Part shown: positions 1 through 64,000 of the stretch, in pieces | Position numbering within the stretch: position 1 is the first letter of the stretch | How the letters are laid out: each line of letters starts with the position of its first letter | NCBI GenBank assembly: GCA_903913865.1 | Contig: CAIWMU010000226.1 | Coordinates: forward strand, 1 to 64,000 | Origin: an uncultured Verrucomicrobia subdivision 3 bacterium | Lineage (GTDB): Bacteria > Verrucomicrobiota > Verrucomicrobiia > Limisphaerales > UBA8199 | Reading direction: 5' to 3' | Length of the DNA stretch: 64,000 bases | Program-made: the position numbers and the translations under genes | The notes under the pieces: generated by a model | The model's input: the letters and a program-made list of their open reading frames with translations, nothing else | The model's database searches: none | What the model was told of the DNA's origin: nothing

Positions 1-2
1 AT

Positions 3-86
3 ATCGAATCATTCTACAACAGAGCCCGCATCCACTCGTCCCTAAACCACTTATCCCCTGTTGACTTCGAATCCCTCAACAACTAA
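3..86 (+). mobile_element. C-terminal end of an IS3-family transposase (OrfB/rve-like), truncated by the window edge
   Basis: Frame 3 reads IESFYNRARIHSSLNHLSPVDFESLNN*, matching the conserved C-terminal motif of IS3-family OrfB integrase-type transposases. Confidence 0.8.
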
Positions 87-99
87 AACCATCAACATA

Positions 100-609
100 T
101 TATCCTCTTTTCACTGTCCGTTTTATCGAAGCAAGCCCATCTCCCGCTGAGGCGCTGAGACGCGGAGAAAAAGAGCATGGGATTGCTGATCCTTCACCTC
201 CCGGCATGTTATCAACCGGCTCAACGCCCTCCTCGAGGCCGTTCACACAGCGGGTGATGCCATCCTTGAGTATGGCCTCCCCAAAATTAAACAGGTAGCC
301 GAGCTTAAGTCCCGTAAGCCGGAGATAGGTTTGCACCTGTTTTCTGTGCGCCGCCGTCACGCGTTCGACAGACTTCAACTCCACCAACACTTTGGAATTC
401 ACAATCAGGTCAGCCCGAAAACCCTCGTCAAAACGAACCCCTTTGAAACAAATCGGCACCGGCACCTGACGCTCCACGACCAACCCCCGGCCAACGAGTT
501 CCCGACCCAAAACAACCTCATAGACCGTCTCCAGCAGCCCGGGGCCGAGTTCGCGATGAATCTCAACAGACACCCGACCCGCCGATTTGTCACGCAAAAA
601 GTGCAACAT
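100..609 (-). CDS. GxxExxY protein (PD-(D/E)XK nuclease superfamily-like)
   Basis: Contains EIHRELGPGLLETVYE (GxxExxY motif GLLETVY) and FRADLIVNSKVLVELKSVE (D...ExK-like core). Confidence 0.85.
   Translation of the reverse strand: MLHFLRDKSAGRVSVEIHRELGPGLLETVYEVVLGRELVGRGLVVERQVPVPICFKGVRFDEGFRADLIVNSKVLVELKSVERVTAAHRKQVQTYLRLTGLKLGYLFNFGEAILKDGITRCVNGLEEGVEPVDNMPGGEGSAIPCSFSPRLSASAGDGLASIKRTVKRG
145..168. repeat. Triple tandem octamer CGCTGAGG-CGCTGAGA-CGCGGAGA
   Basis: Read directly; lies inside the 3' end of the GxxExxY ORF (translated on - strand as FSPRLSASAG). Confidence 0.75.
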
Positions 610-636
610 GCCAAAAGAATTCCAAGGCCTGATATT

Positions 637-706
637 ATCCGCAGATTTCGCAGATGGGGACGAAGGGTCGGGCCTGAATCTGCGTTCATCTGCGGCATCT
701 GCGGAT
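637..706. repeat. Inverted repeat made of tandem CGCAGAT-containing nonamers, upstream of the GxxExxY gene
   Basis: Left arm ATCCGCAGATTTCGCAGATG (637-656); right arm CATCTGCGGCATCTGCGGAT (687-706); arms are reverse complements at 18 of 20 positions. Confidence 0.8.
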
Positions 707-842
707 TACCTCTGGGAGATCGGTTATCGCAGGAGATCCGTGAGTGGTGCAGGTTTCCGGGATCGGCTCTTTTAAACTCCGTTTTTTGCATGACGCCACG
801 GCGGAACCGGTGTATGAAATAGTTCAGCATTTACATTTTATC

Positions 843-2135
843 ATGCGCCACAGACCCATCCCACCACAGTTGTTCGAGCATAACCGCAAAAATCTGGCCC
901 GGCTGATGATGCCCGATTCGCTCGCCATCGTGAACGCGAACGACGTCCCCCCCACCAATTCGGACGGCAGCCTGCGCCTGCGCCAGAACTCCGACCTTTT
1001 CTACCTCACGGGAGTCGATCAGGAGGAGAGCATTCTCCTCCTGTATCCGGATGCGCATGAGGAGAACATGCGGGAAATCCTGTTCCTGAGGGAGACCAGT
1101 GACCTCATCGCGATCTGGGAGGGCCACAAGCTCACCAAGGAGGAGGCCCGCAAGGCCACCGGCATCAAGCGCATCGAGTGGCTCTCCGACTTCCGCCCCC
1201 TTTTCCACCGCCTGATGTGCGAGGCCTCCCATGTTTACCTCAACAGCAATGAACACAAACGGGCTGTGATCGAGGTCACCTCCAGGGATGCCCGCTTCGT
1301 CACCGACACCAAAAGCCGCTACCCCCTGCACGATTACCAGCGCCTCGCCCGCCTCATGCACACCCTGCGGGCCGTCAAATCCCCCTGGGAAATCACCCTC
1401 ATCAAGGAGGCCTGCTCCATCACCCGGGGTGCCTTCCTGCGGGTTTGCAAGTTCGTCAAGCCGGGCGTCAATGAGGCAGAGATCGAGGCCGAGTTTGCCC
1501 ATGAGTTCATCCGGCGCCGGGGCGACTTCGCCTACGGACCCATCATTGCCTCCGGCGCAAACTCCTGCGTGCTGCACTACGTCGAGAATTCAAGGGATTG
1601 CCGCTCCGGCGATGTCCTGCTTCTCGACGTCGCCGCCAGCTACGCCAACTACAACTCCGACCTCACCCGCACCCTGCCGGTGAGCGGCAAATTCTCAAGG
1701 CGCCAGCGCCAGGTTTACAATGCCGTGCTGCGCGCCATGCGCGGCTCCATCAAGCTCGCCATTCCCGGCAAGCTGCCCCGGATCTGGCAGAAGGAATCGG
1801 AAGCCCTGGTGCAGGAGGAACTGCTCTCCCTGGGCCTGCTGAAGCCTGCCGACATCAAAAAACAGGATCCGGACCGCCCCGCCCTGAAACGCTATTTCAT
1901 GCACGGAATCGGCCACCCCCTCGGACTCGATGTCCACGACGTGGGCCACACCACTGGCCCAATTCAGGAGGGATGGATCCTCACCGTCGAACCCGGCATT
2001 TACATCCCGGACGAGGGCCTCGGCATTCGCCTGGAAAACAACATCATTGTCCAGACGGGCGGGAACATCGACCTCATGGCCGACATCCCTGTGGAGGCCG
2101 ATGACATCGTGGACCTGATGTCAAAGGGCCGCTGA
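843..2135 (+). CDS. pepP: Xaa-Pro aminopeptidase (M24 family, aminopeptidase P type)
   Basis: MRHRPIPPQLFEHNRKNLARLM...DLFYLTGVDQ N-domain; catalytic GDVLLLDVAASYANYNSDLTRTLPVSG, HGIGHPLGLDVHD, TVEPGIYIPD motifs; upstream extension to 744 looks non-coding. Confidence 0.9.
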   Translation: MRHRPIPPQLFEHNRKNLARLMMPDSLAIVNANDVPPTNSDGSLRLRQNSDLFYLTGVDQEESILLLYPDAHEENMREILFLRETSDLIAIWEGHKLTKEEARKATGIKRIEWLSDFRPLFHRLMCEASHVYLNSNEHKRAVIEVTSRDARFVTDTKSRYPLHDYQRLARLMHTLRAVKSPWEITLIKEACSITRGAFLRVCKFVKPGVNEAEIEAEFAHEFIRRRGDFAYGPIIASGANSCVLHYVENSRDCRSGDVLLLDVAASYANYNSDLTRTLPVSGKFSRRQRQVYNAVLRAMRGSIKLAIPGKLPRIWQKESEALVQEELLSLGLLKPADIKKQDPDRPALKRYFMHGIGHPLGLDVHDVGHTTGPIQEGWILTVEPGIYIPDEGLGIRLENNIIVQTGGNIDLMADIPVEADDIVDLMSKGR

Positions 2136-2301
2136 CCGGCCAAATACCCTCCGCCCCCCCGGATGCAGCGCGTATCCATGGGATGCATGAAAGGGCCGGG
2201 GGGCCTGCGGGTATCGAGGTCGATAATTTTCGCGAGGTGAAGCTTGCCTGGGCCGGCCAGCGCCATCGTCTCGAGACCGTGCACGACCCGCTTTTCCTTC
2301 C

Positions 2302-2325
2302 CTTCGTGGCTTCGCGGCTTCGTGT
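2302..2325. repeat. Single copy of triple octamer CTTCGTGG-CTTCGCGG-CTTCGTGT
   Basis: Read directly; same word family as the core of the 18.86-19.35 kb tandem array. Confidence 0.75.
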
Positions 2326-2472
2326 GGGACAAAAACGCCCGGGATGCCACCTCCAAGGCAACCGGGCGGGCGGATCTGCAGGGCCGCCATTTCCCTCATC
2401 CCCCCGGTGGCTTCCCGTTCCGCCACCCACATCCGCTTGTATTCCCGGATAAGGCCTGATTAGACTCCACGC

Positions 2473-4359
2473 ATGCTGCTACGACATCCTGCAATCCCCT
2501 CCATCATCCGGCTCAGTTTGGTGATCCCGATCACCTTGTGCCTGCTTCTGACCTGGGGCGCACAGGGGCAATCCCTCAAATTCGCCTGGCTGAGTGACAC
2601 CCACATCGGCTCCGGAATGGCGGATGAGGACCTCCGCATCTCCGTCCGCGACATCAACGGTCAGAAGGGCCTCGATTTCGTCATTCTCTCCGGTGATGTG
2701 ACCGAATACGGATCCTGGGAACAACTGAGGCGCGCGCGGGAAATTCTGAATGGCCTGGCCATCCCGTTCCACGTCCTACCCGGAAATCACGATACAAAAT
2801 GGTCAGAGTCCGGCGGGACCGACTTTCCAAAGGTCTTCGGGTCGGATCGTTTCATGTTCGAACAGGGCGGAATCCGCTTCCTCGGGTTGCACCAGGGGCC
2901 CCTGATGAAAATGGGGGACGGCCATTGGGCGCCGCAGGATGTGGCCTGGCTGGAGGAGCAACTGGGCGCCATTCCCACCGGGCAACCTGTCATTTTTGTC
3001 ACCCATTACCCCATCGACGCCGGGATCGCAAACTGGTGGGTGGTGTCAGACCGGCTGAAGCGCGTCAACATTCAGGCTGCCCTTTGTGGCCATGGCCATG
3101 CGAATCAAAAACTGCTGTTTGAGGGCATCCCGGGGGTGATGGGCCGCTCCAACCTCCGCACCCGCCAGCATCTTCAGGGCTATAATGTGGTTGAAATCTC
3201 CGGGGACCGCATGACCTTCTCCGAACGGATTCCCGGCGTTGAGACAAAGGCTCCCTGGCACACTGTCAAACTGGCTCGTCACGACTTCGCCAAAGAAACG
3301 GTCGAATATCCCCGGCCCGATTTCACGATCAACCAGCGCCACCCTGAAGTGGGCCCGGCCTGGACCTTTGACACAGGCAACACGATCGCCAGCTCACCCG
3401 CCATCGCCGGAAATCTCGCAATCGTGGGTGACGCTTCCGGGTCCATCCGCGCGCTGGATCTCCGCTCCGGAAGGGAGACATGGAAGATCCGCACCGGCGG
3501 CCCGATTGTCTCCACGCCTGCAGTGTCGGGAGGTTTGGTGGTGTTCGGTTCCACGGATGGCACGATCCGGGCTCTCAAGGCTGACTCGGGTCAGGAGGTC
3601 TGGTGCGTCCCCACCCTGCGCCCGGTGGTGGCCAGCCCGGCGATTGAGAAGGGGGTCGTTTACATCGGCTCCAGTGACGGGATTTTCCGCGCACTGGATT
3701 TGAAGACCGGAACTTCACGCTGGGAGTTCCCAGGGGTGCGGGGATTCGTCGAAACACGCCCCCTGATTTTTAAGAATCGAGTCATCTTCGGGGCCTGGGG
3801 CCAGCGCCTTTACGCTCTCGAAACAAAGACCGGGGAACTGGCATGGACCTGGAGGGGCGACAAGGGGGGCGACCTCTTCTCCCCCGCCGCCTGCTGGCCG
3901 GTCGGCGCTCATGACAAGGTGTTTGTGGCCGCTCCTGATCGCATGCTGACCGCCATCGACATCCATTCCGGCAAACAGGTCTGGCGCACCGCTGAACCGG
4001 CAGTGCGTGAGACCATCGGCCTCTCAACCGATTCCTCCAGGATCTACGTGCGGGACATGAACAACTTCTTCCGCTCCTATTCCACAACGGCGAAGACACC
4101 TGTCAAAGTCTGGGAGACCGATGCCGGGTTCGGTTATGACATCAACTCTGCCATGATGATTGAAAAGCAGGGCGTTGTGTTTTACGGCACCAAAAACGAT
4201 GTCCTCTACGCCCTGGAATCAACCACCGGCAGGATCCTCTGGGCCCACAAGTTCGGCACTGGCATCATGAACACAGTCCTCCCGCTCAGCAGATCCGAAG
4301 TGCTAGTCACCGATTTCGATGGAAAGATCGGCTTGATCCGTGCCGCAAAACGCAAATGA
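2473..4359 (+). CDS. Metallophosphoesterase fused to a PQQ-type beta-propeller (BamB-like) domain, exported
   Basis: N-term signal-like segment, then AWLSDTHIG, GDVTEYG, LPGNHD, FVTHYP, CGHGHANQ calcineurin-type motifs; C-term repeats such as GSIRALDLRSGRETWKIRTGG, GTIRALKADSGQEVW, RLYALETKTGELAW. Confidence 0.88.
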   Translation: MLLRHPAIPSIIRLSLVIPITLCLLLTWGAQGQSLKFAWLSDTHIGSGMADEDLRISVRDINGQKGLDFVILSGDVTEYGSWEQLRRAREILNGLAIPFHVLPGNHDTKWSESGGTDFPKVFGSDRFMFEQGGIRFLGLHQGPLMKMGDGHWAPQDVAWLEEQLGAIPTGQPVIFVTHYPIDAGIANWWVVSDRLKRVNIQAALCGHGHANQKLLFEGIPGVMGRSNLRTRQHLQGYNVVEISGDRMTFSERIPGVETKAPWHTVKLARHDFAKETVEYPRPDFTINQRHPEVGPAWTFDTGNTIASSPAIAGNLAIVGDASGSIRALDLRSGRETWKIRTGGPIVSTPAVSGGLVVFGSTDGTIRALKADSGQEVWCVPTLRPVVASPAIEKGVVYIGSSDGIFRALDLKTGTSRWEFPGVRGFVETRPLIFKNRVIFGAWGQRLYALETKTGELAWTWRGDKGGDLFSPAACWPVGAHDKVFVAAPDRMLTAIDIHSGKQVWRTAEPAVRETIGLSTDSSRIYVRDMNNFFRSYSTTAKTPVKVWETDAGFGYDINSAMMIEKQGVVFYGTKNDVLYALESTTGRILWAHKFGTGIMNTVLPLSRSEVLVTDFDGKIGLIRAAKRK

Positions 4360-4468
4360 CCGCCGGGGGGGGGAAGATCTCCCCTGCCCAACCCATCGTT
4401 CACCGGTGCAAAGGGTGCGCCCCAGTCAACCAGGGCGACCCCGTCATTCACGCAAAACCCGAGCGAAT

Positions 4469-4538
4469 GGGGTCAGTCCTCATCTTTTTGTGTGCCCCGT
4501 GCGGGACGCACTTTACAAAAAGTGACCGGACTGACCCC
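4469..4538. repeat. REP-like imperfect palindrome GGGGTCAGTCCTCA...GGACTGACCCC
   Basis: Ends are GGGGTCAGTCC and GGACTGACCCC (exact reverse complements), inner CTTTTTG/CAAAAAG, centre CCCGTGCGGG. Confidence 0.7.
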
Positions 4539-4623
4539 TTCGCGGCAAACCGGTCAACGCCCGTCCGCACAGGTCTCCCCCTTCGCGGGAGATCGGTCAA
4601 CGCCCGTCCGACCACGCCTCCCC
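4538..4623. repeat. 43-bp direct tandem repeat, two copies
   Basis: cttcgcggcaaaccggtcaacgcccgtccgcacaggtctcccc followed by cttcgcgggagatcggtcaacgcccgtccgaccacgcctcccc. Confidence 0.65.
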
Positions 4624-4641
4624 CCGGGTCAAACCCCAACC

Positions 4642-8484
<3,843 letters not shown>

Positions 8485-8539
8485 CTACAGGCGTCAAGCG
8501 ACGCTGCAAAGTCGATTCCCTTCCCCCGCCTGCCGGATC

Positions 8540-9949
8540 CTAGATCTCCACGGTTCGCCCCGGTATCGGCGCCGGATACCGCCCCTCTGCATCGGCCAGC
8601 ACCGGAGCGGGACTCGATTCCGTAAGCCCGTCCACGTTGGGACAGAACCGGAACTCGGAAGCCATGGCATCATCCCATGTGATGATTTTTCCGGAATGCA
8701 CCGCCGCACGGCCCATGATCGCCCCGAGATTTGAAAGTGCCGCACGGCGCGCCTCGTTGTGGGGCTTGTTCTGGCGGATGGCCCCCAGCAGCACATCCCA
8801 CTCCGCCTGCCAGGGATTCACGGTCTCCTTCGGCGCCCTCCAGGCGATGTTGGAATTCTCAATGTGCTGATCCTTGTAAAGCCAGGATGTCGGGGCGTGG
8901 ATGTTCCCCGAGAATTTGGCGGCGCACTTGGTTCCGTGGATGTAGGTCCCGAAATCGTTCTCACAATTCGGGATGTAGCGCCCGGTCACCATCGCCTTCG
9001 TTCCATCGGCAAAGGTGTATTCGATCGAATAACTGTCCAGGTTCTGGCTGCAATCCTTGCTCCCGGCAAACCGCCCTCCCACCCCGTGGGCGCTCACAGG
9101 CCAGCTGTCCTTGATCCAAAAACACTCGTCGATCTGGTGGATCATCAACTCAATGAAAATACCGCCGGAGGCCCACAGGAACTGGAACGGATGCCCCGGG
9201 CTCAACTGCCAGAGCAACTCATTCTGATCCTTTGCAAATGGCCCCATGAAATAGCCCGGATCCATCCGGTAGGCCCGGATGAGTTGCACATCCCCCATCG
9301 CGCCATCCCGGATTTTTTGAATCATTGCCTGCCGGGCCGAGGAATGCCGGGCCATCAGACCGGCCGCGATCTTGAGATTCTTCTTCTCAGCCACCTCGCC
9401 GGCGCGAATGATGCGCTTGATTCCACCCGGATCTGCGGCGAAATCTTTCTCCATGAACACGTTAACCCCTTTTTCCACAGCATATTCCAGATGCGGTGCA
9501 CGAAAAGCCGCGTGCGTGGTCAGGAGGGCCACATCCCCGGGCTTCAGGCAGTCGATCGCGTGCTTGTAGCCATCAAATCCCAAAAAACGCCTCTCCGCCG
9601 GAGCATCAATGTGATCCCCCAACATTCCACGCAGTGACTCATGAGCCTGGTCCAGCCGATCCTGACGCAGGTCCGCCATCGCGACCAGTTTCACCGGTCC
9701 CCCTCCCGCCCCGACCGCGCGCTTCGTGCCGGAGTCATCCCCGATCACCAATCCCCCTGCCGACATCGCATTGGCCACTGCCCCGCTTCCCCGCCCTCCG
9801 CAGCCGATCAAGGCAAGGCGGATCGTTTCATCCGCCGCGGCATGCACATGGGGAAGGGCAACCCCGGCGAGGGCCGAGACAGCAGCCACCCGGGCTGTTG
9901 CCTTGATAAAATCACGACGTGAGGTCTGGTGGCTGGGGAGCTCGTTCAT
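8540..9949 (-). CDS. Gfo/Idh/MocA family oxidoreductase with Tat-like leader
   Basis: SRRDFIKATARVAAVSALAG leader; IRLALIGCGGRGSGAV Rossmann motif; EKGVNVFMEKDFA. Confidence 0.9.
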   Translation of the reverse strand: MNELPSHQTSRRDFIKATARVAAVSALAGVALPHVHAAADETIRLALIGCGGRGSGAVANAMSAGGLVIGDDSGTKRAVGAGGGPVKLVAMADLRQDRLDQAHESLRGMLGDHIDAPAERRFLGFDGYKHAIDCLKPGDVALLTTHAAFRAPHLEYAVEKGVNVFMEKDFAADPGGIKRIIRAGEVAEKKNLKIAAGLMARHSSARQAMIQKIRDGAMGDVQLIRAYRMDPGYFMGPFAKDQNELLWQLSPGHPFQFLWASGGIFIELMIHQIDECFWIKDSWPVSAHGVGGRFAGSKDCSQNLDSYSIEYTFADGTKAMVTGRYIPNCENDFGTYIHGTKCAAKFSGNIHAPTSWLYKDQHIENSNIAWRAPKETVNPWQAEWDVLLGAIRQNKPHNEARRAALSNLGAIMGRAAVHSGKIITWDDAMASEFRFCPNVDGLTESSPAPVLADAEGRYPAPIPGRTVEI

Positions 9950-10018
9950 GAAAGAATCGTCGCAGGCACCCTAAATTGGTGTCAATCGCAAATTGTTCTT
10001 CAACATTCTTCTTCGCCG

Positions 10019-10046
10019 TTGACATCCCCTACGGTTCAGATAAGGT
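10019..10046 (+). promoter_or_regulatory. Putative sigma-70-like promoter of rpsT
   Basis: TTGACA - 16 nt - TAAGGT, about 40 bp upstream of rpsT. Confidence 0.4.
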
Positions 10047-10084
10047 TCCGGGCTCTGATTTACAGATTTTGACCAGATCATAAT

Positions 10085-10348
10085 ATGCCGAATACGAAGT
10101 CAGCTGAACGCCGGATGCGCAACAGCGCGCGCAAGCAATTGCGGAACCGCAGCAAGAAGTCCCGTCTGCACACACTGGAACGTAACTACCAGGAAGTGCT
10201 CAAAACGGGGAAGAAAGAGGAAGCCGGGGTCTCCCTGCGCCTGCTCAGCAGTGCGTTTGACAAGGCCGCAAAGGCCGGGGTGGTCCACAAGTCCACTGCC
10301 AACAGGAAGAAGTCCCGTCTGGCACTGCAGTTGGCTCACGCCAAGTAG
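10085..10348 (+). CDS. rpsT: 30S ribosomal protein S20
   Basis: MPNTKSAERRMRNSARKQLRNRSKKSRLHT...VHKSTANRKKSRLALQLAHAK. Confidence 0.95.
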   Translation: MPNTKSAERRMRNSARKQLRNRSKKSRLHTLERNYQEVLKTGKKEEAGVSLRLLSSAFDKAAKAGVVHKSTANRKKSRLALQLAHAK

Positions 10349-10412
10349 TTCCCCCGTCTCTGGGTTTTACCGCAGCCGGCTCCGCCGCCAATGGCGCCTG
10401 AGTCGGCTTTTC

Positions 10413-11195
10413 CTATTGCCCCGGTGTCTGCGAGGCCGCCCCCGCGAGAGTTGCCGGGAAAAGCGTCCCGCCCCCCAATCCGCACTTCGCAAGCCGGAAT
10501 CTGAGGGCCGTGTTCAGGCATCCAAAACCATATTGGATGCTCCTGCGCAGGTTGATGGATGAAGCCTCCGCGAAATACTTTGTCGGGCAGCTCACCTCCC
10601 CAATCGTGAATCCGGCCCAAAGGATCTGTGCCAGCATCTGGTTGTCGAAAACGAAATCATCGGAATTCCCCTCCAGCGGTAGTGCCTGAAGGATCTCCCT
10701 CGAGAAGGCCCGGTAGCCTGTGTGGTATTCTGAGAGCTTGGCGCCAAGCAAAATGTTCTCAGACAGGGTGAGCCCCCTGTTCGCCACGTATTTCCACAGC
10801 GGCATGCCCCCTTGCAGCGCGTAACCCCCAAGAATCCGGCTCCCCAGCACACAGGGATGCAGCCCGTTTGCTATTATTGACACCATCGCCGGGATCAACT
10901 TCGGCGTATACTGATAATCGGGATGGATCATGATCACGATGTCCGCCCCGGCCTCCAGTGCCAGCTTGTAGCACGTCTTCTGGTTACCACCATAGCCCCG
11001 GTTCACCTCGTGCACCCGCACCTCCACCCCCTCCAACTGCCGGGCAATCGCCACGGTGTCATCCCGGCTGCGATCGTCAACTAGGATGATATGATCCACA
11101 ACCTGCTGGTCGCGGACTTCATCATAGGTTTGCTTGAGTGTGCGCGCCGCGTTATACGCGGGCATCACCACCACTGTTTTCTTACCTCGATACAT
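10413..11195 (-). CDS. Glycosyltransferase family 2 (dolichol-phosphate mannose synthase-like)
   Basis: TVVVMPAYNAARTLKQTY, IILVDDRSRDDTVAIA, VNRGYGGNQKTCYKLALEAGADIVIMIHPDYQY; start re-assigned to MYRGKKT. Confidence 0.9.
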   Translation of the reverse strand: MYRGKKTVVVMPAYNAARTLKQTYDEVRDQQVVDHIILVDDRSRDDTVAIARQLEGVEVRVHEVNRGYGGNQKTCYKLALEAGADIVIMIHPDYQYTPKLIPAMVSIIANGLHPCVLGSRILGGYALQGGMPLWKYVANRGLTLSENILLGAKLSEYHTGYRAFSREILQALPLEGNSDDFVFDNQMLAQILWAGFTIGEVSCPTKYFAEASSINLRRSIQYGFGCLNTALRFRLAKCGLGGGTLFPATLAGAASQTPGQ

Positions 11196-11458
11196 GGATT
11201 TTTTAGGCGGCTGGGACAAAATGCCTGCCCAACCGCCTCCTGAGAAGCCCAAAATGCAGTTCAAATCCCTCAAACTCCTGCCAGGCACCCCCCCAAGCCG
11301 CTTCCCACCGGCTCCTGTCTGTTTTTCCTTACATGGCAGCGGGACCACGGCCCAAACCGGTCTGAACGGCTCATCCACATCCTACCCTGATTCCGGAACC
11401 TCCGCGTTCTATCGGCTGTCCGGGAACTGATAGAGATAGCACTTATCAACTTAGCAGA

Positions 11459-11488
11459 AGGCCCGCCTGAAAAGGCGGGCCTTTTTGC
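11459..11488 (+). terminator. Rho-independent terminator, T-tract on + strand
   Basis: AAGGCCCGCCTGAAAAGGCGGGCCTTTTTG: 10-bp stem followed by U-run when read on +. Confidence 0.7.
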
Positions 11489-11549
11489 TAAAAATCCCAT
11501 TGAAAAACAGTCTTTGAATCAATCCCCTACCGCGCGAGGTTCCTGAATA

Positions 11550-12107
11550 TCACACTGAAACGGCGGGCTTTTTGACTCCGCTTACAAATTCGGACACCCT
11601 CCGCCTGCCCTCATCCACTTCAGCCTGCGTCATCCCCAGAACAACGAATTCCCATGCCGAAGCTGCAGCCTTGTAGCCCTGCTCCACCGCAAGCTTCAAC
11701 CACTTGAAGGCTTCAATCCGGCTCTCAGATGCATTCGCAGCATCGCTTCTCCTGCTGGTCCGGTGATGCCCCACACCCACCTGATATTGTGCGGCGGGAT
11801 ACCCCAATGCTGCGGCCCTGCCCAGCCACATCCCGGCACACTCCTCATCGCGTGGCATCCCCTGTCCCTGCCCATACATCATTCCCAAATTATACTGCGC
11901 CGCCGGATGCCCCTGCCCGGCAGCCTTCCTGTAGCACTCTGCCGCCTGCACCTGACTCGCAGGAACCCCGTCCCCGTCAAAGAGGCGTCGGCCCTGTTGA
12001 AATTGCAGGTCGGCCTCAACGGTTTCAGCGGATGGAATTACCGGTTCCGGCTTCAAGCCGGACTCAGGAACTCCACCGAACAACCGGCCGAAAAATGATT
12101 TTCCCAT
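11550..12107 (-). CDS. Sel1-repeat (TPR-like) protein
   Basis: AAECYRKAAGQGHPAAQYNLGMMYGQGQGMPRDEECAGMWLGRAAALGYPAAQYQVG. Confidence 0.85.
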   Translation of the reverse strand: MGKSFFGRLFGGVPESGLKPEPVIPSAETVEADLQFQQGRRLFDGDGVPASQVQAAECYRKAAGQGHPAAQYNLGMMYGQGQGMPRDEECAGMWLGRAAALGYPAAQYQVGVGHHRTSRRSDAANASESRIEAFKWLKLAVEQGYKAAASAWEFVVLGMTQAEVDEGRRRVSEFVSGVKKPAVSV

Positions 12108-12155
12108 GATGATCTGATAGATGAACAGCTCTCTTCAACCAAAGCCAAAAAAGGT

Positions 12156-12344
12156 TCAGCTTTCGATAAGCCGCACAATTCTCAAAAAGGCCAGCACCGG
12201 CCAGGACCTTGCAGCCACGACCTTCGCTGCAGGGGCCAGATTCGCCTGAAAATGGGTTAGAACCTCCTTGCAACGTGGACACCTGTCGGCATATAGAAAA
12301 TCACCGAGCCTGCTTTTACAATGGGGACATTTTTGATGGAACAT
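12156..12344 (-). CDS. Small zinc-ribbon protein with C-terminal hydrophobic segment
   Basis: MFHQKCPHCKSRLGDFLYADRCPRCKEVLTHFQ... two CxxC knuckles. Confidence 0.55.
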   Translation of the reverse strand: MFHQKCPHCKSRLGDFLYADRCPRCKEVLTHFQANLAPAAKVVAARSWPVLAFLRIVRLIES

Positions 12345-12588
12345 TTTTGAGCCTTTCATCTCCGGATGACCTTGTTGCCTGCCTCCAGACCAACAGAATG
12401 TCGACCAGAGAATTTGAACGGGATCAACATGCCCCCGATTCACGGCATTGCCCAATACTTCGCTGGAATGCGCGTGATACCCAAAGGCTATGACCACACG
12501 AAATTGGAGTCGGCCCATCTCTCCACCGTCCGCCGCAAACCCCGCCGTACGACTGCCAGCGCCGCGTCCGGCCCTGGCCCGCGCCGGG

Positions 12589-13071
12589 CTACCCGCCACC
12601 CCGCTGCGCCAGGATCAAATCCCGGATTCCCTTGGGATCGGGAATGTTGCTGATCTGTTCCGCAGCATCCACTGTTGCGGCGGTGGAGAGGGTCAGGTCC
12701 CCGATCCCAAGCATCCGTTGTAGAAAATTTTGGTCGATATCAATGGAGCGTATATCCCGGGGATTGTAATCCAGGTAACACTTCGAGAACAGCCCACGCT
12801 CAAGGGTGATGCGCCGGGGTCTGATGCGCAGCACCGTGGAGGCCCGGCTGAAGTAGGCCATGATGGGCGGCACGATCAGGAAGAAAAAGAACAGGTGCCC
12901 GAAGTAACCCCACCATGAGGGTCGTACTTCCGCCAAAAGATCACCAGCCCCCCCTTCGCTCACTGCCGCTCCGCCACCCGATTTCTCGGCCACAGGGTAT
13001 CCGCACTGTGGGCATGCGCGGGCCAGATTTGAAACCTGCTTCCCGCATTCAGGACAGTCAATAAGAGCCAT
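12589..13071 (-). CDS. Zinc-ribbon plus bacterial PH-domain membrane protein
   Basis: MALIDCPECGKQVSNLARACPQCGYPV; TM segment YFGHLFFFFLIVPPIMAYF; RIRPRRITLERGLFSKCYLDYNPRDIRSIDIDQNFLQRMLGIGDLTLSTA (bPH_2-like). Confidence 0.85.
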   Translation of the reverse strand: MALIDCPECGKQVSNLARACPQCGYPVAEKSGGGAAVSEGGAGDLLAEVRPSWWGYFGHLFFFFLIVPPIMAYFSRASTVLRIRPRRITLERGLFSKCYLDYNPRDIRSIDIDQNFLQRMLGIGDLTLSTAATVDAAEQISNIPDPKGIRDLILAQRGGG

Positions 13072-13290
13072 GGATTCCTTTCAAATTGACCTGATCAAGG
13101 TCCGAACATTCACACTTCGCCAAGGTGGGGTTTGAGTCTCTGCTCTGCACCGGAACCACTCCTGCACGTTGAACCCGTCACACTTGTTCCCGCATTAAAC
13201 GCCAGAGAACGGATAACACAAGAAATAACCAACTCCGCCCGCAAGCCCTGTAATAGTCCGTCTCCCGGGACCACCCACTGCCGACCCGGC

Positions 13291-14184
13291 TCAGGAGGGA
13301 ATGGCCGCAAGCCCTTTTACAATTTCAATATACTGCTGAAGCGCACGCGAATCATTGCTTCTGTTCCATGCGATGCCGTAGTCACTGTTCACGGGCGGGG
13401 TTAAAGGCCGGATCGCCACCCCGGGATGCGGCACCTTCTTGATGAATTCACGCGCCAGCGAGACGCCCAGACCTTCCGCCACGAAGGTCATCAAGGCTGG
13501 CTCAATCTCCGCATCCTGCAATACCCGGGGCGTGAAACCGGCCCCTCTGCACACTTCGTTAAGCCACGCACGAAATCCGGGATGCGTCCTCTCGGACATC
13601 CCAACGAAAAAGAGAGTCTCCAACTCCTCAAGCTTGATATGTCTCTTGGTTGCAAGGGGGTTTCTGGCTGGCAGAACGGCCACCGTCCGGTGGCGGGCAA
13701 TCCGTTCCCATTGCAACCCGCCCACACTGGATGGCGGTCTCAACCCAACGAACCCCAGGTCGATCTTTCTGGCTTCCAGCGCCCTCAACTGCTCCCCGGG
13801 AGACATGTCGAATAAATTAAGGGCGATATGGGGGCATATTTGCCTGAAATCCCTCAAAGTTTCCGGTAGAAGCTCAAAATCAAAATTGGGCAGATAGGCG
13901 ATGTTCAACTGGCCCACCTCGCCCCGCCCAAGCCGTTGCACCGCAAGGACACTCTCCGTCGCCAGTGCCAGAATGCGCCGGGCGTCCCCCAGAAAGGACC
14001 GCCCCTCCTCAGTCAGAGTCACCTGACTCTTGGACCGGTTCAGCAGCCTCACTCCAAGTTCGTCCTCAAGATTGTGAATCTGCCGGGTGAGCGAGGGTTG
14101 AGCCAAATGCAATTTCCCGGCGGCCTTGGTAAAACTCAAATCCTCCGCCACCGCCACAAAATACCTAAGGTGACGCAGTTCCAT
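13291..14184 (-). CDS. LysR family transcriptional regulator
   Basis: MELRHLRYFVAVAEDLSFTKAAGKLHLAQPSLTRQIHNLEDELGVRLLNRSKSQVTLTEEG wHTH. Confidence 0.95.
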   Translation of the reverse strand: MELRHLRYFVAVAEDLSFTKAAGKLHLAQPSLTRQIHNLEDELGVRLLNRSKSQVTLTEEGRSFLGDARRILALATESVLAVQRLGRGEVGQLNIAYLPNFDFELLPETLRDFRQICPHIALNLFDMSPGEQLRALEARKIDLGFVGLRPPSSVGGLQWERIARHRTVAVLPARNPLATKRHIKLEELETLFFVGMSERTHPGFRAWLNEVCRGAGFTPRVLQDAEIEPALMTFVAEGLGVSLAREFIKKVPHPGVAIRPLTPPVNSDYGIAWNRSNDSRALQQYIEIVKGLAAIPS

Positions 14185-14460
14185 AACGTGACCATGAGAC
14201 TACCAAACCCACGCCCGGAAGCAACCAGTCAATTCCCCGGGCCCAACTTCCACCACCCCCCACGCCTCCCCCCATACGCTAAAGGTATTGCCAAAACACT
14301 TTCTAAGTATTGGCGCAAGCCACCCCCGAAGCCTACCTTTACCCGTGCTATCGCAACCTGCCGTGGGAATCCCCCCTCCCGGCGGGTCGGACTGTATGAG
14401 CACCACAACAAAGCCAACAAAGGCACGAACTGTCGGGGCAAATGCAGATTTTTAAATTAT

Positions 14461-14733
14461 ATGAATGCTGAACTTGTCAAACAGGCACTGGCGGTAGTCG
14501 TCAACCCCAACATCCTCATCAACATGGTTTCCCAGCGGGTCCGCCAGCTAAACTCCGGCGGTGGCGGTTCAAGCCGCCCCCTCATCCCCGATGCTGGAAA
14601 CCTCAGCGCCGCAAACATTGCCCTGCAGGAGATAGTGGATGGCAAAATGGGATACGAGGCGCCTGAAATCGTCCCCTCCACCCGCCCTTCCACCAAAAAC
14701 CGCAAGCGCCCCGCAAATTGGGCAAAAAGCTAG
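14461..14733 (+). CDS. rpoZ: DNA-directed RNA polymerase omega subunit
   Basis: MNAELVKQALAVVVNPNILINMVSQRVRQLNSGGGGSSRPLIPDAGNLSAANIALQEIVDGKMGYE, omega-like; in frame inside the longer 13936..14733 ORF, whose 5' part is antisense to lysR. Confidence 0.75.
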   Translation: MNAELVKQALAVVVNPNILINMVSQRVRQLNSGGGGSSRPLIPDAGNLSAANIALQEIVDGKMGYEAPEIVPSTRPSTKNRKRPANWAKS

Positions 14734-14971
14734 CCGATCCGTCGGCATGCGGATCCCGCGGCGAAATCGCCCTTGGGTCCGCTCCCCACTCTTACTGAAA
14801 AAACCGTCTTCCATCGCGGTTTTACCATCCACGCTTGGACACAAAGGAAGCCCCCCCTCACGAAGGCGCAATTGTGATGCTCGCTGAGTCTTGAAAAATC
14901 CGGGGCACTGATCCGGAATGCTCCTGCCGGTTCAATCTCAGAACTTTGCCAGCACCAACACAGAGCCCGTT

Positions 14972-14999
14972 TGACAAGGTTATGGTTGTTGTTACCATT
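14972..14999 (+). promoter_or_regulatory. Putative promoter upstream of the Gfo/Idh/MocA gene
   Basis: TTGACA - 16 nt - TACCAT. Confidence 0.35.
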
Positions 15000-15009
15000 T
15001 CCTCGATCC

Positions 15010-15043
15010 AAATGAGTCCGACCCATTTTGGGGGCACTCATTT
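15010..15043. promoter_or_regulatory. Hairpin / possible operator between putative promoter and ORF
   Basis: AAATGAGT...ACTCATTT perfect 8-bp arms with internal CCCATTTTGGGG. Confidence 0.45.
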
Positions 15044-15153
15044 CTTTGAACCGATTCAAATTCGAAATCAGGCAGCGGCCCAATGCCCGGCAATCCAGAC
15101 CTGGCTGCCCCTCACCCGGGCACCGATAATTTGGGGTTGGTGATCTTGAATGG

Positions 15154-16458
15154 ATGAGCGAAAAGAAACATATGAACGACAGCAACAACCAGACTAGGCG
15201 TGAATTTCTGCGGGACACCAGCCGGGCGGCCACCGCTTTGGTGGCGGCATCATCATTTGCGCCCGCAATTCTGACCGCGAAGGCTCCAACCGAGACCATC
15301 GGGGTCGGCTGTATCGGTTTGGGAACGCGGGGCGGGGATCTGATCAATGCAGTGGTGGCCGTTCCCGGGGTCAAGGTGGTGGCGGTATGTGACGCCTATG
15401 GCCCTCACCGGCAAAAGGGGGTCGAGCGGAGCAGGAACCCGGATGTGAAGACCTACGTGGATTACCGGGAACTGCTCGCAGACAAAAACGTGGATGCTGT
15501 GGTGATTGCGTCTCCCGACCATTGGCATTGCCAGATGGTTCTGGACGCCGTCAAGGCGGGAAAGGACATCTACTGTGAGAAAGGCTTTGCACGGACGCTG
15601 CCGGAGGCAAAAAGGATGCGGGACGCCCTTAAAAAGAGCCGGGTGGTATTTCAGCTCGGGCACCACGCCCGGCAAAGCACCGCAGCCCTGCAGGCCAGGG
15701 AACTGATCGCCCAGGGGATCCTGGGACCCATCACCATGGTGCGAACGGGCCGGTTCATGAGCAGCGATCCGGCACATCCCATGTGGCGCTGGTATGGATA
15801 CTACATGCGCTGGGAACGGCCCGAACCGGCTCTGGTTGAGAGGGAACTGGATTGGAAGATGTGGCTCGGGAGTGCCCCCAAAATCCCCTTCAACGAGCGG
15901 CACTTCTGGCACTGGCGCTGCTACTGGCCCTACGGGACAGGACAGGCCGGGGACCTCCTTTCCCATGAAATGGATTTTGTTCAATATCTTCTGGGGCATG
16001 GTATCCCCGACACATGCAACTGCTCAGGCCTGAATTCACTACTGAAGGATGACCGCGAGGTGCCGGATACCTGGATCGCCGCCTATGAGTTCGAAAAACT
16101 CGGCCGAACCGTGACTTTCACCGGGAGCATGAACACAAATGTGGGGCAACCGGTGGAGATTTGCGGGAAGGACGCCTCCCTGCGCTTTGATGGCATTGCC
16201 CATGATGTCAACAGCTTCAGCATCCAGAAGGAGGGCTACAACGCCCGCAAGGATCTCCCGGAAGGCTATGATCGCGGCAAGACGCCCCCGCAGCCAAATC
16301 ACATGGTGGATTTCTTCAATTGCGTTCGCAGCCGCGGAACACCCAAGTGCCCGGCGGATGAGGCATTCATCGAAACCGCCACCTATTTGATGTCGGTCGA
16401 AGCCCACAAACGAAAAAGACAGGTCCGCTGGGATGCCGCAAAGGAGGAGATCATTTAG
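15154..16458 (+). CDS. Gfo/Idh/MocA family oxidoreductase with Tat-like leader
   Basis: TRREFLRDTSRAATALVAASSFAPAILTA; GVGCIGLGTRGGDLI; VVIASPDHWHCQMVLDAVKAGKDIYCEK. Confidence 0.93.
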   Translation: MSEKKHMNDSNNQTRREFLRDTSRAATALVAASSFAPAILTAKAPTETIGVGCIGLGTRGGDLINAVVAVPGVKVVAVCDAYGPHRQKGVERSRNPDVKTYVDYRELLADKNVDAVVIASPDHWHCQMVLDAVKAGKDIYCEKGFARTLPEAKRMRDALKKSRVVFQLGHHARQSTAALQARELIAQGILGPITMVRTGRFMSSDPAHPMWRWYGYYMRWERPEPALVERELDWKMWLGSAPKIPFNERHFWHWRCYWPYGTGQAGDLLSHEMDFVQYLLGHGIPDTCNCSGLNSLLKDDREVPDTWIAAYEFEKLGRTVTFTGSMNTNVGQPVEICGKDASLRFDGIAHDVNSFSIQKEGYNARKDLPEGYDRGKTPPQPNHMVDFFNCVRSRGTPKCPADEAFIETATYLMSVEAHKRKRQVRWDAAKEEII

Positions 16459-16574
16459 TCCCCTTCCCTCCCGGAAAGGTCAACCGGGTCACCGCAGATG
16501 TGGCTCGGACCCAATTCAATACGAGCAAGAAGCGCCTGAAATCGAGTCCGCCTGTTCTCTGGCGACCCACTCCG

Positions 16575-16787
16575 TCAGGCGCTCCCGGACTTGTCCTTGC
16601 CACTCCGGGGCTTGAGTGCAGGCTCAAGCATGAGGCAAATCAGGCTGATGGGGAACAGCAACGCTCCGATCGTCCCCCATGCCAGCGGACTTCTATTCTT
16701 CCGGTCGGCTAGAACGCTCAGAACAACAACTGCCACCGCATAGGTGGCGATATAGATAACATCCTGATAAGTCTGAAAAAACATCAT
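16575..16787 (-). CDS. Small two-TM membrane protein
   Basis: MMFFQTYQDVIYIATYAVAVVVLSVLADRKNRSPLAWGTIGALLFPISLICLML. Confidence 0.6.
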   Translation of the reverse strand: MMFFQTYQDVIYIATYAVAVVVLSVLADRKNRSPLAWGTIGALLFPISLICLMLEPALKPRSGKDKSGSA

Positions 16788-16817
16788 GTTTGTAAGGAAT
16801 AGGGTTGCCGGAACAGG

Positions 16818-17588
16818 TCAGCTCCGGCCTTTCAAAAACGGTGCGAACAAATCAATCGGTATGGGGAGGAACGTGGTGGTGTTGTGCTCGCTGGAAATCT
16901 CCCTCATCGTCTGGAGAAACCTCAACTGCAGGGCGATGGGCTCCTTGCTGATCATCGCCGCAGCCTGAACCATCTTCTCGGCTGCCTGAAACTCTCCCTC
17001 TGCATTGACGATTTTTGCACGCCGCTCCCGCTCCGCCTCGGCCTGCTTCGCCATTGCCCGCTTCATGCTGTCCGGCAAAGCCATGTCCTTCACCTCCACA
17101 GATGTCACCTTCACACCCCAAGGTTCCGTCTGCCTGTCTATGATCTCCTGTAACTTCTGATTGATGACATCCCTCTGCGAAAGAAGGTCGTCCAGCGGTG
17201 CCTGTCCCAGAACGCTCCTCAGTGTTGTCTGCGCTATCAGCGATGTCGCCTTCCAAAAATTCTCAACCTTCACCACTGCGGCGATTGGATCCACCACCCT
17301 GAAGTAAACCACCGCATCCACTGTGGCTGGAACGTTGTCCCGGGTCATGATCTCCTGCTTCGACACATCAATCGTCACCACCCGAAGATCCATCCTCACC
17401 ATCCGGTCCACCAGCGGAATCAGGAAGATCAACCCCGGCCCCTTCGCCCCATGGAGCTTCCCAAGGCGGAACACCACACCACGCTCATACTCGCGCAAAA
17501 TACGCGCCGATTGCGAGAACAGGATGGCAGCAAAAATGAATGCACCCACCAATACCGGAAGGATCCAGGGCAACTTTGAAAAGTCCAT
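16818..17588 (-). CDS. SPFH/Band-7 (slipin/stomatin-like) protein
   Basis: REYERGVVFRLGKLHGAKGPGLIFLIPLVDRMVRMDLRVVTIDVSKQEIMTRDNVPATVDAVVYFRVVDP; start approximate. Confidence 0.92.
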   Translation of the reverse strand: MDFSKLPWILPVLVGAFIFAAILFSQSARILREYERGVVFRLGKLHGAKGPGLIFLIPLVDRMVRMDLRVVTIDVSKQEIMTRDNVPATVDAVVYFRVVDPIAAVVKVENFWKATSLIAQTTLRSVLGQAPLDDLLSQRDVINQKLQEIIDRQTEPWGVKVTSVEVKDMALPDSMKRAMAKQAEAERERRAKIVNAEGEFQAAEKMVQAAAMISKEPIALQLRFLQTMREISSEHNTTTFLPIPIDLFAPFLKGRS

Positions 17589-17893
17589 ATTGATTCCTGC
17601 GACACTCTGCGGCCGCTCCTGCTGGGATGCCAATACTTTATCAGCATAAACATCATAGCTTCACGCTATGAGTCGCGTGCCAACCTTCCGCTGGAGCCAC
17701 CAGAAATCCCTCCTTCGGAGATTCTCAATGCCGCTGATCCGCCCGGGAACACCCTCCGGGCAGACCGCCCGATAGCTAAAAGGTATCACGAGTGAGTCTT
17801 ATAAGTATTGGCGGTTTTAACTCATCTAAAGGATACTGACTTTGGTATAGAAGACCGTGATCCCGACCCGAAGTTTGAAATTTACTATTTATT

Positions 17894-18103
17894 ATGCGAC
17901 GCCCCAAAGGAATTAAGACCAGAAAAGCAGTGGCCAAACGGTTCAAAATCTCTGCAACCGGGAAAGTCCTCTTTCGTGGTGCCGGCAAACGCCACTTGCT
18001 TGTGGGCAAAAGCGCCAAACGCCGTCGGGCCCTGCGCAAGACCTCCGTTCTGAAGGCAACCGATGTTTACAGGATCAAGCAGAACCTGCCGTTCAGTCAC
18101 TAG
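17894..18103 (+). CDS. rpmI: 50S ribosomal protein L35
   Basis: KGIKTRKAVAKRFKISATGKVLFRGAGKRHLLVGKSAKRRRALRKTSVLKATDVYRIKQNLPF. Confidence 0.88.
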   Translation: MRRPKGIKTRKAVAKRFKISATGKVLFRGAGKRHLLVGKSAKRRRALRKTSVLKATDVYRIKQNLPFSH

Positions 18104-18110
18104 GCAACCT

Positions 18111-18563
18111 ATGTACGAGCCGAAACCCAATCCAAGAAAAGAATATCGCGAACAGGAAGGTCGCCGTGTCGAGGACTCCGCAACCATTGCCCAGACCTTC
18201 CACAGCTTGAAGTCCCTGACCCTGAAATTGGCCTACTTTCGCCCGGGTAGTTTCACACGAAACAGCGAAATCAAATACACCGTCAATCTGGCCCATGCCA
18301 AAGCCCGGTTCCGCTTCAACTGCCCCAACGACCAGTGCGTTGGTGGCGATTACGACCTTAGTGCAGCCTTGGCAAATGCCGTCGCCGCAAAGGAGACAAC
18401 CCAGTCCGGGGAAATCATCTGCCAGGGTTGGCGCTGTCAGACAGCAATTGGCACAATACGCTGTGAGCATACCCTGAAATACACTCTCACCGCAGCCTAT
18501 TTGGAGTCCGGCGAACCCGCTGGGTTTCTGGATGCGGATGCAGCCAAAGTTGCTGTGGGCTGA
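18111..18563 (+). CDS. Conserved-looking hypothetical protein with paired cysteines
   Basis: Follows rpmI by 7 bp; FNCPNDQCVGGDYDL ... EIICQGWRCQTAIGTIRCEHTLKY; good codon-like composition. Confidence 0.65.
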   Translation: MYEPKPNPRKEYREQEGRRVEDSATIAQTFHSLKSLTLKLAYFRPGSFTRNSEIKYTVNLAHAKARFRFNCPNDQCVGGDYDLSAALANAVAAKETTQSGEIICQGWRCQTAIGTIRCEHTLKYTLTAAYLESGEPAGFLDADAAKVAVG

Positions 18564-18860
18564 AGTCCTGACAGCCGGATCCCTCAATCACTCGGCCGAG
18601 CGGCTACGATCTCCCTCGCATCCTGATGCTCCTCACAGGATGTCGGGCGGGATCCACTTTCCAGATCCGAAACACGGAGCAATAGACTACACACCTCCGC
18701 TCCCTGGGCCCTCCCACTTGGATCCCCCGACCGCAGCGCATGTTCTTCAGGCCGAGTGGGACTGATTTGATGTGAATAGCCATTCGAATCTCCTTGAATT
18801 CTCTCGAATAAGGTTCGGACCGCGCCTCCAACACCCCAATCCGCTGAATCGCACGAGGCT

Positions 18861-19349
18861 CTGCCTCAAATTGGAATCTGTAGCCACACTCCACCACGAT
18901 GCCTGAAACTTTCTCCGTTTCCCTTCGTGTCTTCGTGTCTTCGTGTGAGGCATTCAATGTTCGCGAGTCCTCCTCCGGACTGCCCTGCCTCAAATTGGAA
19001 CCTGTAGCCACACTCCACCACGATGCCTGAAACTTTCTCCGTTTCCCTTCGTGTCTTCGTGCCTTCGTGTGAGACATTCAGTGTTCGCGAGTCCTCCTCC
19101 GGACTGCCCTGCCTCAAATTGGAACCTGTAGCCACACTCCACAACGATGCCGGAAACTTTCTCCGTTTCCCTTCGTGTCTTCGTGCCTTCGTGTGAGGCA
19201 TTCAATGTTCGTGAGTCCTCCTCCGGACTGCCCTGCCTCAAATTGGAACCTGTAGCCACACTCCACCACGATGCCGGAAACTTTCTCCGTTTCCCTTCGT
19301 GTCTTCGTGTCTTCGTGTGAGGCATTCAATGTTCGCGAGTCCTCCTCCG
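18861..19349. repeat. Tandem array: four copies of a 124-bp unit with a triple-octamer core (CTTCGTGT)3
   Basis: Unit starts at 18861, 18985, 19109, 19233; cores at 18923, 19047, 19171, 19295; 124 is not divisible by 3. Confidence 0.93.
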
Positions 19350-19659
19350 CTGTCGATCCGTTAATCCTCGCCAATTACGCTGGGACGTGGCATGCTGTGA
19401 TCATGCCGCATCGTCCGCCGAGAGCAAAAAAGCCTGAACAGAAATCCGGAGAACCGGGAGACCGCAATTCACGTGAGAACCAAGCCGCCGAGCAGCGTCG
19501 CCGTGAATTGGCCACCCGCTCGACGTTATCCCGGTTGAGAAACCGGAAGTCCGATCTGAAATAGAACTTCCCTGCCGCCATCGCGGGATGGCGGTAATCA
19601 TCCACCTTTGTCGAACATCTGGAAGGCCCAATAAGGGCCTGCCAGATTTACCCCCGATA

Positions 19660-19785
19660 CTACTTCTTTTTCACAGGGGTCTGCTTTGCCGTAGCAGCAT
19701 CCTTCTTCTTCTGCGCGCTGCTCTGAACTTTGGTCTGCTTCTGCGTCGCCTGCTTCTGCACAGACTTCGGTGATCGGTCTCCCAT
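19660..19785 (-). CDS. Small highly basic, Lys/Gln/Ala-rich protein (41 aa), not in the ORF track
   Basis: MGDRSPKSVQKQATQKQTKVQSSAQKKKDAATAKQTPVKKK*; preceded by AGGAGAAGGAGAACATT (good Shine-Dalgarno). Confidence 0.7.
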   Translation of the reverse strand: MGDRSPKSVQKQATQKQTKVQSSAQKKKDAATAKQTPVKKK

Positions 19786-19895
19786 AATGTTCTCCTTCTC
19801 CTGTGGATTGTCTAATCACCGGGATTCTTCGTTTCCCCGGTAGCACTTCACGAAAATGCGCTTTCTTTGGCCTTCTTGTAAACAAAACAATCAAA

Positions 19896-19930
19896 GAAAA
19901 AGGGCGGCCGGGAGAAAATCCCGACCGCCC
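19896..19930 (-). terminator. Rho-independent terminator of the LamG gene
   Basis: On - strand: GGGCGGTCGGGATTTTCTCCCGGCCGCCCTTTTTC. Confidence 0.85.
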
Positions 19931-19968
19931 ATGATCACTGGCAATACCTATTGCCAACGCAAACTTCG

Positions 19969-22900
19969 TTATTCAATGAAGCTGACACGATAGAACTTCT
20001 TGGCCGCCGACGGGGCAACCTCGTAGTGCGGGGAATAGGCTCCCACCGCTGTCCACGGTCCATTCACATCATCAGCCTGGAGCAGGGTCCCGAGCGTGCT
20101 GCCCGGAGCCCATGTCAGCACCAGCTTGCCGGCGACCACGCTTGCATTCAGCTTCACGGTGCCAGGGACGTCGAAGCTGCTGTTCGAGTTGGTCGCAGCG
20201 TAATGAATCGCGTAGGCCTCATATTGTGTCAAAGCCCGGCGCCACACAGCCAGATCGTCGATCGTGGCAGATCCGTCCTCGGAATACACTGCTGTCGGAT
20301 CCTGACCGATGTTCCAGGTGTTGCCACTGTCCAGATTTCCAGCGGCTGAGCACGGACGGCTGTCAACTTGAACACCATCAAGGTAGGTAACTGCCGCACC
20401 CGTCCTTGTGAAGGTATGGAGCAGATGATGCCAATCACCATTTACGAGCGTGGCGTCTCCACCATAGACCTGAACGCTACCATTCAGACTATAGGACCAA
20501 CCGGCCCGCATATAGGACGGAGCGAACGTGATACCAGCGTTGCCGTAGGAGTTCAAGGCGCTGCAGAGGAACGGAAGGTCACCGTTCGTCTGACCCACAT
20601 CGTGCTTCACCCAGTAGGAAACCGAGAAGTCGGTGCTCGCACCGAAGTTCAGGTCCGTGGGCTTGCCAAGGGTCACATAGTTGACCGAGGGAATGGAGTT
20701 GGATGTGCTGTAGAACAGTGCACTGCCGAACTTGCCCGGCACGAAGCTCGGAGCCCCAACTGCGGTTCCGGCGTTGCCGCGACCGGATGCATCAGCATAA
20801 TCACCATCGAACTTCAGGTGCATCACAAGGCCATTGGTCACGTTGACAAACGCAGGCCCCGCAGGCACAACCGCGAACGCCGCGGCAGGACTGTTCGTTG
20901 ATCCGGTCCCGTTTGAGGCACGGAGGTAGTAGGCACCGGCGTTGGAACTGGTGCAGCTCAAGTTGAGCGCCGTGGTCGTCGCCCCCGAGACAGCCGCCCC
21001 GTTCTTATACCACTGGTAGGTGATAGGAATAGGACCATCGGCCGCCCCTGTCAGGGTCACCGTGGCCGAGGGCTTCTCAACAACTTCCTGAGAGAGGGGA
21101 ACTGTCAACCAGAACGGAGGAATCGCCACGGGGAAGAGCGCCTTGGAGTAATGGTTCTGAACCTGGGCCAACGTCAAACCGTTGGTATAAACCAGCACTT
21201 CGTCGATCTGCCCATTGAAGAGGTTTCCGATAGATGTCCCATTCAATGCCCCAATCAAGAGCGGAGCCGCAGCGTTGCGCTCGAAGTTGACATAACCGAC
21301 ACCGTCCCACTGACCGTTGATATAAACCTTGAGGGACGTATCATACACCATCACGACGTGTTTCCACTGGCCAGCGATGATGCCATCTCCCGCGGTCGCT
21401 GAGGGCACGTAGTAACTTGCACCACTCTGGCTAACACCACCGCTCCAGGAACCATTCGGGTAGGTGCGCAACCAGTAACCTTGGGGAACCGCAGAACGAC
21501 TCGACACCGGGCACATATCAGCATTCATTACAGATGTCTTGGCCCAGCACTCGATCGTGAAGGTCTGAGCGTTCAGGAGCGAGGAATAAGGAACATAGCC
21601 ATAAACCTTGGTGGTTCCGTCAAAGGTAACCGCCTTGTCGCTGCTGCCAACGATGGCACCGGCCGCACCGACCGTCACGTTGCCGGACGCCGATTCGTTC
21701 GTATAGTAACCATCGTGACGTCCCATCGAATCAACGAGGGTCGTGGCGCTGGTTTCATTCATGCGGAACCAGGCTTGAGGCTTGTCAGCAACAATCGCGG
21801 TCTCGTAAGTGTTGGCCGGGGTCAGCACTGTAACCACAGCAGGGCCACCAGTGGCATTGCCAGCCGCATTCGAAATGGAGACAGTGTAACTGCCGCTGTT
21901 TGTGGCCACCACAACGGGGATCACATAGGAGGACTTGGTCGCTCCGGTGATCGCCGCACCACCCTTGGACCATTGGTAACGGAGACCGCCACCACTGCCG
22001 ACAACCGACAGGGTCAAAGATCCGTTAATATACAGGGTGCGACCTGCAGGAGCAGTGACAACCGCAGGAGCCTGTGCTGAATTGACGGAGATGCTCGCGG
22101 CGCCGCTCGTTGCGGAACCGAAGGAGTTTCCAACCACGCAATCGTAGCTTCCCGCATCGGCCAGGGCCACGGCGGCCTTCGACAAGGCACTGGTGGTTGC
22201 ACCGGCGATCGGACTGGAGTCCTTCCGCCATTGGTAGGTCAGGTTCGGCGTCCCACCGGCATCCACCTTGAGGACAAGGGCGTCACCTTCGAAAACGGGA
22301 TCCACAGGCACCTGGGGATCATTGAAGACACGCACGGGAACATTCCCGACTGCTGCACCATACTGGGTGTAAAGTTCACCGACGCCAAGCGCGCGATTGA
22401 AGACGGCGACATCATCAATGGAACCGTTGAAATACCGGCTGGCGTTCAGCGAATCAGCCCCAAGCTGTGTAACTCCCTCAAAGGCCTGGTTCGCGTGCGG
22501 CGTGGTATTGGTGACCCCTGCAAAATTCGCGAAATTCACGCGATCACAGAGGTAGAGTGCCGCCTGGGTTGGCTGCACCACCAGGGCCACATAGGCCCAG
22601 TCATTGTCAGGGAGGCTGGCAAAACCAGAGTCGGCTGCTGGGCTCCAGTTGTAGGAAACGGCATCATTGTTCCAGTTGTAACCGATTCCAAGACCGCCAT
22701 AAACGGCATCGATCGTCAGACCGGCCACGGTGGTTCCAGAGCGGCTCAGCATCAAACCGGCAGCAAGAGGCTGAGCTCCGTTTGCCTTGATCCATCCGCA
22801 CATGGTCACTGTGTTGGTGGCCAGCTTGAGCGCCGGGAGGGCAACGCTGCCACCCGTGCCGTCAAAGCTGACAGCGTTGTTGCCAGCTTCGAAACCTGCA

Positions 22901-23847
22901 TATGCCGGGGAACGGGGCCCAACAGCGGCGGGATGCGCACCTGAGGCATACACGGCTGTTCCAGCCGAACCCAGAGAGCCCAGATTCGAAGCAAGGGAGT
23001 CACCCGGCTCGTTGAGGGGCAGATACACCAGAGGGCTGTTGGCCAGAATAACGCTCCCATAACCTGCAGCGTTTGTAGAAGCCGCGCCATAATGAGTCGC
23101 AATATCACCAGCACTCAGAACGGTGTTGTAATAGGCAACCTCATCAGCCTTGCCAGCCCATCGAAATCCAGCATCCGAACGCATTCCGACCGCAAAGGCT
23201 CCATCGGTGCCCGGAATGTAGCTCGTGGGGGTACCTGAGTTGGCCATTACACCGTTGATATACATCTTCGCTGTGGTCCCATCGAACGTAACGGCCAGAT
23301 GGTTCCAGTTTCCAACCACACTCCCTCCGGTTGAGCTAATGTCAAGCGAAACGGCGGTGCCGTTCTGGTTGTACATGCGCAGGTTGTATCCCACTGCGGC
23401 ATTCTGATAAATCAACCATCCGGACCGGGGACTTGCAAAATGGCCACTGGCCAGAACGCAGTTGGCACTTGATGCATCCGCGTTCACCCAAGCCTCCACG
23501 GAGAAGGTGGCCGGATTCAGGGCTGCGTTATAGGGGATCAGCACATCCTGGCTGGATCCGTCAAAATGAGCTGCCGTGGTGCCGTTGGCAAGAGCGCCGG
23601 TCGCACCCCGGAAAAATCCTTGTGAACCCTCGTAGGTTCCATTTCCCGTGGCTCCCAGCGAACCGCTGTTTGCGGCTGTAGTTACCGCTACCTGGGGTGG
23701 GGTCGTTTCATTCAACCGCCAATAGCCCACAGGGCCTTGGGAGAGAACGGTGGATTGGTAGTCTGCATGCGCGGGGAGCGCTGCGGACAGTGCCAGAAGC
23801 GCAGCTCCGGCAAGATGTCTACGGGCTTTATTGTACTTTACTTTCAT
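19969..23847 (-). CDS. Large secreted LamG/ConA-like and Ig-like domain protein
   Basis: Signal peptide AGAALLALSAALPAHA; repeated FDGTTAKMYINGVM / DEVAYYNTVLS LamG motifs; PLTYQWRKDSSPI-type Ig motifs. Confidence 0.9.
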   Translation of the reverse strand: MKVKYNKARRHLAGAALLALSAALPAHADYQSTVLSQGPVGYWRLNETTPPQVAVTTAANSGSLGATGNGTYEGSQGFFRGATGALANGTTAAHFDGSSQDVLIPYNAALNPATFSVEAWVNADASSANCVLASGHFASPRSGWLIYQNAAVGYNLRMYNQNGTAVSLDISSTGGSVVGNWNHLAVTFDGTTAKMYINGVMANSGTPTSYIPGTDGAFAVGMRSDAGFRWAGKADEVAYYNTVLSAGDIATHYGAASTNAAGYGSVILANSPLVYLPLNEPGDSLASNLGSLGSAGTAVYASGAHPAAVGPRSPAYAGFEAGNNAVSFDGTGGSVALPALKLATNTVTMCGWIKANGAQPLAAGLMLSRSGTTVAGLTIDAVYGGLGIGYNWNNDAVSYNWSPAADSGFASLPDNDWAYVALVVQPTQAALYLCDRVNFANFAGVTNTTPHANQAFEGVTQLGADSLNASRYFNGSIDDVAVFNRALGVGELYTQYGAAVGNVPVRVFNDPQVPVDPVFEGDALVLKVDAGGTPNLTYQWRKDSSPIAGATTSALSKAAVALADAGSYDCVVGNSFGSATSGAASISVNSAQAPAVVTAPAGRTLYINGSLTLSVVGSGGGLRYQWSKGGAAITGATKSSYVIPVVVATNSGSYTVSISNAAGNATGGPAVVTVLTPANTYETAIVADKPQAWFRMNETSATTLVDSMGRHDGYYTNESASGNVTVGAAGAIVGSSDKAVTFDGTTKVYGYVPYSSLLNAQTFTIECWAKTSVMNADMCPVSSRSAVPQGYWLRTYPNGSWSGGVSQSGASYYVPSATAGDGIIAGQWKHVVMVYDTSLKVYINGQWDGVGYVNFERNAAAPLLIGALNGTSIGNLFNGQIDEVLVYTNGLTLAQVQNHYSKALFPVAIPPFWLTVPLSQEVVEKPSATVTLTGAADGPIPITYQWYKNGAAVSGATTTALNLSCTSSNAGAYYLRASNGTGSTNSPAAAFAVVPAGPAFVNVTNGLVMHLKFDGDYADASGRGNAGTAVGAPSFVPGKFGSALFYSTSNSIPSVNYVTLGKPTDLNFGASTDFSVSYWVKHDVGQTNGDLPFLCSALNSYGNAGITFAPSYMRAGWSYSLNGSVQVYGGDATLVNGDWHHLLHTFTRTGAAVTYLDGVQVDSRPCSAAGNLDSGNTWNIGQDPTAVYSEDGSATIDDLAVWRRALTQYEAYAIHYAATNSNSSFDVPGTVKLNASVVAGKLVLTWAPGSTLGTLLQADDVNGPWTAVGAYSPHYEVAPSAAKKFYRVSFIE

Positions 23848-24084
23848 ACCTGTCGTTTTTTTGAGTTGCAGTGGGGTTGTTGCCTTGCTGTTCCGTCATA
23901 ACCGACACGCTCTGCCAACTTCGAACGGCACTGCTTTCCGTCCGTAACACCTGACCAAGCGCGCTTTTTCCAACGTTTCCAGATGGACATAGGTCCACCC
24001 GGATAACAGAGAATTTACCTTCGAACCAAAATCTTACATGCTCGACTCTCAGGGAGGATTCCCCTCCCTGAAGCCAGGCGACTT

Positions 24085-25011
<927 letters not shown>

Positions 25012-25927
25012 CTGTTCTCCAGCCTTCATCGATTCAAGCACTACGACTTCCGATTGACAATAGCATTCTGCAGGCCAAACCTGATTCGCAGGGTGTCTTT
25101 GCCAACGTAAGTTCCTCCGCAGCAGTCGCTTCAGGCGCCCAATCCGAGACTCGGTTGGACGGAAACGACTCTTCAAGCTGGCGAAATTGAAGCAGACTGG
25201 TCTCCATTCGCCAGAACTCAGGCCCTTTAACTCTCAGGAGGAAATGAACGGCGCCGGCTCCCAAGCGGGAGTCTCTTCGAGAGCCATTCAAGCAGCACAA
25301 CAACATAATCTAGGGCTAGTGAACGGATTTTTGCCCCCGTCCACCCGTAATGCAAGAAGAAAAGTTGCAAAATCTATAAGCTATGTCTGTTTTATCATAA
25401 GAGCATGGGTAGCTTGGCTCCAGAGACGTTGGGTCACGCCGAATGTGAGCCAATTATGGCGCGGTTTTGCCTATCAGTTTCTTGCTCTTTCATTTGGTAT
25501 CCCGACCAGTTCAGCTTTCTGATAAAATAGAAGTTGGCTCGAGTATGCCGATTGGGATAGTGGTTGTTTGCCTATCCGGCATTCCCCGCATCTCTTGACC
25601 GGAACTTGGCCGAGCACAACAAACCCTGCACCAGGACCGACTCCCGGTGTTGAAACTTGTTCACGTTCTGCAACTCCCTCTTTCCATACATTCCAGCCCC
25701 TACAAAGTGGCCCCCCTTCTTATGCTCGGCAATCCATGCCGAAAGTCTACCGGACGGAAGAGACCTTTGTGGCAACCATTTGTTTCCTCTACCGTTCCTC
25801 CCCCCATTCACATTCTTTTTGAGGCAGGACGTGATCCAGTTCACATTGTGTTGGAGTTGGACAAAAGTCCGGCTTGGGCTAAATTTCCATAGTCGGTCTA
25901 AATAAAACAACCTCAACACAGCATTTT

Positions 25928-26560
25928 ATGGCAGTATTAGTTGGCAAAAAAGCACCCGTTTTTCACGCCTCAGCCGTCATCGACGGAGGGGAAATGACTG
26001 AGAAGTTCTCCCTGGATCAATATTTGGGTAAGAAGTATGTCGTCTTCTACTTTTACCCGGCAGACTTCACCTTCGTCTGTCCAACGGAGATTCTAGCCTT
26101 TCAAAAACGGGCAGCCGAATTTGAAAAGCGCAATGTAGCGGTCGTCGGCTGCTCCGTGGATTCCCAATTTTCCCACTGGAAGTGGTTGAACACGGAGGTA
26201 AATGACGGCGGCATCAAGGGTGTCAAATATCCCCTCGTGGCCGACCAGTCCAAGACCATCGCAAGTGCCTACGATGTGCTGGCAGGTGATTACGAGGCGG
26301 GGGAAAACGGGGAACTCCTGTTTGTCGGCACCCCGATGGCCTATCGAGGTCTCTTCCTGATCGACAAAAACGGTATCGTGCAACATCAGGTTGTGAACAA
26401 TTTCCCGCTAGGCCGCAGCGTTGATGAAGTGCTGCGCATGGTGGACGCCCTCCAATTCACCGAGGAAAACGGCGAAGTGTGCCCGATGGACTGGCACCCG
26501 GGCGAGGATGCCATGAAGGCAACTCCTGAAGGTGTCGCGGCCTATCTGAGCAAACACTAG
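25928..26560 (+). CDS. 2-Cys peroxiredoxin (AhpC/Prx1 type)
   Basis: [42 protein letters not shown]. Confidence 0.95.
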
Positions 26561-26607
26561 GATCAAGCTCCAGCCGCGACCGCAGGTTTCCTTCAGCTAC
26601 AATTCAG

Positions 26608-26649
26608 ATCCGGGGATTCGGGCTCCAATCCGCAATCCTCGGATTTTTT
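26608..26649 (+). terminator. Rho-independent terminator of the peroxiredoxin gene
   Basis: ATCCGGGGATT...AATCCTCGGATTTTTT. Confidence 0.75.
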
Positions 26650-26694
26650 GTTGGTCTGCAGCCAGCAGACTCCCCCGTCCATTCACCACATTGC

Positions 26695-28842
26695 GTGGCG
26701 TTCGATTGCATGTATGTTACGCCGAACAAGATGAGTCACACCCCACCCATCCACCCCCCGAACCACCTAAGCGGCGAGAAATCTCCATACCTCCTCCAAC
26801 ACCTGTATAACCCGGTGGACTGGCACCCCTGGCATCCAGCCACCTTCGAGCGGGCCCGGCGGGAGGGAAAGCCCATCCTGCTCAGCATCGGTTATTCCAC
26901 CTGCCATTGGTGCCATGTCATGAATCGCGAGTCCTTTCAGGACCCGCAGACCGCCCGGTTGCTGAACGAACACTTCATCAACATCAAGGTGGATCGGGAG
27001 GAACGGCCGGATGTGGACAAAATCTACATGAACTACCTGATCTCCCTGACCGGTCAGGGGGGATGGCCGATGAACGTCTTCCTCACCCCGGAGTTGAAAC
27101 CGTTCTATGGGGGCACCTATTTCCCCCCGAGGCCCGCACATGGCAGACCCGCATTCATTCAAATGCTGGATCAGATCGCCGCACTCTGGAAGGACCGACG
27201 CGGAGAACTTGAACTGCATGCCGGACAAACCCATTCCCGGCTGGACGGGATATCCTCCAAACGGTCAAAACCAGCCCCCCCTCCCGGCACAGATGCACTG
27301 TCTGAGGCCGCCGCAGCCCTTAAACATTCCTACGATCCCGATCACGGCGGATTTGGCCATGCCCCAAAATTCCCCCAACCCTCCCAGCCCCGGTTTCTCC
27401 TGCAGCAGGCCCACCGGACTGGCGATGCGGATGCAATCCGCATGGTCCTTCATACCTGCGAACGGATGGCCGCCGGTGGGATCCGTGACCACCTCGGAGG
27501 CGGCTTTTCCCGCTACTCCGTCGATGCAGAATGGCTTGTCCCGCATTTCGAGAAAATGCTCTACGACAACGCCCAGCTGGTTCAGCTCTATCTGGATGCC
27601 TTTCTGATCAGCAACAACCCGACCCACGCGGCCACTGTCCGCGACACGCTGGACTACATCCTTCGGGATATGACCCATCCCGAAGGGGGATTTTATTCTG
27701 CAGAGGATGCGGATAGCGAGGGGCATGAAGGCAAGTTCTACTGCTGGACACTGGAGGAACTGAGGCACCTGCTCACCCCCGCAGAATTGGAACTTGTCTC
27801 CAACCACTACGGGGTGACCCTTCAAGGCAACTTCACGGACCACAGTCACCCCGCACCGCTGAAAGGGCAGAACGTCCTGAGTCTCGTTCAGACCATATCC
27901 TCCTCAGAATCAAGCAGTTCTAAGCAGGAATGCACGGAAAATCAATCCGGCCTCCTCCAGTCGGCGAATCAGAAAATGCGAGTGGCCCGTGCACTCCGAA
28001 TCCGCCCCCATCTGGATGACAAAATCCTGACATCCTGGAACGGGCTCATGCTCGGAGCAATGGCCCGGGCTGGAATCGTGCTCGGCGAGAAACGCTACTC
28101 TGAGGCGGCAGAGAGGAACCTGACACTCCTGAAGTCGCGGCTCTGGGACGCCAAAACAGGAATCCTCCATCACCGCTGGCGCGATGGGGAGCGGGACACG
28201 GCACACCTGTTGAACGATTCAGCATTCCTGCTTTCCGGCCTGATCGACCTATACGAGGCCACCGTGGATCCCGATCATCTTGAATTCTCCATCACGCTGG
28301 CGGAAAGCATGTTAGCCCACTTTTACGATGGCGAAAACGGCGGATTCTGGCAGAGCCCCGCCGGGGCGGACGATTTGATCCTGCGTTTGAAGGATGATTC
28401 AGATGGAGCCGAACCCTCCGGCAATGGGGTGGCGGCGCTTGCCCTCATGAAACTGGCCAAAATCACGGGACGTGAAGACTTTCTCCAAGCCGCCCAATCC
28501 ACCTTCCGGCTGTTTTCTCAAATGCTCAGCCAGTTTCCACAGGCGATGCCCACCCTGCTGCAGGCACTCACCCTTTCCCTGGAGGAACCCCAATACGCGG
28601 CTGTCTCAGGCCACCCCACCCAACCCGAGGTGGCCAACCTGCTCCACGCCATTCACTCCGTCTATCAACCCGCAAGAATCGTTCATGGCACGACCGGTCC
28701 CGTGCAATTCCCGGCCACAGGCTCCCCGACCACTGCCACACCCGCAGTTCAGATCTGCACCAATGGAACCTGCCTGCCCCCGACCAACAACCCCGCCTTG
28801 GTAAGGCAACAACTGACATCAGAAGCCCCAGGTCAGGAATAA
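26695..28842 (+). CDS. Thioredoxin-domain protein of the YyaL/SPATA20 (DUF255) family
   Basis: [68 protein letters not shown]; true start may be the Met at 26731. Confidence 0.93.
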
Positions 28843-28869
28843 ACCCGCACTCCCATCGGATTCCCGGAT

Positions 28870-31800
28870 TCAGGGCTGCCAGCGCACCCGATAGAAGCGC
28901 CGTGCCAGGGTGGTCTCAGGATCCCACCACTGGAAGGCTCCGTTCGTTGATGCGATGGTGACCAATTCCTGCCAGTTCGCCAGATTCTCTGATGCCTCAA
29001 CGACAAAACCGCCCGGATCCCCTGCCCCGGTCAAACGGACAGGCCCATCAGGAGTCAGAACAAGCGGGTTGATTTGGGGAGGCACGGGAGGAATCACCGT
29101 CAGCAAGGCTGGATTGCTGGTAACGGAACCCCAAAAATTGGTTACAACCACAGAATAATACCCGGCCGAATTGGTAAGCACCCCGGGACGGGAGTAGCCG
29201 ATCCCGGTCGCCGCAGGAATGATTCCTCCGGCGAACCTCCATTGGTAGCTCAACGGCGGGGTCCCGGATGCCTCGACTGCAAAAGTCGCTGTTTTTCCAG
29301 CCTTAAGGGTCAAAGCCATCGGTTGGTTGGTGATCGTTGGGGGGAAGTTCAACCTCAACGCAAGCAGCCCGTTGTTGGAATCCAACGCATAGATCCGGTC
29401 CCCGTTAAAATCGATCGCGCCGGTTCCGGCGCCGGTATTATCGTTATCGGTGGCAAAGAGGTTCGTGGCCAACAGCAACGGGCTCGCAGGAGCTGCAGGA
29501 ATCGAATAGACCCGAAGATGGTTGGGCGAGGTGATGTTGATCCCGGCCAGCAGCCCCAGTGAGTTGTTCACCCCGATTGCCGAAACCCCGCTCGGAATGT
29601 CCGGATCCGCGTGAGTTCGTAGGATCGTCCCGGATCCTGTCCCGGTATTGTAGGAAACCTGTCGCAAGCTGCGCCCGTTGGCCCGACCCCAAAATGTATT
29701 GGAAGTGCCAAACGCCAACCCAAGACCAAAATCACCACCGGAAACCGCTGGAACCACAATATTCTGGGCCGTAAAAGTCGTCCCATTCACGGTTGAGAAA
29801 AGCACCACATTGGTTGATGCCCGGGATGCGGCGATGCACTGTGTGCCGGAACCGGCCCCACGAACATCCAAAGTGTCCCCCCAGCGCTGTGGATTTCCGG
29901 GGCTGGGGTCACCTGAGAAAGCAACAGTGGGAACGGTTCCGGGGTTGTCATCCGCCCATCGATAGATTTTGAACGCTGTGGTGGCCCCGCTGGTCGTCAG
30001 ATTCGCTGCATAAACAGCCCCATCATCAGCAACCCCCACCAGGGATAGCGTGTAGGTCCCGCCGGTGATCCCGGAGATATTCATCTCGTGCAGATCCGCG
30101 CCGCTCTCCGCATCCAGCACATACATGTGAAGGGATGAACTGGCACGGCTCACCAGAATGAGGCGCTTTGAAACAGGATTGAATGCCAGACCCCGTTCTG
30201 TCGGAAGAGCACTATTCGCAAGATAGGATCGGGAGCCGGGTGATAGCTGCCATAAAACCGAAAGTCTGCCCGGTGGCGGGGGAAGGCTGACTGAGAGCAA
30301 GGCAACCGTGCTGGTGATCGATCCATAGGCATTTGTGATCACCACCGTGTAAGGCCCGGCCTGGTTCGTGGAGGCTCCGTTGAGAGAGAGTCCAGTCGTG
30401 GTGGCCCCGGGAATGTTGGTTCCATACCAGCGCCACTGATAAGACAAAGGCGGGGTCCCGGTGGCCGCAACGGTGAACAAGGCGTTGCTCCCCTGAATCA
30501 CAGAGATGGGTTGCGGCTGGCTCGTGATTATCGGCTGCAGGAGCGGAGGCATCAGCAGATCAGCGGTCGCCACCACGCCGGAAGCAACGGTGACCATGCC
30601 TGTGACGGACAGAAAACCACCGAAGGTTGCGGTCACGGTGTAACTCCCGGGCGAAAGGTCAACAAAACCGTAAAACCCGGTCGCATCATTGGTTTGGGCA
30701 CGCGAAGCTGTTCCAGAGAGGGTCACCTTGACACCATCCAGCGGATTGGTTGTTCCTCCACCATAGACGAACCCCTTGATATGGCCTTTTGTCGGGGTGG
30801 ACTTCCAACTCATGACGGGAAGCGGCACCGCCTGATCAAAGATAGGCGGGGACACGACGTCATAACTACTCGCGGTGGTCAGCGCGCCCAGGAACGTAGC
30901 GCGGGAGACTCCGTCCTTGTTCGTCACCCTGAAACTGTAACCGCACGAACCTTCCGCAATTTTCCCGGTGGCCGTCGCGCTCCGGGTCTGGCGCATCTGA
31001 ACAATTGCCTCGGAAACACTGTTCAGGTAAATCCCGGGGCCTATCACCACATGCCTGTTGAACTTGTGGTCCTTGGCGAAGTTGCCCCAGTTCAGATAGT
31101 CGGTGGCATAGGTGGCCTGCCGGAAATAACTCATGGGGATGTTGATGTCCAGGATCCCCTCCTCCATCCATCCGCGCCAATCCTGCAGCACACTGTTCCA
31201 CGCCGCCGCAGAGCTGTACCACGTGGCATCACTGGTCGGCCCCGGTGCCCAAGTGATCGTATCGCAGGAGATCTTGATATTGGGCCGGACGGCGATGGCA
31301 TTCAGGTAAACCTTCCGTAAGAGACCCGTGACCTGATCCCGCCTGAACTGCTTCCAAAGCGTGTCGCTGGTTGAGGGCACCCCTGTGCGATTGAACAGCC
31401 TGTTGAACCGGGCCACCGTCACATCGTTGTAACCCTCGCTCGTGCTCGAATACCGGATGTAATCAAAGTTCAAACCGTCCACGTTGTAGTTCGTCACAAT
31501 GTCCATGCAGACGTTGAACGTGTGGGCTTGAACCCCGGGATGCCCTGGATCGAAGGTGTATTCGTTGCCGATGATCAGGTTGCCGTTGATGTCCTTCAGC
31601 AACCAATCCGGATGCAGATTCAGAGGATGGGTCGCCTGCGTGGGTGGGTTGGTTCCCTGATGCACATGGTAGGTCACAATCCACGCATGCACATCCACAT
31701 AGGGGCCGGCATTTGTGTTGTGGGCCTTCGCAACAAGGTCTGCGAGCGGGTCGAACGAGGCCGAGATATCCTTGCACTTCGGCTCGAATTTCGAAGCGTA

Positions 31801-32133
31801 AAGGGCATCCCCACGACGGCGCACCTGCGCCACAATCATGTTCATCTTCCCGGCCCTCACATCGCCCACCACCTTGGTAATGTTGGCCGCAGTCCACAGC
31901 TCGCTACCCCATGCATCCACCCAGAACCCTCTGTATTCAGGCACCTGTCCCCAGGAGTCGCACCCCCAGGCCACCAGCAGGATCAGGACAACCAGCCATC
32001 CCCCTGCGCGGGCAACCCGGCCCTGAAATCCCCACCTGATCGCAAGCCCTGGTAACCGCCCTGCCCCCTGGTCCCCACCCCCGCCCTCTTCAGGTCGAGG
32101 ACGCGCCATCCAGGGTTGGGCGGGGGTGAACAT
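28870..32133 (-). CDS. GHL10/DUF187-like glycoside hydrolase with carboxypeptidase-regulatory-like and Ig-like domains
   Basis: EYRGFWVDAWGSELWTAANITKVV, MNMIVAQVRRRGDALY, VDGLNFDYIRY; GFVYGGGTTNPLDGVKVTLSG; two YQWRW Ig-like segments. Confidence 0.88.
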   Translation of the reverse strand: MFTPAQPWMARPRPEEGGGGDQGAGRLPGLAIRWGFQGRVARAGGWLVVLILLVAWGCDSWGQVPEYRGFWVDAWGSELWTAANITKVVGDVRAGKMNMIVAQVRRRGDALYASKFEPKCKDISASFDPLADLVAKAHNTNAGPYVDVHAWIVTYHVHQGTNPPTQATHPLNLHPDWLLKDINGNLIIGNEYTFDPGHPGVQAHTFNVCMDIVTNYNVDGLNFDYIRYSSTSEGYNDVTVARFNRLFNRTGVPSTSDTLWKQFRRDQVTGLLRKVYLNAIAVRPNIKISCDTITWAPGPTSDATWYSSAAAWNSVLQDWRGWMEEGILDINIPMSYFRQATYATDYLNWGNFAKDHKFNRHVVIGPGIYLNSVSEAIVQMRQTRSATATGKIAEGSCGYSFRVTNKDGVSRATFLGALTTASSYDVVSPPIFDQAVPLPVMSWKSTPTKGHIKGFVYGGGTTNPLDGVKVTLSGTASRAQTNDATGFYGFVDLSPGSYTVTATFGGFLSVTGMVTVASGVVATADLLMPPLLQPIITSQPQPISVIQGSNALFTVAATGTPPLSYQWRWYGTNIPGATTTGLSLNGASTNQAGPYTVVITNAYGSITSTVALLSVSLPPPPGRLSVLWQLSPGSRSYLANSALPTERGLAFNPVSKRLILVSRASSSLHMYVLDAESGADLHEMNISGITGGTYTLSLVGVADDGAVYAANLTTSGATTAFKIYRWADDNPGTVPTVAFSGDPSPGNPQRWGDTLDVRGAGSGTQCIAASRASTNVVLFSTVNGTTFTAQNIVVPAVSGGDFGLGLAFGTSNTFWGRANGRSLRQVSYNTGTGSGTILRTHADPDIPSGVSAIGVNNSLGLLAGINITSPNHLRVYSIPAAPASPLLLATNLFATDNDNTGAGTGAIDFNGDRIYALDSNNGLLALRLNFPPTITNQPMALTLKAGKTATFAVEASGTPPLSYQWRFAGGIIPAATGIGYSRPGVLTNSAGYYSVVVTNFWGSVTSNPALLTVIPPVPPQINPLVLTPDGPVRLTGAGDPGGFVVEASENLANWQELVTIASTNGAFQWWDPETTLARRFYRVRWQP

Positions 32134-32150
32134 GATCCTACCGGGTCAGG

Positions 32151-34355
32151 TCACTTCACCATGTGAACCAGAACCCGCAGCCGCTTGGCTTTGTAAGAAC
32201 CGGCGTTGCCGGAAAAGGTCCAGTCGGGGCTCCCCTTTGGCTGGTTCCCGATGCCTATATCCCCGCCGGGACCGGACTTCCAGTTGTTGACGGCAAAAAG
32301 GGTCTGTTTCGCTGCGGAATTATGCACCTGCATGCATCCATACCCCTCGAGAGGATCTGACGGCCCATCCCCGAAATCATAGGTCTGCGCACTGGCATTC
32401 GGCACATTGGCGACATTGTCGGGCCCATAATTATTCGGCCAGAACTCGATGTTGCCACCCCCAAGCCCTGTACCGGTCTTGATCCCTTTTACATTCGAGA
32501 TCACGGTCATGTTCTGGACCGGTTGCTGCCATTTGATGCCCGATTTCGCCGTGGGCACTCCCAGTTTGGAAGCGTCTTCCGTGAACGCGTCCATGGACAC
32601 ATAAAGATACTGGGAACTCTCCTCGGTATCCTGCAGCTCAAGGAAGTAGCCAACCCGGTCGAACTTTCCGTTCACGGCGGAACGGTTGTCCACGGCGTAG
32701 GGCACATCCGCCCCCATCTTCGATAGATCAGCATCCAGCAGCAGTTGGTATTGGCCGGACTCCGGCACATTCAACGTCAACAGGTCCCGCTTGGGAACGA
32801 TCCCGGCCCGGAACGCGGAAGCGGGCAGTCCGGCCCCGTTCATCAGATTGGGCTCCGCGAGCATGCTCCAGGCAAACCGCACGGCGACAGGGTTCTTGAC
32901 CTGCGGGGCCGAAAGCACCAGGGATGATCCATCAATCCGCGCCTCGGCCGGAACAAATCCCCCCACCTCCGCGTCAATGATCTCAAACCAATTCAGCGGC
33001 TTCCCATCCCTGCTGGCAAGACCGTCGCCCGATTCGAATGCAAGCCGCATCTTGTCCCCCTCGACCGTCATGGACCTGAACACAGGCCCTGAGCTGACCA
33101 CGCCAGGCTGGTTGTAGGTTCTTGCAAGAGCCATCAACGCCAGCCTCCGCCCCACCTCCTGCTTGTTTGCAGGGTGGATATCCTTCAGATCGCCAATATC
33201 GTTGATCACAGCCATCCCGACATTCGGGATCCTTGTGGCCGCCGTTTGTGCCTCCCAGAATTCAGCAATCACGTGGGGATTTCCACCGTAGGTGTAGGGG
33301 GCGATCTGCACAAAATAAAACGGGAATTGGCCCACGCCCCAGATCTTGCGCCATCCCTCAATCAAGGCCCGCATCCGTTCTGTATAGAGCATGCCCTCGC
33401 TGGAGTTGGATTCTCCCTGATACCAGATCGCCCCTTTCAGACCGAATGGGCACAGGGGATGGATCATGCCATTGAACAGCGCCGTGGACTGCTGCAATTC
33501 CCTGGGCGGCAGCAGCTCCGCCGGAAATACGGGCATCGGCGGCTCGATATCCTTGCGCTGCGCGGCCTCCCGGGCTGCTGCCAGCCATGCCTCAGTTTGT
33601 CCCAGAACATCTTTCAGCCGGCCTTGATGCGCCTCGGTGCGGGGGTCCCCCATCTGCACTTTTTGATATTCAGCCTTCAGTGCCTCAACCAGACCGAAGC
33701 CCTCGGGTGGAGTCCACGATTCGATCCGTGTGCCACCCCAGGTTGCATCAATCAACCCAATCGGAACTCCCAGTTTTGCATTCAACTCACGCCCGAAAAA
33801 ATACCCCGCAGCCGAAAACCCGCCCCATCCACTCTCCCCCACCGTGGCAGGGCTGCAAACCTTCCAGGCCCCCGCGAAGTTCGTCTGGGGCTGGGCGGTC
33901 CACCTGTTCTCCACCATCAGCAACCGGATTTCCGGGTGGTTGGCCTCTTCAATCTCCTTTTTCCCGTCCCGGACGGAGGCTATTCCCATCTCCATATTGC
34001 TCTGTCCGGAACAAAGCCAGACATCGCCCACCAGCACATTGGTGTATTCAATGGAACTGGAACCACTCACCGAGACAACATGCGTGCCACCCGTCTTCAT
34101 CGCCGGCAGTGCCACCCTCCACTCACCTTTTTCATTCGCCTTGGCGGTGCGGGACTCTGAATCGATCTTCACAGTCACCGTTTCTCCCGACTCCCCCCAA
34201 CCCCATACCGTGACAGGTTGCTCACGCTGCAGCACCATGTTGCTGCCGAACACATTCGGGAGTCGAATCGTTGCCCCGGCTTCATGAATCCCACCAGCGG
34301 CCATGCCGCAGGCGGCCATCATCACCCAAAGGTTTCTTGAGAGTTTGTTTCGCAT
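32151..34355 (-). CDS. Sialate O-acetylesterase (SASA/SGNH) with extra C-terminal domain
   Basis: FGSNMVLQREQPVTVWGW, GDVWLCSGQSNMEMG, GLIDATWGGTRIESW, GAIWYQGESNS. Confidence 0.92.
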   Translation of the reverse strand: MRNKLSRNLWVMMAACGMAAGGIHEAGATIRLPNVFGSNMVLQREQPVTVWGWGESGETVTVKIDSESRTAKANEKGEWRVALPAMKTGGTHVVSVSGSSSIEYTNVLVGDVWLCSGQSNMEMGIASVRDGKKEIEEANHPEIRLLMVENRWTAQPQTNFAGAWKVCSPATVGESGWGGFSAAGYFFGRELNAKLGVPIGLIDATWGGTRIESWTPPEGFGLVEALKAEYQKVQMGDPRTEAHQGRLKDVLGQTEAWLAAAREAAQRKDIEPPMPVFPAELLPPRELQQSTALFNGMIHPLCPFGLKGAIWYQGESNSSEGMLYTERMRALIEGWRKIWGVGQFPFYFVQIAPYTYGGNPHVIAEFWEAQTAATRIPNVGMAVINDIGDLKDIHPANKQEVGRRLALMALARTYNQPGVVSSGPVFRSMTVEGDKMRLAFESGDGLASRDGKPLNWFEIIDAEVGGFVPAEARIDGSSLVLSAPQVKNPVAVRFAWSMLAEPNLMNGAGLPASAFRAGIVPKRDLLTLNVPESGQYQLLLDADLSKMGADVPYAVDNRSAVNGKFDRVGYFLELQDTEESSQYLYVSMDAFTEDASKLGVPTAKSGIKWQQPVQNMTVISNVKGIKTGTGLGGGNIEFWPNNYGPDNVANVPNASAQTYDFGDGPSDPLEGYGCMQVHNSAAKQTLFAVNNWKSGPGGDIGIGNQPKGSPDWTFSGNAGSYKAKRLRVLVHMVK

Positions 34356-34614
34356 ATTTCGTTGAGAGTGCTTCTTGCGATTGTGATACCACGGGCACAG
34401 GCTTTCGGAAAGGGAGATTTGCAAGGAAGTTTCAAAACGCATTCCTTCTGAACATTCACCCTGCCAAACCGAGGAATGGTCATCCCCATCCAATTCCCGT
34501 AAACCGTTGCGGATCAACGGCAAATCCTGCAATTCCGCAAACCCTCGACAGGCGCGCCAGTGCGAAATCAACCGCCGGACTTGCATCGGGTGAATCGAAG
34601 GGGTAATCAAGCGT

Positions 34615-35286
34615 ATGCGCCAGTATCATATCCAGCCAGCCCCGGCTCCTTCGACTTCGCCCATCTGCAACTGGGCCGACCCATTCTGGACCCCGGCCTC
34701 GACGGGTGAAATCGCTGTGCACCGCCCCGAGGGCAGCAACCACCAGCCACGCACCCGGTTCAAGCTCTTACACTCCCCGGACGGTCTGCATGGTATCTTC
34801 ATCGTGCAGGACCAGTTCGTGCGCTGTGTGCGCACCGGATATTTTTCCGACGTCTGGAAGGACTCCTGCGTCGAATTCTTCGTCGAACCCAAACCGGGGG
34901 CCGGATACCTCAACTTCGAATTCAGCTGCGGAGGCTCCTTTCTGATCAGCCACATCACCGACCCTGAACGCACCCCGGAAGGCTTCAAGGCATTCACCAA
35001 GCTCCCCTGGGATCTCGGACGTCAGCTGGTGGTTGCTTCCACACTCCCTGCCCTGGTCGATCCGGAGGTTCCGGAGCCTCTGGAATGGCAGTTGGCATTT
35101 TACCTGCCATTTTCCCTCCTGACAGCCAGGGTGGGCCCCCTCAACATCCAGCCGGGTGCCATATGGCGGGGCAATCTTTACAAATGTGGTGATGAAACCT
35201 CCCATCCCCACTGGGTCAGTTGGAACGAAGTCGATGAGCTGAATTTCCACAAACCCGGGTGCTTTGGAACCCTTTTATTTGCCTGA
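34615..35286 (+). CDS. CBM9-like (carbohydrate-binding family 9-like) protein
   Basis: FKLLHSPDGLHGIFIVQDQFVRCVRTGYFSDVWKDSCVEFFVEPKPGAGYLNFEFSCGG. Confidence 0.8.
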   Translation: MRQYHIQPAPAPSTSPICNWADPFWTPASTGEIAVHRPEGSNHQPRTRFKLLHSPDGLHGIFIVQDQFVRCVRTGYFSDVWKDSCVEFFVEPKPGAGYLNFEFSCGGSFLISHITDPERTPEGFKAFTKLPWDLGRQLVVASTLPALVDPEVPEPLEWQLAFYLPFSLLTARVGPLNIQPGAIWRGNLYKCGDETSHPHWVSWNEVDELNFHKPGCFGTLLFA

Positions 35287-35353
35287 AATCGGTTGTGCTC
35301 CGGGGCCATTGCTTTTGCCGGGGCTTTCCCATAGGTTCGGGCAGACGAACTTT

Positions 35354-35596
35354 ATGAACCCGAAACTGCTCCTTAAAACCATTTTTCTGATGGCCGTACT
35401 CCTCCTGCTGGTGATCATGGGGATGAACAACCGCCACACCATCGAACTCTCACTGCCACCCATCTTCAAAAGCCAGCGGCTCCCGGCCGCATTCATGTAT
35501 TTTGGCTTTTTTGCCACGGGTGTGCTCTCCGGAACAGTCCTGACTGCCGGTGGTGGTGGAAAGCGCTCATCCGGCAAGTCAAAGCCGGACAAGTAG
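35354..35596 (+). CDS. Small LapA-like (DUF1049-like) two-TM membrane protein
   Basis: MNPKLLLKTIFLMAVLLLLVIMGMNNRHTIELSLPPIFKSQRLPAAFMYFGFFATGVLSGTVL. Confidence 0.6.
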   Translation: MNPKLLLKTIFLMAVLLLLVIMGMNNRHTIELSLPPIFKSQRLPAAFMYFGFFATGVLSGTVLTAGGGGKRSSGKSKPDK

Positions 35597-35658
35597 ATCC
35601 ATCAGAATTGCCACGCAAATCCGCACGAGCGACTCACTCCCGGAAGTCGTCTCCACAC

Positions 35659-35687
35659 CCTGCCCTTCCCACCCGGGATTGGGCAGG
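35659..35687. terminator. Nested GC hairpin downstream of the LapA-like gene (no clear T-tract)
   Basis: CCTGCCCttCCCacccGGGattGGGCAGG. Confidence 0.4.
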
Positions 35688-35796
35688 TCAGAGTCCACGA
35701 CCTACGCAATCCCAACCGTAAGGAGTAGGGTGATAATGATTTTCACCCCGATTTTTATTTACACGGGCCACTGTTTCGGCATTTTTCAAGCGCTTT

Positions 35797-36789
35797 ATGA
35801 CTTTGGAATCTAACAACAATACTCTTGGTCGGAAACGGGCGGGCTCTGCTGAGGCGGGCCAGGGAATCCCTTCCGCCATGATGGTGACGCTCGCCGCCGC
35901 ATTGGGAACTGTAGCCATGCCTGCGGTCGCCTCGGAAAACGTTCCCCAACGCCCCTTTGCTTATCTTGCCAACACCCCTTCCACGGGGCAGTTCATCGCC
36001 GGTCTTGTCTACGAAGAATCGGAGGCCTACCATATTCTCGCCCCACGCACACAGTATGATGTCAACCGCAAGGTCGGCGGAGAGAACTATGGAATTGATG
36101 CCACCCAGGGCTTTGTCACAGTCCAATATGGACTCTCGGAACGATGGTCCCTGGACCTCAGCGCGGGCGCAACAACGGTGGGATCGAGGTCCTTCTCCAA
36201 TGGGGCCGTGGACTCCACCACGGGCCTGATGGATGTCAGCTTCGGCGTTCGCTACGTCATTTGCACCGAGGATTCCTCAGGTGCTGACTGGAAGCCCACA
36301 TTGGTGTTCCGCGCCGGCGCCGTGCTCCCGGGCACCTACGACAAGGACTCCAACTTCGCCCCCGGGATGCGGTCCGCTGCCATCTCCCCGGAGTTCATCG
36401 CCAGAAAGCATTTCGGGTGGACCGGGCTGGGCGCCTACACCGACCTCCTCTACCGCTGGAACAAGACCATCGGCAATGATCAGTATATTGCCAGCGTCGG
36501 AATCTTTCAGGAGATCAAGAGCTGGGAATTGGATCTGGGCTACCGGCATGTGCAGTCGCTCGCGGGCGATGATATTCAATATGATCCGGCCAATCCCGCA
36601 GCAATCGCCTATCCGCGCAACGTCAGGGAGATCAACGATGCCATTGAGGCCGGGTTCTCCTACACGACCAGCAAACACCACCTGCGACTCGGATTCCACA
36701 CACGCACGATCGTTGACGGCTCGAACACCGACCGCAAATTCTGGATCGGTGCCTCGGTCGATCTCCCGCTGGGTCCCTGGACCAAGTGA
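35797..36789 (+). CDS. Predicted outer-membrane beta-barrel/transporter-like protein
   Basis: Signal-like AAALGTVAMPAVASE; alternating beta pattern; ends in FWIGASVDLPLGPWTK. Confidence 0.7.
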   Translation: MTLESNNNTLGRKRAGSAEAGQGIPSAMMVTLAAALGTVAMPAVASENVPQRPFAYLANTPSTGQFIAGLVYEESEAYHILAPRTQYDVNRKVGGENYGIDATQGFVTVQYGLSERWSLDLSAGATTVGSRSFSNGAVDSTTGLMDVSFGVRYVICTEDSSGADWKPTLVFRAGAVLPGTYDKDSNFAPGMRSAAISPEFIARKHFGWTGLGAYTDLLYRWNKTIGNDQYIASVGIFQEIKSWELDLGYRHVQSLAGDDIQYDPANPAAIAYPRNVREINDAIEAGFSYTTSKHHLRLGFHTRTIVDGSNTDRKFWIGASVDLPLGPWTK

Positions 36790-36830
36790 TGAAACCCCTC
36801 GCAGGTTGGAAAAATCCAGCCTGCGTTTGA

Positions 36831-37592
36831 TCAGGGGAGAAATTCGGTGAACCAGGGTTCCGGTTCCGCGCGAAACTCCCTCTCGCACCCCTGCCATGCA
36901 AACCTCAAACATCCTGCGTGCAAGGCATGGTGGGGCACAAGCAGAGCCGCACTCTGCGCCGCACTCAACCGCCCCTCCACAAGGGCGAGATAAATGGTCT
37001 CGTCCCCTCCATAAATCTTGTCTCCAACGATGGGATTTCCAAGATGGGCCAGATGGATGCGAATCTGATGCTTCCGCCCGGTGCGTGGACTCACACCAAC
37101 AAGTGTGAACGGTTTTGGGTCGTTTGAGCCGGGTATGCTTCTGAGAAACCGGTGCTTTACCACGAAATCGGTGCAGGCCGCCTTCCCATCCGCACGCACA
37201 CAATCCTTGATCGCAACAACGCTTTTCTCATCCTTCCCCAGCGGTGCATCGATGGTCCCTGAATCTGCAGCAACGCGCCCATGCACGATCGCAACGTATT
37301 CCTTTTGGACGGTGCGATTCTCGAACAGCCTCCGCAGTTCCCGGGCTGCCCCGGCCGTCTTGCCGATAAGGGTCACCCCACTCGTTTCACGGTCCAGACG
37401 ATTCACCAGCTGCGGTTGCTCGACGCTTTCAGGGGAAGCCCCGGGAATCAAACCCGACTGCAAATGGAGGCGCACCCGGCTGATGAGGCTCGAATAAACA
37501 TCCCCCTTTGTGGGATGGCACACCAAACCCGCCGGTTTCCTCACTACGAGCAACTCGCCATCCTCAAAAATCACGTCCAGCATCGGGTTCAT
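36831..37592 (-). CDS. RluA-family pseudouridine synthase
   Basis: VVRKPAGLVCHPTKG, VNRLDRETSGVTLIGKT, KEYVAIVHGRV, PRTGRKHQIRIHLAHLGNPIVGDKIYGG. Confidence 0.94.
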   Translation of the reverse strand: MNPMLDVIFEDGELLVVRKPAGLVCHPTKGDVYSSLISRVRLHLQSGLIPGASPESVEQPQLVNRLDRETSGVTLIGKTAGAARELRRLFENRTVQKEYVAIVHGRVAADSGTIDAPLGKDEKSVVAIKDCVRADGKAACTDFVVKHRFLRSIPGSNDPKPFTLVGVSPRTGRKHQIRIHLAHLGNPIVGDKIYGGDETIYLALVEGRLSAAQSAALLVPHHALHAGCLRFAWQGCEREFRAEPEPWFTEFLP

Positions 37593-37766
37593 GAGGAGAT
37601 TCCCATACGACGCGAAAAGACGACTGCTTTCGTCATCCCACGAACCGGAAGCCTCCGGACCTCCTCATCCAGAGGCACTGATAACGAACTGCTTTGGCTT
37701 GAATTAATCATTTCGCAGGGCCGAACGGTGGGCTAATGTGCGCCAGTCGCAGTCCTTTGACCAGAC

Positions 37767-40085
37767 ATGAGTGACACAGAGAATAAATCTGCAGCACCCG
37801 AGCCATGTCCCGCACCGGCTTCCCCCCTCCGGATGGGGATCGCAACCCTGCTGATCTCACTCCTGCTGGCTGCGGGAACCTTCCTTACCTATCTCCCCGC
37901 CCTGAAGTTCGATTTCGTCAACTATGACGACACCGATTACGTGACACAAAACCCCAATGTCACGTCGGGGCTCTCGACTACGAACCTCGTTTGGGCATTC
38001 ACCACCGGCCATGCCGGCAACTGGCATCCAATCACCTGGATCAGCCATCAGGCGGATGCCTCAGCCTTTGGCTTGAACCCCGGGGGGCACCACCTCACCA
38101 ATGTCCTGTTCCATACCGCAAATACACTTCTGCTGTTCCTCCTGCTCCGATCCCTGACAGGATCGCTCTGGCGCAGCATGCTCGTCGCGGCTCTCTTTGC
38201 TCTCCACCCGGCACATGTCGAATCAGTGGCTTGGATCTCTGAACGGAAGGATGTTCTCAGCGCCTTCTTTGGTCTTCTCACGCTCATGGCCTACGCGCGG
38301 GCGTCCCGCTTCATGGATACCAGGAGCACAACCCCCTCCCAAATTCAATGGCTCCACCGGTCCATTATTCCCCCCACGCTGTTCCTCGCCCTGGGGCTCA
38401 TGGCAAAGCCGATGCTCGTGACACTGCCCTTCGTCATGTTGCTGCTGGATTACTGGCCGCTTGACCGGCGGCGGACTCCCTGGAAACGGCTGATCCTGGA
38501 AAAGTGGCCCCTCTTCGGATTGATCACAGCATCTTCGGTGGTGACCTTCATCGTTCAGAAACAGGGCGGGGCCGTCCAAACCCTCAGAGATTTATCCCTC
38601 GCAGGCCGCCTGGAAAACGCCGTCATCTCCTACTCACGCTACCTCGCGAAAGCCTTCTGGCCCGCGAACCTCGCCACCCCTTATCCCCACCCGGGAACCT
38701 GGCCTTGGACACAAATCCTCTTCTCCTGCCTGATCCTCGTCTCCATAAGCCTCCTGGCATGGAGATACCGGCGCAGCCAACCCTCAATCATCGTCGGCTG
38801 GCTCTGGTTCCTGGGCATGCTCATACCGGTGCTCGGCCTCATCCAGGTAGGTGCGCAGTCCATGGCCGACCGCTACACCTACCTGCCCTACATCGGCATC
38901 TTCATCGCCCTCTGCTACACCAAAAGGGGTCAGTCCTCACTATTGACAGTGACCCCAACCTCAAGCAACCCGTCCCCCCTCCAATCCCCGCTCAACCTCA
39001 CACTCTGCGGGGTCGCCATAGTCGCTCTGGGCGCCCTGACACTCACTTCCAGACAACAACTGCGGGTCTGGCAGGACAGCGGAACCCTCTTCACCCACTC
39101 CATCTCCGTGACCCGCAGCAACTGGATTGCCTGGTATAACCTTGGCTGGCATCTGGACACGCATGGCCAGACCGAAGAAGCGGTCAAGTGCTACCGGAAG
39201 GCGCTGGAAATTGATCCCCTGTTCCCCGATCCCATTAACAATCTGGGCTGCGCTCTGGCCTCCCTCAAACGCTACGAAGAGGCGATTCCCTGCTTTGAGT
39301 CGGCCTTGAAACTCAAACCAACCTCCCTGGAGGTGCAGCTCAATATCGCGAATGCCCTGAAGGAACTGGGAAGAAACGATGAGGCAACCGCCCGCTACCG
39401 CCTTGTGCTTGGCAGTCGCCCCGATCACCCGGCAGCGTTGATGAACCTCGGCAGCCTGCTTTCCCGCCAGAACCAATTTGCCGAGGCGATCCCGATTCTT
39501 GAAAAATCGCTTGCAGCCAACCCATCTCAGCCGATTGTTCATTACAACCTCGCCAACGCTCTTGCAAAGATGCGTCGGATCCCCGAAGCCATCACCCATT
39601 ACGAGCGGGCTGTGGCGTTGAAGGATGACTACTCCGAAGCGCGGCATGATCTGGGGATCACCTATGCCCGGGCCGGCAGGCTTGAGGACGCGGCAAAAGT
39701 CCTGCGGGATGCCGTTGCTCGGGAACCTCGCAACGCCACCGTGCGCGTTGCATATGGTCGAGTCCTGGCGGCACAGCAGAAGACGGAATCCGCAGTCATC
39801 CTTTTCAAGGAAGCCGTTCAATTGGCTCCGGAGAACATCGAAGCCCACGCCAACCTCGGAACACTGCTGGCTATGCAGGGTGATCTGGAAGCTGCGGTGA
39901 CGCACCTGGGGACCGCACTGCGCGCCCGCCCTGATGATCCCGTGGCACAACTCAATCTCGCGAGAGCCTTGGCAGCCAGTGGAAAAAAGAGAGAGGCCAT
40001 CCCGCATCTTGAAGAAGTTCTGCGCCTTCGCCCGGGGCATCCCCAGGCCACAGAGGAACTCCGAAAACTTCAAGCCAGCCCATAG
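37767..40085 (+). CDS. Multi-TM (TMTC/O-mannosyltransferase-like) protein with C-terminal TPR repeats
   Basis: LPALKFDFVNYDDTDYVTQNPNV, NWHPITWISHQADASAFGLNPGGHHLTNVLFHTANTLLLF; ALHPAHVESVAWISERKDVLS; many TPR units. Confidence 0.9.
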   Translation: MSDTENKSAAPEPCPAPASPLRMGIATLLISLLLAAGTFLTYLPALKFDFVNYDDTDYVTQNPNVTSGLSTTNLVWAFTTGHAGNWHPITWISHQADASAFGLNPGGHHLTNVLFHTANTLLLFLLLRSLTGSLWRSMLVAALFALHPAHVESVAWISERKDVLSAFFGLLTLMAYARASRFMDTRSTTPSQIQWLHRSIIPPTLFLALGLMAKPMLVTLPFVMLLLDYWPLDRRRTPWKRLILEKWPLFGLITASSVVTFIVQKQGGAVQTLRDLSLAGRLENAVISYSRYLAKAFWPANLATPYPHPGTWPWTQILFSCLILVSISLLAWRYRRSQPSIIVGWLWFLGMLIPVLGLIQVGAQSMADRYTYLPYIGIFIALCYTKRGQSSLLTVTPTSSNPSPLQSPLNLTLCGVAIVALGALTLTSRQQLRVWQDSGTLFTHSISVTRSNWIAWYNLGWHLDTHGQTEEAVKCYRKALEIDPLFPDPINNLGCALASLKRYEEAIPCFESALKLKPTSLEVQLNIANALKELGRNDEATARYRLVLGSRPDHPAALMNLGSLLSRQNQFAEAIPILEKSLAANPSQPIVHYNLANALAKMRRIPEAITHYERAVALKDDYSEARHDLGITYARAGRLEDAAKVLRDAVAREPRNATVRVAYGRVLAAQQKTESAVILFKEAVQLAPENIEAHANLGTLLAMQGDLEAAVTHLGTALRARPDDPVAQLNLARALAASGKKREAIPHLEEVLRLRPGHPQATEELRKLQASP
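38926..38956. repeat. REP-like palindrome inside the TMTC/TPR CDS
   Basis: GGGGTCAGTCCTCACTATTGACAGTGACCCC; first 14 nt identical to the 4469 element. Confidence 0.7.
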
Positions 40086-40287
40086 ACCCTCCTGCAGGCA
40101 GCGATCGGTGTCACCCCCGGGGTTCGGGTTTTCGACCGCCGAATCGCAGACCGCACGTAAAGCAACCCGGTTTTTAGCTTTAGCCTTTTCCTGATATGGC
40201 CAAGGCGACTTGGATGGTTTTCACACTCACGAGCAATCACTCAACCATGTCACGAGTCGCGATTCCAGCCCCGATCACCATGAAAAT

Positions 40288-41337
40288 TCAGGATTTGGAA
40301 CCGAGCAGCTGGGCCCGGTATTCCGAGGGGGACTGCCCCAGAATCTTCTTGAACACTCTGTTGAAGTGGGTCAGTGACTGGAAGCCCACTTCAAAGGCAA
40401 TCTCACTCACCCGCAGGTTGGGATTCAGCAAAAGGTTCTTCGACTTCTCAATCCTTACCCGGGAAAGATAGTCAGTGAAATTGATCCCGGTGGACTTCTT
40501 GAACATCTTGCAGAAGTAAAACGTGCTGGTGTTCACCGCTTTTGCCACATGCCCGAGACGCAGGTTGTCGGTCTGATGCTCCTGAATATATTCCTTCGCC
40601 TTGGTGATGACAGGCGGCTCGGCATGATCGTGCTGAACGAGCACCTGGTTGCTCAGCATGGAAAGGTGCTGCGCGAAAATGCTCAACAATTTCACAACGG
40701 CCTCATGTTGTTTCGCAGGAACAACGCGGGTCGCAAAAAATGCCTGCCTCAGCACTTCCTTGTCCACATCCACACCCCACTCCGCAACCTGTTTTGCCGT
40801 CCGCTCAAACTGTTGCTGGGTCGGCTTCTTGCGGAAGATCTGTCCCGTTTGCAGGAACCCGATCAAGCGGTCGCCAAGCCTCACGGGAACCGCCGTGTCA
40901 CAGAGCCCGTTGGGACACCCTATTGTGTGGGCCTCATGAACCGCCGCCTCGGCCAGTTTGTCCTGAACCTGCAAACAGGTGGAGCACGCACGGCTCTTCC
41001 CCGCGATGATGGCGCAGAAAGGACCCTCGTTTCGTTTTCCATGGTGCGGCAATTGCCACGACTCCACCGGACGGAACGCCACAGGCAAACCGGTTGCCTC
41101 ACTGAATGCCCGCTCGTAATCCTGAAAAACCTTCGAAGTCACCAATGCCTCAACGAGGCTCTTATCCACTCCGGCAGCCTGCCCTTGAGGACGGGATTTG
41201 GAGGCCGCCGCCTTGGCCTGCCTTGAGGCAGCCACACCTGCATTCGTGCGGGACGGACTGGCAGAAAGCCCGGACACACTGGCAGCGCCGGCTTCCCCTC
41301 CGTTGCTCTGGCCCTGCCGTACAAATGTTGTTTGCAT
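40288..41337 (-). CDS. AraC-family regulator with PocR-type sensory domain
   Basis: C-term AKAVNTSTFYFCKMFKKSTGINFTDYLSRVRIEKSKNLLLNPNLRVSEIAFEVGFQSLTHFNRVFKKILGQSPSEYRAQ; N-term FCAIIAGKSRACSTCLQVQ...CPNGLCDTAVPV. Confidence 0.93.
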   Translation of the reverse strand: MQTTFVRQGQSNGGEAGAASVSGLSASPSRTNAGVAASRQAKAAASKSRPQGQAAGVDKSLVEALVTSKVFQDYERAFSEATGLPVAFRPVESWQLPHHGKRNEGPFCAIIAGKSRACSTCLQVQDKLAEAAVHEAHTIGCPNGLCDTAVPVRLGDRLIGFLQTGQIFRKKPTQQQFERTAKQVAEWGVDVDKEVLRQAFFATRVVPAKQHEAVVKLLSIFAQHLSMLSNQVLVQHDHAEPPVITKAKEYIQEHQTDNLRLGHVAKAVNTSTFYFCKMFKKSTGINFTDYLSRVRIEKSKNLLLNPNLRVSEIAFEVGFQSLTHFNRVFKKILGQSPSEYRAQLLGSKS

Positions 41338-41670
41338 ACGAGCAATTTACGAGAAGCGCCCCTCGCCAGCAACCGATAAAGACCCTGAGTGGCAAATAAA
41401 TCAATCCCAGATGTCACATAAGGATTCGGGAATTCACCGCGAAAAAGAGCGGAAGCACTATATGCACTAAACGGCTCTGCTGGAACGATTTACATCCAGT
41501 TTAAAAGCTGATTTACCCAAGGCAATCCGGTCAGGAATGCCGCGCAGCCTCCCGGATCAAAATCCGGACTGCAGGAAATTTTTAACCCTTCGCTGAATTT
41601 GTCATGCCATGAGCATTTTTTGCTCTGCTGTTCCGAATAAGCCAACCATATTTTGCCATCCCCACGCGGG

Positions 41671-41997
41671 TCACAAGCACCCCGCCACCGCAGGCGGCAC
41701 TTCAAACTTGTGACCGGCCACATACTCGTTCAGTATTATTTCCAGCCACTCGCGTGAGGCCCTGATTCCCCCGGGGGTGACAAACGCCCGCCCGCCATCC
41801 CTTGCCAACTCATAGCTGAGTGCCTCCACCACAACCGGGGTCACCTCCCCCTTCAAGCGGACCTCGACCCGGATTATCCTCCTCCCGCTGTCGATGTGCA
41901 GGGTTGTGACCTCGCCAAAACTGGCGATCTTGCGGTTGACCAATGCTCGCGCCGAGGCGGCCACCGCCTGATCTTTGAGTGCTCCGAAAATGCTCAT
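41671..41997 (-). CDS. Hypothetical protein (108 aa)
   Basis: MSIFGALKDQAVAASARALVNRKIASFGEVTTLHIDSGRRIIRVEVRLKGE; plausible composition, no family recognised. Confidence 0.6.
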   Translation of the reverse strand: MSIFGALKDQAVAASARALVNRKIASFGEVTTLHIDSGRRIIRVEVRLKGEVTPVVVEALSYELARDGGRAFVTPGGIRASREWLEIILNEYVAGHKFEVPPAVAGCL

Positions 41998-42206
41998 TCT
42001 GTGTGGCTCTCAGGGTCCCAAAACAAACATCAGGCCGCAACCTGCATCCCTTCAAGGAAACACGGATCGACCGGCGCCCTCAGAGCACCCGTTCCAGCTC
42101 CATCCGACCTGAGCAGTGTAACAGTGCACCTCAGACCATTTTCACGGTTCGCGCCGCGTTGACACTCCCAATCAGGCTGTGTAGTCTGAGGGCAGGTGAA
42201 GCGTAT

Positions 42207-42815
42207 ATGAGTTCGATGCTGAACCAACATGTCCTGGTGCTGAATCGCCTGTGGCAGGCAGTCAATGTTTGCACTGCCCGGCGGGCTCTCACCCTGCTGT
42301 TTCAAGGCCACGCCCACGCTGTGCTCGGCCGGAGCGATGGATCCTTTCAAACCTTCAGTTTCACCGAATGGCATGACTTTTCGAAACAGGAACCGCATGA
42401 GGAATCGGTGCGCTCGATCTCATTCCGAATCCGCATTCCCAGAGTGATCCTTCTGCTGGTCTATGATCACCTCCCCAAGAAGGAGGTCAAATTCACACGC
42501 CACAATATTTTCGAGCGGGACAAGGAAACATGCCAGTATTGCGGTGGAACGTTTGACCGGAAGGATCTGAATCTTGACCACGTCATCCCCAGGGACCGGG
42601 GAGGGCCCACGACTTGGGAGAACATCGTCTGCTCCTGCATCGAGTGCAACACCACCAAGGCGAACCGCACACCGCACGAGGCGGGGATGAATTTGATCCG
42701 AAAGCCCAAGAGGCCAAAATGGAGGCCATTCGTGCAGATCAGCTTCAGCCTGAGCCAGCACGATAGCTGGAAACACTTCATTGATCTGGCTTACTGGAAC
42801 GTCGAACTGGGGTGA
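42207..42815 (+). CDS. HNH endonuclease family protein
   Basis: SMLNQHVLVLNRLWQAVNVCTARRAL; CQYCGGTFDRKDLNLDHVIPRDRGGPTTWENIVCSCIECNTTKANRTPHEAGM. Confidence 0.93.
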   Translation: MSSMLNQHVLVLNRLWQAVNVCTARRALTLLFQGHAHAVLGRSDGSFQTFSFTEWHDFSKQEPHEESVRSISFRIRIPRVILLLVYDHLPKKEVKFTRHNIFERDKETCQYCGGTFDRKDLNLDHVIPRDRGGPTTWENIVCSCIECNTTKANRTPHEAGMNLIRKPKRPKWRPFVQISFSLSQHDSWKHFIDLAYWNVELG

Positions 42816-42863
42816 CCTTGCCCAAAATGGGCGCAACCTGCCCCCGCTCCTGTCCCCCCGCGG

Positions 42864-43283
42864 CTATTCCCCGATCAAATGGGCCGTGATCCGTCTCTGG
42901 TGAGGAATGTTCCTATGCTCCCAGAGGTATAGGGTCTGCCAGACTCCAAGAGCCATGCGCCCCCCAACAACGGGAATGGAGAGGTTTACAGCAGTAAGTG
43001 CCGTTCGCACATGGGCTGGCATGTCATCCTCACCCTCAGCGGTATGAATGTAAAGAGGATCACCATCCGGAATGAGCCGGGAGAAGAATGCTTCCAGATC
43101 CCGCCTCACATCGGGGTCAGCGTTCTCCTGGATCAACAACGAGGCCGAAGTATGCTTCAGGTGGAGGGTGACCAACCCATTCTCCAGCTGCTGCCCTGTG
43201 ATCCAATCCTGGACCGCCGGGGTGATCTCGTAGAACCCACGCCCGCGCGTGGGAATTGCAAACTCGTGAATGGCTTGTCGCAT
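42864..43283 (-). CDS. YjbQ/UPF0047 family (secondary thiamine-phosphate synthase-like) protein
   Basis: GLVTLHLKHTSASLLIQENADPDVRRDLEAFF, DDMPAHVRTAL, LGVWQTLYLWEHR. Confidence 0.94.
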   Translation of the reverse strand: MRQAIHEFAIPTRGRGFYEITPAVQDWITGQQLENGLVTLHLKHTSASLLIQENADPDVRRDLEAFFSRLIPDGDPLYIHTAEGEDDMPAHVRTALTAVNLSIPVVGGRMALGVWQTLYLWEHRNIPHQRRITAHLIGE

Positions 43284-43324
43284 GACAAATCGTAGCACCC
43301 GGCAGCCGGATTGACCAGTCGGTC

Positions 43325-45292
43325 CTACTTCCTGACAGCCCTCTCCTGCAGCAACTTTTCAAACTCGGGCCGGGCCGGTTGTCCAGCCGCGATGCCTTTT
43401 TGGTAGTGCCACCGTGCAAGTTCCACCATGGGCGGTTCCTGAGAAAGATAGATGACCGCAAGGTTGTGGTGCGCACTACCGTAATCGGCCTGCAGCTGGA
43501 TCGCCTTTCTGAGCGCGGATTCCGCTGGCGCCCGCAGCCCTTTCTGGCTCAGGCTCAACCCGAGATAATTCTGAACCTCGGCATTTTTTGGATCCGCAAC
43601 CGCAGCCCTGCTGAGCACCTCCACAGCCTCATCCACCCTGCCCTGCCGGTATTTCAAGCAGCCTGAAAGGGAAAGGGATGCCGGATCCGAGGGAGCCGCA
43701 GCCAGTGCCTGTTGCAGGGTCTTCTCTGCGTCCTCGAGATGGCTCTGTGCGATCTGGGTGGCGGCAAGGGCCGTAAGCGCGGCAACATTGGTGCCGGGCT
43801 CACGCACCACAAGCTGGAGGGTGGCCTCAGCCCCCCCGATATTCCCGCTCGCGACCTGATGCTGAGCCTCCTCCATTTTCTTCCTCGCAGCAGGAGTTGG
43901 TTTCACAGCAGGCCGCTTGGTTGTCCCACCGCTCAAAGATGGGACCGGCTTGCTGAACAGGGCCAGTTCCCCGGCAGTGAACGGAACTGCGCGGGCCTCC
44001 AGAACGGCCACTTTCGCGCGATAGGCATCCAGATCCCTCTCCATCTGTGCAACCCGGCTCGCCGAAACACGGGTCTTGCGGGATGAAAGCTCCTTTTCGG
44101 CTTCGTGCAGGCGTTTTTCCAAATCATCCTTCTCCCCGGTCAATTGCTTGATCCTTGCCGTCTGCGCCGCAAATTCAACTGCATTCCCGGCTTTCCCGGC
44201 CAACTGCTGCTCAAGCCGGATCCTGTCCATCCGCAGGAGTTCACGATCCGATTGCAGGCTGGCGATTTGAGCCCGCGCCTCAGCCAGCTGCCGGGAGGCA
44301 TCGATCGGCACACCCTGCTTCGGTTCAGGCCGGGCCTCGGCCAACTGCTTCTTTAACAGCTCATTCTCGGCCGCCAAAGCCGCCGCCTTGTCGGCAGCCG
44401 CCTGCAACTGCTCCAGTTTGGCACGCGTGTCCCGCTGTTCCAATGCGGCCCGGGCAGCCTCCTGCCGTTGCCGCGCCAGCTCCTGATTCGCACTCTCCAG
44501 GGCACGCCTCAAACCCGCCAGCTCCGCGCTCTCCACAGGCAGCCTGGCCGCACTCTCATACTGGGCCTGCAACAAAAAGTTCGTCTCCGCGATCGACCTC
44601 GCCCGCTCCGTCTCAAGGGCCAGCTTGCGGTTCGCCTCTTCAAGGGCGTTCCTCAGTTGCTCGACAGTGGCACCCGGCTGCACAGGAGACTGTTTCTTTT
44701 TCTTCTCCTCCTCGAACCGGGCTTTCATCAGCTCGTTCTCTTTTTGAAGATCCTTGATCCGGGTGGTTGCCCGGCTCAGTTCGGCTGGATCGACAGCAGC
44801 CGGGATGGCCTCGAGTGCCTCACGAAGTTTCGCCTCAAGCAGGGTTTTCTCCGACTCCAGCCCGCGCACTTTCAGGCGCAGGGACTCGACCTCCGCCTCC
44901 AGCGCGGGACTGGGAGATGCCGCCTGCTGCGAAGGGGAGGCAGCGCGAACTTCAGTCACACCGGGAACGGTTTCGGGAACAGGCCGTAGATAGGGACTGG
45001 TCACGGGACTGTTTGCGGCACCCGGCGCACCGAGCGTCGAAAGCCGTTCGGCAAGGTAGTTCAGTCGAAAATTGACAACAACGGGATTCCAATCGGGACT
45101 GCCCTTGTGCAACCGCTGGAGCATGAGGTTGGCTTGCGTGTATTTGTCAATCGCCTCCCGGGGCTTGCTCCGGGCAAGCCCGTCGGCATCCTGAATCAGG
45201 ATGTAAATATCGACAAACTGCTCATCAACACCCCCGGCCGGAGCAGTGGCAAGTGCAGCCAGTAGAACCGCGATAACGCAAATCCATCTCAT
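43325..45292 (-). CDS. Exported coiled-coil/TPR protein
   Basis: Signal peptide; long Glu/Ala/Arg heptad region; C-term TPRs (DPASLSLSGCLKYRQGRVDEAVEVLSRAAVADPKNAEVQNYLGLSLSQKG). Confidence 0.88.
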   Translation of the reverse strand: MRWICVIAVLLAALATAPAGGVDEQFVDIYILIQDADGLARSKPREAIDKYTQANLMLQRLHKGSPDWNPVVVNFRLNYLAERLSTLGAPGAANSPVTSPYLRPVPETVPGVTEVRAASPSQQAASPSPALEAEVESLRLKVRGLESEKTLLEAKLREALEAIPAAVDPAELSRATTRIKDLQKENELMKARFEEEKKKKQSPVQPGATVEQLRNALEEANRKLALETERARSIAETNFLLQAQYESAARLPVESAELAGLRRALESANQELARQRQEAARAALEQRDTRAKLEQLQAAADKAAALAAENELLKKQLAEARPEPKQGVPIDASRQLAEARAQIASLQSDRELLRMDRIRLEQQLAGKAGNAVEFAAQTARIKQLTGEKDDLEKRLHEAEKELSSRKTRVSASRVAQMERDLDAYRAKVAVLEARAVPFTAGELALFSKPVPSLSGGTTKRPAVKPTPAARKKMEEAQHQVASGNIGGAEATLQLVVREPGTNVAALTALAATQIAQSHLEDAEKTLQQALAAAPSDPASLSLSGCLKYRQGRVDEAVEVLSRAAVADPKNAEVQNYLGLSLSQKGLRAPAESALRKAIQLQADYGSAHHNLAVIYLSQEPPMVELARWHYQKGIAAGQPARPEFEKLLQERAVRK

Positions 45293-45344
45293 CACCGGAA
45301 CAAGGTAGCGAAATCGGATGTGCTCGAACAACCGCAATTGCGGA

Positions 45345-45376
45345 AACAAAACGGGCGGGGAAATGATCCCCGCCCA
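45345..45376 (-). terminator. Rho-independent terminator of glgC
   Basis: On - strand: GGGCGGGGATCATTTCCCCGCCCGTTTTGTTT. Confidence 0.85.
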
Positions 45377-45434
45377 TCTTTGCCAGCCAAACCCGCAAGA
45401 GCCCGAATCCCCCTGGAGGGGAGTTCCCGACGAC

Positions 45435-46745
45435 TCAAATGATTGTGCCATCCGGAATCACCGCATTCTTCGGAATCACCACAATCCCATCCCGAATGAA
45501 GTAGAGCGGATGATCGACGTTGTCCGGCTTTCCGGCGGGGGAGATTTGAACGTTCGAACCTATCCGGGCGTTCTTGTCGACGATGGTGTTTTCGATCCTG
45601 CTATTCGATCCAATCCCCAGGCGCGGTATTCCTTTTTCTTTGCTGACTTCGATCGATCGCTGTGATTCGTAGTAGTCACTGCCCAGCAAAATCACCCGGT
45701 TCAAAACTGTGCCGCTGTCCACATTGCAGCGAACACCGACGATGCTATGGGTGATGGAGGCCCTGTTGATGATGCAACCGTCGGAAATGACGGCGTGATC
45801 AATCTGGGCTCCGTTGATCTTTGACCCCGGCAGGAAGCTGGGGCGGCTGAAGATCGGCGCAGACATGTCAAAAAAGTTGAATCGGGGCTGCTCGTTCGTC
45901 ACATCAAGATTGGCTTCGAAGAACGAACGGATGGTTCCGATGTCCTCCCAATAACCCTGAAATACCGTTGAGTGAACACGATGGCTCCCGATGGCCATCG
46001 GGATGATGTGCTTGCCGAAATCGGTATGCGGGTTTTCGAGCAACTTCTTGATGACGCTCCGGTTGAAAACGTAAATCCCCATTGAGGCGAGGAACAACTC
46101 ATCCTGGGACTCAATCCCCAGCGACTCGTGCCAAGAGGGGTCGAGCCGCAGGGAATCCAGCACCGCCGGGTCTTTGGGCTTTTCAACAAAGCGCACTATC
46201 CTGCCCTGCTCGTCCGTCTGCATAATGCCGAGGGATTGTGCATCCGGACGGCGCACTGGAATCGTGGCAATCGTGATCTCAGCCTCGCTGTCCGAATGGG
46301 CCTCAATCACTTTCCGGAAGTCCATCCGGTAGAGCTGATCACCACTGAGGATGAGCAGGTAATCCCAGTCATGGTTCATGAAGTGAATCATGTTCTTCCG
46401 GACGGCGTCTGCCGTGCCCTGGTACCATGATGTGTCCGTGAACGTCTGCTCTGCGGCAAGAATCTCCACAAACCCGCCGGAAAAGTGGTCGAACTTGTAG
46501 GACTGGGAAATGTGCCTGTGCAACGATGCCGAGTTGAACTGGGTGAGAAGGTAGATCCGGCGAAGCCCCGAGTTGATGCAGTTCGAGATCGGGATGTCCA
46601 CAAGGCGATATTTGCCCGCAAGCGGCACGGCCGGTTTGGCGCGCTCCTTCGTGAGCGGAAACAAACGGGTTCCCTGCCCCCCACCCATGATGACGGAGAG
46701 CACGTTGCTGGTGTTGACGGACTGCCTGCCTGTATGTGACGACAT
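45435..46745 (-). CDS. glgC: Glucose-1-phosphate adenylyltransferase
   Basis: SVIMGGGQGTRLFPLTKERAKPAVPLAGKYRLVDIPISNCINSGLRRIYLLTQFNSASLHRH; HMGIYVF/YWEDIGTI motifs. Confidence 0.95.
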   Translation of the reverse strand: MSSHTGRQSVNTSNVLSVIMGGGQGTRLFPLTKERAKPAVPLAGKYRLVDIPISNCINSGLRRIYLLTQFNSASLHRHISQSYKFDHFSGGFVEILAAEQTFTDTSWYQGTADAVRKNMIHFMNHDWDYLLILSGDQLYRMDFRKVIEAHSDSEAEITIATIPVRRPDAQSLGIMQTDEQGRIVRFVEKPKDPAVLDSLRLDPSWHESLGIESQDELFLASMGIYVFNRSVIKKLLENPHTDFGKHIIPMAIGSHRVHSTVFQGYWEDIGTIRSFFEANLDVTNEQPRFNFFDMSAPIFSRPSFLPGSKINGAQIDHAVISDGCIINRASITHSIVGVRCNVDSGTVLNRVILLGSDYYESQRSIEVSKEKGIPRLGIGSNSRIENTIVDKNARIGSNVQISPAGKPDNVDHPLYFIRDGIVVIPKNAVIPDGTII

Positions 46746-46921
46746 AAAATTGACCCGGGTAATTGCGACCACGATGGCGCGTTTGACGGGCCAACAGTAG
46801 CCCAAATGCAGGGGGGCACGCAAGCAGCTTCGGGACTGCAAATCGGCCGGAATGACAATCCAAGGTTGAAGCAGGTCGCTGCTTCTGATTTGCTGGTGTA
46901 GGAAGGAACGAAGATTAAATT

Positions 46922-47227
46922 ATGCTCGTGGTTCATGTTCATGTGCAGGTGAAGGTCGAATACGTTGAATCGTTCAAGCAGGCAACTCTGGCAAACGCCA
47001 GGGAGAGCCTCCGGGAGCCAGGTGTGGCCCGGTTTGATGTGGTCCAGCAGCAGGATGATTCAACCCGCTTCGTCCTGGTGGAAGCCTATCGCACGCCTGA
47101 AGCTCCCGCAGCCCACAAGGAGACACCCCACTACCAGATCTGGCGGGATGCCGTCGCCCACATGATGTCTGTGCCGAGAACAAGCGTGAAGTTCACGAAC
47201 CTCCACCCGGATGATGACGCGTTTTGA
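46922..47227 (+). CDS. Antibiotic biosynthesis monooxygenase (ABM/LsrG-like) domain protein
   Basis: [65 protein letters not shown]. Confidence 0.9.
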
Positions 47228-48371
47228 GTTCGCGGCCCCGCACCGGATCATCTTTGGATCCGGGACCCTTCAGGAGGCCATCCCTGCCGCCCTGCAGTTT
47301 GGAAAGAGGGCAATCCTCGTCACGGGATCCAATCCAACCCGTTGCAAGCCACTGGCCAGCCTCCTGACCGACGCAGGTTTTCATGTTGCGATTTTCAGCG
47401 TGTCCGGAGAACCGGTGATCGCCACTATTGAGGCGGGGGTCGAAACCGCCCTCCGGGAGAAGGCCGATCTTGTGATTGGCTTCGGTGGGGGCAGTGCCCT
47501 CGATGCAGGCAAGGCGATCGCCGCGATGCTGACGAACCCCGGCTCCCTTCATGACCATCTGGAAGTGATCGGTCGGGGGCTGCCCTTCCAACACGCCCCC
47601 GCACCGTTTATCGCGATTCCCACAACGGCGGGCACCGGCTCCGAAGCAACCCGAAATGCGGTGCTCGCATCCCCCAGCCACGGCGTGAAGGTCAGCCTGC
47701 GACATCCCCTCATGCTTCCCAAAGTCGCAATCGTGGATCCGGACCTCTTGCGCGGCACCCCCCCGAACATCGCCGCCTCCACCGGGCTCGATGCCATTAC
47801 CCAGCTTCTGGAACCGTTCGTCTGCTCCCGGACCAACCCGATAGTGGACGCCCTCTGCCGCGATGGCCTGATCCGTGCGGGACGATCCATTCGCGCGGTA
47901 TGCTCCGATCTCCCCACAGACGCAGCACGGGAGGACATGGCACTTGCCTCCCTTTTTGGCGGTATGGCGCTGGCCAATGCCGGGCTGGGAGCTGTTCATG
48001 GGTTCGCAGGCCCCATCGGTGGAATGTTCCCCGCACCCCATGGAGCAGTCTGTGCCGCCCTGCTGCCCCACGCCACACGGATCAACCTGCGGGCACTTCA
48101 GCAACGGCACCCCGGGCATCCATCCATTGACCGCTATGCTCAGGCTTATGCATTTCTTTCAGGCAACAGGCCTGCAACCCCGGAACTCCTCCCGGAATGG
48201 CTCGTGAACCTCGTCACGCAACTACACATACCGGGCCTCGCCACCCACGGAGTGAAGGAGGAGCATTTCCCCGTCCTGATCCAGAACGCCCGCCAGGCCA
48301 GCAGCATGAAGGCAAACCCCGTCCCCCTAACGGATGCCGAACTTGGCGAAATCCTGAAAATCTCCCTCTAG
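47211..48371 (+). CDS. Iron-containing alcohol dehydrogenase
   Basis: [71 protein letters not shown]; 17-bp overlap with preceding ORF. Confidence 0.93.
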
Positions 48372-48382
48372 ATTCAAATGCC

Positions 48383-48835
48383 ATGAGACTTGTCATCCAA
48401 CGCGTCAAGGAAGCCAGTGTGGCCATCGCAGGAACAGTCAAGGGCTCCATCGGCCCGGGATTGCTCGTGCTCGTGGCCGTTGAAGCGGTGGACACACAGG
48501 AGGATATTGAGTGGCTCTGCGGAAAAATTGTGAAGCTGAGGGTTTTCGATGATGAAAACGGCGTGATGAACCGGTCCGTTCAGGACATCGGTGGCGATGT
48601 GCTGGTTGTCAGCCAGTTCACCCTCTTCGCAAGCACCCGGAAAGGCAACCGCCCCTCCTACAGCCGCTCGGCGGGCCCGGACATTGCCATTCCCCTTTAT
48701 GAACGCTTTCTGGCCAGGTTGGAACTTGATCTCGGCAAGCCCCCCGCGACCGGGGAGTTCGGCGCAGACATGCAGGTGGCTCTCGTGAACAACGGGCCGG
48801 TCACCATCATCATCGACTCCCAACTGAAGGAATAG
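48383..48835 (+). CDS. dtd: D-aminoacyl-tRNA deacylase
   Basis: MRLVIQRVKEASVAIAG, SQFTLFASTRKGNRPSY, GADMQVALVNNGPVTIIIDS. Confidence 0.95.
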   Translation: MRLVIQRVKEASVAIAGTVKGSIGPGLLVLVAVEAVDTQEDIEWLCGKIVKLRVFDDENGVMNRSVQDIGGDVLVVSQFTLFASTRKGNRPSYSRSAGPDIAIPLYERFLARLELDLGKPPATGEFGADMQVALVNNGPVTIIIDSQLKE

Positions 48836-48877
48836 CCAGACAATGATCCCTGACACATATCCGCGAAAGGCACCGCA

Positions 48878-49522
48878 TTGAACACCATTGAATTCATCAC
48901 CCGGCTCGGAATCGTCCCGGTCATCGCCATCGACAACCCGGCGGCAGCGCTTCCCCTGGCAGACGCCCTGCTCGATGGCGGGCTGCCCGTGGTCGAAATC
49001 ACTTTTCGCACCGCTGCAGCCGCAGATGTGATCCAAACCCTGACACGCGAGCGTCCCCAATTGCTGGTTGGGGCGGGAACAGTCCTGACACGCGAAAATC
49101 TGGAAGCGGCAAAGGCAAGCGGGGCGGCCTTCGCCGTGGCGCCAGGGCTTAACCCTGAAATCGTGAAGTCTGCCCGGGATATAGGCATGCCATTCTTCCC
49201 CGGAGTTGCAACCCCCAGTGAGATCGAAGCCGCACTGGCACTGGGTTGCAGGCTTTTGAAGTTCTTTCCCGCCGAAGCGCTCGGCGGTGTCCAGATGATG
49301 GAAGCACTCTCAGCACCCTATCAGCACACAGGCGTGCGCTTCATGCCAACAGGTGGCATCAACCCTTCAAACCTGGAATCCTACCTCCAAGTCCCCACTG
49401 TTGCAGCAGTGGGCGGAACATGGATCGCCAAAAAGGAGGATCTCATCAACGGGAACTGGGAAACCATCCAGGGCCGCTGTCGTGGTGCCCTGGGAACGGT
49501 TTTCAAATTCAGGAAAGTGTAA
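48878..49522 (+). CDS. eda: KDPG/KHG aldolase
   Basis: PVVEITFRTAAAADVIQ, VGAGTVLTRENLEAAKASGAAFAVAPG, FFPGVATPSEIEAALALGCRLLKFFPAEALGG. Confidence 0.94.
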   Translation: MNTIEFITRLGIVPVIAIDNPAAALPLADALLDGGLPVVEITFRTAAAADVIQTLTRERPQLLVGAGTVLTRENLEAAKASGAAFAVAPGLNPEIVKSARDIGMPFFPGVATPSEIEAALALGCRLLKFFPAEALGGVQMMEALSAPYQHTGVRFMPTGGINPSNLESYLQVPTVAAVGGTWIAKKEDLINGNWETIQGRCRGALGTVFKFRKV

Positions 49523-49552
49523 CCACACCCTCCCGCCCTCCAGGGAGCAACC

Positions 49553-49939
49553 TCAGGCTCCCGATTTCTCCAGAATCGCGACCGCTGCTGCATGGTTCTG
49601 GGTGTGGGTCAGACTGATCAGCACAACACCTGCCCCCCTTGCCTTTAGTAACTCCGCCCCGGCACCATGCAGGACGACATGGGGTTCTCCAGTCTCACGA
49701 CGGCAAATCTCCATGTCCTTCCAACCGAGTTGCGACCCCAACCCTGTCCCGAAGGCTTTGGAAATAGCCTCCTTCGCCGCAAATCGGGCTGCGATGAATG
49801 GGCCGGGATCCTTTTGCGAGAGGCAGTAGGCGGCTTCGCTCTCCAGCAGGATCTTGTCCAGAAACCGGGCTCCAAACCGGGTGTGGGATGAACGAATCCG
49901 CTCCACTTCGATAATGTCGATCCCAATCCCGAGAATCAT
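49553..49939 (-). CDS. acpS: Holo-[acyl-carrier-protein] synthase
   Basis: MILGIGIDIIEVERI, FAAKEAISKAFGTGL, SLTHTQNHAAAVAILE. Confidence 0.95.
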   Translation of the reverse strand: MILGIGIDIIEVERIRSSHTRFGARFLDKILLESEAAYCLSQKDPGPFIAARFAAKEAISKAFGTGLGSQLGWKDMEICRRETGEPHVVLHGAGAELLKARGAGVVLISLTHTQNHAAAVAILEKSGA

Positions 49940-50679
49940 TGAAAGCTCCCCGGGGTGTTCATCAGATGCAGCATGTCGCGAACGGCTCGCTCGATTCCAA
50001 CCGAGAGGGCCCGACTCACAATGCTATGTCCAATGTTCAACTCAACAATGCCGGGAATGCGTTGCATCCAATGCACATTCTCATAGTTCAGACCATGCCC
50101 GGCATTCACCTGCAGCCCCAAACTCCGTGCCAGACCTGCCGCGCCACACAACCGCTGAAATTGGCGGTCTCGCTCGGCAGGCTCATCGAAAGCCTCCGCA
50201 AAAGCACCGGTGTGCAGCTCGATGAACTGGCAACCGACCCGCGCGGATGCTTCAACCTGATCCGGATCCGGCGCGATAAAAAGACTCACCTCAATCCCCG
50301 CATCATTCATCCGGCACCGGGTCTCAGACAACCCCTTGATGTGGGCGCACACATCGAGCCCCCCTTCGGTTGTGATCTCCTGCCGGCGCTCTGGCACAAG
50401 GCAGACGATCCCGGGCCGCACCTTCAGGGCGATCTCGACAATCTCAGGAATGTCGGCCATCTCCAGATTCAGCCGGGTCCTGATGCTCGCCTTCAAAGCG
50501 AAGACGTCCCGGTCCTGGATATGACGTCGATCCTCCCTCAAATGGGCAGTGATGCCCTCCGCCCCGGCTGCCTCGCTGGCTAATGCAGCCGCCACCGGAT
50601 CCGGTTCACCCTTCAGCAAACCCCGGTAACGGGCCTCCCGCACTGTCGCCACATGGTCGATGTTAACACCCAACTTCAT
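49936..50679 (-). CDS. pdxJ: Pyridoxine 5'-phosphate synthase
   Basis: MKLGVNIDHVATVREARY, GITAHLREDRRHIQDRDV, CLVPERRQEITTEGGLDV, VNAGHGLNYENV; ATGA overlap with acpS. Confidence 0.96.
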   Translation of the reverse strand: MKLGVNIDHVATVREARYRGLLKGEPDPVAAALASEAAGAEGITAHLREDRRHIQDRDVFALKASIRTRLNLEMADIPEIVEIALKVRPGIVCLVPERRQEITTEGGLDVCAHIKGLSETRCRMNDAGIEVSLFIAPDPDQVEASARVGCQFIELHTGAFAEAFDEPAERDRQFQRLCGAAGLARSLGLQVNAGHGLNYENVHWMQRIPGIVELNIGHSIVSRALSVGIERAVRDMLHLMNTPGSFQ

Positions 50680-50775
50680 AGGCCTTGATTATGCCCTCCT
50701 TCTCCAGCCATCTGCAAACGCAAACCGTCTAGTATCAACCTTGTATCCGCATCCCCCGGAGGTTCAGAGGATGAA

Positions 50776-51315
50776 TTGGCCCGGGCAAAAAGGGTTGCCT
50801 GCCGCATGCCGTGCTGGTTCCATGACCGGATGTGCCGCTTTTGGAAGCTACTCTCCGCCTGGGGCCCCGTGCTGATCTGCATGGGGGCCATCTTTCTTGC
50901 TTCGGGCGACACCCAGTCCAAACAGCACTCCTCCCGCCTGCTCGAGCCATTCCTCCGCTGGATCTGGCCAACGGTCAGCCAGGATCAAATCGTGACGGCC
51001 ATCTTGCTGGCTCGAAAAGTGGCGCACATGACGGAATACGGGATCCTGGCGCTGCTTTACTGGCGGGGATTCCGCCTCTCACTGAACCCGGCCACTCCAG
51101 TCTCTGGAATCTACCTCCGGTCCCTGGCAGTCGTCGTGCTCTACGCCGCGTCCGATGAATATCACCAGACCTTTGTCCCTGACCGCTATGGTTCGGTGGT
51201 GGACGTCCTGATCGACACCACAGGTGCGGCGATCGGCCTCGGGTTGCTGCTGCTCTGGCGCAATTGGGCCAACCGCAACCCAAACATTCCGGTCGGGTCC
51301 GAGGGTTCGGAGTGA
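50776..51315 (+). CDS. VanZ-family membrane protein
   Basis: LLSAWGPVLICMGAIFLASGD, RKVAHMTEYGILALLYWRGF, VVLYAASDEYHQTFVPDRYGSVVDVLIDTTGAAIG. Confidence 0.9.
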   Translation: MARAKRVACRMPCWFHDRMCRFWKLLSAWGPVLICMGAIFLASGDTQSKQHSSRLLEPFLRWIWPTVSQDQIVTAILLARKVAHMTEYGILALLYWRGFRLSLNPATPVSGIYLRSLAVVVLYAASDEYHQTFVPDRYGSVVDVLIDTTGAAIGLGLLLLWRNWANRNPNIPVGSEGSE

Positions 51316-51358
51316 GCCCCTGCCGACAACGGTCAATCCGGGGTGGTCCCGGGGTGCA

Positions 51359-52165
51359 TCAGAGCCTCTCCCTGAGCCACTCCCGCATGAAACAGTTGAT
51401 CTCCCAGAGATCCGCGATTGGTTTGCGTGTGTGCGGAATCACGGTCATGTAGGGCGCCGGACCAAACTCCGGACAAATATGCAACTCAGGAACACCTTCG
51501 GCGGCGCGAAGAGCAGCAATCTGCTTCCACCAGGTCAAATGTGTCTCCATTGTGGTTACCCATTCAGGAGCACGGGGGTCCGGTATCTGCGGCCCCTGTG
51601 AAAATCCAACCCTCGCATGTATGTAGTCACTATGGGCCATGGCCGTCCCCATGAACTCAGCCTGATCCTCCAGCAACGATTCATGCACACAACACCAATG
51701 CGAAAAATCAGCCGCCAGCCGGATGCCCGGGCGGGCCGAAAGAATAGCCCGGCTGCCCGTGGTGCTGAAAAGGGCCCGCCCGCGATGGGTTTCGTGCACC
51801 ACCGGAACACCTTCCTGATGTTCCAAAGCGGTTGCCCGGTCAAAGACCTCAAGGTTTTGCTCGAGGGAGTAATGGTCCTTCCCGGTGTGTGAATTCACAC
51901 GCACGGGATTCAACAGCAGGGCACGGCGGTACTGGGCTTCAAAACTGGCCGAATGTTCCCGGTTGTCGCGCCCTGCAGTCCATTGCTGGACAACGACAAG
52001 CAGACCAAGGTCATCACACTGTCGTCTGGCTTCCAGACACTCAGACTCAGTGGACGGCACCCCCAGCTCAACCCCGTCAAATCCCCCCTGCTTGATCCTG
52101 ATCAGGGCGTCCCCCAAAGAGGGGGTTTCCATGCCCCAGGTTGAACGAAAAAAGAGAAATTTCAT
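51359..52165 (-). CDS. Sugar phosphate isomerase/epimerase (xylose isomerase-like TIM barrel)
   Basis: GFDGVELGVPSTESECLEARRQCDDLGL, HSGKDH-like NSHTGKDHYSLEQ, PVVHETHRGRALFST, LAADFSHWCCVHE. Confidence 0.85.
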   Translation of the reverse strand: MKFLFFRSTWGMETPSLGDALIRIKQGGFDGVELGVPSTESECLEARRQCDDLGLLVVVQQWTAGRDNREHSASFEAQYRRALLLNPVRVNSHTGKDHYSLEQNLEVFDRATALEHQEGVPVVHETHRGRALFSTTGSRAILSARPGIRLAADFSHWCCVHESLLEDQAEFMGTAMAHSDYIHARVGFSQGPQIPDPRAPEWVTTMETHLTWWKQIAALRAAEGVPELHICPEFGPAPYMTVIPHTRKPIADLWEINCFMREWLRERL

Positions 52166-52458
52166 GCGTGCAGTTTAGCCCCATTCCGCAACAAGGAAAG
52201 TCCGCGCAAATGAACAGGTATTGAAAACCCACACTGCGCATCCATCACCCCCGGACTCCGGGGATCGGGGGCCCGCCGCCCGATGTTTTTGGCAAGAATG
52301 ATTGCTATATCGCAAAACCCTGCCATAATTGATATGTTTGTTAGATTCGCTCGTCTTTTCAAGGCATGGCAAATCCTCAGTTGAACGCAGTTCAGTGATG
52401 ATTCTAAACCCGATTTTCGGGAACAGTCTGAAAAAGGGTAAATTTAAAGGATCATCAT

Positions 52459-52755
52459 ATGAGTAATAAAATGTTCGTCGGAAATGTCTCCTTCAATACG
52501 ACACAAGCCGACCTGCAGAATGCCTTTGGCGCCCACGGAACTGTTCTTGAGGTAAACCTCCTAACCGACCGCACCACAGGCCGCCCCCGTGGCTTTGGCT
52601 TCGTGACCATGAGCACCCCGGACGAGGCCCAGAGGGCCATCTCCGCGCTCAATGGAACATCCATGGATGGACGCGCCCTCACGGTCAACATCGCCAAGCC
52701 CCGCGAAGAGCGTTCCGGTGGCGGTTCCGAAGGTCGCGGCCGCCAGTCCTATTAA
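52459..52755 (+). CDS. RRM-domain RNA-binding protein (glycine-rich/cold-inducible type)
   Basis: MSNKMFVGNVSFNTTQADLQNAF...RTTGRPRGFGFVTMSTPDEAQRAISALNGTSMDGRALTVNIAKPREER. Confidence 0.95.
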   Translation: MSNKMFVGNVSFNTTQADLQNAFGAHGTVLEVNLLTDRTTGRPRGFGFVTMSTPDEAQRAISALNGTSMDGRALTVNIAKPREERSGGGSEGRGRQSY

Positions 52756-52771
52756 TTTCCAAAACCGTCGC

Positions 52772-52793
52772 GGTGTCCGGAAGTCCGGACGCC
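52772..52793. promoter_or_regulatory. Hairpin between the RRM gene and infA
   Basis: GGTGTCCGG-AAGT-CCGGACGCC (9-bp stem with one wobble). Confidence 0.5.
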
Positions 52794-52872
52794 GTTCATC
52801 CGCCGTCCCGCCTCCGGCCCGCGGGAACAACGGCTATTTTTCCACGGCCGATTTTGTAATTTCGAATTTGTA

Positions 52873-53088
52873 ATGAAAGAAGATCATATTGAAGTGGAGG
52901 GAGTTATCTCCGCTGTCCTCGCCGGAACAATGTTCCGGGTGGAGTTGGACAACAAGCACGTCGTGCTCGCAACCATCTGCGGCAAGATGCGCAAGCGCTG
53001 GGTGCGCATCACCGCCGGGGATCGCGTCAAAATGGAGATGTCCCCATACGACCTGAACAAGGGTCGTATCACGTGGAGGGTGCGTTGA
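52873..53088 (+). CDS. infA: Translation initiation factor IF-1
   Basis: [71 protein letters not shown]. Confidence 0.95.
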
Positions 53089-54374
53089 AGCTAGCCTCCC
53101 CCCCTGTAACCTCCTTCGAAACACTTGGCCTGCATCCGCTCATCCTGCGTGCGGTGCGGGAGGTTGGCTATACAGAGCCAACCCCTATCCAGTCTGCAGC
53201 CATTCCCCATCTCCTCGCGGGGACGGATATTATCGGCATCGCGCAGACCGGCACTGGAAAGACGGCGGCATTCACGCTGCCGATGCTCAACCGCCTCACG
53301 GACCACACTCCTGAACGCCGCAGCACCCGGGCTCTGATTCTCGCGCCAACGCGGGAACTCGTCATTCAGATCCAGGAGAATATCGTTGCATACGCCAGGC
53401 ACCTGCCCCTCCGCGTCGCAACAGTCATCGGAGGTGTGAGCGAAAGTCCTCAGATCGATGCCCTCCGCCAGGGGGCCGATATCATCATCGCCACCCCGGG
53501 ACGTCTTCTTGACCTCATGGCAAGACGCCATGGCGACTTTTCCGGCCTCAAGTTCCTCGTGCTGGACGAGGCTGACAGGATGCTCGACATGGGATTCCTT
53601 CCCGCAATTCGTGACATCCTCCGCTCCCTGCCGGTTCAAAGGCAGACTCTCCTCTTCTCCGCCACACTCCCGCGCGAGATTGAAGTCCTGACCCGCCAGA
53701 TTCAGCGGACACCGAAAACGATCCAGATCGGTCGGCGCGCAAATCCCGCTGAGACCGTCACCCAGAGAATCTACGAGATTCCGCGCCATCTGAAGCTGAA
53801 CCTCCTGGCGCACCTGCTTCAGGATCAAAAGCTTAGCACCGTTCTGGTGTTCTCCAGAACAAAACACGGGGCGGACAGGGTGGCCAAGAAACTCGACCAA
53901 ATCGGGATCCGCACGGCCACCATCCATGCCAACCGCTCTCAAAACCAGCGCCAGCGGGCCCTCAGCGACTTCAAGTCAGGGGATGTCCGGGTGCTTGTGG
54001 CAACCGATATCGCTGCCCGTGGAATTGATGTCGAAGGCATTTCCCATGTGGTGAATTTTGATTTTCCACCACATTGTGAGGATTACGTCCACAGGATCGG
54101 CCGCACCGGCCGGGCCCAATCGACGGGTGACGCCTTCAGCTTCGCCACTCCTGAGGACAAGGAGGCCGTCTGGGCACTCGAACGGTTTATCGGTCGGTCA
54201 ATCCCCCGTGGGAAAGCCGATGGATTCAACTACTCCGCACCTGATATGACAGGCGCGCCCCAACGCCCCCAGAGGCCTGGATCAGGCGCGGCACCCACCC
54301 GCCCAAGCCCGCCCAGAAACAATCCGGGCAGGCCTCAAAACCGGTTCAAGTCGCCCGTTTCCAGGCGGCGATGA
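53073..54374 (+). CDS. DEAD-box RNA helicase (RhlE-like)
   Basis: [92 protein letters not shown] start overlapping infA. Confidence 0.95.
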
Positions 54375-55581
54375 ACATTCCATTGCTCTGATACTCCTGC
54401 GGCAGGATCATTATGGAACGATCCTCCGCAGGGGTTGATGGCGATGCCGCTTCTCCACCCGCAGCCACACGCTTTCCGCCCGTCGCCGGTGCCCCTGTCG
54501 CGAGAGGATGTTTGATCGGACAAACCTGAAATTCCGGAAATTCACGGCTGAATCGCTCCGCAACTTCGAGTGTCTCAGAACGGGTGATCGTGCACACCGA
54601 ATAAACCAGACGGCCACCCGGCTTCAATCCAGGGGCGGCGTTGCGCAGCAACTGGAACTGCAGTTCCCTCAATTCCTCCACGTCCTTCATCGTGGTTGTC
54701 CAGCGTGCATGCGGGTTTCGATGCCACGTTCCCAATCCACTGCAGGGGGCATCCACCAGAATTCCATCGAAACGGGTGCGGGTGGGAAGTTTCGCACCTC
54801 CATCCCAGATGGCAACGCGGTAGTTGAACACATCGGCACGGGCTGCGCGCCGCTTCAATCGCTTCAGACGCCACTCGGCGCGGTCCGAAGACCAGATCAG
54901 CCCCTTGTTGTTCATCAAGGTGGATAAATGCAGGGTCTTGCCTCCCTCCCCGGCACAGGCATCCCACCATGTATCACCGGGAAGTGGATTGCAGGCAAAT
55001 CCCACCGCCTGGGAGCTCAGATCCTGAACCTCAAATTCGCCCGAATGAAATTCCTGGGTGCGGAACAGATCCTTGCTTCCTGAATATCTGAGAACGTCCA
55101 CCAGCTTGCCGTGGCCGAATGGCTCGCACCCCCCCAGCGCCCGCACGACAGCCCTCCCCTGCCCGGCCCGCGACCTGAGCCACAGAACCGGATGCCCCTG
55201 CCACGCCCTCGCAAGTGCGGGCGTGACTTCCACTTCATCGCGGACCCAGCGCGGTGCAACACGGGCCACAAGATGCCCATCAGAAAAGGATGCTGGATTC
55301 TGCTGAAATCTCTCGTCCAACTCCAGCGCGCGTCGGATCCGTCCCACCACTCCTCCTCCGGTATCCTCCAGCCATCCCAGCCAGCGGTAATAGGCAAACA
55401 CAGCCCCGCTGACCCATCCCGCATCCAGACGCACACCGCTCCCGGCCCCGGCAAGCACCTCCCGCAGCACCGCATCCGCCGGGCGTGTCTCGCTGGCGGT
55501 TCCTATCACTCCTTCGGCCAACGCCAGCAACTCTGCCTCCGTCTCCGGCCTTGAGCCCCGATTCGTTTCCGGAAATTTCAT
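54346..55581 (-). CDS. RsmB/NOP2-family rRNA m5C methyltransferase
   Basis: WWDACAGEGGKTLHLSTLMNNKG, FDGILVDAPCSGLGTWHRNPHARW, GGRLVYSVCTITRSE. Confidence 0.92.
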   Translation of the reverse strand: MKFPETNRGSRPETEAELLALAEGVIGTASETRPADAVLREVLAGAGSGVRLDAGWVSGAVFAYYRWLGWLEDTGGGVVGRIRRALELDERFQQNPASFSDGHLVARVAPRWVRDEVEVTPALARAWQGHPVLWLRSRAGQGRAVVRALGGCEPFGHGKLVDVLRYSGSKDLFRTQEFHSGEFEVQDLSSQAVGFACNPLPGDTWWDACAGEGGKTLHLSTLMNNKGLIWSSDRAEWRLKRLKRRAARADVFNYRVAIWDGGAKLPTRTRFDGILVDAPCSGLGTWHRNPHARWTTTMKDVEELRELQFQLLRNAAPGLKPGGRLVYSVCTITRSETLEVAERFSREFPEFQVCPIKHPLATGAPATGGKRVAAGGEAASPSTPAEDRSIMILPQEYQSNGMFIAAWKRAT

Positions 55582-55773
55582 GTGTAGTCAAACCGCCACC
55601 AAAACAGCCACCACCTCCCGTTTCTTTTCAGGAGTTCAATCCCAACCTTCCTTCCAAGGCAAAGCAGAGAGAAACCTGAAACTGGAGGCAAAGCAAATGA
55701 AACCCACCCGGTCCGCAGGCGAAAAATCCGCCCGGGACCGGCTTCTGCCATCAACTTGCGTGAAAACCTCTTC

Positions 55774-58497
55774 CTACGCCTTGGCCAGCAACTGCCGCAG
55801 CACATAGGGGAGAATCCCACCATGCTGGTAGTAGTCAATCTCGATTGGTGTGTCGATCCGGCAGGCCACGGTCAGATGTTCCACTGTCCCGTTCGCACGG
55901 GTGATCTCCAACACCAGATCCTGCTGCGGCTTCAAACTGGCATCCAATCCAAGCACCGAGTAGGTCTCCGTGCCGTCCAGCTTCAAGGTCTGGGCAGTTG
56001 CTCCATCCTTGAACTGCAATGGCAGGACCCCCATTCCAACCAGATTCGAGCGGTGGATCCGCTCAAAGCTCTGGGCCACAACACAACGGACACCCAGAAG
56101 CGAAGTTCCCTTCGCTGCCCAGTCCCGCGAGCTGCCCGTCCCATACTCCTGCCCGGCGATGATCACCAGCGGCGTCTGTTCAGCCGCGTATTTGATCGCC
56201 GCATCGTAGATGCTCAATTCCTCGCCGGTGGGCTGCAAACGGGTGATTCCACCCTCCTTGCCCGGAACCATCAGGTTCTTGATCCGGACATTCGCGAAGG
56301 TGCCACGGGTCATCACGCGGTCATTGCCCCGGCGGGATCCGTAGCTGTTGAAATCAACCGCGGCAACACCTTTATCAACCAGATAACGTCCGGCCGGCGT
56401 GGATGCTTTGAAGCTGCCTGCCGGGGAAATATGGTCTGTGGTCACGCTGTCTCCGAAGATCCCCAGGGCACGGGCCTTGCGAATCTCGCGAATGGAACCT
56501 GCCTCAAGGGAGAATTCCTTGAAGAACGGCGGTTCCTGGATGTAGGTGCTGGCATCATCCCAGCGGAAGACCGCACCCTCGGGGGCCGGAACTCCGTTCC
56601 AGCGCGGGTTCTGGCTCGCAAAGTCGGTGTAGAGCTTCCGGAAAACCTCAGGCTTCATCGCCGCCTGCATCAACTCGCGCACCTCTTCCAGAGTGGGCCA
56701 GATGTCCTTCAGATAGACCGGGTTTCCGTCCTTGCCCGTCCCCAGCGGTTCCTGAAGCAGATCGATGTCCACCCGCCCGGCGAGCGCGAACGCGACCACC
56801 AGCGGCGGGGACATCAGGAAATTCGCCTTGATGTTCTGATGGACACGGGCCTCAAAATTCCGGTTGCCTGAGAGCACGGAGGCCGCCACAACATCATTCT
56901 TAACCACCGACTCCTCAATCGCCGCCGCCAGCGGCCCTGAGTTTCCGATGCAGGTCATGCACCCGTAGCCCACGAGGTTGAATCCCAGCTGGTCCAGATG
57001 CGGCTGCAACCCGGTCCTCTGCAGGTAATCGGTCACCACCCGCGATCCCGGAGCCAGCGAGGCCTTCACCAGCGGATTCACGGACAGGCCCTTTTCACAA
57101 GCCTTGCGCGCGAGCAACCCTGCGGCAAGCATCACCGAGGGATTGCTGGTGTTGGTGCAGCTCGTGATGGCCGCAATCAGAACGCTCCCGTGGCGCACCG
57201 GATTTCCGGCGCCCGCAACGGGAAACTCCCGACCCACATCCGTGGTCGGCTTTCCAAAACCACCTTCCGGCACGGTCTTTCCGAGGGCCGACAGGAATTC
57301 CTGCTTCAGGTTGGGAAGTTCAACACGATCCTGGGGACGTTTGGGTCCGGCAACGCTGGGCTTGACGGTCGCAAGATCCAATTCCAAATCCACAGAGTAT
57401 TTGATCTGGCCCTTTTGCGGCATCCCGAACAAACCCTGCGCACGATAGTAATTCTCGTAGATCCGGCACTGTTCCTCGCTCCGGCCTGTTCCGCGCAGGT
57501 AATTCACGCACTCCCCGTCTATCGGGAAGAAGCCCATTGTGGCCCCGTATTCGGGGGCCATGTTGGCGATGGTGGAACGGTCCACCACGGGCAGTGCGGC
57601 CGCCCCCGGACCATAAAACTCTACGAACTTGCCCACGACTTTCGCCTTACGGAGCATCTGTGTCACCGTGAGGGCCACGTCCGTGGCTGTCACACCCTCC
57701 CGCACGGAACCGGTCAGATGCACTCCAACCACGTCCGGCGTCAGAAAATACACCGGCTGGCCCAGCATCCCGGCTTCCGCCTCAATGCCGCCCACTCCCC
57801 ATCCCACGATCCCAATGCCGTTGATCATGGTGGTGTGGGAATCGGTCCCAACCAGGGTGTCCGGGTAGTAAACATCCCTGTCCGCCCCGTCCTGCTTTGT
57901 GCTTCTGCTCAGCACGCCTTTCGCCAGATATTCGAGGTTCACCTGGTGCACAATGCCAATCCCGGGCGGCACCACCTTGAAGGTCTCAAACGCCTGCATT
58001 CCCCACTTCAGAAACTGGTAACGCTCACCGTTCCGCTGGAATTCCAGATCCAGATTGCGGCCCATCGCGTCAGAGGTTCCATGAAAATCGACCTGCACCG
58101 AATGGTCCACCACGAGATCCACCGGCACCAGTGGCTCGATCATTTTCGAATCCCTGCCGAGCCTGCCAACCGCTGAGCGCATCGCCGCGAGGTCCACCAG
58201 CAGCGGAACCCCGGTGAAGTCCTGCAAAACAATCCGCGCCACGACAAATGGAATCTCCTCCGTTCGCACTGTCTTGGGCTGCCATCCTGCGAGATCGCGC
58301 ACGTTCTGCTCAGAGACCCGCTTGCCATCGCAATTTCTTAGCACCGATTCCAGCACAAGCCGGATCGACACGGGCAGCTCGCTCACGCGCCCAAAGCCTG
58401 CTGCTTCCAGAGCTGGCAAGGAGTGGTAGAGCCCCATCCGGCCGTTGCCCAAATCAAATTCCTTCACTGTCGCCTTAAAAATCTCCATATCATTCAT
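55774..58497 (-). CDS. acnA: Aconitate hydratase
   Basis: [91 protein letters not shown] (as [10 protein letters not shown]), [17 protein letters not shown]. Confidence 0.96.
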
Positions 58498-58755
58498 CCT
58501 GCGTTTCAAGTATCCGGTTTTGTTAACCGACAAAGCCGAAATTTTGAACACTCAAAACCATCCCGTCAAGCTTCGGTCGCACCTCCGGCAAGGAGCCGGA
58601 TGCCCCCTCCCCAGAGGCTGTCTGTTGCATGTTCAACCGGTTGGGGAGTGCGGCTGGCGGGCATAAGGCAGAAATCGGGTGAATCCTGCGGACCACAGAG
58701 GCGACAGGGGCGGGGTATTCGATCAAATGGCGGTCACACCGCGAATCCACTTTAA

Positions 58756-60564
58756 CTACGAAGCCGGGCTGCCGTAGTCCTCTTGTGTGTCGAAGAGGCT
58801 GGGTGCAATCCCCCGGGCCAGAAGCTGACATCGTTCAAGAATCTCGGCGGCGGATTCGCAGTTCAGGGCGAAGTTTGCCAACTCCAGGGCTTCCGTCAGT
58901 TTCAGGCGGCGTATAATGAACTTGATTGAGGGAATCAGGGTGGACGAAACGCTGAGTTCATCCACTCCCAAACCAAGCAACAGTGGGGCCAGAACCGGAT
59001 CCCCCGCCATCTCCCCGCAAACGCTCACCGGGATCTTGTACCGGTGCGCGGAATCGATCGTGGCCTTGATAAGACGGACGATGGCGGGATGGGTCGGCTC
59101 ATAGAGATGAGCGATCTTCTCATTCATCCGGTCCACGGCAAGGGAGTATTGGATCAGATCGTTCGTGCCGATGCTGAAAAACTTCATACGCTTGGCCAGC
59201 GAGTCGGCCACGATCACCGCCGATGGGGTCTCGATCATGGCGCCGATCTCCAGGTTTTCATCGAACGGAATCTGCTCAGCACGCAACTCAGCCTTGTATT
59301 CCTCCACAAGGGCATTCGCCTGCTTGAGTTCCTCCAGGCCCGAAATCATCGGATACATCATCCGGACGTTCCCCTCGGCACTCGCCCTGAGGATGGCCCG
59401 CAACTGGTCCCGAAACATCTCCCTCTCCTGCAGACACAGCCTGATGGCCCGCCAACCAAGAAACGGGTTCATCTCCTGGGGACCGGGCATGTGCGACATG
59501 TATTTGTCGCCACCCAGATCAAGCGTTCGAATGACCAGTGGCAACGGTTTCAGAGCGGAAGCCGCTTCGCTGTAGGCCTGAAATTGTTGCTCCTCGGTGG
59601 GTGGCTTCCCCCGGTTCATGTAAAGGTATTCCGTCCGGAAAAGCCCCACGCCATCCGCTCCGTTCTTGTGGACTTCCGCCACATCAGCGGCCGTCTCGAT
59701 GTTCGCGGAGAGAATCACACGGTGACCGTCAAGGGTGGTGGCTGTCTCCAGCTGGACATCCCGCAACCGTTCCTGCAGCGAAACCTGCTTCCGCAGGAGC
59801 TGGCCATATTCAAACAGCGACTGGTCGGACGGATTGATGATCAGGACGCCGTTGAAGCCATCCAGCAGGGCGTAATCCCCCGTTTCAAGCTCGTTGGAGG
59901 CGTTATGGAGTCCCACCACCGCCGGAATGCGCAGAGACCGGGCCATGATGGAGGTGTGGGAAGTCGACGCCCCCACATCTGTCGCAAAACCCAGCACATT
60001 ATGGCGATCCAACTGGGCCGTATTGGATGGGCTTAAGTCATGGCTGATGATGACGCACGGTTCCCTCAGGTGAGCCAGATCAACCTCCGGCTCGATCCCC
60101 ATGAGGTTGTTTAGGACCCGGTTGGTCACATCCCGCATGTCCGTGGCACGCTCACGCAGGTATTCATCCTCAATGGCTGCCAGTGTCGTGGCATAACGCT
60201 CCGCCACAGTGTGGAAGGCATGCTCGGCATTGACTTTTTGATCGTGAATGGCCCGAATGACCTCCTCCATGAGGGTGCGATCCTCCAATACCAGAAGGTG
60301 GGCTTCAAAAATATTCCCCTCAGCTGCCCCCATTGCTTCACTCACCCTCCGCTGAATCTCCAGAATCTGCTGCCGGGTTTCTGCAAGGGCCCGCTCAAGC
60401 CGCTCCACTTCCTGGGCCGGTTGGTCCTCCACCAGAGGGCGCATCTCAACAGTCGGCCGGCTTCGTCGCAAGACCAAGATTTTCCCACGGCACACCCCGG
60501 ATGAAACCGCGATGCCCCGGAAAATCTGCTCACCTTTGCGCAAAGCCCCAGCCACGCTGAACAC
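58756..60564 (-). CDS. ptsI: Phosphoenolpyruvate-protein phosphotransferase (PTS enzyme I)
   Basis: GATD-like FATDVGASTSHTSIMARSLRIPAVVG, DGVGLFRTEYLYMNR, FLGWRAIRLCL, FSIGTNDLIQYSLAVDR, VSVCGEMAGDP. Confidence 0.95.
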   Translation of the reverse strand: MFSVAGALRKGEQIFRGIAVSSGVCRGKILVLRRSRPTVEMRPLVEDQPAQEVERLERALAETRQQILEIQRRVSEAMGAAEGNIFEAHLLVLEDRTLMEEVIRAIHDQKVNAEHAFHTVAERYATTLAAIEDEYLRERATDMRDVTNRVLNNLMGIEPEVDLAHLREPCVIISHDLSPSNTAQLDRHNVLGFATDVGASTSHTSIMARSLRIPAVVGLHNASNELETGDYALLDGFNGVLIINPSDQSLFEYGQLLRKQVSLQERLRDVQLETATTLDGHRVILSANIETAADVAEVHKNGADGVGLFRTEYLYMNRGKPPTEEQQFQAYSEAASALKPLPLVIRTLDLGGDKYMSHMPGPQEMNPFLGWRAIRLCLQEREMFRDQLRAILRASAEGNVRMMYPMISGLEELKQANALVEEYKAELRAEQIPFDENLEIGAMIETPSAVIVADSLAKRMKFFSIGTNDLIQYSLAVDRMNEKIAHLYEPTHPAIVRLIKATIDSAHRYKIPVSVCGEMAGDPVLAPLLLGLGVDELSVSSTLIPSIKFIIRRLKLTEALELANFALNCESAAEILERCQLLARGIAPSLFDTQEDYGSPAS

Positions 60565-60667
60565 TTAACCCAATCAGCCCGGATTGGAAAGCCTTTCTTC
60601 AAAAAAACCTTGCCTTCACCGCCTTTCTGCCGCTTCACTATCCGGCATAGATTCCCTGAAAAAACTA

Positions 60668-61717
60668 ATGAAGAACATCACTTCCGCCCCCCGCGTCGGA
60701 TTGTTGGCCGGAGGCAACTACATCGTCGACCAGGTCAAGATGATCGATGTGTATCCGCAGCCTGAGCAACTGGCCAATATCACCAGCCAGTCCCCGGGCA
60801 CCGGTGGCGGTGCCTATAATGTTCTGATAGGTCTGGCCAAGTCCGGGGCACCATTCCCGCTTAGCGCCGTTGGTCTGGTGGGTAATGACTCCTTTGGTGA
60901 ACAAATCAAGGCCGATTGCATCGCCCATGGAATTGACATCAGCCTGCTGGGCACCACTGACAAGGCCCCGACATCCTACACCGATGTGATGACTGAGAAG
61001 AATGGCGGCCGGCGCACCTTCTTCCATGCTCCGGGGGCGAATGCGCTCTGGAAAGGGGCCGGGCTCGACTTCACCAAGGTGAAGGCCCGCATCTTCCATC
61101 TCGGTTACCTGCTTCTACTCCAGTCTCTGGATCAGCCGGATGCCACTTTCGGCACGAAAGCAGCACGGCTGCTGGCCTCAGCACAGGCTGCCGGGCTCAA
61201 AACAAGTGTGGATGTGGTGAGTGAGGACAGCAACCGCTTCTCCCGGATCGTTAACCCGGCCCTCAAACATGTCGATTACTGCATTTTGAATGAAATCGAG
61301 GCGGGAAAGACAACCGGATTCAAAATCCGCCTTTCCGATGGGAGCCTTGACACGACAGCCCTGCGCCATGCCGCCGGGGCACTCCTGCAGCAGGGGGTGC
61401 GGGATCTCGTCGTCATCCACTTCGCGGAGGGGGCTTTCGGGCGAACCCGCCGGGGGGATGATGTCTGGCAATCCTCCCTCAAGCTCCCCACAAGCTACAT
61501 TGCCGGGACCGCCGGAGCCGGCGACGCCTTCTGCGGAGCGGTTCTGCTCGGCCTGCATGAGGGATGGGATCTGGGCAGGTGCCTCCAAACAGGTGTCTGT
61601 GTTGCTGCGGGATCCCTTTCTGATGCCACCTGCACAGCAGGAATCAAGAAATTGAAGACTTCCCTCGCCCTCGCATCCAAATACGCCTATCGCCCGGACC
61701 TGCAGGGTGGGGAATAA
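60668..61717 (+). CDS. PfkB-family carbohydrate kinase
   Basis: GGNYIVDQVKMIDVYPQPEQL, GGGAYNVLIGLAKSGAPFPLSAVGLVGNDSFGE, AGTAGAGDAFCGAVLLGLHEGWD. Confidence 0.92.
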   Translation: MKNITSAPRVGLLAGGNYIVDQVKMIDVYPQPEQLANITSQSPGTGGGAYNVLIGLAKSGAPFPLSAVGLVGNDSFGEQIKADCIAHGIDISLLGTTDKAPTSYTDVMTEKNGGRRTFFHAPGANALWKGAGLDFTKVKARIFHLGYLLLLQSLDQPDATFGTKAARLLASAQAAGLKTSVDVVSEDSNRFSRIVNPALKHVDYCILNEIEAGKTTGFKIRLSDGSLDTTALRHAAGALLQQGVRDLVVIHFAEGAFGRTRRGDDVWQSSLKLPTSYIAGTAGAGDAFCGAVLLGLHEGWDLGRCLQTGVCVAAGSLSDATCTAGIKKLKTSLALASKYAYRPDLQGGE

Positions 61718-61737
61718 ACAACCATCCACCAAAGGAA

Positions 61738-61762
61738 ACGCCCGCCAAATGGCGGGCGTTAT
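61738..61762. terminator. Bidirectional-type hairpin between the convergent pfkB-family gene and efp
   Basis: AACGCCCGCCAAATGGCGGGCGTT perfect 10-bp stem. Confidence 0.7.
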
Positions 61763-61789
61763 GCGTTGTTAAAAGGGAATGGGATGGGC

Positions 61790-62347
61790 TCAGGCCCGTT
61801 CCATATATTTGCCGGTCCGGGTGTCCACCTTGATCTTCTCCCCGGTCTTGATGAAGAGGGGAGCCTGCACGGTGATTCCCGTCTCAAGCACCACCGGCTT
61901 CTGCACGTTGTTCGCGGAATCCCCACGAATGCCGTCGGGAGCGTCCGCAACGACGAGAATCGCACTGGAAGGCATTTCGATGGAAACGGCCTTCTCTTCG
62001 ACGAAGGTGACGGTGACAGAGGCATTCTCTGTCAGATAAAACTTTCCGTCCCCGACGATTTCAGGGGGAAGCGTCACCGTTTCATACGTTTCAGGATCAG
62101 AAAAGACATAGTCCTCGCCGTCCTTGTAGCTGTATTCCATCTTCTTCGTCACCATCGGGATCACTTCGATCTTTTCCGTGGAGCTGAAGCGGACATCGGA
62201 GGATTTCCCTGTTCGAATACTGCGCAGGGTTGCCTGAACGAACGCCCGGAGGTTGCCAGGAGTGCGGTGCTGACTGTCCAGAACGACTGTGATGTCGCCG
62301 TTGTAGTTGATCGCCATGCCTCGGCGAAGATCGTTTGCTGTTGCCAT
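61790..62347 (-). CDS. efp: Elongation factor P
   Basis: ATANDLRRGMAINYNGDITVVLDSQHRTPGNLRAFVQATLRSIRTGKSSDVRFSSTEKIE; GDSANNVQKPVVLETGITVQAPLFIKTGEKIKVDTRTGKYMERA. Confidence 0.95.
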   Translation of the reverse strand: MATANDLRRGMAINYNGDITVVLDSQHRTPGNLRAFVQATLRSIRTGKSSDVRFSSTEKIEVIPMVTKKMEYSYKDGEDYVFSDPETYETVTLPPEIVGDGKFYLTENASVTVTFVEEKAVSIEMPSSAILVVADAPDGIRGDSANNVQKPVVLETGITVQAPLFIKTGEKIKVDTRTGKYMERA

Positions 62348-62652
62348 AATCTATTTGATCAAATCTGTTCCGCCGCAGTTCCGCGCCGGGAGCATGAGAT
62401 GCTGCCATATGGCTCAAAAAATGCAAGCCGTAAAAAACGGTGGCCAAATCTTCCAAAGACTCCCGCCTGCCGCACTCTGATTGGGGGCCACACCGGGCCG
62501 AGGAATTTGCTTTCCGAACCAACCGGCACAACTAGTATTCCAAAGAAGTAAAATGGACGAAAAACCATCAATAGGAGCCGGGAATCTGCCCCCCCATCGG
62601 CAGACCTGCCCTGCCCCCCGGCGCGGCGCAGGTCGCCTCCGCGATTTCCAGC

Positions 62653-64000
62653 ATGGAACATTCACCGCATAACGGGATGTCTGAACCCCTTTTACACCTC
62701 CACAATCTGGCTAACCCCGCCAATCTGCGGGCATTGTTCGAGGCCTCTTCGGACTTCATGTTCGTGATCAATCGGGATGGAGCCATGCTGTGGGTCAACC
62801 GTGTGGTCACTGAGCGCCTGGGCTACACCGAACAGGAATTGATCGGCCAGAGCCTGATGATGATCCACCCGCCTGAACTCCGGGGCGAGGCGGGGCGCAT
62901 CGCCAAAGCGATGCTGGAGCGCGTGCTGACGGTTTGCGAACTGCCACTGATCACGAGCGATGGCACTTACATCCCGGTGGAGACCCGGGTTGTCGATGGG
63001 GTTTGGAATGAGGAGAAGGTCCTCTTCGGCATCAGCCGTGATATTTCGAAGGTGGCCATCTCCGAGGAAAAGTTTGCGAAGGCTTTCGAATTCAGCACAG
63101 CGCTGATGGCCATTTCCACACTTGAGGATGGTCGTTTTGTCGAAGTGAACCAGGCATTCCTGATGACCCTCGGCTACTCCAGGGAAGAGGTTATAGGCAG
63201 GACATCCCAGGATCTGGGGATCTTCACCGACCCGTCAGCCCGCACCAGTCTGCTCCGCCGTGTGGACGAAGCTGGCACTGTCTCCAATTTTGAGGCTGAA
63301 TTCCGCACACGCTCCGGGGATGTGCGGGCGGGATATTTCAGCGCACAAAAAATCCAGTTACAGGGCACCCCACAGTTACTCTCCGTGGTGAATGACATGA
63401 CGGAGCAGCGGCGCGCGGTCACCCAGTTGGCACAGCGGGAAAAGCTTCTATCCGTCATTGCGAGGGCCGGTGAACGGTTGCTTTTTGCGAGCGACTTCAC
63501 CCCCGCTGTCAACGACGTGTTGTCCTCCCTCGGACATGCTGTCGATGTCGGTCGCGTCTACATTTTCGAAAACCACACCGAGGTGGAGTCCGGTCGGCTC
63601 CTGATGAGCCAGCGCTACGAATGGACCAATGGCGCCGTATCAGTGGAAATCGACAACCCCACCCTCCAAAATCTGCCCTACGATGATGGGCTCTCCCGGT
63701 GGAAAAACGAACTCTCCGCCGGGCGTGAGGTGTCCGGACCCGTTGCCACGTTCCCCGCCACAGAGCGGGAACTTCTTGAACCCCAGGGGATCCTATCCCT
63801 TCTGGTCGTCCCCATATTCCTGCAGCAGCAGTTCTGGGGCTTTATCGGCTTCGACGATTGCAAAACCTCCCGGATCTGGTTCCAATCGGAAATCGACCTG
63901 CTGCGCCTCGCCGCGAGCATTCTCGGCGGATCCATCCAGCGCTCCCGCACCGAGGCATCCATACGCCAGAGCAAGGAACTGCTGGACGTGGCGGTCGTGG
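62653..64000 (+). CDS. PAS/GAF-domain sensor protein, probably a hybrid/histidine kinase; runs off the window
   Basis: Open frame from 62653/62677: MSEPLLHLHNLANPANLRALFEASSDFMFVINRDGAMLWVNRVVTERLGYTEQELIGQSL...; second PAS and GAF-like segment; no stop before 64000. Confidence 0.85.
   Translation, partial: MEHSPHNGMSEPLLHLHNLANPANLRALFEASSDFMFVINRDGAMLWVNRVVTERLGYTEQELIGQSLMMIHPPELRGEAGRIAKAMLERVLTVCELPLITSDGTYIPVETRVVDGVWNEEKVLFGISRDISKVAISEEKFAKAFEFSTALMAISTLEDGRFVEVNQAFLMTLGYSREEVIGRTSQDLGIFTDPSARTSLLRRVDEAGTVSNFEAEFRTRSGDVRAGYFSAQKIQLQGTPQLLSVVNDMTEQRRAVTQLAQREKLLSVIARAGERLLFASDFTPAVNDVLSSLGHAVDVGRVYIFENHTEVESGRLLMSQRYEWTNGAVSVEIDNPTLQNLPYDDGLSRWKNELSAGREVSGPVATFPATERELLEPQGILSLLVVPIFLQQQFWGFIGFDDCKTSRIWFQSEIDLLRLAASILGGSIQRSRTEASIRQSKELLDVAVV

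Follow-up and report, generated by a model that had tools for sequence, protein, structure and literature searches.

The question raised by this locus is how a short sequence that is dispersed over a verrucomicrobial genome came to lie inside an intact gene for a membrane protein, and what kind of repeat it represents. The gene lies in the window, by which we mean the whole analysed stretch of 64,000 nt, and a preliminary description had pointed to a 31-mer at 38926-38956, within the open reading frame 37767-40085 (772 aa), as a REP-like palindrome acquired in frame. The sequence, the coordinates, the frame and the host gene are as given there, and the codons across the site read K386 R G Q S S L L T V395 T P T398. 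The features discussed below are collected in Table 1.

Table 1. Positions of the repeat, its host gene and related elements (window coordinates unless a contig is named).
Feature	Position	Strand	Reading or remark	Basis
Host gene: membrane domain, likely of GT-C fold (TMTC-like), aa 1-435; TPR repeats, aa 450-770	37767..40085	+	772 aa, intact	
AAAA 5' of the TIR	38922..38925	+	guide/target or element edge	flank count over 56 copies
Solo TIR repeat unit GGGGTCAGTCCTCACTATTGACAGT	38926..38950	+	read in frame as (K)RGQSSLLTV, codons 386-395	
Tail GACCCCAACC, completing the apparent palindrome	38951..38960	+	older gene sequence or decayed element tail	
39-nt segment, codons 386-398 (KRGQSSLLTVTPT)	38922..38960	+	likely minimal inserted segment	inferred
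Class B intergenic hairpin (GGGGTCAGTCCTCATCTTTTTGTG...CACTTTACAAAAAGTGACCGGACTGACCCC)	4469..4538	+	only the first 14 nt in common with the TIR	
Ends of the C159 element	G000:C159 11987-12011, 13075-13099	+, -	Y1_Tnp 12675-13010 between	

The host genome (6.27 Mb, 267 contigs) contains 73 exact copies of the first 14 nt of the element, and none of the reversed control pattern; the 81 nt around the site gave 51 other BLAST matches (E down to 7e-11), with 34 of 34 positions identical in the best one. When aligned, the 14-mer copies fall into two classes. Class A consists of AAAA and GGGGTCAGTCCTCACTWTTGACAGT, followed either by unrelated sequence or by a second, inverted unit, which then results in a perfect palindrome of 51 nt. 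Window positions 38922-38950 are a perfect copy of this genome-wide repeat (A4 + GGGGTCAGTCCTCACTWTTGACAGT), equal to other copies over 29-34 nt with no mismatch, and the 25-mer GGGGTCAGTCCTCACTWTTGACAGT itself is found 59 times with up to 3 mismatches (48 times exactly; reversed control, none). Among the 56 class A copies with readable flanks, 46 are solo and five are full head-to-head palindromes; the AAAA flank is common to 25, with A in 37-51 of the 56 at each position. A real dispersed repeat is therefore present, but the 31-nt palindrome had to be rejected as its unit, as the solo copies end at ACAGT, with unrelated sequence beyond. The GACCCC at 38951-38956 is tail or flank and no conserved part of the family—after ACAGT, most solo copies go on with TG..., and GA... 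is seen in only 7 of 46—and the apparent 31-nt palindrome exists because GACCCC comes right after the unit. By itself, the 25-mer hardly folds (-1.1 kcal/mol, DNA parameters), and the family's true palindrome is the 51-nt form, in which two units meet head to head (-28.3 kcal/mol).

Class B comprises hairpins of 52-70 nt with GAGCGAAT/TTCGCGGG flanks and includes the 4469 element, to which the preliminary description had related the intragenic copy. This kinship extends to the first 14 nt; a common identity was rejected, as the 4469 element is a hairpin of another class, with other flanks (GAGCGAAT...TTCGCGGGAAATCGGTCAACGC at 4469-4538, with about 20 copies in the genome). Outside the host genome, the 14-mer is absent from most of the order; the congener has 15 copies of the 25-mer, mostly GGTGTCAG..., and G006 has four weak ones. 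G006 also carries 126 exact copies of the 14-mer, which points to an abundant different repeat with an identical start.

Of the eight Y1_Tnp genes in the genome, the one at C159 has class A units on either side, inverted to each other, and both ends of this element (G000:C159:11987-13099) are identical to the unit in the window. The encoded protein has 310 aa, with an HxH motif and a YVHLNP tyrosine motif, and GGGGTCAG matches the TIRYT TIR consensus GGGGWSAS. In TIRtrons (TIRYT), according to Di Nocera et al. (2013, PMC3733652), TIRs of this consensus flank a tyrosine transposase gene and are also dispersed as repeats. Judged by sequence, the repeat is thus the TIR of a resident IS200-like (HUH/Y1) transposase element, C159, of the TIRtron kind, and the C159 transposase may well act on it. 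This element (L088, about 1.1 kb) is likely autonomous, and a second, GGTGTCAGTCCTCACTTTTT-like partial end is seen just beyond its right end.

With genes called by a simple codon-model gene caller and a CDS interior defined as more than 60 nt from an edge, the window copy is the only one among 57 class A copies that lies in a CDS interior, compared with 72% of control positions drawn at random from these loci. Other copies within long open reading frames were considered and rejected, as most of these frames look spurious or the copy is at a gene edge. Eight further class A copies touch gene edges. At C252 (L105 2560-2640; G000:C252:16783-16833), a full 51-nt TIR palindrome lies between convergent genes for an ABC transporter (TOBE domain) and a transglutaminase, and it provides both of them with a C-terminal KGSVLTIDS(Y/N)CQ and a stop codon. 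In L001, L100, L101, L102 and L108 (G000:C7, C234, C240, C266), the TIR is located just upstream of genes in reverse sense, with a GTG start that reads VRTDPF or VRTDPK in frame with the downstream protein, possibly a repeat-supplied start codon; in L001, L100 and L101 this sequence directly precedes a hydrophobic N-terminus.

In the host protein, the TPRs of the C-terminal half are clear from TPR family matches, and sequence searches gave no Pfam or NCBIfam family and no PDB match for the membrane domain. An AlphaFold model based on 55 sequences (pLDDT 88.6, pTM 0.90) was compared by Foldseek, and the best 19 PDB matches are all GT-C glycosyltransferases or complexes that contain one, with E-values from 1.1e-3 upward and TM-scores up to 0.49, the best folds being those of Pmt4, STT3, ArnT and PglB. 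The model thus suggests that the membrane half is likely GT-C/TMTC-like. The repeat is located in loop 3, between transmembrane helices that end near aa 384 and start near aa 408, and a GT-C topology would place this loop in the cytoplasm. Residues 388-402, which overlap the repeat-encoded stretch, form the only segment of at least three residues with a pLDDT below 50, to which the low alignment depth at this position contributes.

Of 221 homologues, 149 have a loop 3 segment with the modal length of 30 aa, against 43 aa in the window. This excess of 13 aa equals 39 nt, that is A4 plus 25 plus 10 nt, a multiple of three, and the 39-nt segment is on this account the likely minimal insert. KRGQSSLLTV was found in no aligned homologue, and conservation of the segment at protein level without the DNA palindrome, which would have spoken against an insertion, was thus not seen. 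An in-frame acquisition is indicated by a perfect copy of a dispersed repeat, with the frame and both flanks intact, in a loop longer than the family mode and with a segment that is missing from homologues. The expectation that relatives would lack 10-15 aa at this position agrees with the modal loop length of the family and with the paralogue C54 of the same genome, whose loop has this length, but not with the congener. The only congeneric orthologue (G001, filed as Verrucomicrobia subdivision 3 bacterium UBA693, Limisphaerales) is full-length, 63-65% identical and has the same upstream neighbour, a pseudouridine synthase; its loop lacks the TIR repeat, is unrelated in sequence, and is 4 aa longer than that of the window. 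We therefore had to reject it as a clean empty site, and because of this longer loop without the repeat, loop length by itself is no proof of insertion; the repeat may possibly have replaced older loop sequence. The loop DNA of G001 was not found as a repeat in either genome, and the long loop of L211, considered as a further repeat, was rejected since it is not repeated in the genome of L211. G001 has GGACCCCAACC at the position aligned to the tail 38951-38960, and the right end of the C159 element is GAACCCCCAAC; the tail could be gene sequence that was present beforehand, as the comparison with G001 would imply, or a decayed element tail, and what the tail shares with GGACCCCAACC could reflect ancestry or chance.

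Among the homologues, length differences of at least 6 aa occur almost exclusively in three loops, which follow residues ~187, ~236 and ~395 and would all be cytoplasmic on the GT-C topology. Despite differing inserts, all 249 homologue pairs tested keep the frame over loop 3, as do 246 of 248 over loops 1 and 2, in a sample that came from a protein search and thus favours intact genes. Short-tandem-repeat DNA makes up 18.8, 9.3 and 4.9% of loops 1, 2 and 3, respectively, versus 0.32% elsewhere in the domain (221 homologues). In many homologues (L236-L252, G009 paralogues), loops 1 and 2 are translated heptamer arrays, which read RMQNAECRMQNAE from CAGAATG, FHVSRFTFHVSRFT from TTTCACG and KSEIRNPKSEIRNPK from AAATCCG. 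Phase variation by these heptamers was rejected, as all but 2 of 497 junctions keep the frame. The CAGAATG array has 74 matches throughout the G009 genome and none in the genome of the window. In exactly loop 3, eight paralogues of G009 carry an unrelated GAGCGTGAGGAGCGT...CACGCTCCACGC hairpin (also written GGCGTGGAGCGTGAGGAGCGT...CACGCTCCACGC), and two others a AAATCCGAAATCC-type (AAATCCG-type) repeat. A single insertion of this hairpin followed by gene duplication was rejected, since the tree needs five changes, at least four of them forced by well-supported branches, which points to repeated gain and loss or to gene conversion. A literature search on heptamer repeats in Verrucomicrobia or on loop insertions returned nothing relevant. 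We tentatively suggest—without considering it the likelier case—that in this verrucomicrobial GT-C/TPR family the presumably cytoplasmic loops might be a general landing pad, which unrelated repeats (the TIR, the GAGCGTGAGGAGCGT hairpin, CAGAATG, TTTCACG, AAATCCG) enter in frame far more often than they enter other coding DNA, and that loop diversity might be selected.

Taken together, positions 38922-38950 are very probably a solo TIR of a resident Y1 element of the TIRtron kind that entered a permissive loop in frame as a recent and tolerated insertion, with recency suggested because the copy matches perfectly. The TIRYT transposase at C159 or one of its relatives would be the most likely agent that mobilised the TIR into the gene. 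The insert would have been in frame with its 39 nt, and of the six frames of the unit, two forward ones and one reverse one are open; it would have survived as it fell into a loop, presumably cytoplasmic, that tolerates extra residues and that in relatives appears to have received other repeats again and again. The KRGQSSLLTV peptide is probably a neutral, disordered addition. That its residues have been domesticated and are selected for a role in the loop, such as regulation or interaction, is a rather remote prospect: the frame is kept and loops of this family repeatedly hold repeat-encoded peptides, but the peptide itself is private to this protein, the same loop holds inserts of unrelated sequence in relatives, and the homologues at modal length do without any.

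How the repeat got there could also be explained by gene conversion or template switching that overwrote old loop DNA, with no net insertion. The congener, with a loop that is as long or longer and with GGACCCCAACC aligned right after the repeat, speaks for this option, but the shorter family mode and paralogue C54 with its modal length speak against it, and we consider it unlikely. An in-frame insertion of a classical REP/REPIN, a GTAG-tagged hairpin mobilised by a RAYT, appears distinctly less likely still. Such a repeat would also be dispersed, mostly intergenic, Y1-transposase-associated and in part present as inverted doublets; however, AAAA takes the place of the GTAG tag, the unit by itself forms no hairpin, and the 46 solo copies, against five full palindromes, are near-identical, whereas REPIN singlets have been reported as the decayed form (PMC3116915 and PMC3733652). 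The preliminary description was thus right about the in-frame acquisition of a dispersed repeat but not about a REP in the GTAG/RAYT sense. A chance match can be dismissed for practical purposes: a 10-nt core with one mismatch would, taken alone, lack significance in the window, but the exact matches of 29-34 nt, their E-values and the empty reversed-pattern control leave virtually no room for it.

Compared with known systems, the closest relationship is to the TIRtron TIRs (PMC3733652): in both cases, inverted repeats of the GGGGWSAS type flank a HUH/Y1 transposase gene, and moderately abundant singlets and dimers are dispersed. In the excerpts of that paper, however, intragenic cases are given for GTAG and CGTC REPs, which are listed separately as in-frame repeats with most cases in Opitutus terrae—a verrucomicrobium—and Rickettsia conorii, and a TIR inside a gene is not described there. 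These intragenic REPs resemble our case as short dispersed repeats in frame within an open reading frame that add about 10-30 aa, but the window copy has no GTAG or CGTC tag, is a single unit, and lies in a membrane-protein loop instead of DNA-repair genes. With REPINs (Bertels and Rainey, 2011, PMC3116915), the repeat shares the link to Y1 transposases and the existence of inverted doublets, here as 51-nt perfect palindromes, whereas in the present family singlets dominate and are well conserved, and the doublet halves have no spacer beyond 1 nt; the GTAG-REP/REPIN label was rejected for the AAAA-type flank, the weak folding of the 25-mer and the mainly solo occurrence. The RPEs of Rickettsia (PMC10969869), which had been named as a parallel, are likewise selfish repeat DNA in frame within functional genes, but they are palindromic, about 150 bp long, have a conserved peptide and are often found in genes; an identity with RPEs was rejected, as our repeat has 25 nt, is not palindromic and is intragenic once among 57 copies. 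The host protein resembles TMTC/GT-C O-mannosyltransferase-like proteins with TPRs in its GT-C-like fold by structure search, an Asp-Asp in the first outer loop and C-terminal TPRs, and differs from them in that its membrane part has no sequence match. In-frame REP and RPE insertions are already known, and the event in the window is a further example of such insertions, which extends them to a transposon end: beyond REP and RPE hairpins, this kind of sequence can enter a gene in frame as well. What might be new to specialists is the pattern in which the predicted cytoplasmic loops of one membrane-protein family gather unrelated repeats in frame, and such a family with repeat-absorbing loops would make the gain of gene segments from selfish repeats testable with many natural replicates.
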